Positions 1 through 64,000 of a DNA stretch of 64,000 nucleotides are shown piece after piece. Both the position numbers and the translations under genes were made by a program. Numbering within the stretch: the stretch's first letter is position 1; every line of letters starts with the position of its first letter. This stretch comes from Bacteroidota bacterium (GTDB lineage: Bacteria; Bacteroidota; Bacteroidia; 2-12-FULL-35-15), in assembly GCA_029237775.1 (NCBI GenBank), contig JAQZBR010000002.1:434001-498000 (forward strand), read 5' to 3'. A model generated the notes under the pieces. It saw only the letters and a list, made by a program, of their open reading frames with translations. It was not told the DNA's origin and did not search any database.

Positions 1-1841
1 TTCAAAGGGACGGGGATATCAATAAAATACTTACCCATCCACGGGTATGGAAGAGTATTAACACCTTCAATATTTTTGTCAATTAACAAAGTACTGATTT
101 TAACTCTTCCCGCAAGTGTGTCTGAAACATCCACTGTTATTTGCAAAGTATCTGAAAGTGCAAAAAGATTCATATACTGAGCTCTTACTTTACCCGGCCT
201 CCTGTTTGCAAATTCTAAAAGCTCGGAAGTGATGTTGTTCCATTTAAGAGTGGATGGAACTTCGGATGCACGTGCTGCCAGTGTTGAAGCAATTGATGGA
301 TATCGCCAACGCGCAATATGTTCAGGCATTTCCGGATTTAACTCCGAAAACAGACTGCTTTCAATTGTCTGTACGCGCTGAGGAAGAAAAGTTGTGTTCA
401 ACAGATCTGCGGAACGGTTAATAAACTGATTTTTAAATTCCTGATTGTTCAGTAAGGCCCGCAGAAGCCTTGTTGAATTTCCTCCACTGGTAGAAACAGC
501 TGCAGATAACGCATTGTAACTCATGTGAACGTCAATGCAATCGCCACTAAACCCCGCGTCAAGATCATACATCATCCAGCGCCATCTACCATCTCTTCCA
601 ATACCTGCACGCGGGTTGTAAGAACTTTTGAGCCGCCAGAATTTAATATTGTTGTTCGGCCAGTCGCCATTGCCAAAGTAAACTTCCGATGCAACATAGT
701 CGATAAAATTATCTGCATCCATCTGAGTCTTGATATAATTGTAATTCGCAGATGATGTCATGTCGTTGTTGACAGCAAAATCGCGCATATTCAAATAATG
801 ATCATTATCACCGGGCAATCCATCATCTAAAAAACCGCTTAATTCAAGAACTACCACATTGTCCTTGTTGAGATGATATTTATGGCTGAGGTAATGTTCA
901 TCAAAAACATCTTTTATAGTTTGTATACCCCAATACTCGCCATTGATAAACACAATTGCATGTCTTGAATACTGAACTTCAAAATCCAAATGTTTCACAA
1001 TGTTTCCCGCCAGATCATCACGTGGATAACAATCAGGCCGATGGCCACCATTGCGTAACAGCAATGAATTAAATTCAGATAGAACTTTACCTTCAAAAGG
1101 TTTAAAGCTAAACACCGGGCTGCCATAGTCTTTTTCTGCTTCCAGCTGTAGCGACTTTTGCGGAGCATGGCGTCCCCCTCCTCCATGATTCTTTACATTG
1201 CAATACTGTGATAAAACAAGCTCACCACTCTTTTCAAAGAATTGTACGTGTACTTTTCTTTTTACACCATCTATTGAGTAATTCCCTTCTGCTGTTGAAT
1301 TTATTCCATACACATAGATTCCTGTGCTGTCAGAAAAAAAAGAATTGCTGTCAGCACTAATAGATAACACCGGCAATGAATAACGGTTATTGAGCAATGG
1401 ATCAATAATATAAGTGGCCACCGCTGTTTCACTTGGTGCAGAACCGCTTCTGAATGATTTCGCTTTAACCACCCATATTTTATATACTTCACCCAATGGA
1501 GGAAGCCAGCCCCTACTATTTGCACGGGATGTGTCGTAGCCCGGCAAAGGATAATTAAACGATGGATTTGTGGGAATCAACGAGAAAGTATTCGGCCTGC
1601 CGGCCTTACTCTTGATCAAAAGTGCTGAAGTGTAAATTGGAGATGAAAGGGTTGGCTCATCACCGTTTAGTGTATAATGGATTATTGAGTTAGGATCTGA
1701 TGTTATAGTTAAGAAAATAGAATCGGGATAGAAGCCAGGCGCGTAAGAAAATGTTGGTGTTGCTAAATTTTGTGCAAATGAATAACAACAAGCCAGAAGG
1801 CCAATAAGAAAAGCTATTTTCTTTTTATGCAATAATGACAA
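1..1841 (-). CDS. CotH-family secreted protein with chitobiase-like N-terminal domain (C-terminus outside window)
   Basis: Open on the minus strand from the window edge to about 1841, roughly 613 residues. A signal peptide (KKKIAFLIGLLACCYSFAQ) is followed by a chitobiase C-terminal-like segment (YAPGFYPDSIFLTI, IHYTLNGDEPT) and then a CotH kinase-type region: VKNHGGGGRHAPQKSLQLEA, a GEYWGIQTIKD stretch and RWRWMMYDLDAGF. Family knowledge: CotH domains are atypical protein-kinase folds, and in Bacteroidota such proteins are large, secreted and often carry a T9SS tail. No ATG lies between the upstream in-frame stop and the signal peptide, so TTG at 1841 (or 1832) is the likely start; the exact start is uncertain. 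The C-terminus lies beyond position 1, so a sorting domain cannot be checked. Confidence 0.8.
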   Translation of the reverse strand, partial: MSLLHKKKIAFLIGLLACCYSFAQNLATPTFSYAPGFYPDSIFLTITSDPNSIIHYTLNGDEPTLSSPIYTSALLIKSKAGRPNTFSLIPTNPSFNYPLPGYDTSRANSRGWLPPLGEVYKIWVVKAKSFRSGSAPSETAVATYIIDPLLNNRYSLPVLSISADSNSFFSDSTGIYVYGINSTAEGNYSIDGVKRKVHVQFFEKSGELVLSQYCNVKNHGGGGRHAPQKSLQLEAEKDYGSPVFSFKPFEGKVLSEFNSLLLRNGGHRPDCYPRDDLAGNIVKHLDFEVQYSRHAIVFINGEYWGIQTIKDVFDEHYLSHKYHLNKDNVVVLELSGFLDDGLPGDNDHYLNMRDFAVNNDMTSSANYNYIKTQMDADNFIDYVASEVYFGNGDWPNNNIKFWRLKSSYNPRAGIGRDGRWRWMMYDLDAGFSGDCIDVHMSYNALSAAVSTSGGNSTRLLRALLNNQEFKNQFINRSADLLNTTFLPQRVQTIESSLFSELNPEMPEHIARWRYPSIASTLAARASEVPSTLKWNNITSELLEFANRRPGKVRAQYMNLFALSDTLQITVDVSDTLAGRVKISTLLIDKNIEGVNTLPYPWMGKYFIDIPVPL

Positions 1842-1918
1842 GATGGAGTACAGGAATAATTTTATATTTGATAAAGTTACTCAAAAATTTTTTTTTCACA
1901 ACCTAAATCAAAGACAAT

Positions 1919-2485
1919 ATGATCAGAATAAAAATTATACTTTTTGCTGCACTCCTTTTTGGAGGTTGTTTGCATGCGCAGAATAATGCCCGCATCACTT
2001 CTTACTATGACAGCAATGATGATAAAAGCTATTACCTTGCCTGGGATATCAAAACCGGCAAATCGATTCAGTATTACTGGAATGGCAATGATAACAAATG
2101 GGATGCGTTCGAGATCAATCTGCCAGCGGCACCTTTACCCGGTGCGACAGGAAATATTCTTTTTGATGTTTACTATGATCACAACGACAGAAAAGCATAC
2201 TACATAGCATGGGATACTAAAGGGGGCCGTTCAATTCAATACTATTGGAATGGCAACGATAATAAATGGGACGCATTTGAAATAAATCTCCCTGCAAGTC
2301 CGCTACCGGGTGCCATCGGTGAAGTAATGATCAAAAGTTATTTTGATTCGAAAGACGGAAAAGCATATTATCTTGTATATGATACTAACGGAGGGAAATC
2401 GATCCAATACTATTGGAATGGGACCAGCAGTAAATGGGAACCATTTGAAATAAACTTACCGGTAAAGCCGCTGGCAGGTAAATAA
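1919..2485 (+). CDS. Secreted protein of three 56-residue YYWNG repeats, function unknown
   Basis: 188 aa. An N-terminal signal (MIRIKIILFAALLFGGC) ends in a possible lipobox or in a type I site after HAQ. The rest is three tandem units of exactly 56 residues, each with a Y-Y/F-D-x-x-D-x-K-x-Y-Y core, then K/R-SIQYYWNG and KW-(D/E)-(A/P)-FEINLP. High Tyr/Trp content and short repeats suggest a beta-rich extracellular fold such as a small propeller or lectin-like array; this is inference. No family was recognised. It is convergent with the glycosyltransferase at 2522 and shares a terminator with it. The exopolysaccharide-like operon lies beyond, so a polysaccharide-binding role is conceivable but not shown. 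Confidence 0.8.
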   Translation: MIRIKIILFAALLFGGCLHAQNNARITSYYDSNDDKSYYLAWDIKTGKSIQYYWNGNDNKWDAFEINLPAAPLPGATGNILFDVYYDHNDRKAYYIAWDTKGGRSIQYYWNGNDNKWDAFEINLPASPLPGAIGEVMIKSYFDSKDGKAYYLVYDTNGGKSIQYYWNGTSSKWEPFEINLPVKPLAGK

Positions 2486-2491
2486 AAAAAC

Positions 2492-2518
2492 AAAAGATCC
2501 GCTGAGTGCGGATCTTTT
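2492..2518. terminator. Bidirectional terminator between convergent genes
   Basis: Perfect 11-bp stem (AAAAGATCCGC / GCGGATCTTTT) with a 5-nt loop, T-rich on both strands. It lies between stop codons at 2485 (+) and 2522 (-) and serves both genes. Confidence 0.85.
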
Positions 2519-2521
2519 GAT

Positions 2522-3829
2522 TTAAAGCTTAAGGGCTTTCGCATGCCGCGAAGATTTTGCAGGATTCCAGTTGTCTTTATAGGAAGCTTTGAAAAACAGC
2601 TCCTGGATGTAAGCCACGGTTCGTACAATGCGAAGAAAATATCCGAAGTAAATAACCATTAAAGGAAGATAGATCAGAAAATAGCTTACACTTTCATTTT
2701 TCCTGTCCCTGAATAATGAAAAGACAATGAACTTTACGAAATTATTGACTGTGTATAAAAGCAAGTTCATTGGTAAGATAAAGATCAATTGACCGGTAAA
2801 ATTTATGATCATGTCAAACACATAGAAATACCACTTGATATTAAGGATCAGGTTATAAGTGATATTCTCAACAAATGAAATGAAGTTTGAGAAACGGAAC
2901 GAATCATTAGGAAAGAACACATCGCGATGCTTCCTTAATCTGAAACGAATTAACGATTTATCCCAGCGGAGGCGTTGTTTCATTAACTTCTTAAAAGTAA
3001 CAGGAACACTTGTCTGGCAAACCGCAGTTGGTTCAAAGTGGATCTTGTAGCCCAACTTGCGCACTTTTACAGTAATATCTCCATCCAGACCAGGACCTAT
3101 ATCCCAGCCACCTAGCCTGTCAAGAGCTTCTTTACTGAATGCTCCGAATGCCCCGGAGATAACGCGATAGATTCCTAACTCACTGGTAGCAATTCTTCCG
3201 ATAGAGATAGTATCATTATATTCGATCGCCTGAAGTGTTGCACAAAGACTTTCTTTATAGTTCCTTACCTGTACATTTCCTCCAACTGCTCCGATATTCA
3301 GATCATAAAAAAAAGGAACCAGAATATTCTCAATGGCATCCCGATCATACGAACAATCAGCATCCATATGAATGACATACTTTCCCTTCGCGTAGCGTAA
3401 TCCCAGGTTTGCCGCGGAAGCCTTTCCTCCTCGTACATCATTGCGGTAAAAAGCGTCAATATATCCGCTGTTCTTTAAACTCCGGCATATCTGAGGTGTT
3501 TGATCATCAGAGCCATCGTCTATAATTATGAGCTCGAAGTTCTTATATGTTTGTTCTTTTAAAGAATTAGCAAGCTTGTAAATATGTCTTCCCTCATTTT
3601 TACCAGGAACGATAATACTTACAAAAGGTTTCTTTTCCCAAAGTGAAAGGCGCGCATCAGCGACCCGCTTTTTCCGGAAGATTGACGTGAAACGCCATAG
3701 TAGAATTGTGGTTATATCGACTAAGAAAAAACGAAAGAACTCAAAAATGAAAAAGAAATAAAACATACGAAACAGCTTTGCTGCATCAACAGCTGTCATG
3801 TAGTTTATAAACTCATCCAGGAATCTCAT
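2522..3829 (-). CDS. Processive family 2 glycosyltransferase (exopolysaccharide synthase-like)
   Basis: 435 aa membrane glycosyltransferase of the BcsA/PgaC/HasA type. A hydrophobic N-terminal segment (about 18-46) precedes the GT2 core. Visible motifs: VSIIVPGKNEG (70-80), DDG (104-106), the metal-binding DAD (156-158), an LDGD in the place of the TED acceptor motif (248-251), and QRLRW (285-289), the signature of processive synthases. Two or three further membrane segments follow (about 325-410), as expected for a polymer channel. It is the last gene of the leftward operon from 8447, starting directly after the preceding stop. The context (regulator, HlyD-like adaptor, TolC-like channel) points to synthesis and export of a surface polysaccharide; which sugar cannot be read from sequence. 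Confidence 0.88.
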   Translation of the reverse strand: MRFLDEFINYMTAVDAAKLFRMFYFFFIFEFFRFFLVDITTILLWRFTSIFRKKRVADARLSLWEKKPFVSIIVPGKNEGRHIYKLANSLKEQTYKNFELIIIDDGSDDQTPQICRSLKNSGYIDAFYRNDVRGGKASAANLGLRYAKGKYVIHMDADCSYDRDAIENILVPFFYDLNIGAVGGNVQVRNYKESLCATLQAIEYNDTISIGRIATSELGIYRVISGAFGAFSKEALDRLGGWDIGPGLDGDITVKVRKLGYKIHFEPTAVCQTSVPVTFKKLMKQRLRWDKSLIRFRLRKHRDVFFPNDSFRFSNFISFVENITYNLILNIKWYFYVFDMIINFTGQLIFILPMNLLLYTVNNFVKFIVFSLFRDRKNESVSYFLIYLPLMVIYFGYFLRIVRTVAYIQELFFKASYKDNWNPAKSSRHAKALKL

Positions 3830-5260
3830 TTAAGCAAACAGATCTTTTGTAAGTTCCTGCAGTTGACTTTCTGCCTTATTGTGAGGGTTCAAGATCTTCA
3901 CCTTATAAATGATGGTAACTTTGAATGCATTAAAATTATTTAAGATCAGGTTCTCAATCAAAATGCTCAAATGCATCATTTGCTGCTCAGCCTGCATTGC
4001 ATCTGTGTTGATAAGGCAAAGGTATAAAGTGGAAGAATTCTCAAAAGCAATAAAATCGGATGGCTTGATGTTCTCTCTGATCACACGTACAAGATCCTCA
4101 AGTAATTCCTTCTGCGCTCTTTTTCCGATCTGATTATATAACTCAAAAATATTTTCAAGATGAACGAGAGCCAGAGTTGTCTTTTGCAACTGATTTTCTT
4201 TGATACGTTCCAGCTCATAATGCAACATCACTTTCAGAGTAGGCATGTTAATGGTTCCGAATATATCTTCGATTTCCTGCCCGGTTGAAAGGAATCCATT
4301 TGTTGCAGCTGAACGTCCCTTTTTTGTTAGCTTGTAAATATTAATCGATTTCGGAACAAGATACTGAACATCAACATCCTGCTCACAGGAAATACATTTT
4401 GCCTTTACAAAAAAGTCCTGGAAATTATTATCGCAATTATTGCAGTGATGTATAATGGAAGGCTTGTCGTAATCCACACCTATGTGGCGCAAGGCCTTGT
4501 TACATTTCGGGCAGGTAAGTGTATTGTCGATCGGGTTCTTGAAATCAGAGATTGGCCCGATGAATGCGCAAGGAAAGTGATGGATCAGGTCTTCTGACTT
4601 TGAATTAGACGAATTACAATGAGGACAAACCTCACGATAACTTAAGAACCCACTGCTGCAATGATTGCAGAGATATACCCTTTCATGAAAATCAGGCCAG
4701 ATCAAACCTTCTCTTTCTGCCCATTCAAGAATATCCAGCACCTGTGCTTCCTCATCGTTATCAAAATTCACAGAGATCTCGGGATATGTATAACCAATGA
4801 TCGAATGAAGATCGACAAAAGGTTTGAGTGTGCGCAGATCCCTTGTGTACATAAAATTAAGCACCTTTTTGATAGCCTGGGCTTCAAACGAAGGGATCAG
4901 CTGGTAATCAAGCTGTGTTGTTTTATAAAAAATATGCTTGGCTGTTTCTGCGATCTCTTTTATCTGGTCATACGAATATACCAGTCCATCATGTAAATAA
5001 TTCAGAATTGGATCTTTCGATACTTTGTAATTGATCAGAAAAATAGGTTTAAGATAAAACTCCGGATTATAATGCGCCCGGATCTTTTTAACGATAAACC
5101 TCGCAAATTCTGCATCTTTCGCGTCAACCACTACAGCATCATATCCCATAAGATGCTCGATCTTAAGGTTGCTGTTGTTATCCATAATATAAAATATAAT
5201 GTTATTATATTCTATCTTATTATCTCTTACCTCAATTTTGCCTTCAGTTATATCTGGCAT
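3830..5260 (-). CDS. TackOD1 zinc-domain protein with degenerate GGDEF domain, likely regulator of the exopolysaccharide operon
   Basis: 476 aa, cytoplasmic. Residues 1-115 resemble a receiver-like domain. The middle (about 120-310) is a TackOD1-type metal-binding domain with paired cysteines at 198/201, 212/215, 250/253, 273/276 and 289/292, the IHHF and LRHIGVDYDKP motifs, and a short helical N-part. The C-terminus (about 340-470) aligns by eye with a GGDEF domain (LALVHLENIFELYNQIG, then ELLEDLVRVIR), but at the GGDEF position the sequence is ENSST (407-411), so cyclase activity is not expected. It may bind a ligand or nucleotide or act as a scaffold (inference). It is flanked without gaps by the HlyD-like and GT2 genes. 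TackOD1 was named from archaeal signal-transduction proteins. Confidence 0.75.
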   Translation of the reverse strand: MPDITEGKIEVRDNKIEYNNIIFYIMDNNSNLKIEHLMGYDAVVVDAKDAEFARFIVKKIRAHYNPEFYLKPIFLINYKVSKDPILNYLHDGLVYSYDQIKEIAETAKHIFYKTTQLDYQLIPSFEAQAIKKVLNFMYTRDLRTLKPFVDLHSIIGYTYPEISVNFDNDEEAQVLDILEWAEREGLIWPDFHERVYLCNHCSSGFLSYREVCPHCNSSNSKSEDLIHHFPCAFIGPISDFKNPIDNTLTCPKCNKALRHIGVDYDKPSIIHHCNNCDNNFQDFFVKAKCISCEQDVDVQYLVPKSINIYKLTKKGRSAATNGFLSTGQEIEDIFGTINMPTLKVMLHYELERIKENQLQKTTLALVHLENIFELYNQIGKRAQKELLEDLVRVIRENIKPSDFIAFENSSTLYLCLINTDAMQAEQQMMHLSILIENLILNNFNAFKVTIIYKVKILNPHNKAESQLQELTKDLFA

Positions 5261-5263
5261 TTC

Positions 5264-6340
5264 TCAATATTTAAATTTACTGATGGTTACACTCATTTTA
5301 TAGAAAGCGCGCCAATGTTCATAATCACTATCGTTCACAGGATAAATATCTGCAGAGATCGTCCTGGTAGTTGGCTCGTATCTTTTCTGAAACTCATCAG
5401 GCAATGGATATGTTGCATAGTAAAACCGTTTAATAATTCCCTGGCTTACACTTCCATCAGGAAAGGTTAGCTTCATGATATCGCCCTCCTTAAAATAATT
5501 GAGGTCTTCCTGCTCAAAGAAAGCTTTCACAAACATCGGAGTGTTTTTATGGATCGCCATGATCTGTTCCGACTTCAGAGCAACTTCGTACTGATGTGTA
5601 TATAAACGTGTTATGCTTCCATCTATGGGTGAATAGAAAACCCTTGGCGTATTCTCTTCATCATTGCCCGCACCGCTTAATGATCCGTTTTTCACATTTT
5701 TAATTCCCGAACTCCGCGCCATTCCTGCCAGCTGTGATATCAAGCCATTGAGCTGCTTATTCTCACTATCAATTTTTTCTATATTTGTTTTAAGCCGTAA
5801 TATTTCGTTCTGAACAAATTCCAGGCGGTTCTTCGGAAGCACATCAAGAACAACTTCATTTTGGAGTCGCTGCAACTCACCCTGATAGCTTTTTATCAGT
5901 GATTGAGATTCAACCTTGTCAATGTTGTTAAATGCAATTCTCTTCTTCAGGGCATACTTTTCTTTCTCTATCCAGTCCCATTCATTACTATAAGCGGTTG
6001 AACCGAAACTCCCTAACAAAGAAGAATTTCCCCACACATTATCTTTATCCAGGGCATAAGTAAATAACGAATCCCCCACTTTCACGGTGTCACCCTCTTC
6101 TTTGTGATATTGGAGGATCCTGCAATCATCGGTTAAACGAATGCTTACATTTTCAAACAATACTTGACCGTCTGCTTTAATAAAAAAGACTTTATTGATC
6201 AGGTAATAACCCAGAAAGCCCAGAAGCAGCGCCAGAAACACAACATAGACCACGCGGTCCCAGTTATATTTGACTTTACGGACTTCATCGCTCATCACGC
6301 GAATTGCAGCACCTTTTCTTTTAAAATCTAAGCTTCTCAA
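5264..6340 (-). CDS. HlyD-like membrane fusion (adaptor) protein
   Basis: 358 aa. A cytoplasmic N-terminus, one membrane helix (about 29-52), then a periplasmic adaptor. A biotinyl-lipoyl-like half motif is seen near ILQYHKEEGDTVKVGDSLF, a coiled-coil hairpin at about 125-205, the second lipoyl half near VFYSPIDGSITRLY, and a beta-barrel region containing FFEQEDLNYFKEGD. Family knowledge: such adaptors connect an inner-membrane machine to a TolC-like outer-membrane channel, and Alg44 of the alginate system has a comparable periplasmic part. It sits 13 nt after the TolC-like gene and 3 nt before the TackOD1 gene, so the four genes are surely co-transcribed. No ABC or RND pump is present, so the partner is probably the GT2 synthase. 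Confidence 0.82.
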   Translation of the reverse strand: MRSLDFKRKGAAIRVMSDEVRKVKYNWDRVVYVVFLALLLGFLGYYLINKVFFIKADGQVLFENVSIRLTDDCRILQYHKEEGDTVKVGDSLFTYALDKDNVWGNSSLLGSFGSTAYSNEWDWIEKEKYALKKRIAFNNIDKVESQSLIKSYQGELQRLQNEVVLDVLPKNRLEFVQNEILRLKTNIEKIDSENKQLNGLISQLAGMARSSGIKNVKNGSLSGAGNDEENTPRVFYSPIDGSITRLYTHQYEVALKSEQIMAIHKNTPMFVKAFFEQEDLNYFKEGDIMKLTFPDGSVSQGIIKRFYYATYPLPDEFQKRYEPTTRTISADIYPVNDSDYEHWRAFYKMSVTISKFKY

Positions 6341-6353
6341 AATTTATAGTTTA

Positions 6354-8447
6354 TTACTTATCACCTCCAACATTCAACTCATCCAGTTTGATAAAAGATC
6401 CGAGATCATGCATTGCAAACCGGGTTGTATTCAAACCTGCAGATAATTCCGTGATCAGCTTTTCAAATTCGTTCCTGTTTTTAAAATCGGCAGCACGTAA
6501 AGCAATCACTGTGCGGTTGGCGGCATTTGAAAATTCCTCTTTCACTTTCCTTGTTATAAAATCTGCATCAGCATGTTCGTATGCCATCAAATAAACATTA
6601 TCTGATAACTCATATATCTTTTTGAGAGTTTCTTCCGGATAAAAAACAGGTATAGAAACATTTAGCTTTAATCCCTTTGATGAACAAAGGCTTTTTGCTT
6701 TGCCAAGCAAGGCAATGTAATTAGTGAGATGCTCCTCCTTTTTTTCCTGCCAGTCAGCAAGAGTATGTGGTTCAACATCCAAATGAAGGGCAACGGTCTT
6801 ACTTAGATCCAATCCGCTCAACGTTTTTTCCATATGGTTTACAGGATCCTTGTCAGAGAGAAGTTCGTTGCTCCCGATCATCACTTCCGTTGTAATCCCC
6901 GCAGCCGAAAGCTTCGAGATGACAGCTGAAGCTTGCAATTTATTCTGCCCATCCTTTCTCACGGAGATAATTGCATTCGATATTTTATTTAGGTGAAGGT
7001 ATTCAAGAATATAATTCTCATCATATTTCATTTGCACATCAGACCAGATATAAATCGACCTATCGAGAATTGCACCCGGGATTTCTGATCTGTTCACTGA
7101 AAATTCCTTCACCAACGATAAGACATCGGCATCCGGAGTTTTCGTGATCAGATCCAGAAGCTGTAAGTACATTTCCTGCTGGAGATCGAGCATTTCAATT
7201 TCAACTGACAGCATCTCGTCCAACAGATTAAGCGCTGTCACCGGGTTAAATTCAAGATCGTTAAACTTTTCCTTAACACGCTCTATGCGGATAAGCTCCT
7301 CATACTTTTTATGTTTCTCATAAAAATTATTGTATTGTTTAAGCTTATATCTAAACTCATATACTGAATTTATGATTCCCGAATTTTGTTCTGTACCTGC
7401 TATCTTCTGATCAAACCTGATCAGATCCATTTTCGTATTTACTACATCACGACTTGCTTTAGAACCAAGCGGCAGAGGAACCGAAACACTTAAACCGGCT
7501 GAGAGGAAATCACGGTTAGAAAGGTTAGCATTAGTAATATCATAGTAATTATATCGTACCTGTGTTTTCAGATTGATCTCTTTCCAAAATTTATTTTCCA
7601 GCTCAAGGTTCTTCTGTAATAGCTTGAGAATGCTGTCGTTCCCATTATTGTACGAAAAGTTTTGCAGTCTTTCAATATCCAGGTCGAACAAAGGAAAAAT
7701 ATTTACCGGGATTGCCTGCGCTTTGAACTCATTTTTCAATTGGTCGTTGTACGCACGGTAGATCTGAAACATGCTGCTCACGTCAACTTGTTGTTGAATG
7801 ATCTGCATCAGGTCGAGTTTTTGCAAGTGCTTCATCAGATACAATTCGTTTGCGACATCCAGCTTGTCATCAATGATCTGCTGCCTCTCTTCAAGGAGCT
7901 TTATTTTATGAGTGTTAAAAGCAAAAATGATCTTATGCGATATATTCAGATAATCACTTGCACTTATTTTAATAGCCGGCTTCAGGGAATTAATGATTTT
8001 TTCGTTCTTTATGATCTGCTGTTTATACCTGCTGCTCAGGTAGCCGTCAGCAAGAATATTCCAGTCGAGGCCGGCTTGTAAACGTCTGTTGTAAACCAAT
8101 TCATCATCGCCCAAGCCCGGATTAAAATTTTGCTGGTAACTCCCGACCGCTGAAAGGCCAAAATTTAATTTCTCCTTTTTTAATCTGGCTTCGTCATAAG
8201 CATTCAGATAACCTGTTCGGGAATTTGCATCGCTGTTTACTTTATAGAGATCAGATATAATGGAAGTGTTTTCGAACTTTGGATGTCGGTTAGATAGTTC
8301 ATTGTATTTCTTCCAAAAGCCTTCAAGAGTATTAATCTTTGAGCTTATTACTGAATCTTTGTAAATTCTTTGCTGAGAATAGGAATGGCCAAAGAACACA
8401 CAAAAAAAGTGCAGGGCAATCAAACGAATTGCTTGTGTTCTGATCAT
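6354..8447 (-). CDS. TolC-like outer membrane channel fused to a glycosidase-like TIM-barrel domain
   Basis: 697 aa, first gene of the leftward operon. A signal peptide ends near residue 25. Residues about 60-445 form an outer-membrane efflux protein (TolC family) with two repeats of amphipathic strands and long coiled coils (for example SAGLSVSVPLPLGS in the second). Residues about 460-697 form a separate domain resembling a glycoside-hydrolase barrel: strand ends AIISVRKDG, TTEVMIGS, ALHLDVEPHTLADW (D557, E559 as possible catalytic acids), LKLNVSIPVFYP and NVYLMAYEH, recalling GH18-like folds. Ordinary TolC proteins lack this tail. Inference: the barrel trims or edits the exported polysaccharide. 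The exact glycosidase family is not assigned. Confidence 0.75.
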   Translation of the reverse strand: MIRTQAIRLIALHFFCVFFGHSYSQQRIYKDSVISSKINTLEGFWKKYNELSNRHPKFENTSIISDLYKVNSDANSRTGYLNAYDEARLKKEKLNFGLSAVGSYQQNFNPGLGDDELVYNRRLQAGLDWNILADGYLSSRYKQQIIKNEKIINSLKPAIKISASDYLNISHKIIFAFNTHKIKLLEERQQIIDDKLDVANELYLMKHLQKLDLMQIIQQQVDVSSMFQIYRAYNDQLKNEFKAQAIPVNIFPLFDLDIERLQNFSYNNGNDSILKLLQKNLELENKFWKEINLKTQVRYNYYDITNANLSNRDFLSAGLSVSVPLPLGSKASRDVVNTKMDLIRFDQKIAGTEQNSGIINSVYEFRYKLKQYNNFYEKHKKYEELIRIERVKEKFNDLEFNPVTALNLLDEMLSVEIEMLDLQQEMYLQLLDLITKTPDADVLSLVKEFSVNRSEIPGAILDRSIYIWSDVQMKYDENYILEYLHLNKISNAIISVRKDGQNKLQASAVISKLSAAGITTEVMIGSNELLSDKDPVNHMEKTLSGLDLSKTVALHLDVEPHTLADWQEKKEEHLTNYIALLGKAKSLCSSKGLKLNVSIPVFYPEETLKKIYELSDNVYLMAYEHADADFITRKVKEEFSNAANRTVIALRAADFKNRNEFEKLITELSAGLNTTRFAMHDLGSFIKLDELNVGGDK

Positions 8448-8473
8448 TCGGCAAAATAGATTTTAAGGGGTAG

Positions 8474-8504
8474 CGAAAATAGATAAAAATAGCCAGCTAG
8501 TCAA
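8474..8504 (-). promoter_or_regulatory. Promoter of the exopolysaccharide-like operon
   Basis: On the minus strand a TTG -33 box (8502-8504) is followed after 20 nt by TATTTTCG (8474-8481), seven of eight matches to the Bacteroidota -7 consensus TAnnTTTG. The start codon at 8447 lies about 26 nt downstream. Confidence 0.55.
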
Positions 8505-8555
8505 GGGATTACCTTATTTAAGAAGGATTAAAAGTAAGAATCGGAATAAATAATA

Positions 8556-9506
8556 TCAGAGCTTCTTTTCTACAAGATATTTATTACGATCGGATGAATT
8601 TCTGGAAACCAGTTCGCCTAAAAATCCTGCAAGGAAAAGTTGCGTACCAATGATCATTGCGACAAGAGCGATGTAAAACAGCGGCTTGTCGGTAACTTCA
8701 CGGGTGGGAATATGAAAAGCCGACTTATATATTTTTTCGCCAACCAACCATAGTGTGAGAGCGCCACCGGCAAAGAAACTGAGAGTACCGTATAAACCAA
8801 AAAAATGCATGGGTCGCTTACCGAACTTCGACATGAAGGTGATTGACATCAGATCCAGAAACCCATTTATGAAACGTTCGAATCCGAACTTGGTAGTGCC
8901 GTATTTGCGTTCACGATGAGCAACTTCCTTCTCTTCTATCTTTGTAAATCCTGCCCACTTTGCGATTACCGGAATATAGCGGTGCATTTCACCGTAAACT
9001 TCAATGCTCTTTACAACATCTTTTCTATATGCTTTGAGCCCGCAGTTAAAATCGTGAAGATTGTTGATGCCACTCGTTTTTCTGGTTGCCCAGTTAAAAA
9101 GCTTCGTAGGAATAGTTTTACTGATCGGATCGTAACGTTTCTTTTTCCAGCCTGAAACGAGATCATGACCGTCAGTGATGATCATTTTATACAAGTCAGG
9201 AATCTCGTCCGGAGAATCCTGAAGATCTGCATCCATAGTGATGATCACATCGCCCTGAGCAGCTTCAAATCCAACATTCAGAGCAGCAGATTTACCATAG
9301 TTTCTGCGAAACTTGATCCCATGAACGTTTGGGTTCTTCGAGGCGAGGGCTTCAATTACTAACCAGGATCTGTCTTTGCTTCCGTCATCTATAAAAAGTA
9401 TCTCATAGCTAAAACTGGCCTCCTGCATTACTTTCACGATCCAATCGTGAAGCTCAGGCAAAGATTCGTCTTCATTAAAAAGAGGTATGACAACGGAAAT
9501 ATTCAT
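8556..9506 (-). CDS. Polyprenyl-phosphate glycosyltransferase, GT2 DPM1/GtrB type
   Basis: 316 aa. GT2 domain with SVVIPLFNEDESLPEL, LFIDDGSKDRSW, GKSAALNVGFEAA and the metal site MDADLQD, followed by two C-terminal membrane helices (about 240-300) as in GtrB/ArnC-like bactoprenol-phosphate sugar transferases. It transfers a sugar from a nucleotide donor to undecaprenyl phosphate at the inner membrane. The start is placed at the ATG at 9506: the product then begins MNISVVIPLFNE as usual for the family, and a -7 element ends five bases before it. A longer reading back to 9725 would run through the SRP RNA gene on the other strand and is rejected. Confidence 0.9.
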   Translation of the reverse strand: MNISVVIPLFNEDESLPELHDWIVKVMQEASFSYEILFIDDGSKDRSWLVIEALASKNPNVHGIKFRRNYGKSAALNVGFEAAQGDVIITMDADLQDSPDEIPDLYKMIITDGHDLVSGWKKKRYDPISKTIPTKLFNWATRKTSGINNLHDFNCGLKAYRKDVVKSIEVYGEMHRYIPVIAKWAGFTKIEEKEVAHRERKYGTTKFGFERFINGFLDLMSITFMSKFGKRPMHFFGLYGTLSFFAGGALTLWLVGEKIYKSAFHIPTREVTDKPLFYIALVAMIIGTQLFLAGFLGELVSRNSSDRNKYLVEKKL

Positions 9507-9511
9507 TGCAA

Positions 9512-9519
9512 CAAATATA
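9512..9519 (-). promoter_or_regulatory. -7 promoter element, predicted leaderless
   Basis: TATATTTG on the minus strand, an exact TAnnTTTG match, with its last base five bases before the ATG at 9506. Initiation at the usual distance would place the +1 at or next to the start codon. Confidence 0.5.
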
Positions 9520-9636
9520 TACAAATTACCGATGAGCATTAACATCAAGGCCAATAACTCTTCAAAACCTCCGGAATTAAGAACTTTTAACAGCTTATTT
9601 AAAACTGTGTTTTTTCTATGAAAACAAAAATTAAAG

Positions 9637-9666
9637 TCTGCAAATTCAAAAAAATTCCTACTTTTG
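9637..9666 (+). promoter_or_regulatory. Promoter of the SRP RNA gene
   Basis: TACTTTTG at 9659-9666 matches the Bacteroidota -7 consensus exactly. A TCTG at 9637-9640, 18 nt upstream, is a weak -33 box. The RNA 5' end follows about four bases later. Confidence 0.6.
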
Positions 9667-9669
9667 TGC

Positions 9670-9766
9670 GGGGTAAGTCTTATACAAGCAGCTCCCTTTA
9701 ATCCTCCAGGTGCGGAAGCAAGCAAAGGTAACAGGTTGAGCGCTGTGCTATGAGTAGCTTACCCCT
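9670..9766 (+). ncRNA. ffs: Signal recognition particle RNA, small bacterial type
   Basis: About 97 nt. The ends pair (GGGGTAAG 9670-9677 with CTTACCCC 9758-9765). The apical region carries the conserved SRP RNA loop sequence around CCAGGTGCGGAAGCAAGCA (9705-9723), comparable to the E. coli 4.5S GGTCCGGAAGGAAGCA tetraloop and internal loop, and the returning strand contains GTAACAGG. A T-rich run (9766-9776) directly after the closing helix serves as terminator, and an exact -7 element lies just upstream. The RNA binds Ffh and, with FtsY (encoded at 22103), targets membrane proteins. It is too short to code for anything; open frames across it are chance. Confidence 0.9.
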
Positions 9767-9954
9767 TCTTTTTTTCGCAACGAATCATGCGAATTCTAGG
9801 GCGAATAATACTAATCTGCGTTTTCTAAATATTGCACAAGTAACTGCAATTGGCATAGAATATCTTCTGAGAATTGAACACTCCGAGTTTCAGGCTAAGT
9901 ATCAGAAAACTACCAATACTTTTCCACATTTACTTACTTAACACTCCAACTTTA

Positions 9955-9962
9955 TACCTTTG
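9955..9962 (+). promoter_or_regulatory. -7 promoter element of the transaldolase gene
   Basis: TACCTTTG, an exact TAnnTTTG match, 43 nt before the ATG at 10006. The rest of the 9777-10005 gap is AT-rich and shows nothing else. Confidence 0.5.
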
Positions 9963-10005
9963 TCGTAATTAATTGATAACCTAATTAACCACTTAACCTA
10001 TACCC

Positions 10006-10653
10006 ATGAAATTTTTTATTGATACAGCAAACCTTGACCAGATCAAAGAAGCACAGGACCTTGGTGTTCTTGACGGTGTAACCACTAATCCTTCACTAAT
10101 GGCCAAAGAAGGCATCAAAGGACAGGAGAACATCCTGCAACATTATGTAGATATCTGCAATATCGTTACAGGTGATGTAAGCGCTGAAGTTATCGCCACT
10201 GATTTTGATGGTATGGTTAAAGAAGGTGAAGCTCTTGCAAAGCTTCATAAGAGAATTGTGGTTAAGATCCCAATGATCAAAGATGGTATCAAAGCGATAA
10301 AATATTTTTCGGCTAAAGGAATCAAGACTAACTGTACATTGGTGTTTTCGGCCGGACAAGCATTGCTTGCGGCAAAAGCAGGTGCTACTTATGTTTCTCC
10401 ATTTATCGGGCGTCTGGATGATGTATCAACAGATGGTTTGCGCCTGATCGAAGACATTCGTCTGATCTACGATAATTACGCTTACGAAACGGAAATCCTC
10501 GCTGCGTCTGTTCGTCATCCAATGCACATCATTGATTGTGCACAGATCGGTGCGGATGTAGTAACTTGTCCGCTAAGCGCGATCACAGCATTATTAAAGC
10601 ATCCTCTTACCGACAGTGGATTAGCTCAGTTCTTAGCTGACGCGAAAAAATAA
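10006..10653 (+). CDS. Small-type transaldolase / fructose-6-phosphate aldolase-like
   Basis: 215 aa, the length of the short transaldolase (TalC/FSA) subfamily. Motifs: FFIDTANL at the N-terminus, GVTTNPSL (24-31), the Schiff-base lysine in VVKIPM (Lys87), [17 protein letters not shown], and [11 protein letters not shown]. It moves a dihydroxyacetone unit in the non-oxidative pentose phosphate pathway. Whether it is a true transaldolase or an F6P aldolase cannot be settled by eye; Bacteroidota members of this group are usually annotated as transaldolases. It is monocistronic, with its own -7 element and a strong terminator. Confidence 0.93.
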
Positions 10654-10663
10654 AACCTTTCAG

Positions 10664-10688
10664 CCCTCTCCGATCCGGAGAGGGTTTT
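10664..10688 (+). terminator. Rho-independent terminator after transaldolase
   Basis: Perfect 9-bp stem CCCTCTCCG / CGGAGAGGG with a 3-nt loop, followed by TTTT. Confidence 0.85.
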
Positions 10689-10716
10689 AAATTCTGCGTA
10701 CCAAATTCCTATAAAA

Positions 10717-11337
10717 TTGCTCTTAAGAATAAACCCTTCCAAACCAAATTATGATGAGATCGCTCAGGTAGTAACATGCCTTCGCGATGGTGGGGTTGTG
10801 ATCTATCCGACAGATACAGTCTATGGAATTGGTTGCGATATCACCAGACAAAGAGCTGTTGAACGCGTTTGTAAGCTAAAGGGAATTCAACCTGAGAAAG
10901 CGAATTTCTCGTTTATATGCAGCGATCTTAGCCATCTTTCCGATTATACCAAACCGATTGATACTTCTACATTTAAGGTAATGAAAAAGGCGCTTCCCGG
11001 ACCTTACACCTTTATTCTTGAAGCAAGTAACAGTGTTCCAAAATTATTCCGCAGCAATAAAAAAACGGTTGGGATCAGGATACCTGATAATCAAATTTGC
11101 TTACAAATAGTAAAGCAGCTTGGCAATCCGATCATGAGCACTTCAGTTCACGATGATGATGAGATCGTTGAATACACAACCGATCCGGAGCTTATTTATG
11201 AAAAGTATAAGGATAAGGTGGATATTGTTATTGCCGGAGGATTTGGAAACAATGAACCATCAACAGTTGTGGATTGCAGTGATGGCGAATTTAAAATAAT
11301 TCGTCAGGGCCTTGGCGACCTTGATCAGTACTTATAA
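10717..11337 (+). CDS. L-threonylcarbamoyladenylate synthase family (YciO/Sua5/YrdC)
   Basis: 206 aa. YrdC-like domain with [47 protein letters not shown] and GNPIMSTSV, the nucleotide and threonine pocket. Family enzymes make threonylcarbamoyl-AMP for the t6A37 modification of ANN-decoding tRNAs; this short form without the Sua5 domain is closest to YciO, whose exact role is less sure. The best start is TTG at 10717, giving [11 protein letters not shown], typical for the Bacteroidota group. It is convergent with the OmpA-family gene, one base apart, with no visible terminator. Confidence 0.88.
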
Positions 11338-11338
11338 A

Positions 11339-13288
11339 TTACTTCCCCGTAACTTTAAATTCAGTTCTCCTGTTAATTGCGCGATTTACATCGGAATCAT
11401 TTTTCACTTTTGGGCGGGTATCACCAAAACCTTTATAAGTAAGTCGTTTCGCGTCAATCCCATTTGCAACCAGATAATCATAAACTGCTTTCGCACGATT
11501 TAAAGATAATGTCATATTCATCTTTTTATCACCTACATTATCTGTATGTCCGCTCAACTCACCCTTCATTGTTTTGTTAACATTCAGGAAAGCAACAAGC
11601 TTATTCAACTCTGCTTTTGATTCAGGTTTCAGATCATACTTAGCTGTTTCAAAGAATACGTTCTTTAGTTCGATCACCGAACCTGTATCGATTGGCTGCA
11701 TAGGAACATCCATTAAAAAGGGTTTGGATTTATCAGCAAGCTCTGTCAGCGCGAAATTTTCAGAATAAAATAAATAGCCGGGATGTGAAACATTTAATGC
11801 GTAGTTTTTATCTACCGGAAGACAAACAAGAAATTCCCCATTACCACTGTTTGCATCAGATTCAATAACAGGTTTACCCGTAGCAAGATCAATGAGCTCG
11901 AAATGAGCTCCTAATGGTTGTTTTGAACGGACATCATAAACTTTACCTTTTACGTACGTGATCTTTCCGGGACGCACAGCCTCATAAAGATCAAACTTAT
12001 AAAGGTCAAGTCCGCCTGAACCACCAACTCTGTTTGACGCAAAATACGCAACATCACCTGTTGCACCCACCATAACACTATTTTCATCACCGTATGTGTT
12101 GATAGGATATCCAAGATTAACAGGCTCGCTCCAGTCACCTTTATCATTCATCCTTGAAACATAGAGATCAAGTCCACCCATACCAACATGTCCGTCAGAA
12201 CCGAAATAAATGGTTTTACCATCCGGATGGATATACACCGATTCCTCTTTGCCTCTGGTGTTAATTTTTGTTCCCAGATTTCTTGGTGCACTCCAACCAC
12301 CATCTTCACCAAGCGAGGAGTAAAAAATATCGGTACTTCCCACCCCACCTAAACGGTTACTTACAAAGTATAGGGTTTTTCCATCAGCGGAGAATGAAGG
12401 TTGCGATTCAAAAAATTTCGAATTGATGTTTGGTCCGAGATTGTAGGTCTTACCCCAGTTCTCTCCTACCTTTTGTGCGTAGAAAACATCACAGCTTCCA
12501 TAACCTTTACGGTTCGGGCCATAACCTCCATCCATTTCCGCGCAGGCTACAAAAAACAGTATTTGTCCGTCAGCAGATAAGCATGGTGCACCTTCATTAC
12601 CATTCGTGTTTATTCCACTTCCAATGAGTGAGGATTTTTGCCAGACACCGTTTGCTTTTTTACTTATCAGGAAATCTTCCTGCAAGTCCATCTTCTCTGT
12701 GCGATTATTTCTTGTATAAAGAAATGTTTGTTCATCGGCAGTTACAGCCGGGAAATACTCATCATACTGCGAGTTGATCCCTTCACCCATATTTTTCGGA
12801 TCAAACGGCACAGGATTCTTCATTGCATCTATTGCAAAATTGCAATTGGCAAGTTGACGTTCTGCATGTTCTTTCGCATCCGGATTCAAGTTCTGATATT
12901 TAAGATAAGTCTCGTAATCTTTTTTTGCTTCAGCGTACTTTCCGATGGAAGCTTCGAGATTAGCCAGATTATAAAAGGTCTTTTTATCAAACTTAGGATT
13001 GATCTCCAAAGCCTTTACATATTCATCAATAGCCTGTTGTTTTTGATTGGCCTCCGAGTAGATCTGTGCAAGTAAAAAATGCGGCTCGATAAAATTGGGG
13101 TCTTTCTCGATCGCTTTGGTCAGGTCGGAAATTGCGCTTTTATCATCGCGGGAATTATAACTTTTCAGAGCTGATTCAAATAATGAGATCGCCTTTTTAT
13201 TCGTGGAAGTATATTCACCCGGGGGTAATTGGGCTTTGCAGGAAAAGAGTGCTATCAGTGTAAGGAAAATTACTAGAAGATTTTTCAT
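11339..13288 (-). CDS. OmpA-family lipoprotein with TPR, PD40 propeller and carboxypeptidase-regulatory-like domains
   Basis: 649 aa. A lipoprotein signal with lipobox LFSC (Cys17) precedes TPR repeats (about 25-150), WD40-like PD40 blades (about 170-430; repeated GEGINSQYDEYFPAV, QPSFSADGKTLYFVSNR and HPDGKTIYFGSD), a carboxypeptidase-regulatory-like beta-sandwich (about 435-530) and a C-terminal OmpA domain (about 540-649; SGHTDNVGDKKMNMTLSLNR, RRTEFKV). The OmpA domain binds peptidoglycan, so the protein should bridge outer membrane and wall. This architecture is common in Bacteroidota and related to the T9SS-associated PorE type, but that specific role is inference. The next gene upstream, queE, is unrelated. 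Confidence 0.9.
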   Translation of the reverse strand: MKNLLVIFLTLIALFSCKAQLPPGEYTSTNKKAISLFESALKSYNSRDDKSAISDLTKAIEKDPNFIEPHFLLAQIYSEANQKQQAIDEYVKALEINPKFDKKTFYNLANLEASIGKYAEAKKDYETYLKYQNLNPDAKEHAERQLANCNFAIDAMKNPVPFDPKNMGEGINSQYDEYFPAVTADEQTFLYTRNNRTEKMDLQEDFLISKKANGVWQKSSLIGSGINTNGNEGAPCLSADGQILFFVACAEMDGGYGPNRKGYGSCDVFYAQKVGENWGKTYNLGPNINSKFFESQPSFSADGKTLYFVSNRLGGVGSTDIFYSSLGEDGGWSAPRNLGTKINTRGKEESVYIHPDGKTIYFGSDGHVGMGGLDLYVSRMNDKGDWSEPVNLGYPINTYGDENSVMVGATGDVAYFASNRVGGSGGLDLYKFDLYEAVRPGKITYVKGKVYDVRSKQPLGAHFELIDLATGKPVIESDANSGNGEFLVCLPVDKNYALNVSHPGYLFYSENFALTELADKSKPFLMDVPMQPIDTGSVIELKNVFFETAKYDLKPESKAELNKLVAFLNVNKTMKGELSGHTDNVGDKKMNMTLSLNRAKAVYDYLVANGIDAKRLTYKGFGDTRPKVKNDSDVNRAINRRTEFKVTGK

Positions 13289-13329
13289 TGAATAATTTTT
13301 TCAGTTCCTGTTTACCATAAATCATTCCA

Positions 13330-13968
13330 CTACGGAATGTTCATGTACTTATGTGTTTGAAGTGAAACATTCCACTTCGGGTTTGCCATCACGTAATCAA
13401 CTATCAGCGGCATCATTTCTTTTGCTTTGCTCCATTCAGGCTGAAGGAATAGCTTACATTCTCCACTAACCAGTGCAGCATGTTTCTCAGCCCATTCAAA
13501 ATCATTTTTATTATGAATGATGATCTTCAGTTCGCTCGCCAAGGGATAATTTTCTTTCATTGGCGGACTGGTTTTCTTCGGTGATAAACACACCCAATCC
13601 CAGTCACCCGTCAGCTTATAAGCACCCGATGTTTCAATGAACGTCTGAATCCCTTTTGCTTTTAACACTTTTGTGATGTATTCCATATTGTACATGCTCG
13701 GCTCACCACCGGTCACAACAACAGCTTTACCCGGAAACTTTGAAGCGTTCTCAACTATAACATCGGTTTTTGTCAAAGGGTGCAATGAAGCATCCCAGCT
13801 TTCCTTCACATCACACCAATGGCAACCGACATCACAGCCTCCAACACGAATGAAGTACGCGGGCTTACCCGAATGAAAACCCTCCCCCTGAATGGTGTAA
13901 AACTCTTCCATCAATGGTAGCTCCATTCCGAGTTCTAATAATGTTTTATCTTTTATCTCGACTTTCAA
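13330..13968 (-). CDS. queE: 7-carboxy-7-deazaguanine synthase
   Basis: 212 aa radical SAM enzyme. The cluster motif is CDVGCHWC (Cys45, Cys49, Cys52), the CX3CX2C form usual for this family; MEEFYTIQGEGFHSG (substrate side) and VVTGGEPS are also present. It converts 6-carboxytetrahydropterin to 7-carboxy-7-deazaguanine, an early step to preQ0 and queuosine. It is probably co-transcribed with bshC, whose stop lies one base before its start, although the pathways are unrelated. The other queuosine genes are not in the window. Confidence 0.93.
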   Translation of the reverse strand: MKVEIKDKTLLELGMELPLMEEFYTIQGEGFHSGKPAYFIRVGGCDVGCHWCDVKESWDASLHPLTKTDVIVENASKFPGKAVVVTGGEPSMYNMEYITKVLKAKGIQTFIETSGAYKLTGDWDWVCLSPKKTSPPMKENYPLASELKIIIHNKNDFEWAEKHAALVSGECKLFLQPEWSKAKEMMPLIVDYVMANPKWNVSLQTHKYMNIP

Positions 13969-13969
13969 T

Positions 13970-15532
13970 TTAGCTTAATTCTAATATTTTCATTTCTATT
14001 TCCAAAGGATCAGCTGCAACTTTCACCTCTGAAATAAATTGCTTCCCGTATTTTAAATAAAATGAAGAAAAATTCTCATATCGTTCCTGCAACGTTCCCT
14101 CGGGCAAAAATTTATCTTTTAACTTTTTTATCTGATTAATGCTCGTTTCCTGTTTCTGCTTTTCAGCACGTAGTAATTTTGAACCTATATTCTTCAGGGA
14201 GCTCAAAGTCTTCTGCAATTCCGCTTCCACACTGCCTCTTAAAGTCTGGTCGACCCCGGTTACTTTTCCAATGATCTCATTATAAACTTTAATGATCCCT
14301 TCTTCCTGGTCTTTTAAAGAGATTTCAGCGCTGCTGTGTTTTGCAACGTATTCTTTAACTAAATGCTCTGTCTCTTTAAAAAGATCCATTAATTCAAGGC
14401 CTAGCTTATCAATTTGCTGGGTCGTTTTTTCATCGGTTATTAAAATAAAATCACGGGGAACCAGCACAGGAAACATAATCCGGTGATGTTCAAACATAGC
14501 TTTATATTCAAGCCAATAAGCTATTTCACCCGGACCACCAACGTAAGCAATATTTGGTAAGATCTTTTGCTGATATAAAGGCCGCAATACCACGTTCGGG
14601 CTGTAATCTTCTTCAGGAAGCTCAAGCACTTCGGTGGAAGCACTTTCTATTCTGGTTCTATCATCTGTCAGACGAAAAACATTTATCTCCCGCGGATTAA
14701 CCTGAGCCTTCACTCCTATTTTGGATAAAGAACTAATTGTATCATTAACGAGTTTGAAATTTGTCTGATTAGAAATATCATCCCTGATTATATCAATGAA
14801 TCCTGCTTTCAACCGTCTGTCATCCGGATCAATTATTACCAGCCCGTATGAACCAAAAAGTTCATGCACAAGAAAGCGAGTTGCATCAGCAAGGGTATCA
14901 TGTTTCAGGTATGCATTTTCGAATAAGGATATAAGCTCCTTTGCATTTGATGATTCACCAAGAATTCCACTCAATTCATTTATTATCCCATTCAGGGAGG
15001 ATGTGCTCAGACGTCCCACCGCACCTTTCGCAGAAGGGTTATCCCAATTCAGCGTTTTACCGAAAAGATGAATTGATTTGATCTCTTCAAAATCATGGTC
15101 TTCGGACGCCATCCAGTAAACCGGGACGAAATTATATTCAGGATATTTCTCTTTTAGCTTTTCAGAAAGTGTGATAGTTGAGAGTATCTTGTAGATAAAA
15201 TAAAGAGGTCCGGTGAAAAGACACAGCTGATGCCCGGTACAAACCGTAAACGTATTTTCATCCAACAGTAAGTCAATATTGGACTTTGTTTTTTTAACAT
15301 CACTTGACTCTGCGTTGATCCGATTATATTGATCCGATAAAACGTCATGCAATAACTTCCGATCAGTTGTTTGAACTCTTTTATTTGAAGCGATCGCATC
15401 CTTAAATGATAAAAGATCCGGGGTGAAAGAATAGAAGGATTTCAGCTTAGGATCAGCATTGACATAGTCAATGAAGAGCTGTGAAAACTGACCGGTCAGA
15501 GAAAGATCTATTTGTGACTTTTTATATGGCAT
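13970..15532 (-). CDS. bshC: Bacillithiol biosynthesis cysteine-adding enzyme
   Basis: 520 aa, the usual BshC length. The N-terminal half is Rossmann-like with the signature TVCTGHQLCLFTGPLYFIYK and VPVYWMASEDHDFEEI; a central insertion and a long coiled coil (about 400-490) follow. BshC joins cysteine to glucosaminyl-malate, the last step of bacillithiol formation; Bacteroidota commonly carry it. bshA and bshB are not in this window. It is divergent from the NUDIX gene at 15624 and heads a two-gene unit with queE. Confidence 0.93.
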   Translation of the reverse strand: MPYKKSQIDLSLTGQFSQLFIDYVNADPKLKSFYSFTPDLLSFKDAIASNKRVQTTDRKLLHDVLSDQYNRINAESSDVKKTKSNIDLLLDENTFTVCTGHQLCLFTGPLYFIYKILSTITLSEKLKEKYPEYNFVPVYWMASEDHDFEEIKSIHLFGKTLNWDNPSAKGAVGRLSTSSLNGIINELSGILGESSNAKELISLFENAYLKHDTLADATRFLVHELFGSYGLVIIDPDDRRLKAGFIDIIRDDISNQTNFKLVNDTISSLSKIGVKAQVNPREINVFRLTDDRTRIESASTEVLELPEEDYSPNVVLRPLYQQKILPNIAYVGGPGEIAYWLEYKAMFEHHRIMFPVLVPRDFILITDEKTTQQIDKLGLELMDLFKETEHLVKEYVAKHSSAEISLKDQEEGIIKVYNEIIGKVTGVDQTLRGSVEAELQKTLSSLKNIGSKLLRAEKQKQETSINQIKKLKDKFLPEGTLQERYENFSSFYLKYGKQFISEVKVAADPLEIEMKILELS

Positions 15533-15597
15533 AAATATTATGTAAAGATAACAATTTTAGAGGCATTATGTTCTTAGAGCTGTGCTATCTATTGTAT

Positions 15598-15605
15598 TAA
15601 CTTTG
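15598..15605 (+). promoter_or_regulatory. -7 promoter element of the NUDIX gene
   Basis: TAACTTTG, an exact TAnnTTTG match, 18 nt before the ATG at 15624. Its position inside any longer reading from 15582 argues for the 15624 start. Confidence 0.5.
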
Positions 15606-15623
15606 GCCCAAAATCGAATTATT

Positions 15624-16187
15624 ATGAATGATCAGGAAAGAATTAATCCATGGACAACCTTAACATCTGAAAAGGTTTATGAGTCACCGTGGATAGGCAT
15701 AACGAAGCACGATGTACTTAATCCAAACGGTAATCCCGGAACATATTCCGTGGTTCACTTTAAAAACATTGCTATCGGGATTCTTCCTTTGGATAAAGAT
15801 TACAACACATATATAGTCGGCCAATATCGTTACCCTATAAACCGCTACTCATGGGAGATCCCGGAAGGTGGCGGACAGCTGCATGTTCCACCTTTGGATT
15901 CAGCAAAAAGGGAATTACATGAAGAAACAGGTATTTCAGCTGCTAAATGGACGAAGATCCAGGAGCTTCATTTAAGTAATTCTGCGAGCGATGAATTTGG
16001 AATTTTATATGTTGCGCAGGATCTCAGCTTTGGGGAATCGGAACCGGAAGATGATGAGAAGCTAGAGATAAAAAAGCTTCATTTTAACGAGCTTTACAAA
16101 ATGGTGGAGAATGGTGAAATTACAGACAGCTTGAGCGTAATGGCGGTGTTGAAAGTAAAGCTAATGATGCTGGAAGGTAAAATCTAA
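15624..16187 (+). CDS. NUDIX hydrolase (ADP-ribose pyrophosphatase-like)
   Basis: 187 aa from the ATG at 15624. The NUDIX region is WEIPEGGG followed by AKRELHEETGI: the REx(x)EE core is intact, but the earlier Glu position of the classic box is Val. The N-terminal beta domain (SEKVYESPWIGITKHDVLNP) is as in NudF-type enzymes that split ADP-ribose or nucleotide sugars. The substrate is not certain. A longer start at 15582 (TTG-type) is rejected because the promoter -7 element lies within it. The end is convergent with the SiaC-like gene, 8 nt away. Confidence 0.88.
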   Translation: MNDQERINPWTTLTSEKVYESPWIGITKHDVLNPNGNPGTYSVVHFKNIAIGILPLDKDYNTYIVGQYRYPINRYSWEIPEGGGQLHVPPLDSAKRELHEETGISAAKWTKIQELHLSNSASDEFGILYVAQDLSFGESEPEDDEKLEIKKLHFNELYKMVENGEITDSLSVMAVLKVKLMMLEGKI

Positions 16188-16195
16188 GAGCTGAA

Positions 16196-16591
16196 TCAGG
16201 CTTCAGCTACTTTTTCAAAATATACTTCTTTGAACTGAAATGGAAGCGTAACCATGTGTTCAAAATCTTTTCCCGCTTCGTGGATATCTTCATCATCATA
16301 ACACCAGGTGATCACTACTTTTTTGCCTGCATCCTGCAATTCCTTGAGCTTATATAAAAGGAACAGGATCATTTTTGATGAAGAGATATTGAAATAACGA
16401 AGATTAAAGACAAAGTGAGTGACCTCATTCGGCTCTGTTACATATTCTTCAAGGAACTCTAAAACAGGCTGATAAAAATCCTTTCCGTTCTCAGGCAGTG
16501 AAATGCCTTTGATCTCGAAAATACCACTTTCCTTATCCAGGACAATTTCCGGATAAATTTCTGAACGTGATATTTGGATCTTTCTAAGCAT
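16196..16591 (-). CDS. SiaC-family regulatory phosphoprotein (DUF1987)
   Basis: 131 aa, one DUF1987 domain. Typical features are IYPEIVLDKESGIFEIKG, SLPENGKDFYQPVLEFL and FNLRYFNISSSKMI, where the serines at 70-72 sit at the place of the phospho-site in SiaC and anti-sigma antagonists. In Pseudomonas, SiaC is phosphorylated by SiaB, dephosphorylated by the PP2C phosphatase SiaA, and controls a diguanylate cyclase. Here it stands alone; a TPR SpoIIE-type phosphatase lies 3.5 kb away (20063), and no SiaB kinase is seen. A link between the two is possible but unproven. Confidence 0.85.
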   Translation of the reverse strand: MLRKIQISRSEIYPEIVLDKESGIFEIKGISLPENGKDFYQPVLEFLEEYVTEPNEVTHFVFNLRYFNISSSKMILFLLYKLKELQDAGKKVVITWCYDDEDIHEAGKDFEHMVTLPFQFKEVYFEKVAEA

Positions 16592-16663
16592 TCGTTTACT
16601 AAAATATGTCCTTTATTTGAAATAGCTCGAATTAAATTTCATTTAAGATTAACATAAGTCATT

Positions 16664-17977
16664 TTATTCAATAATATTTCCATAAAGGTCATAATCTTCT
16701 GCAGACGTGATCTTAACATTTGCAAAATCTCCAACCCTCACAAAATCCTTATCAGCTCTCACAAGTACCTCATTATCGACATCCGGTGAATCAAATTCCG
16801 TACGGCCAACAAAATATTCACCCTCTTTTTTATCGAACAAAACTTTGTATGTATTATTCACCTTCTTCTGGTTAAGGTCGAAAGATATACCCTGCTGCAG
16901 TTCCATTACGGCTTCTGTCCTGGCCTGTTTTGTTTTAGCAGGCACATCATCCTTTAACGAAAAGGCGTGTGTATTTTCCTCATGCGAATAAGCAAATATC
17001 CCCAAACGTTCAAATCTCGTCTGCTCCACCCATTCCAGCATCTCCTTGTGATCCTGTTTGGTTTCACCCGGATATCCCGCAATAAGTGTAGTTCGTATTG
17101 CAATTCCCGGAACTTTATCCCGGATCTGATTTACAAGGTCAATGGTTTTTTGCTTCGTTGTGCCTCTGCGCATGCTTTTTAGCATGTTATCAGTGATATG
17201 CTGTAAAGGCATATCAAGATAATTACAAACGTTTTTGCGCTCATTCATAACGTCAAGCACATCCATCGGAAAACCTGCAGGAAATGCATAATGCAAGCGA
17301 ATCCATTCGATACCTTCAACATCTGACAGGTTGCGAATCAGATCGGCTAAACTTCTTTTTTTATAAAGATCAAGACCATAATAGGTAAGATCCTGGGCAA
17401 TCAGCATTAATTCTTTCGTCCCGTTCTTTGCAAGGTGCTTCGCCTCTTTTACTAATTCTTCTATCGGCCGGGAAGTATGATTTCCACGCATTAAGGGTAT
17501 CGCGCAAAACGAGCAGGGACGGTCACAACCTTCTGCTATCTTAAAATAGGAATAATGGTGCGGAGTTGTTAGTAAACGCTCACCGACAAGCTCGTGGCGG
17601 TAATCCGCTTTAAGGGTTTTTAATAATCGGGGCAATTCACGTGTGCCGAAATATCCGTCAACAGTTGGAATTTCTTTTTCAAGTTCCGGCTTGTAACGCT
17701 CGCTGAGACAACCGGTAACATACACTTTATCTACACGGCCTTCTGCTTTTGCATCAGCATACCGGATGATCGTATCTATACTCTCCTGTTTGGCATTATC
17801 AATAAAACCACAGGTATTGATGATAACGATACTTGAATCATCATCAGAGCTTTCATGTTCTACCAGAAAATTATTGGCTTTTAACTGTCCCATTAAAACT
17901 TCACTATCCACAATATTTTTGGAACAGCCGAGGGTTACTACGTTAACTTTATTCTTCTTTAATGTCTTAGTTTTCAT
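16664..17977 (-). CDS. rimO: Ribosomal protein S12 methylthiotransferase
   Basis: 437 aa. The N-terminal UPF0004 domain has cluster cysteines at 18, 56 and 90; the radical SAM domain has CDRPCSFC (Cys151, 155, 158); a TRAM domain is at the C-terminus (about 375-437). It adds a methylthio group to the aspartate of ribosomal protein S12. In many Bacteroidota rimO follows ftsY in the L28-L33-DUF4295 cluster; here it is separated from ftsY by two signalling genes in opposite orientation. Divergent from the histidine kinase gene at 18082. Confidence 0.95.
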   Translation of the reverse strand: MKTKTLKKNKVNVVTLGCSKNIVDSEVLMGQLKANNFLVEHESSDDDSSIVIINTCGFIDNAKQESIDTIIRYADAKAEGRVDKVYVTGCLSERYKPELEKEIPTVDGYFGTRELPRLLKTLKADYRHELVGERLLTTPHHYSYFKIAEGCDRPCSFCAIPLMRGNHTSRPIEELVKEAKHLAKNGTKELMLIAQDLTYYGLDLYKKRSLADLIRNLSDVEGIEWIRLHYAFPAGFPMDVLDVMNERKNVCNYLDMPLQHITDNMLKSMRRGTTKQKTIDLVNQIRDKVPGIAIRTTLIAGYPGETKQDHKEMLEWVEQTRFERLGIFAYSHEENTHAFSLKDDVPAKTKQARTEAVMELQQGISFDLNQKKVNNTYKVLFDKKEGEYFVGRTEFDSPDVDNEVLVRADKDFVRVGDFANVKITSAEDYDLYGNIIE

Positions 17978-18034
17978 TTTTCATGATCTGTTATATAGGG
18001 CTTCCGCAACGACCTATAAAACAAGATTTTATTC

Positions 18035-18042
18035 TATATTTG
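18035..18042 (+). promoter_or_regulatory. -7 promoter element of the histidine kinase operon
   Basis: TATATTTG, an exact TAnnTTTG match, 39 nt before the ATG at 18082 in the rimO-kinase divergent gap. Confidence 0.5.
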
Positions 18043-18081
18043 TTTGGTTTGCAAAGGTAACGAAATAAGCCGAAAAGTATT

Positions 18082-20037
18082 ATGATAACGCCTAAAACAA
18101 GGATTTTATTACTTCTATTACTGAATATAACATTCGCCCTAAAGGCACAACTTCCTGCAACCGATAGCCTGATAAGGTTTATAGAAAGCTCTAATCCTCC
18201 TGATTCGGTTAAAACCAAGCTATATGGAGACATCAGCTGGGAACTTATCGGGACTGATATCAACAGATCGCTTGAATATGCTAAAAAAGCTTTAGATCTG
18301 TCAAAAATTACCCAAAACAGGGTTGATCTGGCTCAATCCGAGAGCGATATTGGTAACGTTTATAACCGGATGGGCCTTTACGACTCGGCAATGGTGCATT
18401 ATTTCCTGGCCCTTGATATCCGCAAAAAACTGAAGCAGGAAGACAAGATGGCGGGTATTTATAACAATATCGCGACTGTTTATATGCGTCAGAATAAATT
18501 TAAGGAGGCGCTTGACATAAATTTTAAATCACTCAAAATTTTTGAAAAGATCAATGACACCGCAAAGCAGGCAAATGTGCTGAGCAACATCGGGAATATC
18601 TATTACGAACTGGAACAAAATGAAGCTTCGGAAGAGTTTTTAAAAAGGGGATTGTCGCTGGCAAGTGCCATTAACAAACCGGTGATCATGGGCAATATAC
18701 TAGTGAACCTTGGAAGTCTGAAGTTTGATGTGCACGATATGGACTCTGCCCTTTACTATTACACAGCGGCAGGAAAAATCATGGAAGAAAATAATCTACC
18801 CTATAATCTGGCGGCAGTTTACAACAATATCGGCAAGATCTACAGTGAAAAGAAGGATTATAAAAATGCAGTCTCCTACTACGAAAAATCACTTAAAAAC
18901 AGGGAAGAGCTCAATGATAAATTTGGTATCGGCCTTTCAAATATGAATTTGGGAGAGGCTTACCTCCTTACGGGCGAACCTGAAAAAAGTATAAGCTATC
19001 TGAACAGAGCAGTTAATGAATTTATGGCGGTACGCTCATTCATAAACCTGAAGCAATCTTATGCCTTTCTTGCACAGGTTTATGAATCAAAAAACGATTA
19101 TAAAACTGCCAATAAATATTTCCAGTTATATGCAATGTATAAAGACTCTGTTTATACAAAGGAGAATGCTGATAAGCTGGCTGAGATGCAGACGCGCTTC
19201 CAGACAGAGAAGAAAGATCTCGAGATAGAAAAACAAAATGATGAGATCAGGCTTACGAAAGCGGAGGTAGAAAGAAAAAACATAATCACCACTGTTCTTA
19301 TTGCATCAATTATATTCGTGATCCTTTTGTCGTACCTTTTATATAATCATAATAAACTGAAACAGAAAGCGATATTAAGCGCTGAAATGCTGCATCAACA
19401 GGAACTGAGGACGAAGGCTGTAATTGAAGCAGAAGAAAAAGAAAGGATGAGGATTGCCCGTGACCTTCATGATGGGGTTGGCCAAACTCTATCAGCAGCG
19501 AAGCTTAATCTGAGCAGCGTTGAGAATAAACTGAATCTGACTGAGCCCGATATTCATTCTGCTTTTAAAAATGCTATGGATCTTGTTGATGAATCAGTAA
19601 AGGAAGTTCGTGCCGTATCGCACAGCATGATGCCGAATGCTTTGCTAAAACAGGGATTGGTTGCAGCAGTAAGAGAATTCATTAATCGTTTGTCGGCAAT
19701 CGACAATCTTAAGATCGACCTTGAGATCACAGGATTGAATGAACGTCTTGAGGCCTCCACTGAAACTGTACTTTTCCGGGTTCTTCAGGAAATTGTTAGC
19801 AATATCATCAAGCATGCTAAAGCAAAACATATCACTATTCAGATCATTAAATACGAAACGGAGCTTACAATCATGATCGAAGATAATGGCGTTGGCTTCG
19901 ATACTTCAAAAATGAATGAGTTCAATGGGATAGGTCTAAAAAACATCACTTCCAGGATCGAATTCTTAAAAGGGACGGTCAATTTCGATTCCAGTATAGG
20001 CAAAGGAACCACAGTAATAATTGAAGTGCCTGCATAG
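18082..20037 (+). CDS. TPR-containing sensor histidine kinase (NarL/DegS-type, HisKA_3)
   Basis: 651 aa. Signal peptide (to about residue 20, LKAQ), about seven periplasmic TPR repeats (30-365, for example AGIYNNIATVYMRQNKFKEA), a coiled coil, one membrane helix (about 396-418), a HisKA_3 dimerisation domain with the phospho-histidine in IARDLHDGVGQ (His463), and a C-terminal ATPase domain (LQEIVSNIIKHAKAKH, IEDNGVGFD, GIGLKNITSRI). Proteins of this class phosphorylate LuxR-type response regulators; none is encoded in the window. The SpoIIE-type phosphatase 25 nt downstream has the same TPR-plus-one-helix plan and is likely co-transcribed. Confidence 0.92.
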   Translation: MITPKTRILLLLLLNITFALKAQLPATDSLIRFIESSNPPDSVKTKLYGDISWELIGTDINRSLEYAKKALDLSKITQNRVDLAQSESDIGNVYNRMGLYDSAMVHYFLALDIRKKLKQEDKMAGIYNNIATVYMRQNKFKEALDINFKSLKIFEKINDTAKQANVLSNIGNIYYELEQNEASEEFLKRGLSLASAINKPVIMGNILVNLGSLKFDVHDMDSALYYYTAAGKIMEENNLPYNLAAVYNNIGKIYSEKKDYKNAVSYYEKSLKNREELNDKFGIGLSNMNLGEAYLLTGEPEKSISYLNRAVNEFMAVRSFINLKQSYAFLAQVYESKNDYKTANKYFQLYAMYKDSVYTKENADKLAEMQTRFQTEKKDLEIEKQNDEIRLTKAEVERKNIITTVLIASIIFVILLSYLLYNHNKLKQKAILSAEMLHQQELRTKAVIEAEEKERMRIARDLHDGVGQTLSAAKLNLSSVENKLNLTEPDIHSAFKNAMDLVDESVKEVRAVSHSMMPNALLKQGLVAAVREFINRLSAIDNLKIDLEITGLNERLEASTETVLFRVLQEIVSNIIKHAKAKHITIQIIKYETELTIMIEDNGVGFDTSKMNEFNGIGLKNITSRIEFLKGTVNFDSSIGKGTTVIIEVPA

Positions 20038-20062
20038 ATTCCACGAAGCTTACAATATAAAT

Positions 20063-22087
20063 ATGAAAAAAATACTTTTCATTACTTGCATTGCCTTATT
20101 AAATGTGCAACAGTTTAGTGCACAGAATAAAATCGACTCCCTTCTTCGCCTCGTTGAAAAAGACAAGGAAGACACTCTCAAAGCTATCCATCTCGACCAA
20201 TTAAACGTTGAGTATGAGGAAGCTGGTGATTATGCCAACGGATTAAAGTATGGAGAAGCGGCTCTTGTTCTGGCACAGAAGCTGAATTATAAAAACGGTA
20301 TTGCCAATGCTTATAATAATCTTGGAACTATCTATTCGGATAAAGGTGATTTCCCTAAAGCGCTTGATTATTATTTAAGAGGCCTCCGGATCTATGAAGA
20401 AATTCAAAACAGCGAAGGCACAGCCGCGGCTTATGGAAACGTTGGAAGCATTTATTATGATCAGGCCAATTACCCGAAGGCCCTGGAATACTACGAAAAA
20501 GCTTATAAGCTCGCAGAAAGATCCGGCAATAAAAACAGAGCATCGATACAACTAGGAAACCTTGGAATTGTTTATTCTGACATCAATCAACCAGAAAAAG
20601 CTTTAGAATATCTGGAGAAGGCGCTTAAGCTGGCAGAAGAGATCGGAAATAAAAATATGGCGGGGATCTGGCTCGGAAATATCGGAGCTACATACGCTGA
20701 AGAAGGCCAGTATTCAAAAGCACTTTCTTATCTCTTAAGAGGACTGAAGGTCCGGGAAGAATTGGGAAACAGATCAGGTGTGGCAAAGAATCTCGCCAAT
20801 ATCGGGAGTTTGTATATGTATACCGGTGAGTTTAAAAAGGCTGAAGAATACCTGAAAAGATCTATCGAAGTAAATACGGAAATCGGTGCTTTGGATGGTT
20901 TGTGGCAATCAGAGGAATCGCTTTCTACGTTATATGATACACTAGCGCAGATTGCAGCGAAAAATGGAAAATACCCGGAAGCTACAGAAAATTACAAGCT
21001 TTCATTACTCCATTACCGGAACTCGATCTATATCAACGATACACTTTTTAACCAGGCACGCGATCAGGATATTACGCGAATAGAAATGAACTTTGAGTTT
21101 GAAAAGAAAGAGGCCGCTACAAAGGCTGAACATGAAAAACAACTTGCAATTGCAGAGTCTGATAGAAAAAGACAACAGTTAATTATCTGGTCAGGCGCTT
21201 TAGGTTTGATCCTGGTGGCAATTATTCTGATTATTGTTGTCCGCTCGCTGCGGGTTACGCGCTCACAAAAGGCCCTGATCGAAGAACAGAAAGAAATAGT
21301 TGAAGTGCAGCGAAAGATCGTTGAGGAAAAACATAAGGAGATCACTGACAGTATCAATTATGCTGAACGGATCCAGCGAAGTTTTCTTGCAAGCAAAGAG
21401 ATGCTCGATGAAAATCTGAAAGATTATTTTGTCTTCTTCAAACCAAAAGATATTGTGAGTGGTGATTTTTATTGGGCCGGAAAACTGAATAATGGAAATT
21501 TCGCGCTTACTGTTGCAGATAGCACGGGACATGGTGTTCCGGGAGCGATCATGAGTATACTTAATATTTCGAGCCTTGAGAAATCAATCGAAAAAGAAAA
21601 TTCCCCTGATAGAATACTTAATGAAACACGAAGGATCATCATCGACAGATTAAAGAAAGATGGCAGTCCGGATGGTGGGAAAGACGGAATGGATTGTACC
21701 TTAATTGTGATGGATCCCGCTAAAACAACAATAAGCTATGCTGCTGCGCACAATCCTGTGCTTATCGTCAGAAAGAATGAACTTCTGGAATATAAGGCTG
21801 ATAAGATGTCGGTAGGAAAAGACGACAAAGATTCCGAATCCTTTACGCTTTACACAATTGATCTTCAACAAGGGGATGTGATCTATACACTTACTGATGG
21901 ATATTCTGATCAGTTTGGAGGAGACAAAGGGAAAAAATTCATGTTCAAGAATCTTAAAACATTTTTAATCTCCATTGCGCCTTTACCGATGCAGCAGCAG
22001 CAAGAAAGCTTAACACGGGAACTCGATAAATGGAAAGGCAAATACGAGCAGGTGGATGATATCTGCATCGTTGGTTTCAGGATTTAA
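20063..22087 (+). CDS. TPR-containing SpoIIE/PP2C-type serine phosphatase
   Basis: 674 aa from the ATG at 20063, chosen because it opens directly into a signal peptide (MKKILFITCIALLNVQQFSAQ). Six to seven TPR repeats (about 40-320), one membrane helix (about 370-392), a coiled coil and a cytoplasmic PP2C/SpoIIE domain (about 435-674) with DIVSGDFYW, VADSTGHGVPGA, GMDCTLIVMD and YTLTDGYSDQF, containing the metal-binding aspartates. Such RsbU/SiaA-like phosphatases act on anti-sigma antagonist or SiaC-type proteins in partner-switching systems. The SiaC-like protein at 16196 is a nearby candidate substrate (inference). Confidence 0.92.
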   Translation: MKKILFITCIALLNVQQFSAQNKIDSLLRLVEKDKEDTLKAIHLDQLNVEYEEAGDYANGLKYGEAALVLAQKLNYKNGIANAYNNLGTIYSDKGDFPKALDYYLRGLRIYEEIQNSEGTAAAYGNVGSIYYDQANYPKALEYYEKAYKLAERSGNKNRASIQLGNLGIVYSDINQPEKALEYLEKALKLAEEIGNKNMAGIWLGNIGATYAEEGQYSKALSYLLRGLKVREELGNRSGVAKNLANIGSLYMYTGEFKKAEEYLKRSIEVNTEIGALDGLWQSEESLSTLYDTLAQIAAKNGKYPEATENYKLSLLHYRNSIYINDTLFNQARDQDITRIEMNFEFEKKEAATKAEHEKQLAIAESDRKRQQLIIWSGALGLILVAIILIIVVRSLRVTRSQKALIEEQKEIVEVQRKIVEEKHKEITDSINYAERIQRSFLASKEMLDENLKDYFVFFKPKDIVSGDFYWAGKLNNGNFALTVADSTGHGVPGAIMSILNISSLEKSIEKENSPDRILNETRRIIIDRLKKDGSPDGGKDGMDCTLIVMDPAKTTISYAAAHNPVLIVRKNELLEYKADKMSVGKDDKDSESFTLYTIDLQQGDVIYTLTDGYSDQFGGDKGKKFMFKNLKTFLISIAPLPMQQQQESLTRELDKWKGKYEQVDDICIVGFRI

Positions 22088-22102
22088 ATACTGACGCTTT
22101 TG

Positions 22103-23056
22103 TTATTGTTTAAAAAGTGAATCAACAAATTCGTGCTTGTTGAAGACCTGGAGATCTTCCATCTTCTCTCCTACTCCAATATATTTTACCGGGATCTTAA
22201 ACGTATCTGAAATTCCTATCACAACACCGCCTTTTGCAGTCCCATCAAGTTTGGTAAGCGCTAATGCGTTAACATCGGTAGCTGCAGTAAATTGTTTACA
22301 CTGCTCTATTGCATTCTGGCCGGTAGAAGCATCGAGTACAAGCAGGATCTCATGAGGAGCATCAGGGACGATCTTTTGCATAACATTCTTGATCTTGGTC
22401 AACTCAGCCATCAGGTTTACTTTGTTGTGCAAGCGTCCGGCAGTATCAATAATCACAATATCGCTTCCTTTTGCAACAGCGGAACTTAAAGTATCATATG
22501 CAACTGATGCAGGATCCGCATTCATCCCCTGAGATACAATAGGAACTCCGGTGCGTTCGCCCCAGATCTTTATCTGATCGACAGCAGCGGCCCTGAAAGT
22601 ATCAGCAGCACCTATGATCACGTTCTTTCCTGATTTCTTAAACTGATGCGCAAGCTTTCCGATAGTCGTTGTTTTGCCAACTCCATTAACACCAACCACC
22701 ATAATCACATATGGCTTTTTACCTTCAGGGATCGAGAAGTCGGCTTTATCTTCCATTCCGTTTGAAACCAGCAATCCTGCAATCTCTTCACGCAGGATAT
22801 TATTTAGCTCTGAAGTATCAACCTTAAATTCTTTGGAAACCCTCTTTCTGATCCGCTCAATGATCTTCAACGAAGTATCTACACCTACATCAGAAGTCAG
22901 AAGTATCTCTTCCAGGTTCTCCAGAACTTCATCATCCACAGTAGCTTTAAACATAATGGCGTTAGCGAGCTTACTGAAAAAGCTTTGCTTGGTAACAAAA
23001 AGGCCTTTGTCTAAACTTTCTTTTTTCTCTTTACTGAAGAAACTGAAAATACCCAT
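22103..23056 (-). CDS. ftsY: Signal recognition particle receptor
   Basis: 317 aa. The N domain (to about 100) is followed by the G domain: GVNGVGKTTTIGKLA (P-loop), DTFRAAAVDQ, DTAGR, TKLDGTAKGG and the closing IGVGEKMEDLQVF. The acidic A domain of enterobacterial FtsY is absent; the N-terminus MGIFSFFSKEKKES is short, as usual in this phylum. FtsY receives Ffh-SRP RNA-ribosome complexes at the membrane; the SRP RNA gene is at 9670. It lies downstream of the DUF4295 gene in the same direction, but a terminator at 23182 intervenes. Confidence 0.96.
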   Translation of the reverse strand: MGIFSFFSKEKKESLDKGLFVTKQSFFSKLANAIMFKATVDDEVLENLEEILLTSDVGVDTSLKIIERIRKRVSKEFKVDTSELNNILREEIAGLLVSNGMEDKADFSIPEGKKPYVIMVVGVNGVGKTTTIGKLAHQFKKSGKNVIIGAADTFRAAAVDQIKIWGERTGVPIVSQGMNADPASVAYDTLSSAVAKGSDIVIIDTAGRLHNKVNLMAELTKIKNVMQKIVPDAPHEILLVLDASTGQNAIEQCKQFTAATDVNALALTKLDGTAKGGVVIGISDTFKIPVKYIGVGEKMEDLQVFNKHEFVDSLFKQ

Positions 23057-23078
23057 ACTTTAAGTTAAAAGGGAAATA

Positions 23079-23151
23079 GTTAATGGTTAATTGGGCTATA
23101 GTGTTAAAAACAAAGGAAATTTAAAATAGGGCTAAACATATAACCATTAAC
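23079..23151. repeat. 11-bp inverted repeat in the ftsY upstream gap
   Basis: GTTAATGGTTA (23079-23089) and its exact complement TAACCATTAAC (23141-23151), 51 nt apart, in AT-rich DNA. Function unknown; may be an intergenic repeat relic. Confidence 0.4.
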
Positions 23152-23181
23152 TTTTAACCTTTAACATCTACTGCAAATAAT

Positions 23182-23208
23182 AAAAGCTCCCTTTGTTGAG
23201 GAGCCTTT
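23182..23208 (-). terminator. Terminator of the L33-DUF4295 transcript
   Basis: On the minus strand AAAGGCTCC pairs with GGAGCTTTT (one G-T pair), 9-nt loop, T-rich 3' side; 21 nt after the DUF4295 stop. Confidence 0.7.
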
Positions 23209-23229
23209 ATATAGATGGATAGCTAATAA

Positions 23230-23385
23230 TTACTTAGAAGCTAAAAAATCTTTGATATGATCGTTGTGAACGATCTCTTCTTTAAATGTGTAAGCTCCTG
23301 TTTTAGGAGATTTTACCATTTTAATAACTTTAGTAAAGTCTTTTCCTTTACCTGATTTCAGCGTTGCAACAACTTTCTTTGCCAT
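23230..23385 (-). CDS. DUF4295 family protein
   Basis: 51 aa, beginning MAKKVVATLKSGKGKDFTK and ending DHIKDFLASK. It is lysine-rich and basic, very like the conserved small protein found after L33 across the Bacteroidota; this recognition rests on the motif KMVKSPKTGAYTFKEE and on position. The function is not known; constant linkage to ribosomal protein genes suggests a ribosome-associated role (inference). It is 78 nt downstream of rpmG on the same strand and ends in a terminator. Confidence 0.88.
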   Translation of the reverse strand: MAKKVVATLKSGKGKDFTKVIKMVKSPKTGAYTFKEEIVHNDHIKDFLASK

Positions 23386-23463
23386 TTTCTTATATTGTTA
23401 TGTTATCTGTATTCGTTAACTGTGGTACGTTTAAACCTTTAACGATTAACCAATAACGTTTTT

Positions 23464-23646
23464 TTACTTAATTTCTTTGTGTACAGTTACTTTCTTAAGG
23501 ATAGGGTTGTATTTTTTCAACTCTAAACGCTCAGTAGTGTTCTTTTTGTTCTTGGTAGTGATGTAACGGGAAGTTCCCGGTTTACCGCTGTCTTTATGCT
23601 CGGTACACTCCATGATTACCTGAATTCTATTACCTTTTGTTGCCAT
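23464..23646 (-). CDS. rpmG: 50S ribosomal protein L33
   Basis: 60 aa. Family features: [14 protein letters not shown] at the start, [23 protein letters not shown] and a basic tail. Only one cysteine remains, so this is the zinc-free form. It is transcribed with DUF4295 and has a good -7 element 29 nt upstream of the ATG. Confidence 0.95.
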
Positions 23647-23675
23647 CTTTGTTTGTCTTTTACTAAATTGGGATG

Positions 23676-23683
23676 CAAATGTA
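23676..23683 (-). promoter_or_regulatory. -7 promoter element of rpmG
   Basis: TACATTTG on the minus strand, an exact TAnnTTTG match, 29 nt before the ATG at 23646. No clear -33 box. Confidence 0.45.
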
Positions 23684-23758
23684 ATAATTTTTAATTGATC
23701 TGCATAATAATTTTAAAAAATATTGCAGGGATCTGATTGTTTTCGCCTCTCCTGACTC

Positions 23759-25162
23759 CTATTTGATCTGGTTAAACAAACTTTCTTCCTTCATTAATGC
23801 TTCAACTTCTTCCACTTTCTTAGGGAGTTTTCCGGAAAGAACCTCCGGTTCTCCACTTGTAATCAGTATATCATCCTCTATCCGCACCCCTATATTCCAC
23901 CATTTCTTATCACATGGTGAACCGGCCGGAATGTAGATCCCCGGCTCAACAGTGATGATCTGTCCCGGTGCTAACCTTCCGTAATTGCCTGCGTCATGCA
24001 CATCCAGACCTAAATAATGGGATGTTCCATGAAAAAAATATTTCATAAAATCATTCGATTCCTTAATGACCCCGAGCTCGAGCAATCGTTTCTGAATCAC
24101 TGCTACAGCGGCTTTATGGGTAGCCCTGAACTCTGATCCTGCCTTACAGGCTTTTATTCCCGCCTCCTGCGCTTCAAGAACAATATTATAAATAGCCTTT
24201 TCCTCAGTTGAGAAGACGCCATCGACAGGTAAAGTACGGGTAATATCAGCGGTATAACCATGGTATTCAGCCCCTGCGTCTATAACAAGAAGATTTCCCC
24301 CTTCCAGCTTTTTTCGGTTGGTCTCATAATGCAAAATGCAGGAGTTTTCTCCTCCACCAACAATAGAGGGATAGCCAACATACTCTGAACCATCCTTTTT
24401 AAACATGTATTCAGCTATAGCCTGAGCATGGTATTCATTCATACCCGGCACTAAAGCGCGCATCACTTCTGCATGGCCTTCACAGCTCATATCAATTGCT
24501 TTACGCATCAACACCATTTCTTCAGGCTGTTTGATCTCGCGGAGGTTAGCCATAAGTGCGGCCAGATTAAACATGTCCTTATTAGATCTCTTATAGTTCA
24601 GCTTTTCTTTAAAATGCTTAACCAGACTAAAAAGGTCCCCTTTGTTCTCTTTGTCATCATGTGCATCATCCGGTAATTCAAGATGGTACACCTTGTAATA
24701 TTTTGAAAAATCGATCTTAAAATCACCGAACTCTTCATTAATTATGGCGTTGCTAAAGCCTAACTCCTTCTTCACACCTTCTTTTCCAAGAAGCTTTCCT
24801 GTCCACGACTCCTGCAAAGGATTACGGTTATTGATAAATATCAGTTCGTTTGTAACTATCGTATCATAAAAAGTTTGGGGTTCCTTAAATATTATAAGAA
24901 GCGAATTCGGCTCATTAAGTCCGGTGAGATAATAATAGTTAGGATCCTGATGATAAATGAATTTAGTGTCATTGGCCCTTGCGCGTTCAGGGGAAGCAAA
25001 AAACACGGCACAGGAACTATCGGGTAGAGCGGTGCGCAGCGCTTCCCTCCTGCCTTTATGAAATTCTTTGGTGAGAAGATCGGTGTCGTAGGGTTGGGAG
25101 TGGCTCCAACCCGGGAGAAGGCTTAATAAACATATTAGGAACCTGATATTTATAGTTTTCAT
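23759..25162 (-). CDS. Exported Xaa-Pro aminopeptidase (M24B)
   Basis: 467 aa. A signal peptide (MKTINIRFLICLLSLLPGWSHSQ) marks export, unlike cytoplasmic PepP. An N-terminal creatinase-like domain is followed by a pita-bread M24 domain with all five metal ligands in context: VIDAGAEYHGYTADITR (two Asp), HGTSHYLGLDVHD (His), ITVEPGIYIP (Glu) and GVRIEDDILIT (Glu). It removes N-terminal residues before proline. It sits between L28 and L33 genes, which in many Bacteroidota are direct neighbours, so it looks inserted into that cluster. Confidence 0.92.
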   Translation of the reverse strand: MKTINIRFLICLLSLLPGWSHSQPYDTDLLTKEFHKGRREALRTALPDSSCAVFFASPERARANDTKFIYHQDPNYYYLTGLNEPNSLLIIFKEPQTFYDTIVTNELIFINNRNPLQESWTGKLLGKEGVKKELGFSNAIINEEFGDFKIDFSKYYKVYHLELPDDAHDDKENKGDLFSLVKHFKEKLNYKRSNKDMFNLAALMANLREIKQPEEMVLMRKAIDMSCEGHAEVMRALVPGMNEYHAQAIAEYMFKKDGSEYVGYPSIVGGGENSCILHYETNRKKLEGGNLLVIDAGAEYHGYTADITRTLPVDGVFSTEEKAIYNIVLEAQEAGIKACKAGSEFRATHKAAVAVIQKRLLELGVIKESNDFMKYFFHGTSHYLGLDVHDAGNYGRLAPGQIITVEPGIYIPAGSPCDKKWWNIGVRIEDDILITSGEPEVLSGKLPKKVEEVEALMKEESLFNQIK

Positions 25163-25180
25163 TTTGATTCTTAACTTTTT

Positions 25181-25244
25181 TTCTTGACAAAAAAAGTTAC
25201 AAAAAAGTCAAGAAAGCCTTAGTGCTTCCCGCGTACTACGCGGC
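25181..25244. repeat. Compound inverted repeat (TTTCTTGAC arms plus CCGCGTA hairpin)
   Basis: TTTCTTGAC (25181-25189) and GTCAAGAAA (25208-25216) form a 9-bp stem around an A-rich loop. It is followed by a perfect 7-bp hairpin CCGCGTA-C-TACGCGG (25230-25244). The first part resembles an intergenic repeat seen widely in Bacteroidota genomes (recollection, not searched). Confidence 0.5.
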
Positions 25245-25317
25245 ATCGAAGGCTTTCAAGCCTTGCGCGCTGCTTCGAAACATTATCTATAGTAAATTAA
25301 ACCTTGATTAAGCGCAT

Positions 25318-25350
25318 AAAAAAACGTCACTACTAATGTAGCAACGTTTT
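25318..25350 (-). terminator. Terminator of rpmB
   Basis: Minus-strand stem AAAACGT/ACGTTTT extended by CTAC/GTAG with a 2-nt mismatch, then a T run; 26 nt after the L28 stop. Confidence 0.7.
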
Positions 25351-25375
25351 CCATAAAACTATATGATCTGAAAAA

Positions 25376-25615
25376 TTACTTTTTCAAAAAGCCTTCTGCT
25401 CTTGCTTGTTTTACCACTGCAGAAATACCATTTTTGTTGATGGTCTTCAAAGCTGAAGTAGAGATCTTTAAAGTTATCCACTTATCTTCTTCCGGAAGGA
25501 AGAATTTTTTAACCTGTAGGTTCACATTGAACTTACGTTTAGTCTTAGTATTAGAGTGAGATACTTTGTTACCCACAATTGCTTTCTTACCGGTGATTTC
25601 GCAAACTCTTGACAT
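25376..25615 (-). CDS. rpmB: 50S ribosomal protein L28
   Basis: 79 aa. N-terminal MSRVCEITGKKAIVGNKVSHS is the L28 signature, followed by a basic core (NTKTKRKFNVNLQ) and the C-terminal STSALKTINKNGI. It has its own terminator, so it is transcribed apart from rpmG here. Confidence 0.97.
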   Translation of the reverse strand: MSRVCEITGKKAIVGNKVSHSNTKTKRKFNVNLQVKKFFLPEEDKWITLKISTSALKTINKNGISAVVKQARAEGFLKK

Positions 25616-25790
25616 TGTATTCTGTTGTTAAATTATGTACTTTTTAAAATTCGGACTGCAAATAACGGAATTTTTATTCAATTGACCAAATATCGGGGAA
25701 AAATATTTGAAGTGGGAGAATTCTGGATTATAAAATTTAAGACTCATTTGATTAAATATTATAAATTTAGCCAAATCTAATCTATAATCT

Positions 25791-27191
25791 ATGAAAAAAA
25801 TTACACTGATTTCATCTGCCTGCATGTTGGCTTTTAATCTTTTTTTTCCCGGAACAGGTTTCTCTCAATACACTAAACTCCTGGATTTTAATGGCGCAAA
25901 TGGAGCCAGGCCTGATAAAAGCTCATTTTATTCTGACGGGACATTTCTCTATGCAACTACTCAGTTTGGTGGAACAAATGACATGGGGACAGTTTTTAAG
26001 ATAAAGCCGGATGGAAGCGGATATATGAAATTATTGGATTTCTCCGGCCAGGCTAACGGCAAATGGCCACATAGCGCTCTAATTTCAGATGGGACTTATC
26101 TCTATGGAACCACATCCGATGGAGGCAACACCGACATAGGAGTTATTTTTAAGATCAAACCGGATGGGACAGGTTTTGCCAAAGTCCTTGATTTTAATGG
26201 TACGAATGGAGGTTTAACCGAAGGATCCCTGCTTTACGATGGAACTTATTTGTATGGGATGTCCCTTACTTTTGGGCCACAGAGCAACGGGCTTTTCTAC
26301 AAAATAAAGCCGGATGGTACGGGGTATGTTGATATGTACGATTGTTTCAATAGTGGTACCAATCCTTATGGTGCGTTTATTTCCGTTGGAACTTATTTAT
26401 ATGGTATGACTCAATCAGGCGGAGCTGGCGGAGGAGGCGGATGCGGTTATATTTCAAAGATAAAGCCTGACGGAACCGGGTACGCAGATGTGATCGCTCT
26501 GGGAACTGTAAACGCTTGCTCACCTTACGGATCACTTACTTCAGTGGGACCTTTTCTTTATGGAATGACAGCATTCGGAGGAACTAATAATCTTGGAAAT
26601 GTATTTAAAATAAAACCGGATGGAACCGGATATGCATCCATCCTTGATTTTGCCGGATCCACAAACGGAAGTACCCCGATCGGATCATTAATTTCGGATG
26701 GGACTTATCTGTATGGTATGACTGCGCGTGGTGGTTCTCTAGATTCGGGTACAGTGTTCAAAGTAAAAACGGACGGAACGGGATACATTAAACTCATTGA
26801 TTTTACTGGTCCTGTGAATGGAAGTTATCCGTACGGTACACTTTATAATTCCGGATCATATCTTTATGGAATGACTTCTATGGGTGGGACAAACGGCCTT
26901 GGAACTATATTTAAGCTGGGTACAGTTGCAGGAATTGAAGAAATGGAAAACAATACAGCTTTCGGAATTTACCCCAATCCATTTTCAACGTCCGCAACAA
27001 TTGAGTTCAAGCAAATACAACATCAGTCGCTTATGATAATCACAGATGTTTTAGGTAAGGAAGTTAAAACGATCAGATTTTCAGGAACACATTTGAACAT
27101 TGAAAAAGAAGAACTGAAGAATGGAATTTATTTCGTCAGGGTAATCGATCAGCATAATAACGCCTCAAATCAAAAGATAATTATTCAGTAA
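25791..27191 (+). CDS. GloVer-repeat secreted protein with T9SS type A sorting domain
   Basis: 466 aa. Signal peptide to about residue 26, then about nine to ten tandem repeats of roughly 40 residues of the Gloeo_Verruco (GloVer) type, built on (L/I)SDGTYLYGMT, GG-(T/S)-N and G-T-(V/I)-FKIKPDGTGY. The repeats probably form a propeller. The C-terminal about 75 residues (FGIYPNPFSTSATIEF ... KNGIYFVRVID) are a type A T9SS sorting domain, so the protein is exported through the outer membrane and attached or released. A strong terminator follows. The ligand is unknown. Confidence 0.9.
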   Translation: MKKITLISSACMLAFNLFFPGTGFSQYTKLLDFNGANGARPDKSSFYSDGTFLYATTQFGGTNDMGTVFKIKPDGSGYMKLLDFSGQANGKWPHSALISDGTYLYGTTSDGGNTDIGVIFKIKPDGTGFAKVLDFNGTNGGLTEGSLLYDGTYLYGMSLTFGPQSNGLFYKIKPDGTGYVDMYDCFNSGTNPYGAFISVGTYLYGMTQSGGAGGGGGCGYISKIKPDGTGYADVIALGTVNACSPYGSLTSVGPFLYGMTAFGGTNNLGNVFKIKPDGTGYASILDFAGSTNGSTPIGSLISDGTYLYGMTARGGSLDSGTVFKVKTDGTGYIKLIDFTGPVNGSYPYGTLYNSGSYLYGMTSMGGTNGLGTIFKLGTVAGIEEMENNTAFGIYPNPFSTSATIEFKQIQHQSLMIITDVLGKEVKTIRFSGTHLNIEKEELKNGIYFVRVIDQHNNASNQKIIIQ

Positions 27192-27217
27192 TCGTTTAAT
27201 TGAAATTCAAAACATAG

Positions 27218-27246
27218 CCTTCGGTAACAACCGGAGGTTTTTTTTT
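27218..27246 (+). terminator. Terminator after the GloVer-repeat gene
   Basis: CCTTCGGT / ACCGGAGG stem (one T-G pair), 4-nt loop, then nine T. Confidence 0.85.
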
Positions 27247-27254
27247 GAGCTTAA

Positions 27255-28742
27255 TTAAAACTGCAGATAGATAGGCATCACCTGGTCAGATTGTTTCACC
27301 TGGATGATCACCCACACAAAAACCAGGATCACCGCAATACGTCCCGATAACGTAATTTTTGAAAGTACACTCTCTGAAAAGTACTGATATGATTTGGGGA
27401 TAAAATGAATGATGTATCCTAAAAGCATGATCGCGAAGACCATCCAATAGGCATCCAGCATTGGCTTCCATGCTGTTCCATTAAAATTTGTAAAGATCTG
27501 TGAAATGATCACTCCCGCATCCTGAAAAGAGGAAGCCTTAAAGAAGATCCAGCAAAAGCAAACGAAATGGAAGGTGATCAGTACGCCTAAAAATCTAAGG
27601 AGCCTATAGTCAGAAACCTGGTATTTTGATTTTTTAAATATTGTCATTCTCATTTTATCGAATGCGAGTGCTAATCCATGCATTCCGCCCCAAACAACAA
27701 AATTAAAGGACGCTCCGTGCCACAAACCGCCAATAAGCATGGTTAACATCAGGTTAATATACTGCCTGAACTTCCCTACCCTATTGCCTCCGAGCGAAAT
27801 ATATAAATAGTCTTTGAGCCATGATGATAACGACATGTGCCACCTGCGCCAAAATTCCGTAATGCTCGATGACTGATAAGGAGAATCAAAGTTCTCATTG
27901 ATCGTAAAGCCCATCCATTTTGCCATGCCGATCGCCATATCGGAATACCCCGAAAAATCGCAATAAATGACCATCGCGTAACCGTAAACACCAAGCAAGC
28001 ACTCTATTCCGGAATGACGCGAAGGGTCATCAAAAATATACTGTACAAAATTCACGTATATGAAATCGGAAATGACAACCTTTTTGAAAAGCCCACCCAG
28101 TATCAGATACAAGCCCCTCGAAATATCATTGTCGGTGACAAATATATCTTTTCGGATCTGCGGAATAAAATCAGAAGCCCTCACGATAGGGCCCATAACA
28201 AGCTTTGGAAAGAATGTGAGGAAAAAACAATAATCCATAAAGCTTGTCACGGGCTTGAATTTGCCGCGATACACATCAATGGTATAACTCAAATTTTCGA
28301 AGGTGTAAAATGAGATCCCAATCGGGAGGATAAGCTTTAATGGCTGAAAATGCCCTAACTGCAAATCATTTATGATGTCGATGAAGAAATTGGTGTACTT
28401 GAAGTAAAACAAAAGGCTCAGATTGATCAGAATGCTGATCACCAGAATTATCTTTTTGTTATTCTTCCCTTTTACCCTGTACATAAGGTTGGAAAGATTA
28501 AAATCCACTACTGCTGAAAGTAATATGAAGAGAAAATAAAAACCACAAGCCTTGTAAAAGAAATAGAGCGAGAAGAGAGTGAAATAAACCACCCTTGAAA
28601 ATTTTCGCTTATAAAGGAATTGATACCCCAATAAAAACACCAGGAAGAAATACAGAAAGAAACCACTGTTGAACAGCAAGGGGTCCTTCGAGTTGTATGT
28701 CAACTGTGAAAGAAGTTTTTGTATGTCGATATCAAAGTTCAT
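27255..28742 (-). CDS. MBOAT family O-acyltransferase (AlgI/DltB-like)
   Basis: 495 aa polytopic membrane protein. Motifs of AlgI-type enzymes: FFPKLVMGPIVRASDFIPQI, SITEFWRRWHMSLSSWLKDY, SLGGNR, and the catalytic histidine in GGLWHGASFNFVVWGGMHG. These enzymes move acyl groups (usually acetyl) across the inner membrane for esterification of a periplasmic or surface polymer. Two SGNH hydrolase-like genes directly upstream on the same strand are the probable partners, like AlgJ/AlgX or PatB in known systems. The acceptor is not known; a wall or exopolysaccharide is likely. The gap before its start holds repeats (28752-28909). Confidence 0.92.
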   Translation of the reverse strand: MNFDIDIQKLLSQLTYNSKDPLLFNSGFFLYFFLVFLLGYQFLYKRKFSRVVYFTLFSLYFFYKACGFYFLFILLSAVVDFNLSNLMYRVKGKNNKKIILVISILINLSLLFYFKYTNFFIDIINDLQLGHFQPLKLILPIGISFYTFENLSYTIDVYRGKFKPVTSFMDYCFFLTFFPKLVMGPIVRASDFIPQIRKDIFVTDNDISRGLYLILGGLFKKVVISDFIYVNFVQYIFDDPSRHSGIECLLGVYGYAMVIYCDFSGYSDMAIGMAKWMGFTINENFDSPYQSSSITEFWRRWHMSLSSWLKDYLYISLGGNRVGKFRQYINLMLTMLIGGLWHGASFNFVVWGGMHGLALAFDKMRMTIFKKSKYQVSDYRLLRFLGVLITFHFVCFCWIFFKASSFQDAGVIISQIFTNFNGTAWKPMLDAYWMVFAIMLLGYIIHFIPKSYQYFSESVLSKITLSGRIAVILVFVWVIIQVKQSDQVMPIYLQF

Positions 28743-28751
28743 TTTTCTTTT

Positions 28752-28827
28752 TACCGCAAAGGCACGAAGGCGCTAAGAGGTTATTGTTTTTGGTTTACCA
28801 CTAAGGCACGGAGGGCGCTAAGGATTT
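28752..28827. repeat. Two copies of a 31-nt GGCACGAAGGCGCTAAG-type repeat
   Basis: TACCGCAAAGGCACGAAGGC (28752 onwards) and TACCACTAAGGCACGGAGGG (28796 onwards) are near-identical direct copies, each ending in GCGCTAAG. They resemble dispersed intergenic repeats frequent in Bacteroidota; function unknown. Confidence 0.6.
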
Positions 28828-28909
28828 GTTTGTTGTTTATTGTTTATTGTTTATTGTTTATTGTTTGTTGTTTGTTGTTTGTTGTTTGTTGTCTATTGCC
28901 TACTGTTTA
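28826..28909. repeat. Heptanucleotide tandem repeat, 12 units of TTGTTT(A/G)
   Basis: 84 nt made of one TTGTTTG, four TTGTTTA, four TTGTTTG and three degenerate units (TTGTCTA, TTGCCTA, CTGTTTA), in register. It lies between the SGNH gene end and the MBOAT start. A chance reading frame through it is not a gene. Confidence 0.9.
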
Positions 28910-28957
28910 TTTCTTTCTTCTGTCTCTGTCTATCTCCTATTACCTATTACATTTCTC

Positions 28958-30241
28958 CTACTCCCTACTCTTTTTATACTTCTCATACCCCTTTAAAAAC
29001 GCCTGATAGAAAAGATCAGCCTGTATCTGATAGCCCTTGCCGCTGAAGTGAACACGGTCTTTTGCCGATAGTTGAACAGCATACCATTTTGCCATCGAAC
29101 CATATCCACCCATGATCTCATACAGATCCCAATAAGCCAGGTTATGCTCCAAACAATATCTGATCACTGTTTCCTTCGCTATTTTCATATCCGGATTTTT
29201 AATTCTTCCCTTCCTGCTTTTCTTGAATGAGTCACCCGGAGTAGTAAGTAAAATTGCTGCATTTGGGTTTACATTTTTTAAGTTGGTCACCAGCGAATCA
29301 ATATTGCGATAAAATAATTCTTTATCAAAGCCACTATAAAACGCTTCATTCGTTCCCATTGAAATGATCACCAGGTCGGCACTTAAATAAGAGAATTGCT
29401 GAAAGAAATACTTTGAGAGATTGTAATGCCTGTATTCTGCACCGTTTACGCCAATCATATTATAAAGCACTCCGGCCGAATCGTTTTCGAGCAACATTCC
29501 GTAAATCCTGGTGGCATGTTTCATTGCCGAATCCGCAGTTTTATTGCGAAGATAGATCTGTCGCATTGGCTTACTGAACTTCAACTCGGAAACAAAAGGA
29601 TTAGATGTTTTATCTATTGGACGCATCAACCCTATCTCACAATTAAGATCATCACACACTGTAATATCATAATTACCCGGACCTTTTTCATGAAAGAGTG
29701 TGAATTTTGTAAAGCTGTATCCCAGCTTCGGCTGATCTTTTACGGTAAGATTTATCTCTGCCAGCGAGTCGGCTGTTTCAACGGTGAAGCCGGAAACGCC
29801 AATGGGCAATGGCTTCTCATAAAATACATTTCTCTTCGAATCCCAAACAACATTGGTTGTTGTCTTATAGCTGGTAGGTTCATTGCTCTTCGCCACTCTG
29901 TACGGAAAGATCAGTCCGCGTCCTGCATTACCGAATTTCAGCTGCATCTTTTGCCGGATCCCTCCTGAAAAAATATCAGCCTGGATGTGAGAATCTCCCA
30001 TGTGGACGAGATTAACACGCCCTTGCTTTGTTTTCTCCAGCTGAAACAATTTTTCATACACAAATGCCAGTGAACTGCTGTCATTCTCAATTTTGTTGAT
30101 CGAGGTCTTAATAAATTTAAAATTTTTATAGGCTGCACTGTCAACGGTTTGTCCGTTGATTCTCCCTATACTGATCGCTATAATCAGGAAAGTAAAAAAA
30201 GAAATTAAAGAAGGAAAACTTATCTTAGAACTACTGATCAT
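28958..30241 (-). CDS. SGNH/GDSL-type hydrolase, exported, partner of the MBOAT acyltransferase
   Basis: 427 aa from the ATG at 30241, which overlaps the stop of the upstream gene and opens into a signal sequence (MISSSKISFPSLISFFTFLI); 30268 is an alternative. SGNH blocks: VHMGDSHIQAD (nucleophile Ser), IISMGTNEAF (Asn) and DRVHFSGKGYQ (Asp/His pair), spread by an insertion of about 180 residues. Proteins of this type next to an MBOAT transfer or remove acetyl groups on polysaccharides. The sequence is similar in plan to the following upstream gene, so the pair arose by duplication or works as two subunits. Confidence 0.85.
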   Translation of the reverse strand: MISSSKISFPSLISFFTFLIIAISIGRINGQTVDSAAYKNFKFIKTSINKIENDSSSLAFVYEKLFQLEKTKQGRVNLVHMGDSHIQADIFSGGIRQKMQLKFGNAGRGLIFPYRVAKSNEPTSYKTTTNVVWDSKRNVFYEKPLPIGVSGFTVETADSLAEINLTVKDQPKLGYSFTKFTLFHEKGPGNYDITVCDDLNCEIGLMRPIDKTSNPFVSELKFSKPMRQIYLRNKTADSAMKHATRIYGMLLENDSAGVLYNMIGVNGAEYRHYNLSKYFFQQFSYLSADLVIISMGTNEAFYSGFDKELFYRNIDSLVTNLKNVNPNAAILLTTPGDSFKKSRKGRIKNPDMKIAKETVIRYCLEHNLAYWDLYEIMGGYGSMAKWYAVQLSAKDRVHFSGKGYQIQADLFYQAFLKGYEKYKKSRE

Positions 30242-31622
30242 TTTGCTTGTTATAATCGCGGTATTCACTCATCAACTTGGAATAAAGCATTTTCCCGACT
30301 TTGTGAGCACCCTTGAAATTAAAGTGTGTGTAATCTTTGTTTGCAAGTACAGTGTCACCTTCCACCCATTTTACCATTGCTCCACTCCCACCCATCGCGT
30401 TGTAAAGGCTCCAATAAGCGCATCCGGTTTCTTCTGCCAGCCCTTTCTGCACATTCACAAGCAAGGGAACAGAAGGATCGGTCTGATAGGTACCGTCTAT
30501 TCTGAAACTTTTATCTCCAACACTTATCAGTAAAATACTTGAATGCGGGAAAGCTGATTTAATATGTTTGATCACGTTCAACATCCCGCGATGATACCAG
30601 GAATAATCTGTTACGCCTTGCGATACTACATTAAGTCCGTACTCCAAAATGATGAGATCATAATTCAGAAGATCATTTGTTTCTGAATAGATCTGTTGAG
30701 AAACCTTTGTCAAAGGAAAGCCGGAATTACCCCGAAAAGAAAAATTATCAACGATAGCTCCACTGTCGCTTTCAAGGCTGAAACCGAAAATATCCAGCGG
30801 AGAAGAACAAATAAATTTTGCGCTCAGTGCTTGAGCTCCGGCCGGATGCCCTATATCAAGCATGTTAACTGAGTGCTCTCCTTTTAATTCATATTTCTTC
30901 TCATTGATGACTGCATAATTCTTGTCATTACTTCTTCCATAAAGCAATTTTGTTTGATAAAATTTATTGAGGTGTTTTTGCTTAACGGCAGTATACTTCA
31001 CCCAGCTAGAGTTTGTAACATCGTTAGTATCTGCGTTACCGACAGCAGGGACAAAACTATACCCGGAGATACCGAGTGTATGTCCTGCAGGAATGTTATC
31101 CAAAAGTGTATGGGTTGTCCAGCCACCGAATTGATGCAGTACGCTGGTTCTGAAACCCGCAACAACAGATGTAACCGGAACAAAACCTACTCCATGGCCG
31201 CCAAATGCTTCCTGCATTTCCGCTCTCAGATCCTGAGAAATAAGGTCGCCCTCAATCATTGAATCTCCGAAGTACGCGATCCTTACTTTTCCTCCTTTGG
31301 TCTTGATCTTATTCAATGCTCCAAAAAAATGTGCAAGTGAAGATGATGTATCACTGCCAAAATCAAGCACGTTTGAAGGATCTGAGCTTCGTTCAGCAAG
31401 TGCGTTACTGTCACGCGCTATGATCGAATCAGTGATTATATATCTCGAAGGAGGCATGAACCGCGCCTTACCCTTCATTAATATATCACCAAAGGGATCT
31501 ACTTTTTTTGAGGTAAAGCCTTTTATGCTAAAAATAGTATTCAGTTGAGAAACAACAAGCAGCACAATGGTAACTACAAGTACCATGATAAAGGGTTGAG
31601 AATGCCTGTTAGCTGAGTTCAT
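30231..31622 (-). CDS. SGNH/GDSL-type hydrolase, membrane-anchored, partner of the MBOAT acyltransferase
   Basis: 463 aa. An N-terminal membrane anchor (about 12-32) takes the catalytic domain into the periplasm. SGNH motifs: IAYFGDSMIEGD (Ser), LIILEYGLNV (Asn) and DYTHFNFKGA (Asp/His). Family and context as for the gene it overlaps downstream: an O-acetylation module of one MBOAT and two SGNH proteins. First gene of the leftward unit; a TATCTTTA resembling the -7 element lies upstream. Confidence 0.85.
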   Translation of the reverse strand: MNSANRHSQPFIMVLVVTIVLLVVSQLNTIFSIKGFTSKKVDPFGDILMKGKARFMPPSRYIITDSIIARDSNALAERSSDPSNVLDFGSDTSSSLAHFFGALNKIKTKGGKVRIAYFGDSMIEGDLISQDLRAEMQEAFGGHGVGFVPVTSVVAGFRTSVLHQFGGWTTHTLLDNIPAGHTLGISGYSFVPAVGNADTNDVTNSSWVKYTAVKQKHLNKFYQTKLLYGRSNDKNYAVINEKKYELKGEHSVNMLDIGHPAGAQALSAKFICSSPLDIFGFSLESDSGAIVDNFSFRGNSGFPLTKVSQQIYSETNDLLNYDLIILEYGLNVVSQGVTDYSWYHRGMLNVIKHIKSAFPHSSILLISVGDKSFRIDGTYQTDPSVPLLVNVQKGLAEETGCAYWSLYNAMGGSGAMVKWVEGDTVLANKDYTHFNFKGAHKVGKMLYSKLMSEYRDYNKQNDQ

Positions 31623-31681
31623 AAATAGAAACGGAGTAAAGATACTATTTTGAGATGCAGGCTCTTAGATTGCCCGAAAAT

Positions 31682-31709
31682 AAAAAACGCCTTCTCAAAG
31701 GAAGGCGTT
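31682..31709 (-). terminator. Terminator of the triple-FKBP gene
   Basis: Perfect 9-bp stem AACGCCTTC / GAAGGCGTT, 6-nt loop; T run on the minus strand. Confidence 0.85.
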
Positions 31710-31730
31710 GAATTAAAAAATATCAGTCTG

Positions 31731-32930
31731 TTAATGTTGTGGCGATGCATCTTTCACATCAACCAGCTCAACATCAAAAGTAAGATCTGCTTTTGCAGGG
31801 ATCATTGGTGGACGGCCCGCTTCACCGTATGCAAGCATGTACGGAATTACAAGTCTTAATTTATCCCCCACACTCATTAAAGCAATTCCTTCTTCCCAAC
31901 CTTGTATCACCATTGCCTGGCCTAAAGGGAACTCAAGTGGCTCACCACGTTCTACTGAAGAATCAAACATAGTTCCATCAGCCAGATATCCCGAATAGTG
32001 CACTTTTACAGTTTTACCCGCTGCCGCTTTAACAGGGCTGCCGCTTCTTTTTACTTCATAATAAGTTAAGCCTGACGCAGTTTTTTTAGCCTCTAGTCCT
32101 TTAATATCAAACAAAACGGGAGCGACAACTTTTTGCACATCCACTAACTCGATATCAAAAATAATATCAGCATTTGCAGGGATAGGACCATTACCTTTTT
32201 CTCCGAATGCCAATTTTGAAGGAATGATCATTCTTGCTTTTTCACCTTTTCTCATTAAAGAAAGGCCTTCTTCAAGTCCGGCAAAAAGCTGACCTTTACC
32301 AATGTTAGCCTTAAGCGGTTGCCCACGTTCGATTGACGAGTCAAACATTTTCCCATCAGTTAAAAATGCGCTGTACTGAGCAACTACCTTAGTGCCCTTG
32401 ACTGCTTGTTCACCTGATTTATTTGCCTGCACTGTGATCAACTGAAGACCGCTTGCTGTTTTAACTGTATCTTTTCCTTTTACATCGTAAGGTTTAATAC
32501 CTTCAATAACATCCAGCAATTCTACATCAAATATGAGGGTTGAGTTTGCCGGTATCTTGCCAGTAGCACGATCACCATATCCTAATTCAGGCCCGAATTT
32601 GATAGTCGCTTTATCGCCCACCTGCAATAACAGGAAAGCTTCATCCCATCCCTTGATCACCTGTCCTGCACCTAGCTTAAATTCAAAAGGTTGTCCTCTG
32701 CCGACCGAGCTGTCAAAAACAGTATCATTGGTTAGCTTACCGGTATAATGCACTTTTACCTTATCACCATTTTGTGGCTTTTTACCATTACCTTTTTCAG
32801 TAATTGTATATTCTAGTCCTGATGCTGTCTTCACTGTTTTGGGATTTTTTACTTTCTGGGTTTTTACTTTTTCCTGAGCTGTTACGCCAATGGTTGTGAG
32901 TACCAGAATTAATGTGATTATTTTTTTCAT
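31731..32930 (-). CDS. Exported peptidyl-prolyl isomerase with three FKBP domains
   Basis: 399 aa. Signal peptide (ends VTAQ, about 19), then three complete FKBP domains at roughly 35-140, 155-265 and 280-395. Each shows the pattern K-V-HY-(T/S)-G, FDSS-(V/I)-x-RG-(Q/E)-P, GW-(D/E)-E or GLEEG, (P)-x-x-(L/M)-(A/G)-YG, and F-D-(V/I)-ELVDV. Such enzymes speed proline isomerisation and help fold exported proteins in the periplasm. It has its own terminator and stands next to three further FKBP genes, the only triple-domain one. Confidence 0.94.
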   Translation of the reverse strand: MKKIITLILVLTTIGVTAQEKVKTQKVKNPKTVKTASGLEYTITEKGNGKKPQNGDKVKVHYTGKLTNDTVFDSSVGRGQPFEFKLGAGQVIKGWDEAFLLLQVGDKATIKFGPELGYGDRATGKIPANSTLIFDVELLDVIEGIKPYDVKGKDTVKTASGLQLITVQANKSGEQAVKGTKVVAQYSAFLTDGKMFDSSIERGQPLKANIGKGQLFAGLEEGLSLMRKGEKARMIIPSKLAFGEKGNGPIPANADIIFDIELVDVQKVVAPVLFDIKGLEAKKTASGLTYYEVKRSGSPVKAAAGKTVKVHYSGYLADGTMFDSSVERGEPLEFPLGQAMVIQGWEEGIALMSVGDKLRLVIPYMLAYGEAGRPPMIPAKADLTFDVELVDVKDASPQH

Positions 32931-32942
32931 TTTCTTAGTTTA

Positions 32943-32979
32943 TAAAAACGGTTGATCCCGAATTATCAGAATCAACCGT
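32943..32979 (-). terminator. Terminator after the two-domain FKBP lipoprotein gene
   Basis: ACGGTTGAT / ATCAACCGT stem of 9 bp with a 14-nt loop, T run on the minus strand; 17 nt after the stop at 32996. Confidence 0.75.
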
Positions 32980-32995
32980 CATTTTATTTTTTGAA

Positions 32996-33964
32996 TTACT
33001 CTGCAGAAGCTGCCGGAGCTCCATCACCGGGACCAAAGCTTATCAACTCAACATCAAATATAAGAGTTGAATACGGAGGCATCGCTCCACCACCTTCGCC
33101 ATAACCGATTTCAGACGGAATGATCAGGCGCGCTTTAGAACCCGCGCTCATCATTGACATACCCTCTTCCATTCCTTTGATCAACTGACCAAGAGTAAAC
33201 TCTGCAGGAGCATAAGGACGCTTATCATCATAAATACCACCTTTTTTTGCATCTTCAGCAAGTGTTGTTTCCAACACTTTCCCGTCTACAAAACTTAAGG
33301 TATAATTCACTTTTACCTTATCGCCTGGTTTTGGGTGTGGTCCTTTACCTTTCGTTTTTTCTATGAAAATAAGCCCGCTTGGAGTGGATTTAGTTGTGAT
33401 CTTGTTGTCTTCAAGGAATTTGGAAAGGATTTTCATCTCTTCATCTTTTCTCATAGCCATTTCCACATTGTGCTCTTCCATTTTTTTCTTTTGCTCTTTC
33501 TCAACCTCTTCCTTTGCAGTTATCTTTTGCAGCTTAGTTTCATAAGTAAGCATTTCACCTTTTTTAAGGAATGGAGGAAGATCTTTTCCGCGATACATTG
33601 AATCAACAGAAACAAGGAAGCTTGCACTGTCTCCGACCGACATTGAAGCGATAGCCTCTTCGAAGCTTCCGCCAAATTCGGATTTCATCAATGGAAATTC
33701 ATAATATGATAAGCCCGGCCTGTTGAATTTAGGATCTTTTGAATCGGTAAGAATAGAATCTTTTTCTGTTTTAACTACAAGAGAAACGCGCACCATATCA
33801 CCTTCTTTTGGTTTTACACCATTTTCGTCATGATTGTAAAATTTAGTGTACAATCCGCTTTCCGATTTATCATATCCGGGACGGTCAGATTTTTCACAGG
33901 CAGAAAATGCAACAACAGTTCCAACAGCTGCAAGTGCAAGTTTTTTAGAAAATGAATTTGTCAT
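32996..33964 (-). CDS. FKBP-type peptidyl-prolyl isomerase lipoprotein, two FKBP-like domains
   Basis: 322 aa. Lipobox FSAC in the signal sequence. The first FKBP-like domain (about 45-150) is decayed: it keeps GDMVRVSL, GSFEEAIASMSVGDSASF but lacks the active-site aromatic residues. A charged coiled coil (about 150-195, EKEQKKKMEEHN) links to a canonical FKBP domain (about 205-310; KVKVNYTLSFVDGKVLETT, KGMEEGMSMM, IPSEIGYGEGG). It is 9 nt downstream of the next FKBP gene, of the same plan. Confidence 0.9.
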   Translation of the reverse strand: MTNSFSKKLALAAVGTVVAFSACEKSDRPGYDKSESGLYTKFYNHDENGVKPKEGDMVRVSLVVKTEKDSILTDSKDPKFNRPGLSYYEFPLMKSEFGGSFEEAIASMSVGDSASFLVSVDSMYRGKDLPPFLKKGEMLTYETKLQKITAKEEVEKEQKKKMEEHNVEMAMRKDEEMKILSKFLEDNKITTKSTPSGLIFIEKTKGKGPHPKPGDKVKVNYTLSFVDGKVLETTLAEDAKKGGIYDDKRPYAPAEFTLGQLIKGMEEGMSMMSAGSKARLIIPSEIGYGEGGGAMPPYSTLIFDVELISFGPGDGAPAASAE

Positions 33965-33973
33965 GTTTTAGAT

Positions 33974-34864
33974 TTATTTTTTATTGATGTTTAAGAGTTC
34001 GATTTCATAAATAACGGTGCTGTAAGGAGGAACAATTCCGGTGGACGATCCTGCCTCCCCAAAAGCGAGCTGCGAAGGTATAATAAATTTCGCTTTGGCG
34101 CCTTCGCTCAGTAAACTTATTGCCAATTCAAGTCCTTTTAAAACCTGCCCCTGTTCCCCTAGTTTGAACTCAAGCGTCTGATTCCGGTCGTATGTGGATT
34201 CGAATTTTCTACCGTCCAAAAAATATCCCGTATAATTCACCTTCACAATATCACCGTTTTCCGGATTGGTTCCTGCGCCTTGTTTTAACGGGAGGTAGTA
34301 TAAGCCATTATTAAGAAAAGAGTAATGCGTTTGATTTGTATCCAGATAAGTTTTCAGCTTTCTCTGTTCTTCGATATCTCTGTCGGCAATTAAATCATTA
34401 TAATTTTTAATTTGTTCAGCGTATTCATTTGCATCAAGGATCTTGTTCAGCCTCACATCCATTTTTACCGCTGCATCATTTTTAAGAAATAATGGGATTT
34501 CCATTTTAAAAAAATGTTTGAAGAGGCCTTCTGTATTAACAATGAATGAAACACTGTCTCCTTCACACATAGTTATCAAACCTTCTTCAAAACTGCCTGT
34601 AAATGATGAATGATTAAAGGGGAGAATCACCATTCCGGTTTCGTTGCTGGAATATGAATCCAGAAAAATCGAATCCTTTAAAGTTTTATAGGTGATGCAA
34701 AGCTGCAGATAATCACCGATCAATGGGCGATTTTTTCCATCACCGATGGCCTCAAGCTTATAGAATAAACCGGTATCGGTTTCAGTATACCCTTTGTATG
34801 CAGACTGCCTGCAGGAGACCTCTAGTAAAAAAACAAGTAATATGTATACAACCCTGTTTTTCAC
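33974..34864 (-). CDS. FKBP-type peptidyl-prolyl isomerase lipoprotein, two FKBP-like domains
   Basis: 296 aa. Lipobox LEVSC near residue 18. As in its neighbour, a decayed N-terminal FKBP-like domain (about 45-145, GDYLQLCITYK, GSFEEGLITMCEGDSVSF), a helical linker, and a canonical C-terminal FKBP domain (about 185-295; IVKVNYTGYFLDGRKFEST, GLELAISLL, IPSQLAFGEAG). It starts 4 nt after the stop of the single-domain gene, so the three lipoprotein genes form one unit. The two-domain plan is shared with the neighbour, indicating a tandem duplication. Confidence 0.9.
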   Translation of the reverse strand: MKNRVVYILLVFLLEVSCRQSAYKGYTETDTGLFYKLEAIGDGKNRPLIGDYLQLCITYKTLKDSIFLDSYSSNETGMVILPFNHSSFTGSFEEGLITMCEGDSVSFIVNTEGLFKHFFKMEIPLFLKNDAAVKMDVRLNKILDANEYAEQIKNYNDLIADRDIEEQRKLKTYLDTNQTHYSFLNNGLYYLPLKQGAGTNPENGDIVKVNYTGYFLDGRKFESTYDRNQTLEFKLGEQGQVLKGLELAISLLSEGAKAKFIIPSQLAFGEAGSSTGIVPPYSTVIYEIELLNINKK

Positions 34865-34868
34865 CCTT

Positions 34869-35399
34869 TTACCTAACTGAAATTAATTTAATTTCATAGA
34901 TCACGGAAGCCTTTGCTGGAATTTTATTCCCGTCACCAAGAAGTCCGTGTGCCAAATGTGAAGGCAGAATAAAAACAGCTTCATCGCCTTTATGAAGGTA
35001 TTGAATTCCTTCATGAAGTCCGGTTTCGATATTGTCTTTTGCGACAACAAACTCCTTCGGCCCGGTCTGTTCAGATGTATAACACAAAGTGCCGTCAAGT
35101 AAACTTATTTTATAATCGACTTTAACACGCTGTTCAGGTTTAGGGTTTTCTTTACCGCTGCCATTCTTGGTGATCATGTAACGCAAACCGGTTCCTGTAG
35201 TCGTCATTTTCCACTTGTGACGTGCGGTATATTGATCTATCTCATCGCTCTCACGCTTTACGTACATCTTGTTTGCCTCCACAAGACTACTATCCAGATT
35301 TTTTCTTCTCGCAACGCTTTGAGTGTTCTTTTTATTATTGTTTCCACAAGACTGAATCACTCCAAGTACAGTAAGGAGCATTAGAAAAAATTTGATCAT
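34869..35399 (-). CDS. FKBP-type peptidyl-prolyl isomerase lipoprotein (GldI-like position)
   Basis: 176 aa from the ATG at 35399, which opens straight into a lipoprotein signal (MIKFFLMLLTVLGVIQSC); an ATG at 35420 inside nrnA is less likely. One FKBP domain (about 75-176): GLRYMITKNGSGKENPKPEQ, VDYKISLLDG, GLHEGIQYLHKGDEAVFILP, HGLLGDGNKIP. In gliding flavobacteria an FKBP lipoprotein gene, gldI, lies by the DHH phosphoesterase gene; position and type agree, but identity with GldI is inference. Confidence 0.88.
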   Translation of the reverse strand: MIKFFLMLLTVLGVIQSCGNNNKKNTQSVARRKNLDSSLVEANKMYVKRESDEIDQYTARHKWKMTTTGTGLRYMITKNGSGKENPKPEQRVKVDYKISLLDGTLCYTSEQTGPKEFVVAKDNIETGLHEGIQYLHKGDEAVFILPSHLAHGLLGDGNKIPAKASVIYEIKLISVR

Positions 35400-35406
35400 A
35401 TCAGTC

Positions 35407-36426
35407 TTACTTCTTTGCATTCAGTTGTATTTTATATTCCGGTAGCAGAGCCATAAATTTCGCCACCGTTTTTTTCATAGAAAGCTCACTCATGCCACCG
35501 GCAGCATTTGCATGTCCGCCACCACTAAAATGCGAGCGCGAGAATTTATTTACATCAAAACTTCCTTTGGAACGGAAAGAAATCTTAATAATGCCGTCCC
35601 TCTCTACCATGAAAGCAGCAAACCTGATCCCTGCAATGGAAAGAGCATAATTAACGACACCTTCTGTATCTCCCTTTTTGTATTGAAAGCGATCAAGCTC
35701 TTCTGCCGTAAGCGCAAAAAAAGCTGTTTTATATTCAGGAAGAACCGTCAGCTTTTCATTCAGACAAAACCCTAATATCTTAAGACGGCTTTCGGTATTA
35801 TCATCGTAAGTTCTGTTATGGATCTCTGAATTTTCAGCACCCGCCCGGATCAGATCCGCAAGAATAAGATGGGTTTTGGCTGTTGTTGATGGAAAACGGA
35901 AGGAGCCGGTGTCGGTCATGATCCCTGTGTACAGACAATTTGCAATGTCTTTATCAAGCATCTTCTTATCTCCCATATGGTGAATGAAATCGTAGATCAG
36001 CTCACATGTTGAGCAGGCAGCAACGCTGTGAAGCATGTAATCTGCAAAATCTTCCGGCTGAAGATGGTGATCAATAATCATTTTCACCGCACTGGATCCG
36101 GCAACCTCTTCCCCCAGCTTATCAATACGTTTCAGGGAATTAAAATCCAGACAGAAGATCATCTCCGCTTTCGCAACAGCTTTTTTTCCTGCGGATTCAT
36201 TTTTCTGAAAATCTATGATCTTCTTATTCCCTTTCATCCATCCGAGGAAAGAAGGGTAATCATTTGGAGTGATAACGGTAACCTTATGGGCTTTTTTCAC
36301 AAGATAATTGTATAATCCGAGGGAAGAGCCGATAGCATCCCCATCCGGTGACCAGTGTGTTACAATTACAATATTTTTAGGCTTGCTTAGCAAGGCCTTT
36401 AACTTTTTGATTTCAGTGGGATTCAA
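35407..36426 (-). CDS. nrnA: DHH family phosphoesterase (NrnA-like oligoribonuclease / pAp phosphatase)
   Basis: 339 aa. DHH domain with VIVTHWSPDGDAIGSSL, FCLDFN and MIIDHH (the family name motif), then a DHHA1 domain ending FSRSHFSGGGHANAAGG. NrnA-type enzymes finish RNA decay by cleaving very short oligonucleotides and can remove 3'-phosphate from pAp. First gene of a leftward unit with the FKBP lipoproteins; an exact -7 element is 19 nt upstream. Divergent from ndk. Confidence 0.92.
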   Translation of the reverse strand: MNPTEIKKLKALLSKPKNIVIVTHWSPDGDAIGSSLGLYNYLVKKAHKVTVITPNDYPSFLGWMKGNKKIIDFQKNESAGKKAVAKAEMIFCLDFNSLKRIDKLGEEVAGSSAVKMIIDHHLQPEDFADYMLHSVAACSTCELIYDFIHHMGDKKMLDKDIANCLYTGIMTDTGSFRFPSTTAKTHLILADLIRAGAENSEIHNRTYDDNTESRLKILGFCLNEKLTVLPEYKTAFFALTAEELDRFQYKKGDTEGVVNYALSIAGIRFAAFMVERDGIIKISFRSKGSFDVNKFSRSHFSGGGHANAAGGMSELSMKKTVAKFMALLPEYKIQLNAKK

Positions 36427-36444
36427 TGTCTGTTATTTGGATTG

Positions 36445-36452
36445 CAAATATA
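36445..36452 (-). promoter_or_regulatory. -7 promoter element of the nrnA-FKBP unit
   Basis: TATATTTG on the minus strand, an exact TAnnTTTG match, 18 nt before the ATG at 36426. Confidence 0.5.
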
Positions 36453-36577
36453 CGAATTCATAAGGCCAATGGCTTTATTTGTAAAATTTAATAAAGAAGG
36501 GATATTTTTTCTAATTTCGCAGCCGGATCAGAAAGGCTTTACGAATGATCCTTTAAAATTAAATCAGAAAATTAAAA

Positions 36578-36997
36578 ATGGCAACAAACAGAACATTTAC
36601 AATGATCAAACCTGATGCGGTTGGTAACGGCTATATCGGTGGTATTTTAAAAATGATCAATGATGCGGGATTTCGCATCGTAGCGATGAAATACACGAAA
36701 CTTTCAAAGGATGCAGCAGGTGCATTCTATGAAGTGCATAAAGAACGTCCTTTTTACGGAGAGCTTGTTGAATACATGTCATCAGGACCAATCGTGGCTG
36801 CGATCCTTGAAAAAGATAATGCGGTTGCTGATTTCAGAAAACTAATCGGAGCAACCGATCCTGCAAAAGCGGATGAAGGAACAATCCGTAAGATCTTTGC
36901 AAAATCCATAGCAGCTAATGCGGTTCATGGATCGGACAGTGATGAAAATGCAAAAATTGAAGGAGACTTTTATTTCTCCGGTCTTGAAAGATTCTAA
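36578..36997 (+). CDS. ndk: Nucleoside diphosphate kinase
   Basis: 139 aa, normal length. [19 protein letters not shown] at the N-terminus and the catalytic histidine in [12 protein letters not shown]. It passes phosphate from ATP to nucleoside diphosphates. Weak -7-like TAATTTCG at 36512; strong terminator downstream. Confidence 0.97.
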
Positions 36998-37020
36998 TCT
37001 TTCTACAAACAAATCAAAAG

Positions 37021-37050
37021 AATCCTCTTCCAAAGAAGAGGATTTTTTTT
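37021..37050 (+). terminator. Terminator of ndk
   Basis: Perfect 10-bp stem AATCCTCTTC / GAAGAGGATT, 4-nt loop, then eight T. Confidence 0.9.
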
Positions 37051-37180
37051 GCCTTTAACTTTAAGCGGGGAACCAATTCCTCAGCCTGGCGTGTGAATTT
37101 ACCTCCAAAACACCTATAATAAAAGGATTTGAAAAGGGAATAAAGTTTTAATGTCTTATTCAAACTAAAAAAAACTATTT

Positions 37181-37354
37181 ATGAAAAAGACAGTTATTTT
37201 ATTATCAGCATTAGCGTTCAGTCTTTCAGGATGCGAAGTTGTTGGAGGGATCTTCAAAGCCGGTATGGTGTGGGGAATTATTCTTGTGCTACTTGTTATT
37301 TTTGGAATCATCTATTTGATCAACAAAGGCAGAGGCGGAAGTAACAATCCTTAA
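37181..37354 (+). CDS. Small membrane lipoprotein, conserved type
   Basis: 57 aa. Signal with lipobox LSGC (Cys18), then EVVGGIFKAGMVWG and a hydrophobic helix of about 20 residues, ending in a short Gly/Asn tail. Similar small CEVVGGIFKAG lipoproteins occur in other Bacteroidota (recollection). With both a lipid anchor and a helix it would span or sit against one membrane. It precedes the AI-2E family permease by four bases, so the two may be translated together. Function unknown. Confidence 0.8.
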   Translation: MKKTVILLSALAFSLSGCEVVGGIFKAGMVWGIILVLLVIFGIIYLINKGRGGSNNP

Positions 37355-37358
37355 ACAC

Positions 37359-38507
37359 ATGCTTCTCCGTGAACAAAAAACTTCAGGGATGCCGGCATAT
37401 CTGGCGTTCTCACAGATAACTATTGGCATACTTGCCTTTTTTTACCTGGTATACATTGGCGCGAATATCCTGATCCCCCTTGTATTTGCATTGATCTTTG
37501 CGATCCTTCTAAATCCAATGGTTAATTTTATGCATCGCAAAGGGCTGAACAGGATACTGGCCATTATACTCGCTATAACGATCATGCTTACTGCGCTCGC
37601 TGCAGTTATCGTATTCATCGGTTCACAGCTCACACTTTTTGCGGATGCCTGGCCCGAACTGAAAGCAAAGTTCAACTCCCTTACAGCGGAGGCGATGAAC
37701 TGGTTTTCCGCCACATTTAAGATCAATAAGTGGAAAATAAACTCTTACATCGCAGAGAAAAAAGGTGAAACAATGAACAATGCAGGATCAGTCATTGGTG
37801 GCGCTCTTACTACCATCAGTGGCTTTTTTATCATGGTTTTTCTTATTCCTGTTTACATATTCATGTTCTTGTTCTATAAGCCGCTGTTGCTCGATTTTGT
37901 TGCGCAGATCTTTAAAAAAGATTCTCATGTAACTGTAGCGGAAGTGCTCGCGAATACAAAAAAACTGATTCAAAGTTATCTGGTGGGCTTGTTGCTTGAA
38001 ATGATGATAATGGCAACTCTTAATTCTGTGACTTTATTGATCATAGGTGTAGATTATGCGATTCTCTTCGGGATAATAGGAGCTATATTAAATCTTATTC
38101 CATACATCGGAGGTATAGTGGCTATTTCCTTACCAATGACAATGGCTCTTTTAACGGGCACGCCTATGAAGGCACTTTTGGTTCTTGGTGGTTACATTAT
38201 TATCCAGCTGATCGATAATAATTATCTCGTCCCTAAAGTAGTTGCTTCGAAGGTTAAAGTAAACGCGTTGATCTCAATTATTGTGGTCCTTATTGGCGGT
38301 GCATTATGGGGTGTTGCAGGAATGTTTCTTTCAATCCCTTTAACAGCTATCTGCAAAGTAATATTCGACAGGATCGAAGCATTGAAACCTATCGGCTTTT
38401 TAATTGGAGATAACATGCGACCAATCGGACATGATCTCTTAAAGGTAAGTTCAATCAAGCTTCCCGGAGAAAAAAAATCACCTGTAAAAAAGAAAAAAAC
38501 CAAATGA
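37359..38507 (+). CDS. AI-2E family transporter (PF01594 permease)
   Basis: 382 aa, about seven to eight membrane helices: an N-terminal pair, a soluble stretch at about 95-140, then the conserved C-terminal helices with LIQSYLVGLLLEMMIM, IIGAILNLIPYIGGIV and IQLIDNNYLVPKVV, the family signature. Members export varied solutes (for example AI-2, or sodium/proton exchange in others); the substrate here is unknown. The lysine-rich tail (PVKKKKTK) overlaps the next start by four bases. Confidence 0.92.
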   Translation: MLLREQKTSGMPAYLAFSQITIGILAFFYLVYIGANILIPLVFALIFAILLNPMVNFMHRKGLNRILAIILAITIMLTALAAVIVFIGSQLTLFADAWPELKAKFNSLTAEAMNWFSATFKINKWKINSYIAEKKGETMNNAGSVIGGALTTISGFFIMVFLIPVYIFMFLFYKPLLLDFVAQIFKKDSHVTVAEVLANTKKLIQSYLVGLLLEMMIMATLNSVTLLIIGVDYAILFGIIGAILNLIPYIGGIVAISLPMTMALLTGTPMKALLVLGGYIIIQLIDNNYLVPKVVASKVKVNALISIIVVLIGGALWGVAGMFLSIPLTAICKVIFDRIEALKPIGFLIGDNMRPIGHDLLKVSSIKLPGEKKSPVKKKKTK

Positions 38508-38743
38508 TACTTCAACTAAATCCCAGCATAATGGTAGAGACCCCATTAGGGACAGGCCACGCAATTTTTATTATTGATTATGGGATGCATCAGAACACCT
38601 GCTGGATAGTAGCTCTTCAGAAGGATGGAGTGATCAAACACTTTGATTGTAACGATATAATTCTTTCAACCAATTACACCTATGGTTTGAATTTAACCAA
38701 GAACAGCAATCATCCACCGGAAGACTCAAAAAAGAAAAAATAA
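38504..38743 (+). CDS. Hypothetical small protein
   Basis: 79 aa, ATGA overlap with the permease gene. It contains TPLGTGHAIFIIDYGMHQNT, CWIVAL and IKHFDCNDI, and a Lys-rich tail. It reads like a short beta-barrel such as an SH3-like fold; no family recognised. Tight coupling to the permease suggests co-expression. Convergent with the DUF2779 gene, three bases apart. Confidence 0.7.
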   Translation: MILQLNPSIMVETPLGTGHAIFIIDYGMHQNTCWIVALQKDGVIKHFDCNDIILSTNYTYGLNLTKNSNHPPEDSKKKK

Positions 38744-38746
38744 AAT

Positions 38747-40228
38747 TTAGTCAACGGATCTTTCAAGAATCTCAAAGATCCTCACCATTGCCAACGTATC
38801 CATCTTACAATATTCCAGCAACTGTTCACGTACTTCAAGAATCCTGAACATGTCAGTTTCTGTTTGTAGTTTTTCAAATGCGATCATTGCAATACTCCCG
38901 CTTGAGATCTTAAGATCAGTATAACTTAACTCAGGGGCAAGTGCCGGTAAAAGGTTTTTTATTGAGAATGAATTTTTCATTGCAGGATGATAAAAAGCTT
39001 TGCTTTGAAAAGGGATCATCAGATCCACGAACCGCGAAAGTCTTTCTTCTATTTGTTGTGAAAACTCAGGAAAATCTTTTTTAAGACCATTCAAAACATT
39101 TTTTTCCATTAGGGCGTCAAACACCAGGATACTGCCATTGCCGGAAGTGTGCTCTAATAATCGTTCGATAAAAGCACGCCTGGGATCAAGGCCCTGTTCT
39201 GCTAAGAATTCGTAATGTAAAACGGGAGCGGCTTGTTCAGATTTGTAATGCAAAGAATATTGAAAGGGAATATGCTGATAAGGCTTGGTTGCTTCATACA
39301 CAGGCAATGCCGGCATAAAGGTTTCAAAATCCATAAAATAAACAGGATACGATATTTTAGCTAGAAAGTGCTTAACAGCAGCCTTATCGACAACTGTTTC
39401 TCCCGATTTTGAGGAGCTTATATGAAGGTTAGCATTTTTGTCGAGAAGATTCTCAGACGGAATTTCATTGATAGTTTTGATTCCGGCATCATACAAAGCA
39501 AACTGGTCAGCCTTGGAGATTCCGGTGATCTCAAAGACAGAATTCTTGGGAACACTTTTCCAGCATGTCCCCATGAAATCACAATTATACGGGCTGAAGC
39601 ACTGCTCACCAATCCTAACCTCAGGCATCTGTGCAGAAGCTGCGACAAGCTTGGATTGCATTATTTTCTCTGTAATCATATCCTGATTAGACAGCGCTTC
39701 TTTTTTAACCGAGCGGATATTAAATAATGCATGGGGATCAAGATCACCTTTTCTTATGTACTGATTATTTATTGTAATGAGAGAGATGTCTTCTAACTGT
39801 GTCCCTGAGCCATTGATCACCCAATATTGTAATGAAGCATCAAGAAGATAAGTTTGGGATATTTTTGTTGAACTTTTCACCTCATAGGCATACCAACGAC
39901 CATCCTTTTTCACAAGTATATCGAGAATTGCCAGCACTTGCTCATGCTGAAAAGCAGCTTCATAAATAATTTCGCATCCTTCTTCAATAAGCTCTTTTGT
40001 TTTTGCTACGGCCGACAAATTATCCGAACGCTTAACCGGACTCGCATCTTTCCCACCCGGGAAAAGTTTCTGAGCAAATAGCCCTACATGATTACCCCGA
40101 TTGAAAATTGCCTGTTGTTCTGTAGATGGAGTATCCCGTAATTGAATGAAATTCTTATATAAATAGAGGGATTTAGGACATTGAAGTCCGCGCAGAAAAG
40201 TTGATTTACTGAGAATATGTTTTTCCAC
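38747..40228 (-). CDS. DUF2779 protein: Cas4/RecB-like nuclease region plus DEDD exonuclease-like region
   Basis: 493 aa. N-terminal part resembles a PD-(D/E)XK nuclease of the Cas4/RecB type: Asp103 in ILDIL, EVK (116-118), and four cysteines (Cys17, 210, 216, 222) that could hold a 4Fe-4S cluster as in Cas4 and AddB. The C-terminal DUF2779 region (about 290-490) starts YFMDFETF (Asp300, Glu302) and resembles a DEDD 3'-5' exonuclease. No cas genes or arrays are near. The biological role is not established; nucleic-acid processing is likely. It is monocistronic between convergent and divergent neighbours. Confidence 0.85.
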   Translation of the reverse strand: MEKHILSKSTFLRGLQCPKSLYLYKNFIQLRDTPSTEQQAIFNRGNHVGLFAQKLFPGGKDASPVKRSDNLSAVAKTKELIEEGCEIIYEAAFQHEQVLAILDILVKKDGRWYAYEVKSSTKISQTYLLDASLQYWVINGSGTQLEDISLITINNQYIRKGDLDPHALFNIRSVKKEALSNQDMITEKIMQSKLVAASAQMPEVRIGEQCFSPYNCDFMGTCWKSVPKNSVFEITGISKADQFALYDAGIKTINEIPSENLLDKNANLHISSSKSGETVVDKAAVKHFLAKISYPVYFMDFETFMPALPVYEATKPYQHIPFQYSLHYKSEQAAPVLHYEFLAEQGLDPRRAFIERLLEHTSGNGSILVFDALMEKNVLNGLKKDFPEFSQQIEERLSRFVDLMIPFQSKAFYHPAMKNSFSIKNLLPALAPELSYTDLKISSGSIAMIAFEKLQTETDMFRILEVREQLLEYCKMDTLAMVRIFEILERSVD

Positions 40229-40449
40229 AAGAAAAAATTGGATGTCTAAGTTATAACTAAACGCTTAGAATTGTTAATATTTATTTAATCCGAAGGTTTT
40301 TGCACTTGGTCGTACTATAAAAGCACATTGACGGCAAAAAAATATTCCGCCAAAACACCATCTGATTTTTGCGTTTGACCGGGTATTTATAACTAAAGAC
40401 TAAAGCTTATATTTAGTCTATCGTTAGAACTTTATTAATCCACACTTCT

Positions 40450-40848
40450 ATGAACAAAAAATATCTACTTCTTTTTCTTTGGGGGATTTCATTCTTATTG
40501 AACTCAAAGACAGTCGCGAATAATTTTAAAAATCCTTCCAGGGTTGCAGTTAAAGATGAACTGATTATTCAAGTTCCTCTTGCAAGCGAAAAAACCAATA
40601 CATTGATAAAGCAAGCATTTCTTAGTTATTCAGGGGTTACATGGGTAGGTAAATGTAATGAGCAGAAATTGTTTTTTATCACCGTTGACAGAAGCCTTCA
40701 ACAAAGCAATGAGTTTTTGGAACAAACGTTTAGAACATTATCCCTTGATTATGAAATTAAAATTGGTACTAGCATAGAAAAAGCGAAAAACGATTGCCTG
40801 ACATCTAACCAATCTGCAGCAGCTCCTGAACAGGCTGATGTTGACTAA
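40450..40848 (+). CDS. Small secreted protein preceding the 2001-aa T9SS protein
   Basis: 132 aa. Signal peptide (MNKKYLLLFLWGISFLLNSKTVA), then a mixed alpha-beta region (KDELIIQVPLASEKTNTLIK, SYSGVTWVGKCNEQKLFFIT) with two cysteines, and an Asp/Ala-rich tail. No family recognised. The pattern of a repeated hydrophobic core with a C-x-x-x-K-L-F-F strand recalls heavy-metal-associated ferredoxin-like folds, weakly. It lies 22 nt before the giant gene and is likely co-transcribed. The 221 bases upstream contain nothing recognised. Confidence 0.8.
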   Translation: MNKKYLLLFLWGISFLLNSKTVANNFKNPSRVAVKDELIIQVPLASEKTNTLIKQAFLSYSGVTWVGKCNEQKLFFITVDRSLQQSNEFLEQTFRTLSLDYEIKIGTSIEKAKNDCLTSNQSAAAPEQADVD

Positions 40849-40870
40849 ATAAAAATCCCTCGAATCATTT

Positions 40871-43800
40871 ATGATTAAATCTACTACTTCAATTAATAAA
40901 AAAAATTCATTGATGAAATTTAACTCACTTCAGACAGTTAAGAGATACGGTATCTTCTTTTTACTTTTTTTGTTATTGGCTTCTAAAAGTTCAACCGCAA
41001 CTGTAACCATAACCTCGCCTACACTGGCTATATCTACCTGCTCTTTCCCTTCTGCTTATAATGGTCTTGGAAACATTGTAATTACTGAAGGTGCAACAAG
41101 CGATTTTGCAGTGGGAACTGGGGTTACATTTATTCTTACCGCACCTGCCAACTTTGAATTTTTGCCTGGTACCGGAACAGTGGCCGTAACAGGAAATAAT
41201 ATAAGCGGAGCCTCCATTTCCGTTGCCGTTTCAACGATCACAGTAACGTATTCTATCGGAAATACTAATAAGTCGGATGTAATTACAATCAGTGGTATAC
41301 AAGTCCGGGCTATCACAGGGGCTACCGCTGCTAATACAGTTAAACGAACAGGTGGAACAGGAACAATTGCGGGTCTTGTAAATACCACTCCGGTGGCTAC
41401 ACTGTCATCTACATTGTCCAGCTCTCCTACTTCAATAACAAGTCAGCCATCTGCAGTCACAGTTTGCCCTGGGGCTAACCCTTCATTCACTATTGCTGCG
41501 TCCGGCACAAGCTTATCTTACCAATGGCAGGAAGATCCAAATACAGGGACTTTTGCGAATATAACCAATGGTGGTATTTATAGTGGTGCAACAACAACCA
41601 CTTTAACACTTACCGGTGTTCCTGCGTCAAATACAAATTACAAATACAGATGTGTTGTTACAGGTTGCGGAACATCAGCGACATCCAATCAGGCCATTTT
41701 GACTGTTAATGCTGTTACCACAGCTGCTGCCGGTTCGGATCAAACGGTTTGTGTTTCCACGGCAACGCTCGCGGGAAACACAGCAACAAGCGGAACTGGT
41801 GCCTGGACAGTGGTTTCAGGTACTGGTACGGTGACCACACCTTCAAGCCCGACTTCAGGAGTTACCGGTTTGACTTTGGGTGCAAGCACTACGTTCAGGT
41901 GGACAATCACAAATGCACCCTGCTCTTCACTGGATGATATTATTATCACGTATTCTGCCGGTCCGGCCTCAGCCCCGGGTGGGAGCGCTGCAACAACAAT
42001 TAATAACTTTTCATTCAATGCAAACTGGACTGCAGTAGCAAGTGCCACCGGATATTATCTAGATGTTGCCACAGATGCGGCATTTACAACGTTAGTTTCG
42101 GGTTACAGCAATCTTGATGTGGCCAATGTAACGACTTACAACGTTACCGGCTTATCACCTGGAACGACCTATTATTACAGAGTCCGTGCTTATAATAATT
42201 GTGGCCCAAATGCAACCTATTCAAATACAATAACCGTAACAACAACCAACGTACCTTATACAGTTCCATCTTCAGGGAATAATTCAATCACAGCCTGCGG
42301 AGGTACTATTCAGGATCCGGGTGGATCAGCAAATTATGGTTTCAATGCCAACGGTTATACGGTTATTAACCCTGCTATTGCAGGTTATGTAGTGTCTCTT
42401 AACTTTACTCAATTTGCTACAGAAGCGAGTTGGGATTTCGTAACTATTTTTGATGGCACCGGTACGGGAGGTACAGTGCTTTATAACGGCAGCGGTACTA
42501 CCCTACCAGGTACAATAACATCAACATCCGGACCTCTGACAATTCGTTTTACATCTGATGGTGTTACCAATGCAGCTGGTTTTACAGCAACAATCAGTTG
42601 TATCGGATCATGCTCCGGAACACCAACAGCCGGATCAGCTGTTGCAAGTGTAACAAGTATTACCAGTTGCGCTTCACCATCTACAACCTTATCTCTCAGC
42701 GGAGCCAGTACTCAAACTGCATTGACCTATCAGTGGCAATCCGCTCCGGCTGCCGCAGGCCCATGGACAAACATATCGGGTGCAACCGCTGCAACATATT
42801 CGACCGGTGTATACGGAAACACTTATTTCCGCTGCATCATCACATGTACCTCTTCAGGACTTTCATCCACATCTGCAAGTGTTCTTGTAAATTCGACAAT
42901 ATCAGGTGTAGCCAATGATAATTGTTCGGGTGCTATTGCATTAACAATGAATAGTTATGGAAGCTGTACATCCACTTCAGCAGGAACAGTAACCTGCGCC
43001 TCAGCCTCAAACACTTCGACAGGCGCTTGCTTTGGAAATCCTAATGATGACATCTGGTATAGCTTTGTAGCCACAGCCAGTACACATTATATTACCTTGA
43101 CCACGGCTTCAGGCTTTGATGCTTATCAGCAATTATATTCAGGATCATGTGGTGCACTCACTTCAATTCAATGTTCCGATGCAGACGTGTTTACTGCATC
43201 CGGCCTGACGGTTGGTAGCACCTATTATATAAGGGTTTACTCTTATTCCGCGACCGCGCCTGCGAATGGAAATTTAACAATGTGTGTTGCCGCGCCACCT
43301 GTTTGCCCGGGCGCACTTGGAAGTGGAAATGTTAATATTGCCTCCTTACCGTATAACGTAACAGGCCAGACAACATGCAGCGCGGGAAATGAACTGACCA
43401 CTTCTAATACCGCTACTTGCGGAAGTTCTTCCTATTTTTATGATGCAGACAAGGTTTATATTTTTACACCTTCAGCCTCCGGACAAATCACTGTTACCAT
43501 GAATTCAACACAATCATGGACCGGTGCTACATTATTTGCAGGATGTCCCTTTTCAGGAACCTGTGTTAATTATGTACAAACGTCATCCTCGGGAACAAAA
43601 AGCTTTTGTGCAAATGTAACTTCAGGTGTGACTTATTATCTTGTTATTGACTCTTATATAACAACGGGATCTTGTATCACTTCTTTTTCGCTGGATATAA
43701 CAGCACCTTCCGGGATTCCGGCAGGAACAGTTTGCGCAACAGCTCCAACTATTTCATTACCATACACTGCTACGGGTCAGACTACAGCTTGTTACGGTAA

Positions 43801-46800
43801 TGATTATGTGTCAACCAGCACAGGTTCTTGTGGTACATCATATGAATCAGGAGAAGACAGAGTGTATGCTTTCACTACCACTGGAAGCGAGTGTATAGGT
43901 ATTACGCTTTCGAACGCAAGCACTAGCTCCATCGGTTTCCAAGTATACAGCGGGTGCCCGGGAACTTCGGGAACAACCTGTATAGGCAACGCGGGCGGTG
44001 CATCTTCGGGGTCACTCACTGCAAGTATCACCGTTCCTTCTGCAGGAACTTATTATCTTATTGTTGATACCTGGGCCTCTCCTACTTCTGCAACTTATGA
44101 TCTTGCTATTACAAGTTATGGCACAGGCCCGGCAAACGACTTACCCTGCAATGCAACTTTGATGACCCTCGGTGTTACAGAAACCGGTGATAATAATTGC
44201 AGTGGAAGCGCTTCTGAGCCAGCAGCACCATCCTGCTGGACAACAGGGAATAATAACTCTGTCTGGTTCAAGGTTGTACCTACTGGAACCACGATGAAAA
44301 TCAGAACGAGCCTTGGATCCCTGTCAAACACCCAAATCGCTGTTTATACAGGTACATGTGGCTCTACTTTAACAATGGTTGCGAGTGCGTGTAACGATAA
44401 TGCACCTGCCTGCGGAGGGACCACGGATTATTCTTCTACACTATCCTTAACTGGTTTAACCGGAGGAGTAACATATTATATACGCGTAGATGGTTATAGC
44501 AATCTCGTTGGAACTTTCGGCATCGTAGCTATTGATGGAGCTTCTACATTTCCTCCTATTGCCGGCCAGGATTGCTCTCTTGGAAATCCTGTTTGTAATT
44601 CTACAATGTCTGTGAGTAACCCCGGTTATCAGGGAATTGGTGCTACATGTGATATACCATCTTCCTATTGCCTTGGTTCTGCAGAAAGAGGATCAGCATG
44701 GTACACCTGGACTACCAATGCAGCGGGGAATATTAACTTTGACATCATTCCAAACGACTGGCCGGGTGCACCAAGTACAACAAGTACCGATTATGACTTT
44801 GCATTGTGGAAAATATCAGGATCTGTTTCATGTGCAACAATCCTTAGTGGATCTGCAACACCGGTTGCATGTAACTATAGTGGTTTAGGTGTTACCGGTT
44901 TAAATGCCGCTACAGGAAATGCACCGGCAGCCTATCCCGGTTATGATGGCTCTTATGAACCTCAGGTAGCTTGCGCAAACGGAGATACATGGATCCTTCT
45001 TATAAATAACCACAGTACAAGTACACAGGGTTTCACAATTAATTTTGCAGGCACAGCGCCTATTAATTACACTCCTTCACCAACTTCAATTACATGGTCT
45101 GGAGGCTCAAGCACTTCCTGGAATCTTGCAAGCAACTGGGGTGGCTGTGCGATACCGGTTTGCGGAATTGATGCTACTATCAATACCTTCACAAATCAGC
45201 CAAGCTTAACCTCTGCAATGGGAGTACAATATGTAAAAAACCTAACCATCAATTTGGGTGCAACACTTACTCTTGGTGCCGGAAGCGTACTTCATATATG
45301 CGGGAATTTAGTGAACAACGGAACGATCATCGCCTCCCCTACTTCAACAATTATTTTTGACAATTCTACCGGAGCACAAACAATGACCGGCAATTTTACT
45401 GGCATAAGTAAATTGGGTAATCTTACTATTACCAAAACGGCCGGTACCGTAACAACAAATGACGATATTGAGCTTGGCGGAAACTTTACCACAACCAACA
45501 GCACCAGTATTTTCAACAGCAACGGAAAGTATATAACACTCGCGGGAAATTTCGTCAACGCAACAGGAAATACCACTTTCACAAATATTGGAACTACAGG
45601 TACACTTGAATTTAACGGAAGCGCCACTCAGACCTATAACCAGGGCAGTGCGATACTTGATTTGAATAATGTAGTAATGAACAGCACAAATACCGGAACA
45701 GGAGTTACTTTACAAACTAATATGAATATTGGTTCTGCAGGCACTTTAACCTTAACTGCAGGAAAGATCACCACTACGTCAAGTTTTATGGTAATTGTGG
45801 ACAACTCTACACCTTCATGTGTTTCAACAGGTAATGCTACAAGTTATGTAAACGGGTATTTGAGAAGATATATTGATTTCTCTACCGGTTCCTTCGATTT
45901 CCCTGTCGGGATACTCGCATCTTATCAGCGGGCGAATATTAACTTCACGGTTGCTCCCACGACAATAGAATATTTAACTGCCGACTTCCAAACATATTCC
46001 ACTTTACCGGGACCTTTGGGAACTACTGAGTGCAGCGTAACCTATGACGCCAATGCATTAAATAATGGTTTATGGAACATTGTCGCAAATACCGCAAATA
46101 ATAATACAGGAATGTACGATATGACACTTTATAATACGGGCTATTCGAATGCAGCATCTGCATGGACAATCATGTCGATTCACAATGGCGGAACAACATG
46201 GGGTACTGTAAACGGGAACGGAACAGCCGGAACGTGCGTAACCACGACTGTTACCGCTGTAGAAAGAGATAATATGGTAGGCTTCTCCAAATTCGGAACA
46301 GCTCAATCCGGTTTACCTTTACCAATCGAGCTTCTTTCTTTCACTGGGAAAAACCAAGGTGGAAAAAATAAACTTGAATGGACCACAATGTCTGAAACGA
46401 ATAATGACTATTTCACTCTTGAGCGTTCTGAAAAAGGAAACGTTTTTGAATCGTTTGGTACAAAGGACGGTGCAGGCAACAGCTCTTCCAAAATAGATTA
46501 TACCATGTACGATTATTCCCCGTATAAGGGCATTACATATTACCGATTGAAACAGACTGATTTCAACGGCAAATACACCTACTCTTCCATTGTAGCAATT
46601 GAGAATAAGCTCAACGAAATAGGCGTGACCAATGTGCATCCAAATCCAACCACCGATGATTTAAACTTTGATTTTTCTACACCGGTAAGCGGAACTGTTC
46701 ATATTGAGATCATGGATTATACAGGTAGAATAGTAGTCGATAAAATGGAAAACGTTGAACAAGGAGTTCAATCTTTCAACACTCAAATGGGATTACTCGC

Positions 46801-46876
46801 AAAAGGTGTTTATTCACTTAAGATCAGTTTTGACCATGGAGATTTTATCTCATACACTAAGATCATAAAACAATAA
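40871..46876 (+). CDS. Giant modular T9SS type A surface protein
   Basis: 2001 aa. Signal sequence best seen from a second ATG at 40913 (MKFNSLQTVKRYGIFFLLF). Order of parts by eye: beta-sandwich (45-180), Ig-like (184-280), FN3-like (364-459), a CUB domain (472-580; ACGGTIQDPGG ... FVTIFDGTG), second Ig-like (590-677), four or five pre-peptidase-type PPC sandwiches (679-1223), a larger sandwich (1232-1397), a beta-helix-like stretch with NLVNNGTI (1409-1700), the LPIELLSF module (1816-1910) and a T9SS type A tail (1915-2001; VHPNPTTDDL ... AKGVYSLKI). Likely an adhesin or matrix protein. Rich in Thr/Ser/Gly. Its last about 185 residues are clearly paralogous to those of the 765-aa protein downstream. 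Confidence 0.92.
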   Translation: MIKSTTSINKKNSLMKFNSLQTVKRYGIFFLLFLLLASKSSTATVTITSPTLAISTCSFPSAYNGLGNIVITEGATSDFAVGTGVTFILTAPANFEFLPGTGTVAVTGNNISGASISVAVSTITVTYSIGNTNKSDVITISGIQVRAITGATAANTVKRTGGTGTIAGLVNTTPVATLSSTLSSSPTSITSQPSAVTVCPGANPSFTIAASGTSLSYQWQEDPNTGTFANITNGGIYSGATTTTLTLTGVPASNTNYKYRCVVTGCGTSATSNQAILTVNAVTTAAAGSDQTVCVSTATLAGNTATSGTGAWTVVSGTGTVTTPSSPTSGVTGLTLGASTTFRWTITNAPCSSLDDIIITYSAGPASAPGGSAATTINNFSFNANWTAVASATGYYLDVATDAAFTTLVSGYSNLDVANVTTYNVTGLSPGTTYYYRVRAYNNCGPNATYSNTITVTTTNVPYTVPSSGNNSITACGGTIQDPGGSANYGFNANGYTVINPAIAGYVVSLNFTQFATEASWDFVTIFDGTGTGGTVLYNGSGTTLPGTITSTSGPLTIRFTSDGVTNAAGFTATISCIGSCSGTPTAGSAVASVTSITSCASPSTTLSLSGASTQTALTYQWQSAPAAAGPWTNISGATAATYSTGVYGNTYFRCIITCTSSGLSSTSASVLVNSTISGVANDNCSGAIALTMNSYGSCTSTSAGTVTCASASNTSTGACFGNPNDDIWYSFVATASTHYITLTTASGFDAYQQLYSGSCGALTSIQCSDADVFTASGLTVGSTYYIRVYSYSATAPANGNLTMCVAAPPVCPGALGSGNVNIASLPYNVTGQTTCSAGNELTTSNTATCGSSSYFYDADKVYIFTPSASGQITVTMNSTQSWTGATLFAGCPFSGTCVNYVQTSSSGTKSFCANVTSGVTYYLVIDSYITTGSCITSFSLDITAPSGIPAGTVCATAPTISLPYTATGQTTACYGNDYVSTSTGSCGTSYESGEDRVYAFTTTGSECIGITLSNASTSSIGFQVYSGCPGTSGTTCIGNAGGASSGSLTASITVPSAGTYYLIVDTWASPTSATYDLAITSYGTGPANDLPCNATLMTLGVTETGDNNCSGSASEPAAPSCWTTGNNNSVWFKVVPTGTTMKIRTSLGSLSNTQIAVYTGTCGSTLTMVASACNDNAPACGGTTDYSSTLSLTGLTGGVTYYIRVDGYSNLVGTFGIVAIDGASTFPPIAGQDCSLGNPVCNSTMSVSNPGYQGIGATCDIPSSYCLGSAERGSAWYTWTTNAAGNINFDIIPNDWPGAPSTTSTDYDFALWKISGSVSCATILSGSATPVACNYSGLGVTGLNAATGNAPAAYPGYDGSYEPQVACANGDTWILLINNHSTSTQGFTINFAGTAPINYTPSPTSITWSGGSSTSWNLASNWGGCAIPVCGIDATINTFTNQPSLTSAMGVQYVKNLTINLGATLTLGAGSVLHICGNLVNNGTIIASPTSTIIFDNSTGAQTMTGNFTGISKLGNLTITKTAGTVTTNDDIELGGNFTTTNSTSIFNSNGKYITLAGNFVNATGNTTFTNIGTTGTLEFNGSATQTYNQGSAILDLNNVVMNSTNTGTGVTLQTNMNIGSAGTLTLTAGKITTTSSFMVIVDNSTPSCVSTGNATSYVNGYLRRYIDFSTGSFDFPVGILASYQRANINFTVAPTTIEYLTADFQTYSTLPGPLGTTECSVTYDANALNNGLWNIVANTANNNTGMYDMTLYNTGYSNAASAWTIMSIHNGGTTWGTVNGNGTAGTCVTTTVTAVERDNMVGFSKFGTAQSGLPLPIELLSFTGKNQGGKNKLEWTTMSETNNDYFTLERSEKGNVFESFGTKDGAGNSSSKIDYTMYDYSPYKGITYYRLKQTDFNGKYTYSSIVAIENKLNEIGVTNVHPNPTTDDLNFDFSTPVSGTVHIEIMDYTGRIVVDKMENVEQGVQSFNTQMGLLAKGVYSLKISFDHGDFISYTKIIKQ

Positions 46877-46901
46877 TCTCAAAAGAAAATTTTTCCATCC
46901 G

Positions 46902-46932
46902 AAGCCTCCGTTAATTACGGAGGCTTTTTTTT
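46902..46932 (+). terminator. Terminator of the giant gene
   Basis: AAGCCTCCGT / ACGGAGGCTT, 5-nt loop, then a run of eight T. Confidence 0.9.
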
Positions 46933-47027
46933 ACATTACATGTCCCGCAATTTCTTTAACAGTAATTTATCTGATAATCAAAATCTTACCGGACCTAATT
47001 CAGAGTGATCAGAAGTTCTGCTTTCCC

Positions 47028-47035
47028 TAATTTTG
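47028..47035 (+). promoter_or_regulatory. -7 promoter element of the second surface-protein unit
   Basis: TAATTTTG, an exact TAnnTTTG match, 22 nt before the ATG at 47058. Confidence 0.5.
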
Positions 47036-47057
47036 ATTTACTCAATAATCAGGTGCA

Positions 47058-47429
47058 ATGCTTAAAAGATCCATTTTATTCATAACACTTTCAACTATTA
47101 CATTCTATGGTTACGCTCAGGGCCCTAATCCTTCAGTGGTCAACAACACTTTTACAAATCCAATAATACTATCTCATTATTCATTAGCAGAGTTGCAGGC
47201 TTTATCCGCGAAAAAGATCGCTTCTATAAACTATTACTATACCGAGTCTTTCATCCTTGATAGCATTGCCTGCAACGAATGCAGACCATTTGAACCCGAG
47301 AAATTCGATGTGTCACAATTTGAACAGTTCAGACAGCAAAGTACACGATATATAAGAGACTATACAAAGTACGGATACAGGCTTACGTTACTATCAAGAG
47401 ATGAAATGAAATATCCACCGTTGCGCTAA
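47058..47429 (+). CDS. Small secreted protein preceding the 765-aa T9SS protein
   Basis: 123 aa. Signal peptide (MLKRSILFITLSTITFYGYAQ), then a polar alpha-rich region with a CNEC pair in SIACNECRPFEPEKFD and many Tyr/Arg. No family recognised. It is 11 nt upstream of the T9SS protein gene, the same arrangement as the 132-aa gene before the giant, though the two small proteins do not look alike in sequence. Probably co-transcribed from the -7 element at 47028. Confidence 0.8.
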   Translation: MLKRSILFITLSTITFYGYAQGPNPSVVNNTFTNPIILSHYSLAELQALSAKKIASINYYYTESFILDSIACNECRPFEPEKFDVSQFEQFRQQSTRYIRDYTKYGYRLTLLSRDEMKYPPLR

Positions 47430-47440
47430 TCACATTTATT

Positions 47441-49738
47441 TTGAAAAGGTTTCTGATCTTGTTTGGAGTTTTACTTTCCGTTCTTTCGGCCAGAGGACAA
47501 ACAGATGCATGCGGTGCATCCGCAACACTCCTAACGCCCGGAGCGCCAGGTGCAACATGCTCTGGTGTAGCAGGTAGTACCGTAACCGGATTTACTGACA
47601 GTAATCAGGGATGCACCGATGGCGCAGAAGACGATGATGGGTGGTACAGATTTGTTGCCACAGCAACTTCACACACAATTACTGTTGACGGTGCGAATAA
47701 CATGGATGCAGTTCTTGGCATCTATAATTCCTGCGGAGGTACACAGCCTGCAGGTGGCGGATGTGTCGATGCTGGCTCTGATGGTGATAATGAAACCCGC
47801 ACAATAACAGGGCTTACTGTCGGAAATACTTATTTAATCTGTGTTCACGATTATAATAATGGTGGCGGTGATTTCACCATCTGTATTACAACACCCGCCC
47901 TTCCCCCTACTAACGATGCCTGCAGTTCCCCTATCAGTTTAACACCGGGAACAACGTGTTCACCAACATCGGGAAGCACCTCGCTGGCAACTCAAAGCGG
48001 ACAAGGTTGTACGCTTGGAAATGAAGATGATGACGTATGGTATGCCTTTGTCGCTAGTTCAACAACTCATACAGTAACAGTAAATGGGGCAGCAAATATG
48101 GATGCCGTGCTTGGGGTGTACTCAACCTGTGCAGGCAGCCAGCCTACCGGAGGGACATGTGTCGATGCTTCAGGCTCCGATGGCAACGAAACAGCAACCC
48201 TGACTGGTTTAACAATCGGATCCACCTATCTTATCTGCATCTATGATTATAATGCCGGTGGTGGTGATTTCACGATCTGCGTAACCCAACCTGTAACAAA
48301 TGACCTGTGCAGCGGTGCGATAACTGCTACCTGCGGAAACACTTACACCGGATCAACCGGGACAGCCACATCTGCCGGTGACCCTTCTTCATTATGCGGG
48401 GTAACTCCTGATGCCAATGGTGTGTGGTATGCATTTTCCGGAACAGGAGATAATATTACAGCCAGTCTTTGCGGCTCTTCCTATGATACCCAAATAAATA
48501 TATACTCGGGAAGCTGCGGTTCATTAGGTTGCGTGGCGGGTAATGATGAATATTGCGGCAGCAGCTCACAGGTTACGTTCACTTCAACAATTGGCGTAAC
48601 ATATTATATTCTGGTAAATGGTTACAATGGCGCTTCAGGAAATTATTCTCTGGCGATCACATGTACTGTCCCGCCTCCTGCTACTGCGGCTGATTGTGGA
48701 GCGGGCACCACTATTTGTTCAAATACTTCTTTTAACGGCAATAGTGGCGGAGGAGGAAATATCACAGATTTTACGAACGCAAATACAGATTGTCTTGATG
48801 CCCCCGAACATCAGACCTCATGGTATTATTTTTCTTCAACAACCAATGGCACTATTGGAATGACCATTACTCCCGCCCTTACTACTGACGATTATGATTG
48901 GGCTATCTGGGGACCCTTAGCAAGTGTCACTTGTCCACCTTCCAGTACACCCATCCGGTGCTCTGCAGCCGATGGTAATGGAACGGCCGCTAACATTACA
49001 GGACTCGGAAACGGAGCCGCTGACGTTTCCGAAGGCCCTTTTGGGAACGGCTGGGTGTCATCGTTAAATGTGCTTGCGGGTGAAATTTATGTAATGGTGC
49101 TTGATAACTGGACCGCCAGCAACTCGCCTTTTACGCTTAGCTGGCAGCTCACAAACGGGGCAAACCTGAATTGCGTACCACTACCTGTTGAGCTTATTTC
49201 TTTTACCGGAACCAACGACAGAGGAAAAAACAATATAGAATGGATTACTGCATCAGAAACAAATAATGATTTTTTCATTCTTCAACGTTCCCGGGATGGC
49301 ATTATGTATGAGGATCTGATAACAAAAGATGCAGCAGGTAACAGTTCTGCCAATATTGTTTATAGAGCTACAGATACAGATCCTTTTTCTGATAAAACTT
49401 ATTACAGGCTTAAACAGATCGACTTTGACGGACGCTCAACTTATTCATCTGTAATTTCGATAGTATCTTCCCTCGCAGAAATTGTGATGCAAAACCTGCA
49501 TCCGAATCCGGCAAGCGAAGAATTTTATTTCGACTTCTATACTCCTGTCGAAGGGATGATAAAAATTGAGCTTATCGATTTAACCGGAAGAGTGGTCTTA
49601 AATAAAACCGAAAATCTCTCCCAAGGAATGACCATCATTAACACTCAGATAAGCTCTGTAGCAAAAGGTATTTACTCCCTGAAAGTCGAATTCGGTGACA
49701 ACGAATTCAGGTCCATAGCAAAGATCGTTCGTAATTAA
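47441..49738 (+). CDS. T9SS type A surface protein with PPC-like domains
   Basis: 765 aa, starting at TTG 47441 (LKRFLILFGVLLSVLSARGQ signal). Three PPC-like sandwiches at about 20-150, 157-285 and 290-405 (the first two nearly parallel: ED-DD-(G/V)-WY-(R/A)-FVA, NMDAVLG, GGGDFTIC), a larger sandwich (410-580), the LPVELISF module and a type A tail (680-765; LHPNPASEEFYF, AKGIYSLKV). Likely a surface-attached or released binding protein. It shares its last two domains with the 2001-aa protein. Confidence 0.92.
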   Translation: MKRFLILFGVLLSVLSARGQTDACGASATLLTPGAPGATCSGVAGSTVTGFTDSNQGCTDGAEDDDGWYRFVATATSHTITVDGANNMDAVLGIYNSCGGTQPAGGGCVDAGSDGDNETRTITGLTVGNTYLICVHDYNNGGGDFTICITTPALPPTNDACSSPISLTPGTTCSPTSGSTSLATQSGQGCTLGNEDDDVWYAFVASSTTHTVTVNGAANMDAVLGVYSTCAGSQPTGGTCVDASGSDGNETATLTGLTIGSTYLICIYDYNAGGGDFTICVTQPVTNDLCSGAITATCGNTYTGSTGTATSAGDPSSLCGVTPDANGVWYAFSGTGDNITASLCGSSYDTQINIYSGSCGSLGCVAGNDEYCGSSSQVTFTSTIGVTYYILVNGYNGASGNYSLAITCTVPPPATAADCGAGTTICSNTSFNGNSGGGGNITDFTNANTDCLDAPEHQTSWYYFSSTTNGTIGMTITPALTTDDYDWAIWGPLASVTCPPSSTPIRCSAADGNGTAANITGLGNGAADVSEGPFGNGWVSSLNVLAGEIYVMVLDNWTASNSPFTLSWQLTNGANLNCVPLPVELISFTGTNDRGKNNIEWITASETNNDFFILQRSRDGIMYEDLITKDAAGNSSANIVYRATDTDPFSDKTYYRLKQIDFDGRSTYSSVISIVSSLAEIVMQNLHPNPASEEFYFDFYTPVEGMIKIELIDLTGRVVLNKTENLSQGMTIINTQISSVAKGIYSLKVEFGDNEFRSIAKIVRN

Positions 49739-49862
49739 CACATCCATATTTATTTCTTCTGTTTCGTTTAAACGGTTTTGAAACCTTAGTTTCACCGCAT
49801 TATAAACATCGCTATTCTGAAATAAATCTTTAAATTCGTATCGGTTTTTTGAATTGCAAAGG

Positions 49863-50918
49863 ATGACCTTAAATAAATATCTGATTTTACTGATTGCCGT
49901 AATTGCCAACTTTGATTGTTTTTCTCAATTGAGTGCAAATGCAGGTCCGGATAAGTTTATTTGTCCCTCCACTTCAGTGGTGATCGGGGGCTCACCTACA
50001 GCATCAGGTGGTCTTGCGCCATACACTTATACCTGGACACCTTCTACCGGTCTTAATGCGACTAATGTTTCAAATCCGACCTCAAGCCCTGCTTCAAACA
50101 TGACCTATACCGTAACCGTTAGGGATGATACAGGTTTGGTGAGATCCGATATTGTAACCGTTTTTGTAAATGATATTATTTTAGTTACTGCTGGCGAAGA
50201 TGCTACCTTATGCGAATATCAATCGGTAGGGATTGGGTCCTCCGGCAATAATTACAGTGGAATAACATACTCCTGGTCACCGGGAAGTACCTTGAATGAT
50301 TCTACGAGCGGGGCACCTACAGCTTCTCCCGGAACAACGAGCATTACCTATACATTAACGATCAGTACTCTTGCCTGCTCATCCCGAGTGGACCATGTAA
50401 CTGTAAATGTTATTCCGACTCCGGATATTTATGCCGGTCCTGATACCACTATTAAGGAAGGAGAGATAGCAATCCTTAATGCTTCTGGCGGCTTTCGATA
50501 TGCGTGGGGGAACACTCCTGATATCAAATACGAATATTCGCAAAGCTGCGATGTTGAACCTGTTCGTACGACAACGTATTATCTTTATGGTACGGATGAA
50601 ACAGGGCAGTGTCCCGGGTACGATGAAGTTACTGTCTTCGTTGAACCTTCAAAGGATATAGTGATCTACAATACTTTCACCCCAAATGGCGATGGCAATA
50701 ATGATCACTGGTATATAGGAAATATTCAAAAGTATCCGGATAACAGCCTTGAAGTTTTTAATAGATATGGCAAACTGGTTTACAAGACCAATGCTTATCT
50801 GAATACATGGGATGGACGTGTTGGCGGTGAAGAATTGCCTTCAGGTACTTATTTTTATGACCTGGATCTTGGAAATGGGGATGGAAAATTTCACGGTACA
50901 GTTACAATTATTAAATAA
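49863..50918 (+). CDS. T9SS type B (gliding motility-associated C-terminal domain) protein with PKD-like repeats
   Basis: 351 aa from the ATG at 49863 (a TTG nine bases earlier is less likely). Signal peptide (ending CFSQ), three PKD/SprB-like segments of about 90 residues (ANAGPDKFICPSTSVVIGG, GEDATLCEYQSVGIGS, YAGPDTTIKEGEIAIL), and a type B sorting domain (about 270-351; FTPNGDGNNDHW, VFNRYGKLVYKT, LPSGTYFYDLDL). Type B substrates need a PorP/SprF partner, which is encoded directly next. Probably an adhesin. Confidence 0.93.
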   Translation: MTLNKYLILLIAVIANFDCFSQLSANAGPDKFICPSTSVVIGGSPTASGGLAPYTYTWTPSTGLNATNVSNPTSSPASNMTYTVTVRDDTGLVRSDIVTVFVNDIILVTAGEDATLCEYQSVGIGSSGNNYSGITYSWSPGSTLNDSTSGAPTASPGTTSITYTLTISTLACSSRVDHVTVNVIPTPDIYAGPDTTIKEGEIAILNASGGFRYAWGNTPDIKYEYSQSCDVEPVRTTTYYLYGTDETGQCPGYDEVTVFVEPSKDIVIYNTFTPNGDGNNDHWYIGNIQKYPDNSLEVFNRYGKLVYKTNAYLNTWDGRVGGEELPSGTYFYDLDLGNGDGKFHGTVTIIK

Positions 50919-51878
50919 ATGAAGAATTATATAAGGTTTTTCTTTTCGCTTTTCATATTGCCGCTTTTTTCTTCAGCTCAGCAGATGCCTTATTATTCCC
51001 AATACAGGAGTAATCTTTATATGTTAAATCCCGGGGTTACAGGAACAAAAAAACTCGTTGATGCGAGGATCAACTACCGCAATCAATGGACGGGTTATGA
51101 AAATGCGCCTAAAACTTACAACCTGAGTGCTCACAGCAGATTTTTAAAGGGCAAAATGGGTGCTGGATTTTATGTTATGCAGGACCAGATCGGTCCGTCT
51201 AAACAAATGAATCTTGGCCTCAGCTATGCTTATCATATAAGATTCCCTGATGTTGAACTATCAGCGGGTGTAGCCGCAAACTTCTCCAAACATACGCTTG
51301 ATGGCAATAAAATGTTCCTTCATAATACACAAGACCCGGCCCTCAATCAACATACAACAAACAGCACCTGGGTTCCTGATGCTAACGCAGGGATCTATCT
51401 TTATAACGACAGGTTTCATGTTGGCCTGAGCGCTTTGCATATGCTGGAGTCAACAGCTGAATTCTACAAAAATGATAGCACAAAAAAAGGCTTGATAAAA
51501 TATGCTGACCATGTAAATTTCACGTTGGGTTACAACTATTCCCAGCACCCTGACTTTATTTTTGAAAGCACACTCTATGGAACATATATAGCAGGTACTC
51601 CATTTAATCTTGATTATACATTAAGAGTGCATTATCGCCAGATGGTTTTTGCAGGTCTTTCTTTGCGACTTCGGGATGCTGTGGCGCTACATTTGGGGTT
51701 TACGATTCTGGAAGATTTTCAGGTGAGCTATTCTTATGACTTTTTAACCAGTAAGATCGGAAACTATAGCAGCGGATCACATGAAATAATGCTCGTTTTC
51801 AGCAGCAGCATCTTTAAGCAGAAGCATGGCCGTGTTAATGATAAGTTTCTTCATCAGCGTTACGGCTATCTTTTCTAG
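50919..51878 (+). CDS. PorP/SprF family type IX secretion membrane protein
   Basis: 319 aa, start codon directly after the preceding stop. Signal peptide, then the family start QMPYYSQYRSNLYMLNPG and the beta-barrel features (RNQWTGYENAPKTYNLSAHS, SYAYHIRFPDVELSAGV). Such proteins sit in the outer membrane and help export or anchor the type B protein encoded beside them. It is convergent with the VanX-like gene, one base apart. Confidence 0.92.
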   Translation: MKNYIRFFFSLFILPLFSSAQQMPYYSQYRSNLYMLNPGVTGTKKLVDARINYRNQWTGYENAPKTYNLSAHSRFLKGKMGAGFYVMQDQIGPSKQMNLGLSYAYHIRFPDVELSAGVAANFSKHTLDGNKMFLHNTQDPALNQHTTNSTWVPDANAGIYLYNDRFHVGLSALHMLESTAEFYKNDSTKKGLIKYADHVNFTLGYNYSQHPDFIFESTLYGTYIAGTPFNLDYTLRVHYRQMVFAGLSLRLRDAVALHLGFTILEDFQVSYSYDFLTSKIGNYSSGSHEIMLVFSSSIFKQKHGRVNDKFLHQRYGYLF

Positions 51879-52649
51879 TTATTCGATAATCTTATATTTT
51901 TTTATAGCTTCACTCCGTGTGCAGGAATTGAAATGCCACCACTCTGTTGTTATAGGCAAAAATCCTGCAGCTGTCATCGCATCACGCAATACCTCGCGGT
52001 TAAACAGCTGTTTATAGCTTAACTTTTTTTCCTTGATCATCCTGTCTTCCTCTCTCGGATAAGCCAGCTCCCCAAAAAAGTCGTAAGGAGTTCCCATATC
52101 CAGCTCAATCCCATTCTCATCTATAATACTCAGATCAACGGCCGCACCGAAATTATGGACAGAGCCATTCTGAGGATTTGAAACATATTTACTTCTTTCG
52201 GAAGCCGGTACTGCAATTGTATCCCACATTTTAAACTGAATGCTTCTCGGCCGCACACCGTCAAAAACGATCAATGAATAGTAAGGAAATTTAGAATGAA
52301 GGATCGTCTGGGCATCTTTTAGCTTCCTGGCTACATCCGGCCGCAGATAACATTTCTCGAGATCACCGTACATATCAAGAAACAAGAAGTTATCACATCC
52401 CGAATATTTCAGGTCTACCTTAATACTGGAATCGACAGTTTCTATATCCACGAGACCGGATTTAATAAAATAGAGTTCTATTTCTGATTTCTCTTTGGAT
52501 GAAACCGGGGGAAGTGTGTTTTTTTCTGCAAGAGAAACGCTGTCAATTGGTTCAGATCTTTCAGCAACAGGATTATACTTCTTGACAGGAGTCTCACACG
52601 CAGTGAGAACTCCAAAAAAAAATAAACAAAAAATTAACTGCTGTCTCAT
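51879..52649 (-). CDS. D-alanyl-D-alanine dipeptidase-like lipoprotein (VanX/DdpX, M15D)
   Basis: 256 aa. Lipobox LTAC (Cys18). M15 metallopeptidase with the zinc set SVHNFGAAVD (His165, Asp172), EWWHF (catalytic Glu236, His239) and FDGVRPRSIQ near Arg133. It hydrolyses D-Ala-D-Ala; no vanH or vanA gene lies nearby, so a role in wall turnover or D-Ala recycling is more likely than glycopeptide resistance. Divergent from ctlX. Confidence 0.9.
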   Translation of the reverse strand: MRQQLIFCLFFFGVLTACETPVKKYNPVAERSEPIDSVSLAEKNTLPPVSSKEKSEIELYFIKSGLVDIETVDSSIKVDLKYSGCDNFLFLDMYGDLEKCYLRPDVARKLKDAQTILHSKFPYYSLIVFDGVRPRSIQFKMWDTIAVPASERSKYVSNPQNGSVHNFGAAVDLSIIDENGIELDMGTPYDFFGELAYPREEDRMIKEKKLSYKQLFNREVLRDAMTAAGFLPITTEWWHFNSCTRSEAIKKYKIIE

Positions 52650-52677
52650 TTCCGACTGTAAAGTTAAGTATAATTAA

Positions 52678-52685
52678 TACTTTTG
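52678..52685 (+). promoter_or_regulatory. -7 promoter element of ctlX, predicted leaderless
   Basis: TACTTTTG, an exact TAnnTTTG match, with its last base five bases before the ATG at 52691, so +1 would be at or next to the start codon. Confidence 0.55.
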
Positions 52686-52690
52686 CTTTA

Positions 52691-53593
52691 ATGAAACATC
52701 CTGCTTCGAGAATATTTATGATTAAGCCCGTAAAGTTTGGTTATAATGAGCAAACTGCCGGCAGCAATTCTTTTCAGAATAAAACTGAAGAGCAATCAGA
52801 ACTTATCCAGACTGAAGCATTGAAAGAATTCAATGCGTTAACAGCGAAATTGATTACAGCAGGGATAGATGTCCAGATCTTTGAGGACACCATCGATCCT
52901 CATACACCCGATTCAATTTTTCCAAATAACTGGATCTCATTTCATGGGAAAATGATCGTGCTTTATCCGATGCTGGCTGAAAACAGAAGGCATGAAAGAA
53001 GAACAGATATTGTTAATCATTTCAGCGATGCCACCACGAGCGTTTTTGATATCTCCGATGAGGAACATAAGAACACATTTTTAGAAGGAACCGGAAGCCT
53101 TGTTTTCGATTATGAGAACAAGATCGCTTATGCGAATCTTTCTCCACGCTCCGACCGTCAATTGATCACCGATCTTTGCAATTGGCTGAATTATCATCCG
53201 GTAACTTTTAAAGCAGTCGATAAAACTGGTCTCGACATTTATCATACAAATGTATTGATGAGTGTTGGTGTTGGATTTGCGGTAATTTGCACAGATTGCA
53301 TTCCTGACCAGAAAGATCTGAAAAAAGTGATCGGTTCATTTGAAAAAACAGGCCACAAGATCATTCCAATATCCGTTGAACAAATGAATTCATTTGCCGG
53401 AAACATGTATCAGCTTTTCAACACAAACGGTAAAAGCTATATCGTAATGAGTGAACAGGCTTTTTTATCACTTGACAAAAATCAGATCACAGAGCTCGAA
53501 CACTTCGGAGAAATACTGCATTCGCCTTTATATACAATAGAAAAATACGGTGGCGGAAGCGCAAGGTGCATGATAGCTGATGTGAGGAGATGA
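52691..53593 (+). CDS. ctlX: Citrulline utilization hydrolase CtlX-like (amidinotransferase/guanidino-group family)
   Basis: 300 aa pentein-fold enzyme. Family features: RIFMIKPVKFGYNEQTA near the N-terminus, PDSIFPNNWISFHGKM (Asp/Asn pocket), FLEGTGSLVFD, DIYHTNVLMSVG (His) and the C-terminal GGGSARCMIADVRR with the nucleophile Cys293. CtlX breaks down citrulline; the substrate here is assumed by family. Monocistronic, with an exact -7 element directly before the ATG. Confidence 0.88.
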   Translation: MKHPASRIFMIKPVKFGYNEQTAGSNSFQNKTEEQSELIQTEALKEFNALTAKLITAGIDVQIFEDTIDPHTPDSIFPNNWISFHGKMIVLYPMLAENRRHERRTDIVNHFSDATTSVFDISDEEHKNTFLEGTGSLVFDYENKIAYANLSPRSDRQLITDLCNWLNYHPVTFKAVDKTGLDIYHTNVLMSVGVGFAVICTDCIPDQKDLKKVIGSFEKTGHKIIPISVEQMNSFAGNMYQLFNTNGKSYIVMSEQAFLSLDKNQITELEHFGEILHSPLYTIEKYGGGSARCMIADVRR

Positions 53594-53675
53594 GCTTATA
53601 GCCTTTAGGCATTAGTGCCATTCCGGCTTGTTATAATTTTATAATTTATAATTCATCATTTATAATTCCTGAGGT

Positions 53676-54167
53676 ATGCCATCATTTGACATTGTAAATA
53701 AAGTTGACGCGCAATTACTTGACAATGCGATCAATGTTGCACGCAAAGAGATCCTTAACCGCTTTGATTTCCATGGATCAAAAAGCGAGATCAACTATGA
53801 TAAAAAGAGCCTTGCGATAACAATTCTATCGGAAAATGAAATGCGTATGGAAGCTATTACTGATGCGATCCGCTCAAGAATGATCAAACAACACCTGAAT
53901 CCGCTGTGCCTCGATATGGGCAAGGATGTTTCCGCAACCGGTAACATGATCCGTAAAGAAATTAAAGTCCGCGAAGGAATTGATAAAGAGGTCGCAAAAA
54001 AGATCGTCAAGGATATTAAAGATTCCAAACTAAAGGTCTCCGCATCAATAATGGACGATCAGGTACGTGTTACTGCAAAAAAGATAGATGACCTTCAAAG
54101 TGTTATCGCCCTGATGAGAACAGGAAATTATGAGCTTCCACTGCAGTTCGTCAACATGAAGTCCTGA
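53676..54167 (+). CDS. YajQ family nucleotide-binding protein
   Basis: 163 aa. MPSFDIVNKVDAQLLDNAIN, NRFDFHGSKSEI, GNMIRKEIKVREGIDKEVAK and the ending QSVIALMRTGNYELPLQF are diagnostic. YajQ proteins have two ferredoxin-like domains; in Xanthomonas one binds c-di-GMP. Whether this one does is not known. The upstream gap holds AT-rich TTATAATT repeats (53628-53668). Confidence 0.94.
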   Translation: MPSFDIVNKVDAQLLDNAINVARKEILNRFDFHGSKSEINYDKKSLAITILSENEMRMEAITDAIRSRMIKQHLNPLCLDMGKDVSATGNMIRKEIKVREGIDKEVAKKIVKDIKDSKLKVSASIMDDQVRVTAKKIDDLQSVIALMRTGNYELPLQFVNMKS

Positions 54168-54548
54168 TCATTTGCAGAACAGATAGCACAACTTGGGTAC
54201 AAAGATCAGACATCCGACAACAGCAGCCCCTATTGCAGCAAAAAGAACTGCCGCAGCAGAAATATCTTTTACGTTCTTAATGGTTGGATGCAAATTCGGT
54301 GAAACGATATCGGATAAGAATTCAATTGCAGTATTAAAAAGCTCTGCAACAAAAACCAATACAATAGCTATTGTGATCCAGCACCATTCGGTATTGCTGA
54401 GTTTTAAAAAGAATCCCATAGCAACGGCAAGGGCCGCTGAAAATAAGTGAAGCCATGCATTATGCTGTGTAGAAAAAAAGGTGTTTAAACCTTCCATGGC
54501 AAAGCCAATACTTTTAATTCGTTCCCTTATGCTAAACCGTTTATTCAT
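54168..54548 (-). CDS. Diacylglycerol kinase family protein
   Basis: 126 aa, three membrane helices, as in DgkA/UdpK. Signature AELFNTAIEFLSDIVSP followed by VKDISAAAVLFAAIGA, with the acidic residues for the metal site. It phosphorylates diacylglycerol or undecaprenol; which one is not clear by eye. It is one base from the yajQ stop (convergent) and overlapped by the DUF1361 gene upstream. Confidence 0.9.
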   Translation of the reverse strand: MNKRFSIRERIKSIGFAMEGLNTFFSTQHNAWLHLFSAALAVAMGFFLKLSNTEWCWITIAIVLVFVAELFNTAIEFLSDIVSPNLHPTIKNVKDISAAAVLFAAIGAAVVGCLIFVPKLCYLFCK

Positions 54549-55197
54549 GTTGCCCTGTTTTAAAATTCCGGATCATTTCTAATAAGGTCCAGTATGCAGC
54601 TATTAAAAATAGGGAAAAGAAAAATGTTACACCAATCATGCGGGTATTATTTGCCGGATGAAGGCACATTTGAAGAATGTCCGAGAAAAGGGCAACAGGG
54701 TTACTAAGAATATCCCAACTATTCCATCTCGGAAAACGCCCGAGATAGATTCCGAAGCTACATAGTATCATCAGCAAAACTACAAATGCATTTACGATCA
54801 CGGCTCTGAAATACGACCTGAGAAAACGCTGGATCTCAATCAAAGAGGCAAAACCAAGGAGCAGGCCATTCCATGCAAAACTCAGTATAAGGATAAGATC
54901 GAACCAAAGCGGGATCCCCTTTTTCTGATGAAGATGGAAAAGGTCGGTGATCAAATACGGAGAGTTTGGGAAAAACAATAACCAGCCACAAAAAAGCCCT
55001 GACATAAGCAACAGACTCCGATTCTCTTTTTTCAAATCTCTTATAATTATTGAAAGTGCGAACGGGATCCATGCAAGAAAAAGATTCCACGAGAGAAAAA
55101 TATAATGGATACTTCCACTCCACTGGATTCTGACAATCAGTAGAATAATGCAAAACGCTGATGTTACAGCGAGCGTTTTAATAAGTCTGTTGACCAT
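54541..55197 (-). CDS. DUF1361 integral membrane protein
   Basis: 218 aa, six to seven helices. Contains the DUF1361 motif FFPNSPYLITDLFHL and a PLWFDLILILSFAWNG loop. Function unknown. Its stop overlaps the start of the diacylglycerol kinase gene by eight bases, and its start overlaps the upstream 244-aa gene by 20, indicating one operon. Confidence 0.82.
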   Translation of the reverse strand: MVNRLIKTLAVTSAFCIILLIVRIQWSGSIHYIFLSWNLFLAWIPFALSIIIRDLKKENRSLLLMSGLFCGWLLFFPNSPYLITDLFHLHQKKGIPLWFDLILILSFAWNGLLLGFASLIEIQRFLRSYFRAVIVNAFVVLLMILCSFGIYLGRFPRWNSWDILSNPVALFSDILQMCLHPANNTRMIGVTFFFSLFLIAAYWTLLEMIRNFKTGQHE

Positions 55198-55912
55198 GTT
55201 GTTTTTTTTGAGTTTTATAACGTTTGAAAATGAAAATAATTGAAAGTAGAATCAATACTTGTCCAATCGAGAAAAGCCACCAGTTAAAATGTTCAGGAAC
55301 ATAGGTCCTCACTTCATCAAACATCCTGTTGTTACCTGCAGGAGTCCATACTTTTGTATCATTAGAAGCTGAAACAAACACAAGGTAGTCCCACATAAAA
55401 GAAATGATCGCTGTTATGCTCCCAGCAATCAAAAGGAGCCATTCAATGAATGAAAGCTTCACGGTATAACCAAGGCTTTCTAGCCTGACCACAACGGAAG
55501 TAAAGGCTATCATCGACAATGAAAGCATACAAGGAGCAATTACAGGGCCTACCCACGGAAAGGGAATAAGAAAAAGTATATCCCATGTAAACAAAGATGC
55601 GGGCCAGTCAAGTAAAACTTTAAGGAACACATAATAGAAAATGTCCCAGATAGCAAAAGAATATAGAAAGAACGCAAAGCGCTGCAAAGGATTTTTGCCA
55701 CTTAAAACCCCGGCAGCAATAAGCATGATAATGGTAGCAGCTTCTCTGAAAAATTCAGTAATAGCTATATCGTCCGGCACAGGGACCAGCGGAAAATTAA
55801 ACCCTTCAGGATAGTATAACTTGCGTAAATAAACTACGACAGACGTTTCCAGATATCCCATTGCAATACTGAAAGCAGTAAGCCAGGTGAGAGTTTTTAT
55901 TAGTGTTTTCAT
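55178..55912 (-). CDS. Hypothetical integral membrane protein
   Basis: 244 aa, about six helices, with FREAATIIMLIAAGVLSG, FLYSFAIWDIFYYVFLKVLL and a C-terminal charged KRYKTQKKQHGQQ tail. A conserved type of Bacteroidota membrane protein is suspected from the regular helix plan, but no family was recognised. It starts one base before the stop of the LRR fusion gene. Confidence 0.75.
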   Translation of the reverse strand: MKTLIKTLTWLTAFSIAMGYLETSVVVYLRKLYYPEGFNFPLVPVPDDIAITEFFREAATIIMLIAAGVLSGKNPLQRFAFFLYSFAIWDIFYYVFLKVLLDWPASLFTWDILFLIPFPWVGPVIAPCMLSLSMIAFTSVVVRLESLGYTVKLSFIEWLLLIAGSITAIISFMWDYLVFVSASNDTKVWTPAGNNRMFDEVRTYVPEHFNWWLFSIGQVLILLSIIFIFKRYKTQKKQHGQQTY

Positions 55913-55913
55913 A

Positions 55914-58625
55914 TTAATAAATGATATTGACTTTAAGATCGGGCAATGCTTTTGTAAGGATCACAACTTCTTTATTGCTGAAGTAGCTGTTGATATTTAA
56001 TACTTTAAGGTTCTTCATTCTGAAAAGAAAGGAGGTATCTGTATCATCAGTTACGGACAGAGTCAACTCCTCGAGATTTATTAAATTTTTCAAGTAATCA
56101 ATATTCTTAATTTCGTTTCCTTTAATATTTAATGTTTTTAAGCTACTCATACCGGAAAGAAACGAGATATCACTAATTTCATTTCCAGAGATGTCCAGAG
56201 AAACAACCGATATCAAGTTAGCAAGTTCAGAACATGATGTGAGCTGGTTATTGGAAAGATCAAGATCTTTAAGATACCTGAGGCTGATCAATGGCTTTAT
56301 TGAGGCTACCTTATTATTAGAAAGATTTAATCTTTTCAGCGTTGGCATTCCTGAAAGCAAATTTATGTCACTGATGGAATTTGTGGAAAGATCAAGGTCC
56401 TGAATATTGGGGTAAAGATATAAGGGATAAATGCTCGTGAGATTGCAGACAGAAGCATTAAGTTTTGTAAGATCGGGAAAGGATGCAGTCATTACAGAAG
56501 ATGTTTTACCGGCAGATTGACTAGACCTGGTTGAAATTACACTAAGACTTCTGAGCGGATTATTGGAAAGATCGAGGTCCTGAATAGATTGATACACCAA
56601 TAAGTCTTTAAAAAACCGAACCTGAGAAATATTCAAGCGGTTAGAAGATAGATCCAATATCTTTAAATTCGGTAAAAAAGGAAACGTATCACAGTGTTGA
56701 GGGAAACATCCACTCAAATTCAGCCATTCAAGCGACTGGAATTTATTTAAAAATTTTACGGACCTCAAAATATTAAGTGAAATGTCTAAAACCTTCAGGT
56801 TATTTAGTTGAGGCAAAGAAGAAAGATTTGAAACATCGTTTGATGAAATCTTTAGCTTCTCCAGAGATGGAGTCATTCTTAAATTTGAATAGTTCTTGAT
56901 CCTATTTTGTGAAAGATCAAGCTCTTTCAAATTATTATTAGCAGGAAGCTCATCAATTGTTTTTATATAATTATTAGCAAGATTCAATCTCCTTAGCGAA
57001 GGAAAAACCTTTAGTTCTGGAAGTGTATCAAATCCAGTCGCTGAGAGATTGAGTTCAGTCAAAGCAGTTAATTCCCGAATCGGATTCATCGTCCTTAAAC
57101 CGCTTGCGGATAAATCCATTTCTTTAATATCTGACTTCAGCGAAATAATCTCGTTGAAGACGCGTTTTTTCTCAGCACAATACGACTGCCATTCCTTTTG
57201 CTTGTAGTCCTTTAAAAAATTGAATAATTTCAGGTCCAGTGCGGAATTAAAGTCTCTGTAATAAACATTCCTTGAAGAGTTATAGTAATCCCTCGCCTGA
57301 AAATCATCTGCCAATGCTACTGAATCCGGTAATTGGAGAAGTTGCGGAAGATTCTTAAAACTTATATCTACAAGAAAATATTTCTCCAGCTTTTTGTTTT
57401 CATTAATGCACTTGTTAATGTTATAATCAGTAATGATTATATCCCAGTTGGGGATGCAGGAAAATATCAAAAGAAAGTAGATGACAGCAGCATTGGTTCT
57501 GATGAGATACCAATTAGTCCGTTTCTTATATAGCTTTATAAATGTTATTACTAAACCTGAAATACATAGTAAAAGGTAAACGTAGACTCCAATCTTCTTG
57601 TATGACAAGCCGGACTCGCTGATATAAAGATGGTTTCTATAGGCAGTTGACAGGACCATAAAAACATTTTGAATGATCCAGCTATATGCGAGGACACGGA
57701 TTGTTTCATTTTCATTATAGAAATTCAAACCTCCTCTGAAGTAGTATAGCAATATGACAATAGCGAAAACTATTGAAAGGATAAGGATACCGATCGCATC
57801 ATGAACAAAAGCTTTATGCGTGATTCCCTCAGGAAGTCCGCCATCAAAGCACAGGTGATTAAGATCGAGGGAATTTAAAAGAAGCAACAATATATTTAAG
57901 GAGGCGAAAAGAATAATTCCCGAAAGATTCTCCGTATCAATTCTCATCAGGTTATTGAAGACCCCGGGACGGGAAGCCTGTTCAGCATTAAGCTCAAGAG
58001 GAGCAGCAAGATCTGTCCGTATAAAAAATCCCATTGAGGAATTATAAAAGAAACCGTACATAAGGAATAAACCACCTATAGTAAAGAGAATCCATTGCAA
58101 GGAAATGAATTGAAGACTTATATTCTTTGTAAACTCGTAAAATAAGGGGTTTGATGACTGATACATAAAAAAGAAAATCAGCGTGATCAGCATGGGAATT
58201 AATATTAAAAGAAACCGGGTGAGGACCGATCGCTTATATTTTCCGGCAACCTCCTTTTTTTGTCTCTTTCCCCAATCAAGGAACATGAATACGCATGAGG
58301 ATCCTATTGCCATCAGAGAAACGAATGCAGATGTGATAAGGGAAACGGATGGGCTCACACTTACCACGGAAAGTATACCAAGTGAGAATACGTTGGCGAT
58401 AATAGCCAAAGGACTTGAATATAAAAAAATAAAGAAGGATGATAGTAAAGCTCCGGAAGCTATTAATAGCCAATTTCTATTTTGGATAAGAGAGGGTTGT
58501 CTGACGACAAGAGCGCCAAGTAAAGCGATATTGAATATAAAAAAATTAATTCCGGCTGATTGATGATAAAATAAAAAGCTGTAAAGTAAAATACTAAGCA
58601 ACAGTAACCAATCATTCTTTTTCAT
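55914..58625 (-). CDS. DUF4173 (DUF4153-like) membrane domain fused to about 17 leucine-rich repeats
   Basis: 903 aa. The first about 420 residues have about 12 helices and resemble DUF4173: RIDTENLSGIILFASLN, GLPEGITHKAFVHDAIG, LILSIVFAIVILLYYFRGGL and FMVLSTAYRNHLYISE. A linker (about 420-490) leads to about 17 repeats of 22 residues of the SDS22/internalin type (for example LKELDLSQNRIKNYSNL, PNIQDLDLSTNSISDINLL). The repeats end in a cap near residue 900. No signal peptide is needed; the LRR part follows the last helix on one side of the membrane. The partner is not known. Confidence 0.85.
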   Translation of the reverse strand: MKKNDWLLLLSILLYSFLFYHQSAGINFFIFNIALLGALVVRQPSLIQNRNWLLIASGALLSSFFIFLYSSPLAIIANVFSLGILSVVSVSPSVSLITSAFVSLMAIGSSCVFMFLDWGKRQKKEVAGKYKRSVLTRFLLILIPMLITLIFFFMYQSSNPLFYEFTKNISLQFISLQWILFTIGGLFLMYGFFYNSSMGFFIRTDLAAPLELNAEQASRPGVFNNLMRIDTENLSGIILFASLNILLLLLNSLDLNHLCFDGGLPEGITHKAFVHDAIGILILSIVFAIVILLYYFRGGLNFYNENETIRVLAYSWIIQNVFMVLSTAYRNHLYISESGLSYKKIGVYVYLLLCISGLVITFIKLYKKRTNWYLIRTNAAVIYFLLIFSCIPNWDIIITDYNINKCINENKKLEKYFLVDISFKNLPQLLQLPDSVALADDFQARDYYNSSRNVYYRDFNSALDLKLFNFLKDYKQKEWQSYCAEKKRVFNEIISLKSDIKEMDLSASGLRTMNPIRELTALTELNLSATGFDTLPELKVFPSLRRLNLANNYIKTIDELPANNNLKELDLSQNRIKNYSNLRMTPSLEKLKISSNDVSNLSSLPQLNNLKVLDISLNILRSVKFLNKFQSLEWLNLSGCFPQHCDTFPFLPNLKILDLSSNRLNISQVRFFKDLLVYQSIQDLDLSNNPLRSLSVISTRSSQSAGKTSSVMTASFPDLTKLNASVCNLTSIYPLYLYPNIQDLDLSTNSISDINLLSGMPTLKRLNLSNNKVASIKPLISLRYLKDLDLSNNQLTSCSELANLISVVSLDISGNEISDISFLSGMSSLKTLNIKGNEIKNIDYLKNLINLEELTLSVTDDTDTSFLFRMKNLKVLNINSYFSNKEVVILTKALPDLKVNIIY

Positions 58626-58655
58626 ATAATTTGTTTTAGTAGTTGTGAGTCGGCA

Positions 58656-59171
58656 CTAAACGGAATAGTTTAAACCTTTATTACAATTGTGAATAACTTC
58701 AAGAACTCTGATATTCTTATAACACACATAAAGAGGAATCAAGCCTAAAACTCCAAAAGAACAGTCGATCAGCTGCCAGTAAACGGGAATGTGCCTGACA
58801 GCGCCTGCTATAAAGGCGAGTGGAAAGATCATGATACATGCGATCATACCGAATTGAATACACCAGATATTTCGCACCGGATCTTTTAAAGGACCAATGA
58901 ATATCACTGAGATAACTATATGAGCGAAAGCAAGCCAATCGGTGCCGTAAGACAAATATGGGAATTGCAGATTAGTTGTTTTCACTGCTTCATAAATCTT
59001 AATTAGCCAGTTCTGCAAAACATGAGGTAAAAACGATGAATGAGAGCTGATAAACTTCAGTTCGCGTTCAATGGGGAATGCGGTGACTCCACTAAGAATC
59101 AGAAAAACCATAAACAATATGATCATACTTTTTATTTTTTTACGGAGCTTGATTTCAATTTGATCTTTCAT
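58656..59171 (-). CDS. Hypothetical membrane protein
   Basis: 171 aa, about four helices, starting MKDQIEIKLRKKIKSMIILF and containing SYGTDWLAFAHIVISVIFIG and GAVRHIPVYWQLIDCSFG. No family recognised. It begins 10 nt after the Coq4-like gene and is probably in the same leftward unit. Confidence 0.75.
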   Translation of the reverse strand: MKDQIEIKLRKKIKSMIILFMVFLILSGVTAFPIERELKFISSHSSFLPHVLQNWLIKIYEAVKTTNLQFPYLSYGTDWLAFAHIVISVIFIGPLKDPVRNIWCIQFGMIACIMIFPLAFIAGAVRHIPVYWQLIDCSFGVLGLIPLYVCYKNIRVLEVIHNCNKGLNYSV

Positions 59172-59181
59172 AATTAAATTA

Positions 59182-59652
59182 TTAGTATGTACTAAACATT
59201 CTTAGCTGATTTGTTCTCATCTTTACTGCTTCAACAGGATTAATATCGGGAAAGGCCGGTGCTGCTCTTCCTTTTTTAAATTCATACAAAAACATTTTCC
59301 ATTTTTCAGGCATCAGCAAAAAACAGAAAACCGTGGTCATGATCACCGGGATGCTATAATGCCTGTTGCCAAGAAAATAAAATTGCATAGCAGCCTCCCC
59401 TGTTTCGTCCATTTCATAACCAAGGATGATATGCTTGCAATCGTGTTTCACGTAACCAGGAATCAACTTTAAATCTTTCTTTTGCAAATACAGCGCGAGT
59501 TCTTTACCAAGGAGTTGCTCATCCAATTTTAAAAGATCATCCATAGTATATGTGAAATCGGTTTGTTTTCGAAATGCAAGAATTAACGGTAAGGCGATAT
59601 TATGCGTTAGTAGCTCGAGTAGCAACGAGCGAACTTTTTTTAGTTTTGACAT
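59182..59652 (-). CDS. Coq4-like protein with the HDxxH-x11-E metal motif
   Basis: 156 aa. The motif HDCKH (70-74) followed after 11 residues by Glu86 in DETGEAAMQFYFLGN matches the zinc motif of the eukaryotic ubiquinone protein COQ4 exactly. C-terminal hydrophobic helix (about 98-115). Bacteroidota use menaquinone, so a ubiquinone role is not expected; what it does here is unknown. It overlaps the ferritin-like gene by 53 bases at its 5' end. Confidence 0.7.
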   Translation of the reverse strand: MSKLKKVRSLLLELLTHNIALPLILAFRKQTDFTYTMDDLLKLDEQLLGKELALYLQKKDLKLIPGYVKHDCKHIILGYEMDETGEAAMQFYFLGNRHYSIPVIMTTVFCFLLMPEKWKMFLYEFKKGRAAPAFPDINPVEAVKMRTNQLRMFSTY

Positions 59653-60379
59653 TTTTCTGCTCTTTTAGAGTTTTATTGAGTCTGCCGATGGTCTTCTTAT
59701 ATTTCAAACTCATCTTCAGCCAGTATCTTCTGAAGTTATTTCCTCCGGCCTTGAAAGCTTTTTTATGTGCAAACCACACAACAAGAATAGTTGCAAAATA
59801 AAATGCGGTATAAAAAACAATTGATAATAGTTGTGAGGGTAAGCTTTTATTCTGATAGATAATAAAGAAGCGCTCAAATTGAAAATCTATGTGTGAAGCT
59901 TCATCTATAAGAATATCCGTGCAGATCTGTTTTAACAAAACACACCCGGTTGCATCTTTAAGCGACTGATAAAACAGCTGGGCTGTGCTTTCTACTGTGA
60001 TTACGGCAAGTGTCCATAGCTCCATACTTGAGTTGAAATACCGGATCTTTCTGAACAAAGAGTCACCCCAATCTTTTTGGATCCGCTTCTCTCCTATCAG
60101 ATCAAGATATTTACCGAGATTATTTCCGTGCTTTTGTTCTTCTTTAATGAAGAGGCTTACAGCCTTTGGATAAACAGGATCTCCTATCCGGTTAGAATAT
60201 AATGTGCTTGCATGGAGAAGATTCCTGCCTTCGGATGTTTCACCCAGCTGCCAGGCTTGCGAAGAGTTCAGAATTTTATCGCGTTCCCGTTTTTTAATTG
60301 CCGGTGCTATATTCCAGTCAATTCTCCTGACTTCTAAATTTTTCTCAAAGTGTTCCAACCATTGTTGTGACGTTCTCAT
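59600..60379 (-). CDS. Ferritin-like diiron membrane protein
   Basis: 259 aa. A four-helix bundle with a complete carboxylate diiron ligand set: Glu50 (ETSEGRN), ExxH at 81-84 (EQKH), Glu130 (VESTAQ), and ExxH at 160-163 (EASH). Two hydrophobic segments near 183-205 anchor it, and the tail is basic (KKTIGRLNKTLKEQ). Such proteins are oxidases or hydroxylases; substrate unknown. Gene order diiron-Coq4-like suggests a shared lipid or quinone-type pathway. A palindrome upstream (60405-60423) matches one before the regulator operon. Confidence 0.75.
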   Translation of the reverse strand: MRTSQQWLEHFEKNLEVRRIDWNIAPAIKKRERDKILNSSQAWQLGETSEGRNLLHASTLYSNRIGDPVYPKAVSLFIKEEQKHGNNLGKYLDLIGEKRIQKDWGDSLFRKIRYFNSSMELWTLAVITVESTAQLFYQSLKDATGCVLLKQICTDILIDEASHIDFQFERFFIIYQNKSLPSQLLSIVFYTAFYFATILVVWFAHKKAFKAGGNNFRRYWLKMSLKYKKTIGRLNKTLKEQKNVKTKKSSLVATRATNA

Positions 60380-60404
60380 GTTGATTTTTTATTTATTTAA
60401 AAAG

Positions 60405-60423
60405 TACTTTGCATTTCAAAGTT
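60405..60423 (-). promoter_or_regulatory. Operator-like palindrome upstream of the diiron/Coq4 operon
   Basis: On the minus strand AACTTTG-N5-CAAAGTA, followed by CTTTTTAAA; 25 nt before the ATG at 60379. It matches the palindrome at 62740-62758 in arms, spacer length and flank. Confidence 0.6.
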
Positions 60424-60479
60424 AACAGACAAAAAAAATGGTTTTAAGACGGAGCTAAAAGCGGATTACGCTGTGCGAC

Positions 60480-61721
60480 TTACTTAAAACCAAAGATCAA
60501 TGGGAAAACAAACACAACTATGATTGTCCATATAGCGTAAACCGGTAAAAAAGAAGCAATACTCTTTTCCGCTGAATTAACTTCTTTTACATTTTTAAAA
60601 GTTCTAAAAAGCCGGTATGATACAATAAGAAGATTTGTTAATATTAAGACGTTACCTCCTAAAACAGCTATTCTGTTTGGCGTAATTCCCCATTCTGAAA
60701 TCCTGAAAACTATTGCGGATAGAGCAATTCCATTCACCACGATCGTTACTGCAGAGAGTGCAAATAAAATAACAGTTCCGATTTTGCTGTTAGAATTTTT
60801 TGTTTCAGCAACAGAAAAAAGAATGATTGCCATTACACCTATCAACAACACATTGAAGATCAAAAGAAACTCCCTGTCGTTATAAGGATCTTTTCCTGAA
60901 TAGATAATAGCTGAAAGATAGATCACCAGGGTAGTGAGCACCAGCGGGGAGAACACCTTAGCTATGATCGGAGAAACCTTACTTACCAATTGCGGATTCG
61001 AACGCACAAGGTAAGTACCTATTATTGGAGCAGCAGCAACACCCCAGATCACCACATATTTAAAATAGAAATCTTCGATCCTGATCTTTATAAGCTCAAA
61101 CAATCCCATGGTGATTCCTGTCATAAGGCCACCGGCAATTAATATGATAGCAGTCATTACAACAAGGTCGCCATTATAACGTAAAAAGTCGAGACGTTTA
61201 TTAAGGTTTTTAAAATCCCCTCCGGTGAACGCAAAACCCAGTATCGCCCACATAAATAATGGCAGATGAATACAAGCCAGCAAAAGAGTATCGCTTTCAT
61301 AATTAGCAGGCAGAAAATTTATATAGAGAACAGACAACAGAACAGCACAGGAAATAACAACAAGCGGCTTTATTCCATTTTTTTGCTTCCATGCGAAATA
61401 AGCTGCGAGGGCCGGAAAGACGATGAATGAAATATTACGCGGATAAAAATAGTCTTCACTTATGTTCGTAAAATGAGGGATCTTCGCAATGCAACCCGCA
61501 ATAAAAGCAGTGATAATTACGAAGAATAATTCTTTATTTGAGCCCCAGGAAATTTCATCGCTGCCGTAGTTCAACCGCTCATTCCAGATCAAAGCAGTCT
61601 TATGCTCTTTTATTTTTTCATAGATGCGGTTAAACTCTCTTTTAAAAGCATTATGATTTTCCCTGTACATCTTTTCGAGATGTTTTGGGTTGTCGAGATT
61701 GTTTATTATTTCTGTTTCCAT
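60480..61721 (-). CDS. DUF4153 membrane protein
   Basis: 413 aa, about 11 helices, with a soluble N-terminus (about 1-65). DUF4153 traits: LRYNGDLVVMTAIILIAGGL, GVAAAPIIGTYLV and DPYNDREFLLIFNVLLIG. Function unknown. It is the third gene of the leftward unit with the regulator and the 215-aa membrane protein. Confidence 0.85.
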   Translation of the reverse strand: METEIINNLDNPKHLEKMYRENHNAFKREFNRIYEKIKEHKTALIWNERLNYGSDEISWGSNKELFFVIITAFIAGCIAKIPHFTNISEDYFYPRNISFIVFPALAAYFAWKQKNGIKPLVVISCAVLLSVLYINFLPANYESDTLLLACIHLPLFMWAILGFAFTGGDFKNLNKRLDFLRYNGDLVVMTAIILIAGGLMTGITMGLFELIKIRIEDFYFKYVVIWGVAAAPIIGTYLVRSNPQLVSKVSPIIAKVFSPLVLTTLVIYLSAIIYSGKDPYNDREFLLIFNVLLIGVMAIILFSVAETKNSNSKIGTVILFALSAVTIVVNGIALSAIVFRISEWGITPNRIAVLGGNVLILTNLLIVSYRLFRTFKNVKEVNSAEKSIASFLPVYAIWTIIVVFVFPLIFGFK

Positions 61722-61760
61722 TTTTAATTTTTTAAAGTGTGAATACTAAATTGGTTAGGA

Positions 61761-62060
61761 TTAATCTCTTTGTTTCAGAAGTTTCTCCAGGGCATCCAGG
61801 TGCTCATTAAAAGCTTTCTTCCCTGCTTTGGTTACAGAGTATGTGGTGTTAGGCTTTTTACCAATGAACTGTTTGTGCACTTCTATATATTCCAGCTTTT
61901 CCAATGCAGAAATATGTGATGCTAGATTACCATCCGTTATATCAAGCATCTCCTTCATTGAACTGAACTCCACCTTGTCGTTCACCATGAGAATACTCAT
62001 GATCCCCAGCCGGATCCGGTTTTCAAAAGCCTTGTTTAAATATTGTATGTAGTTTTTCAA
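61761..62060 (-). CDS. Winged-helix transcriptional regulator (HTH_34-like)
   Basis: 99 aa, one winged-helix domain: LNKAFENRIRLGIMSILM, FSSMKEMLDITDGNLASHIS (recognition helix) and EYIEVHKQF ... TYSVTKAGKKAF (wing). Such small regulators usually sit beside a membrane protein gene and control it. It lies 15 nt after that gene. The palindromes at 62740 and 60405 are candidate operators. Confidence 0.85.
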   Translation of the reverse strand: MKNYIQYLNKAFENRIRLGIMSILMVNDKVEFSSMKEMLDITDGNLASHISALEKLEYIEVHKQFIGKKPNTTYSVTKAGKKAFNEHLDALEKLLKQRD

Positions 62061-62075
62061 AGTAGTGTCTCTCTT

Positions 62076-62723
62076 TTAACTTTCTCTTTCATATTTGAAA
62101 TACATAAGCCCGCCATAAATTATGTGCATCACTCCAAATCCTATTGCCCAGAAGAATAAACCGTACCCAATGTAGAGTGAGGCTGCAAGCCCTAAAATGA
62201 TCTCACAGATCCCGAGATATCGTATATCATTAAAAGTGTACTTACTTGCATTGATCAAAGCAAGTCCGTAAAATATCAGTGTTGCCGGAGCAACCATTCC
62301 AATGTCCCCATGAAATAATAATATGAGACAAAACAAGCCTCCAGTGATCAATGGGATCGCTAAGTTTATCAATAAACGTTTAGCAGTCTGGTCCCAAATG
62401 CTGATCCCTCTCTTCTTTGAATTCCTCATCGTCAGAAGAACACCGGTAAGTAAAGAAGCGCACAAAACAGATGCGGCAACTACACATAAATAATTAATAA
62501 GATCATTAACAGCATCTGCCCTTCCGGTCCTGTTCAGATCTATCATATTACGATAGTTTTCTGCATATGCCCCTATCTTGTTATAGGCCAGCACAGCACC
62601 AATCAAAGCAAACACTCCGGCAAATACCCCGGACAATCCGCTTAAAGAAATGAAACGTGAAGAGCGCTCCATCATGGAACGGATCTCTGTTAGTGCCTGC
62701 AAGTGTTCTTTTCTGTCTTCCAT
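62076..62723 (-). CDS. Membrane protein of the winged-helix regulator operon
   Basis: 215 aa from the ATG at 62723 (an alternative at 62765 reads through the palindrome and is rejected). A charged helical N-terminus (MEDRKEHLQALTEIRSMMER) precedes six helices, with RFISLSGLSGVFAGVFALIG, NMIDLNRTGR and a C-terminal GVMHIIYGGLMYFKYE. No function recognised; its kind is regularly found beside HTH_34 regulators in Bacteroidota. First gene of a three-gene leftward unit. Confidence 0.8.
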   Translation of the reverse strand: MEDRKEHLQALTEIRSMMERSSRFISLSGLSGVFAGVFALIGAVLAYNKIGAYAENYRNMIDLNRTGRADAVNDLINYLCVVAASVLCASLLTGVLLTMRNSKKRGISIWDQTAKRLLINLAIPLITGGLFCLILLFHGDIGMVAPATLIFYGLALINASKYTFNDIRYLGICEIILGLAASLYIGYGLFFWAIGFGVMHIIYGGLMYFKYERES

Positions 62724-62739
62724 TTTAGTATTATAAAAG

Positions 62740-62758
62740 TACTTTGTAACGCAAAGTA
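62740..62758 (-). promoter_or_regulatory. Operator-like palindrome upstream of the winged-helix regulator operon
   Basis: Perfect inverted repeat TACTTTG-N5-CAAAGTA, followed on the minus strand by CTTTTATAATAC; 16 nt before the ATG at 62723. It overlaps sequence that could serve as the -7 element, as expected for autorepression. Confidence 0.65.
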
Positions 62759-62862
62759 AATACATAAAATTGTATTTGCCAAATTTTTTTTGTTTTTTTT
62801 CAATTCATCCCTAAACCGAATGGTCACAGCCGAAATGATTATTTAATTCAGCGGAAAAATCT

Positions 62863-62870
62863 TATACTTG
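62863..62870 (+). promoter_or_regulatory. -7 promoter element of cdaA, predicted leaderless
   Basis: TATACTTG (seven of eight matches to TAnnTTTG) ends four bases before the ATG at 62875. Confidence 0.45.
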
Positions 62871-62874
62871 TGCT

Positions 62875-63660
62875 ATGGTAAACCTGTTTGTAACGGCATT
62901 CATCTCTGTCCATCTCATCGATGTTGTGGACGTTTTGCTGGTCGCGCTTCTTATTTACCAGCTTTATTACCTCATTAAAGGCACTGCTGCGATCAATATC
63001 TTTATCGGGATCCTTTTATTCTATCTGTTATGGATCGTTGTAAAGGCTCTTAATATGCAGCTTTTTGGAAGTATTCTCGGAAAATTCATTGATGTAGGGT
63101 TTATAGCCTTATTGATCGTGTTTCAACAAGAGCTGAGACGGTTCCTCTTATTTATTGGTACATCCGACATATTTACAAAAGGCAGATTCTTTGATTTTAA
63201 ATGGCACATGAGTACTGTCCAGAAGATGGACATAAACGCAATTGTAAAAGCCTGCAGGAATATGAGCGAAAGCAAGACAGGTGCGATCATTATCATAACA
63301 AAAAATAACGAGCTTAAATTTTACGCGAATACAGGAGATTCTATTGAAGCCAAAGTTTCTGTGCGCATGATCGAAAGTGTTTTTTATAAGAATTCCCCTT
63401 TGCATGATGGAGCGCTGATCATATCCGGCAATGAAATAGTGGCTGCGAGATGCGTTCTGCCTGTTACTGAAAACAATGATTTTCCGGCTCATCTCGGAAT
63501 GCGCCACCGTGCAGCTGTCGGAATAACCGAGAACACAGATGCGATTGCGGTTGTTGTATCGGAGCAAACAGGCGAAATTTCCTTCTCAAAGGAAGGCGAC
63601 CTGAAGCATGCACTTTCACACGAAAGATTAAGAGAATTGCTGGAAAAAGAATTCAGTTAG
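62875..63660 (+). CDS. cdaA: Diadenylate cyclase (c-di-AMP synthase), CdaA type
   Basis: 261 aa. Three N-terminal helices (about 12-85), then a DisA_N catalytic domain with LHDGALII (DGA motif), AARCVLPVT and GMRHRAAVGI (RHR motif). It makes c-di-AMP from two ATP at the membrane. In many Bacteroidota the folP gene is its upstream neighbour; here the upstream gene is the unrelated membrane-protein operon on the other strand. Confidence 0.95.
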   Translation: MVNLFVTAFISVHLIDVVDVLLVALLIYQLYYLIKGTAAINIFIGILLFYLLWIVVKALNMQLFGSILGKFIDVGFIALLIVFQQELRRFLLFIGTSDIFTKGRFFDFKWHMSTVQKMDINAIVKACRNMSESKTGAIIIITKNNELKFYANTGDSIEAKVSVRMIESVFYKNSPLHDGALIISGNEIVAARCVLPVTENNDFPAHLGMRHRAAVGITENTDAIAVVVSEQTGEISFSKEGDLKHALSHERLRELLEKEFS

Positions 63661-63761
63661 AATAAATGTGAAACATGCAGGCTAAATATGAGATCACATC
63701 TCTGCGAAACCTTCGATGGAAACAACTAAGAAATTCATAGATCCTACAATTCTAAAATTGC

Positions 63762-64000
63762 CTACTTCCCTCTGTTCTTTTTCTCAAACTCCTTAATTAG
63801 TTCTTCATCCGATTTACCGAGATTTTTTATTGCTGCTTTAGCATCAGAAGCATAAGGCAGATCAGGATACTTTTGTATGACCTGCTCGTAAATCAGTTTA
63901 GCTCCTGCATCATCATTTAGAAAATTATCCATCAAGTATCCCTGAAGATACAGGCTTTCTGCCTGAAGCTTAAAATCAGGATACTTCGAAGTGATCGTCT
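63762..64000 (-). CDS. TPR-repeat protein, C-terminal part (start outside window)
   Basis: About 79 residues of the C-terminus, ending in a TAG at 63762. Contains tetratricopeptide-type helices (AESLYLQGYLMDNF, AKLIYEQVIQKYPDLPYASDA) and a charged tail (ELIKEFEKKNRGK). It resembles the tail of BamD/YbgF-like or large TPR proteins of Bacteroidota; the whole protein cannot be judged. The gap 63661-63761 holds nothing recognised. Confidence 0.7.
   Translation of the reverse strand, partial: TITSKYPDFKLQAESLYLQGYLMDNFLNDDAGAKLIYEQVIQKYPDLPYASDAKAAIKNLGKSDEELIKEFEKKNRGK

Follow-up and report, generated by a model that had tools for sequence, protein, structure and literature searches.

What does an operon produce, or export, when it encodes a membrane glycosyltransferase together with the tunnel and the adaptor of a TolC/HlyD exporter? 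The question is raised by four leftward genes at positions 2522-8447 of a 64,000-nucleotide stretch (the window) of a Bacteroidota genome of 4.08 Mb that is 96.6% complete. The original prediction saw in them an undescribed synthase-type exopolysaccharide export operon. In this study I argue that they probably encode a synthase-dependent polysaccharide secretion system, with a GT2 glycosyltransferase where a TolC/HlyD assembly would otherwise have its pump. I infer this function from the conservation of the gene set, from UDP-sugar genes in variants of the operon, from the putative active site in the tail of the channel protein and from the clade to which the GT2 belongs.

Results

All four open reading frames are located on the reverse strand (8447-6354, 6340-5264, 5260-3830 and 3829-2522), with intergenic gaps of 13, 3 and 0 bp, exactly as first described. 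In the order of transcription they encode a TolC-like channel with a C-terminal tail, an HlyD-like adaptor, a TackOD1 protein with a dead GGDEF domain, and the GT2. The single promoter that had been proposed corresponds to a predicted element of the Bacteroidota type (TTG-N20-TATTTTCG, 8474-8504, reverse strand; consensus used, TTG-N20-TAnnTT[T/C]G), 57 bp before the ATG of the TolC-like gene. Eight of nine loci from the same genus have a comparable match ahead of this gene; in locus L088 the match is located further upstream, within the neighbouring gene. Just past the GT2 stop codon lies a predicted intrinsic terminator (2491-2519, reverse strand), a consensus match with a 12-bp stem followed by a T run, and the four genes are predicted to form one transcript.

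The flanks of the operon deserve a brief description. A secreted-looking open reading frame of 188 amino acids on the forward strand (1919-2485) contains three similar repeats of about 55 amino acids and ends at the shared terminator. Further out, on the reverse strand, a CotH kinase protein with a chitobiase C-terminal-like domain (3-1841) is open at the window edge. Relatives of it come immediately after the GT2, in the same orientation, in 18 other loci, with a spacing of 14-87 bp or a short overlap, but I rejected it as a fifth operon gene, as in the window it lies beyond both the terminator and the opposite-strand reading frame. Directly upstream of the operon and on its strand is a second, ArnC/PgfS-like GT2 (8556-9725), which occupies this position in other genomes of the genus and was not seen there outside it.

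The TackOD1 domain scores over its cut-off in 12 of 394 sampled Bacteroidota genomes, and every one of these carries TolC, HlyD, TackOD1 and GT2 genes in the same order; joint conservation, a point on which the original prediction could have failed, is therefore seen in all 12. When the 394 genomes were searched with the GT2 as anchor, the matches over 680 bits numbered 13 loci and came from the same 12 genomes and no others, and the next best match reached 211 bits; the profile was built from these same sequences, so that its informative part is the absence elsewhere. The operon has a patchy distribution within the genus, where 12 of 36 genomes, the window's own included, carry it. Across the named loci of the species-level collection, all four genes are present in 71 of 80 and the other nine are cut by contig ends, so that the arrangement is beyond chance. 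The TackOD1 and GT2 genes, usually start-stop coupled, are the most constant element of the operon: 96 of 98 pairs are spaced within 100 bp, with a median of -1, a tally in which the overlap of two collections enters some loci twice. One contig (L034 and L035) has the operon twice, at a distance of about 15 kb, once with a UDP-sugar dehydrogenase gene and once without.

The adaptor gene (5264-6340, reverse strand) encodes a protein with one N-terminal transmembrane helix according to its hydropathy. Its assignment as HlyD-like holds, marginally, in Pfam (HlyD_3, 22.8 bits vs. a cut-off of 22.2), and its best subfamily model is EmrA/EmrK (36 bits). As type I and tripartite pumps typically include TolC and HlyD proteins, and given this match to EmrA/EmrK, the operon could belong to an ordinary exporter of proteins or small molecules whose pump gene lies at another site, with a different envelope role for the GT2 and the tail. 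I consider this highly improbable: none of the loci read has a pump gene, such as the ABC transporter of type I secretion, within the operon, and the most constant element is the GT2-TackOD1 pair, which HlyD accompanies across phyla. Nor did the four genes match a characterised exporter of proteins or lipids.

The channel protein (6354-8447, reverse strand) matches the OEP family of Pfam at 15.7 bits, under the cut-off. Its AlphaFold model (pLDDT 87.5), however, has TolC structures as top matches (Foldseek E 2.5e-11; VIA Z 17.9), and the assignment is upheld for this reason. The TolC-like part is predicted to span residues ~66-440 and to be followed by a TIM barrel (~460-695) of the GH18/PgaB-C type, in agreement with the glycosidase-like tail that had been proposed. 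The closest solved structures of this tail are PgaB-C (4p7o, Z 18.9) and GH18-fold chains and chitinases (Z ~18-19.5). In an alignment confined to the window and locus proteins, D557, E559, M621, Y623, D654 and D681 are invariant in 56 relatives. These residues are located at the ends of barrel strands, and among them the pairs D557-x-E559 and M621-x-Y623 give the D-x-E and M-x-Y of a GH18-type barrel at strands 4 and 6. The tail matches no glycosidase model in Pfam, with no GH18 model at E 1, and instead of the full GH18 motif DxxDxDxE it has the last D and E only, with H555 in place of a D. In its D-x-E pair the tail is nonetheless nearer to GH18 than PgaB is, as PgaB has no counterpart to the second of the two catalytic residues in GH18/GH20 enzymes (PMC5933820). 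The tail is missing in five loci (L034, L036-L038 and L042), a subclade in which the hydrolase may have been replaced or lost.

The GT2 (2522-3829, reverse strand) matches PF00535 at 103 bits, and its processive-type motifs DD, DxD, GxDGD and QRLRW show little or no variation among 20 relatives; the processivity claimed for it at the outset is thus predicted from motifs. Among named families it comes closest to PgaC/IcaA, yet its 177.7 bits fall far short of that model's equivalog cut-off (422.3). In the tree, 24 TackOD1-linked GT2s form one clade (support 99/98), which branches next to, but outside, PgaC/IcaA and apart from BcsA/BgsA. With the CelA model the GT2 reaches 24.7 bits against a cut-off of 699.1, which does not place it among the Bcs synthases, and Pfam finds no PilZ domain in it. 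The GT2 of a Sinorhizobium arabinose polysaccharide operon scores only 29 bits, and I rejected that operon as a relative. Hydropathy indicates about three transmembrane stretches, compared with five in PgaC, so that a partner helix, perhaps that of HlyD, may be needed to complete a channel.

These few transmembrane stretches, together with weak matches to NodC (63 bits) and HpnI (38 bits), would also suit a GT2 of the NodC or HpnI kind, whose product, a short oligosaccharide or a glycolipid rather than a long polymer, would be exported by HlyD and TolC. This seems unlikely to me, as the best family match is a polymer synthase, the channel is fused to a fold of the polymer-hydrolase type, and acyltransferase or lipid genes are not recurrent members of the operon. 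On the other hand, the position of the GT2 branch beside PgaC/IcaA and the PgaB-C fold of the tail could indicate a divergent Pga system that makes PNAG itself. Yet the GT2 stays under the PgaC cut-off and outside the PgaC/IcaA clade, the four operon genes include no PgaD, no PgaA porin and no PgaB deacetylase domain, and the D-x-E pair separates the tail from PgaB; PNAG is therefore a very unlikely product.

Some loci have additional genes that bear on the substrate. In four loci of family f45, a TviB-like UDP-GlcNAc C6-dehydrogenase (463 bits vs. an equivalog cut-off of 592) is inserted between HlyD and TackOD1, and three of these four also have a DUF4114 lipoprotein (Pfam-checked in one). 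In two Rhodobacterales operons the last gene is galE. The dehydrogenase-like and galE genes favour a polymer made from UDP-sugars, possibly of the amino-sugar or uronic type, and the polymer may differ between lineages. These genes, the invariant glycosidase-type site and the GT2 clade next to PgaC/IcaA together point to a sugar polymer.

The TackOD1 protein (3830-5260, reverse strand) has a zinc-ribbon core (127-311) with a strong match to PF18551 (175.3 bits vs. a curated cut-off of 32), in which the Cys and His residues of the archaeal domain are conserved. The C-terminus (328-476) has a GGDEF fold (Z 18.5), with a Pfam match of 15 bits, under the cut-off, and the GG[DE]EF signature of an active diguanylate cyclase is found in none of 106 relatives, so the description as TackOD1 with a decayed GGDEF domain stands. 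The N-terminus looks weakly receiver-like; several family f45 genomes encode a similar piece of 109 amino acids as a separate reading frame, and there the TackOD1 protein has a true receiver domain. The original prediction also stated that PilZ and active GGDEF domains are absent, which is correct for the operon and extends to the whole genome: at E <= 0.001, neither family gave a match in the window's genome, whereas control genomes did. Regulation by c-di-GMP is therefore unlikely, and I rejected it also in view of the missing signature in all relatives. The coupling to the GT2 suggests instead that TackOD1 is a dedicated regulator. In L034 and L036-L038, response regulators are located directly upstream of the operon and histidine-kinase-like reading frames further out, which suggests phosphorelay control in that lineage. 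In archaea, TackOD1 is joined to receivers or located in type IV pilus loci, and its function was obscure as of 2018 (PMC5847659); the same output domain is here paired with a GT2.

Discussion

The proposed synthase-dependent system could work as follows. The membrane GT2 would polymerise a UDP-sugar, probably one of the 2-acetamido or related sugars, and extrude the product through the inner membrane. With its single helix as anchor, the HlyD-like adaptor would connect the GT2 to the TolC-type tunnel, leaving the GT2 in the position that an ABC, MFS or RND pump has in TolC/HlyD assemblies of other kinds. At the C-terminus of the channel, the hydrolase-like barrel would be located in the periplasm and might trim or clear chains, comparable to PgaB, PelA and BcsZ. 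The TackOD1 protein would serve as a dedicated switch that works independently of c-di-GMP, by means of its receiver-like, zinc-ribbon and dead GGDEF domains.

How new is such a system? According to the original prediction, the roles of known synthase systems are all filled here by different proteins, and this is only partly borne out: the genes for a TolC/HlyD route are indeed present, but the GT2 is a relative of PgaC and the tail has the fold of PgaB-C. Compared with PgaABCD, which makes PNAG, the operon has a GT2 of the same type and a domain with the predicted fold of the periplasmic hydrolase, while a beta-barrel porin, a deacetylase and PgaD are found there and TolC, HlyD and TackOD1 here. 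Nor is the route itself unprecedented. For the mixed-linkage beta-glucan of Sinorhizobium and Rhizobium, the GT2 BgsA and the adjacent HlyD-like BgsB are thought to form an export path (PMC9495663). The present operon likewise encodes an HlyD-like partner together with its GT2, in one predicted transcript and with one gene in between. However, BgsA groups with BcsA in the tree, so that the operon GT2 is outside the BgsA clade, and BgsA reaches only 42 bits against the operon GT2 profile; BgsA itself binds c-di-GMP, and no TackOD1 or TolC-hydrolase gene is located beside BgsBA in the stretch read. In cyanobacteria, a proposed model for cellulose combines XcsA, XcsB and TolC, that is, a GT2, an HlyD-like protein and a TolC tunnel, with an endoglucanase (PMC12430437). 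This resembles the tripartite arrangement with a hydrolase proposed here, but XcsA, compared by its description, has a PilZ domain that the operon GT2 does not have, in the model strain the genes are not joined in a single operon, the endoglucanase is a separate protein, and TackOD1 is not mentioned. The principle of a GT2 with an HlyD partner is therefore known already. The word undescribed applies to the combination with TackOD1 and the TolC-hydrolase fusion: term searches of open-access papers returned no description of TackOD1 with a GT2 or of such a fusion.

If the proposed function is true, it adds a widespread and unannotated route of matrix secretion, built from proteins now labelled hypothetical, glycosyltransferase, HlyD family or TolC family, and it offers the first testable role for TackOD1. 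The operon would also be a compact four-gene model for a polymer synthase that plugs into a TolC tunnel, an idea until now only proposed, for cyanobacterial cellulose.

Whether it represents a secretion class shared across phyla, in which TackOD1 is the c-di-GMP-independent switch of a GT2-HlyD-TolC machine with its own polymer hydrolase and an uncharacterised amino-sugar or uronic polymer, is a more tentative proposal, to which I give slightly less than an even chance. In Alpha- and Gammaproteobacteria the order is TackOD1-GT2-HlyD, mostly without an adjoining TolC, so that the tunnel there would be a separate TolC. A plasmid search with TackOD1 gave 17 records, 15 bacterial and two haloarchaeal. 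In all 15 bacterial records TackOD1 is adjoined by this GT2, and HlyD was confirmed where regions were read; in the one haloarchaeal plasmid read, TackOD1 has no such neighbours. Published HlyD, TolC and sugar clusters on plasmids or in Photobacterium were considered and are unrelated. The 29-kb mobilizable plasmid pKAM329_3 of Aeromonas caviae (L142, 5425-11247) carries TackOD1, GT2, TolC and HlyD, and its TolC protein retains D557, E559, M621 and Y623 at only 15% identity; on such a plasmid the four-gene set can move between strains. It is located there beside toxin-antitoxin and partition genes. A Sinorhizobium medicae plasmid (L140, 5839-8430) carries this GT2 and an HlyD-like gene, but of TackOD1 only a fragment, and is possibly a decaying copy of the operon.

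Follow-up and report, generated by a model that had tools for sequence, protein, structure and literature searches.

Well-studied synthase-dependent exopolysaccharide systems contain a polymer-cutting enzyme in the periplasm, and it is still debated whether this enzyme serves clean-up, length control or release. In known systems this hydrolase is paired with the export channel (PMC9384988, PMC5933820). AlgL, for instance, clears polymer from the periplasm, and where hydrolase and deacetylase act at the channel, binding to the channel TPR domain raises their activity (PMC9384988). For a hydrolase fused to the pore itself we found one described parallel, BcsZ-BcsC of Zymomonas, and the open-access literature yielded no described fusion of a hydrolase to TolC.

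Here, we analysed a stretch of 64,000 nucleotides from a Bacteroidota bacterium (hereafter the window), which carries such a fusion at the head of a tight operon (gaps of 13, 3 and 0 nt, all genes on the minus strand; Table 1). The fusion gene is one open frame with an unchanged junction in more than 20 independent genomes, at 27–58% full-length identity, and is therefore neither a chance event nor an assembly artefact. Likewise, this conservation and the clustering of invariant residues at the active site ruled out a chance resemblance or a run-on of the reading frame. Mean conservation was 46.5% for the barrel versus 46.3% for the TolC part, and 36.6% versus 31.4% in distant pairs.

Table 1. 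Features of the fusion gene, its operon and associated genes. Positions are those of the window unless a locus of a relative is named.
Feature	Position	Strand	Basis or remark
TolC-barrel fusion protein, 697 aa	6354..8447	−	First gene of operon; single ORF and homologues of identical architecture
TolC-fold domain, residues 63–444; two plus two membrane strands, long periplasmic helices	7116..8261	−	VIA; Pfam in relatives
GH18-like (beta/alpha)8 barrel, residues 460–697; barrel fold over 460–695	6354..7070	−	pLDDT 93.6, VIA, hhalign
Asp557-Val-Glu559, D-x-E pair, end of beta4	6771..6779	−	Invariant; aligned to GH18 catalytic D-x-E
Met621-Ala-Tyr623-Glu624, counterpart of GH18 M-x-Y-D, end of beta6	6576..6587	−	Aligned to GH18 MxYD
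HlyD/EmrA-like periplasmic adaptor, 358 aa, second gene	5264..6340	−	PF13437 22.8 bits, over cut-off; TIGR00998 E 3.4e-9
Regulator, third gene: degenerate receiver-like N-terminus, TackOD1 zinc domain, degenerate GGDEF	3830..5260	−	PF18551 E 1.3e-51
Processive family-2 glycosyltransferase (GT2), PgaC/NodC-like, fourth gene	2522..3829	−	PF00535 E 1.8e-29
Second GT2 gene, upstream of operon, same direction	8556..9725	−	Beside operon only within genus
TviB-like UDP-GlcNAc dehydrogenase	L088:7719-9095, L089:7519-8901, L090:5065-6441, L091:4744-6120		Nearest TviB, E 4.7e-141, under equivalog cut-off
CE4-like deacetylase beside operon	L054:3817-5961, L047:3-2015, L160:9687-11837		In L160 the fifth gene, after GT2

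An earlier note, made from the letters of the window, had read the N-terminal part of the protein as a TolC-family channel. In agreement with this, residues 63–444 of the predicted full-length model matched TolC by VIA (1ek9, Z 17.8), with a still higher score for 7ng9 (Z 18.7, rmsd 5.3 over 358 residues). The predicted model has the fold of a TolC protomer, a helical periplasmic barrel with 2+2 membrane strands (residues 98–105, 122–130, 292–300 and 314–322). By profile, the window protein scored below threshold for PF02321 (E 0.013, 15.7 bits versus a cut-off of 22), and 17 of 23 homologues matched it at E ≤ 0.01 (best E 1.5e-9). The placement of the two domains relative to each other is uncertain, because the full-length model reached a pLDDT of 78.7 and a pTM of 0.51. 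Some relatives (L012, L022–L025, L160) carry an additional N-terminal domain of about 200 aa with YCF48/BNR-type repeats (PF14870, E 1.2e-17 in L012 and 3.5e-11 in L025), which makes the TolC-barrel channel a hub for added domains.

For the C-terminal part, the earlier note had proposed a glycosidase-like TIM barrel of the GH18 type, with the motifs HLDVEPH (H555-L-D557-V-E559-P-H) and VYLMAYEH (V-Y-L-M621-A-Y623-E624-H) at strand ends. Both motifs are where it placed them, and the span 6354–7070 corresponds exactly to residues 460–697. We predicted the structure of residues 458–697 from an alignment of 25 sequences of the window and its relatives, and the model (mean pLDDT 93.6, pTM 0.91) showed eight strands with a helix after each, that is, a (beta/alpha)8 fold of the GH18/PgaB type according to Foldseek and VIA. 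The best Foldseek matches in the PDB were, among other TIM barrels, a Chromobacterium chitinase, E. coli PgaB and the spore enzyme SleL. A viral fold library gave only uninformative matches, to glycoside hydrolase-like and other TIM barrels. GH18-type proteins and PgaB took the top VIA ranks, with Z scores of 17.5–19.6 over 214–231 residues (1jnd, Z 19.6, rmsd 3.0 over 226; 4s3j, 18.9; 4p7o and 4wiw, 18.8 each); 4p7o and 6au1 (Z 18.4) represent the overall fold similarity to the PgaB (GH153) type.

A profile of the barrel aligned by hhalign with a GH18 profile built from the same genomes (probability 93%, E 3.5e-7), placing HLDVEPH on DGIDIDWE and VYLMAYE on INIMTYD. As an unrelated TIM barrel with a likewise high Foldseek rank, tryptophan synthase alpha served as the control; it gave 1.1%, which ruled out the explanation that any TIM barrel would match GH18. 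Pfam GH18 (PF00704) approached its cut-off in the relative L092 (28.5 bits, E 1.6e-6, versus 29.6), and gave no match in the window protein itself. Together, profiles and predicted fold support a relationship of the barrel to GH18. Strict GH18 membership, as a reading of the earlier proposal, did not hold: this short domain (about 235 aa) has neither the first aspartates of the DxxDxDxE motif nor the beta8 Trp, and it lacks the usual insertion, so that it is GH18-like rather than a member of GH18.

Other assignments were dropped. Direct membership of GH153 was ruled out by a profile search of the window genome, which gave no match to PF14883 (GHL13/GH153). Pfam matches to GH6 and Spherulin4 (GH135) were weak, confined to single members rather than family-wide, and the motif differs (HLDVEP). 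Searching the PDB by sequence with the single window protein returned nothing of note. The best sequence match among solved structures is 10yv from Cellulomonas fimi (E 1.1e-4), which has the L-D-V-E-P beta4 motif in common with the barrel but is a stand-alone protein of 275 aa, and the alignment takes in only part of the barrel. It was deposited as a “putative GH97”, and in view of the common LDVEP motif this name may deserve a check. Weak matches to the barrel profile (E 2e-9 to 7e-5) were also seen in three other proteins of the phylum (L099:4009-5466, L100:1625-3952, L101:3759-5657), to which Pfam assigned no glycoside hydrolase family; judging by sequence, these are possible relatives of the barrel outside TolC.

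Conservation is concentrated where an active site is expected. All 26 barrel homologues of a first set have His555, Asp557 and Glu559, and so do seven that are more distant, namely L098 and six from another class of the phylum, so the acid pair on which the earlier reading depended is retained by every homologue examined, the invariance of Asp557 and Glu559 spanning 23–58% identity. In the wider homologue set, 15 of the 16 invariant barrel columns lie at C-terminal strand ends, the active-site face (P = 6e-11, with the zone defined as the last two strand residues plus the next four, 48 of 240 residues). On beta4 the full DxxDxDxE is absent: the D-x-E is kept, the first Asp is replaced by other residues and the second (−4 position) by His. 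In the beta6 motif M and Y are invariant and the last residue is E in most of the class, E, G or Q in family f90 of the other class and D in L098. Where GH18 has its Trp, the end of beta8 reads His-Asp (once Gln-Asp and once Tyr-Asp).

These substitutions bear on whether the barrel is an enzyme. Since the first DxxDxDxE aspartates are replaced, Glu624 varies and the beta8 Trp is absent, the barrel might bind rather than cut: with little or no catalytic activity, it would serve as a carbohydrate-binding module by which the nascent polymer is guided or gated at the channel. Its top fold matches include the non-enzymatic chitinase-like proteins IDGF-2, BRP39 and Ym1, and chitinase-like lectins bind glycans; such lectins, however, typically lose the catalytic Glu. 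A binding role at an export channel also has a counterpart in the TPR domain of PgaA, which binds PNAG (PMC9384988). Against it, Asp557, Glu559 and other polar residues of the active-site face are invariant, and we regard a pure binding module as unlikely and a putative hydrolase as the better description.

The remaining genes of the operon point to a polysaccharide as the cargo. The GT2 has its D, D, D, QxxRW motifs present and conserved, its closest NCBIfam model is PgaC_IcaA (TIGR03937; E 3.5e-52, 177.7 bits versus an equivalog cut-off of 422.3, which is not reached), and NodC is among its better matches. Altogether the operon holds a processive GT2 with QxxRW, a regulator, a putative periplasmic enzyme domain and an outer-membrane pore of the TolC/HlyD type, with no TPR-porin; the second GT2 gene probably lies outside this core. 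The best named match of the adaptor is EmrA/EmrK, and proteins of the HlyD and TolC kind are mostly associated with drug efflux and type I secretion, as would be expected if the operon exported a small molecule or a protein while the GT2 made an unrelated cell-surface glycan. Yet none of the four conserved genes encodes an ABC or MFS transporter, the one integral membrane enzyme among their products is the GT2, whose gene is always adjacent, and the cyanobacterial XcsAB-TolC system is a proposed precedent (PMC12430437); we therefore consider export of another cargo very improbable. Beside the operon end, at 1919–2485 on the plus strand, the window encodes a small secreted-looking protein with three near-identical repeats of about 45 residues (SIQYYWNGNDNKWDAFEINLP), for which Pfam reports only DUF4258.

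In the regulator, the GGDEF domain scored E 0.022, below the cut-off, and lacks the GGDEF motif itself, with D402 kept; of its RxxD-like site the Asp is kept and the Arg is mostly Lys. PelD of the Pel system is likewise a degenerate-GGDEF regulator. The receiver is degenerate in the clade of the window and intact in the f90 relative L094. At five f90 loci (L092–L095, L097) the N-terminal ~115 residues of the regulator are encoded by a small gene of their own, with the gene for a TackOD1 protein after it, a split arrangement that, on its sequence, is possibly a two-component switch for the synthase. TackOD1 is an archaeal output domain of obscure function that is also present in some bacteria (PMC5847659), and searches of the open-access literature found no bacterial work on TackOD1 operons.

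Among 395 genomes sampled across the class of the window, the fusion was found in 22 (about 5%), a count that includes partial matches and G231, in which the barrel is mostly deleted. TackOD1 exceeded its cut-off in 23 of the same 395 genomes; 22 of these also match the fusion, and in the 23rd (G276) the contig ends just before the position of the channel. The order TolC-barrel, HlyD, TackOD1-GGDEF, GT2 showed no variation on any contig that extends far enough to reveal it, and the wider phylum sample showed the fusion operon in the f90 genomes too. A scan of genome contigs returned a single relative, one already in the set.

Five operons lack a complete barrel (L056, L088–L091), and in a midpoint-rooted tree of the other three genes they form one clade with support 1.0. 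In L056 (5898–7529, minus strand), what is left of the barrel is its opening pieces and its final HD strand, in order, without the central part that contains the acid pair, for which reason we favour loss of the barrel over a later gain elsewhere. In the other four operons a gene for a nucleotide-sugar dehydrogenase lies between those for HlyD and TackOD1, and no homologue of it was found in the fetched neighbourhoods of barrel-bearing operons. A switch of the polymer to uronic acid could have made a GH18-type enzyme useless; loss of the barrel and gain of the dehydrogenase fall in one clade, however, and thus count as one event rather than as independent evidence. Three of the L088–L091 operons also contain a DUF4114 protein, and G575 has both operon types, barrel-bearing and barrel-less, about 15 kb apart.

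A further gene co-occurs with the fusion. It encodes a CE4-like deacetylase of ~700 residues with the CE4/NodB motifs THDxD and HSxxH and a type-IX secretion (T9SS) tail, and apart from the loci in Table 1 it lies near the operon, by coordinates, in G084 and G211. Full-length homologues were present in 23 of 37 carriers of the fusion versus 0 of 32 non-carriers (P 7e-9), and within the genus of the window in 8 of 10 carriers versus 0 of 13 (P 9e-5); these P values are optimistic, as the genomes share ancestry, although the contrast within one genus leaves little room for another explanation. Most f90 carriers are without this deacetylase, and the genome of the window (96.6% complete) contains none.

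Both the barrel-less clade and the deacetylase bear on whether the barrel could act on the cell wall. The waist of TolC lies close to the wall, where a peptidoglycan hydrolase might open it locally for the channel and its adaptor, and the fold matches do include the wall-acting enzymes SleL and Cwp19; one relative, moreover, has a SPOR-like piece N-terminal to the channel (L019:928-1370, 16.7 bits versus a cut-off of 21). The other OEP-family proteins of the window genome, with open frames of 462–506 aa, are nevertheless too short for a barrel, and the barrel tracks the polysaccharide synthase operon and the deacetylase while being absent from the branch with the UDP-GlcNAc dehydrogenase, which leaves a wall hydrolase improbable.

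We consider it fairly likely that the fusion serves an uncharacterised synthase-dependent exopolysaccharide system as its outer-membrane channel, one with its own periplasmic hydrolase. According to this model, the inner-membrane GT2 would polymerise and extrude a GlcNAc-type polymer, probably under the control of the TackOD1/degenerate-GGDEF protein; the HlyD-like adaptor would join the synthase to a TolC-like trimer, and the polymer would leave through HlyD and TolC. One GH18-like barrel per TolC protomer, three per channel, would be held covalently at the periplasmic waist, performing in cis what PgaB, PelA, AlgL and BcsZ do as separate proteins, with Glu559 as the presumptive acid/base and Asp557 orienting the 2-acetamido group of the substrate. 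In most carriers of the class, the secreted deacetylase would then modify the product outside. The most likely task of the barrel would be to cut periplasmic polymer that has strayed or stalled, or else to limit chain length. A sealed HlyD-TolC tube, if formed, might keep polymer in transit out of its reach altogether.

The earlier note had suggested that secretion is coupled to trimming or release. The waist of a TolC channel is periplasmic, and because this topology sets the barrel at the waist and not at the exit, clean-up or length control is likelier than release outside; coupling to secretion, like catalysis, is putative. An enzyme-like domain that is a physical part of the channel, together with a barrel-less sister branch, makes its role testable by point mutation and by natural comparison. 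The barrel is also a candidate for a new family of glycoside hydrolases, with biofilm polymers as possible substrates.

On a larger scale, the locus may represent an undescribed class of synthase-dependent exopolysaccharide machine in Bacteroidota-type bacteria, made of an HlyD-TolC tube in place of a TPR-porin, with three hydrolases of a new GH18-related family per channel and a T9SS-secreted CE4 enzyme outside; the sister branch would have changed its polymer to one of uronic acid and dropped the hydrolase. We put this reading at slightly less than even odds. In the searchable literature we found no description of this combination, nor of the barrel family, the operon or the regulator. Compared with GH18 (PF00704), the barrel has the (beta/alpha)8 fold with the beta4 D-x-E and beta6 M-x-Y in register, but is short, misses the first Asp residues of DxxDxDxE and the beta8 Trp, has its best Pfam score just under the cut-off and is fused to TolC. 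The likeness to the PNAG system PgaABCD lies in a PgaC-like synthase, a hydrolase at the outer-membrane channel, a deacetylase in most class carriers and a similar barrel fold; here, however, TolC/HlyD takes the place of the TPR-porin PgaA, and deacetylase and hydrolase are separate proteins. In addition, PgaB has no equivalent of the Glu in the GH18 acid/base position (PMC5933820), whereas the barrel has E559. Pel (PelA/PelB/PelD) also places hydrolase and deacetylase at the export channel (PMC12022489), although its synthase, channel and regulator architecture are different and its hydrolase is not fused to the channel. The Zymomonas BcsZ-BcsC protein is, like the present one, a periplasmic hydrolase fused to an outer-membrane export pore (PMC7112194), but there a cellulase sits on a TPR-porin, and here a GH18-like barrel sits on TolC and is conserved across two classes. 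Finally, the cyanobacterial XcsAB-TolC cellulose system likewise comprises a GT2 synthase, an HlyD-like adaptor, TolC and a hydrolase (PMC12430437). In T. vulcanus its genes are scattered, XcsC is a separate endoglucanase and the model is without experimental validation, whereas here a single operon with a fused hydrolase offers a probable operon-encoded case of HlyD-TolC polysaccharide export, so far only a model in cyanobacteria.
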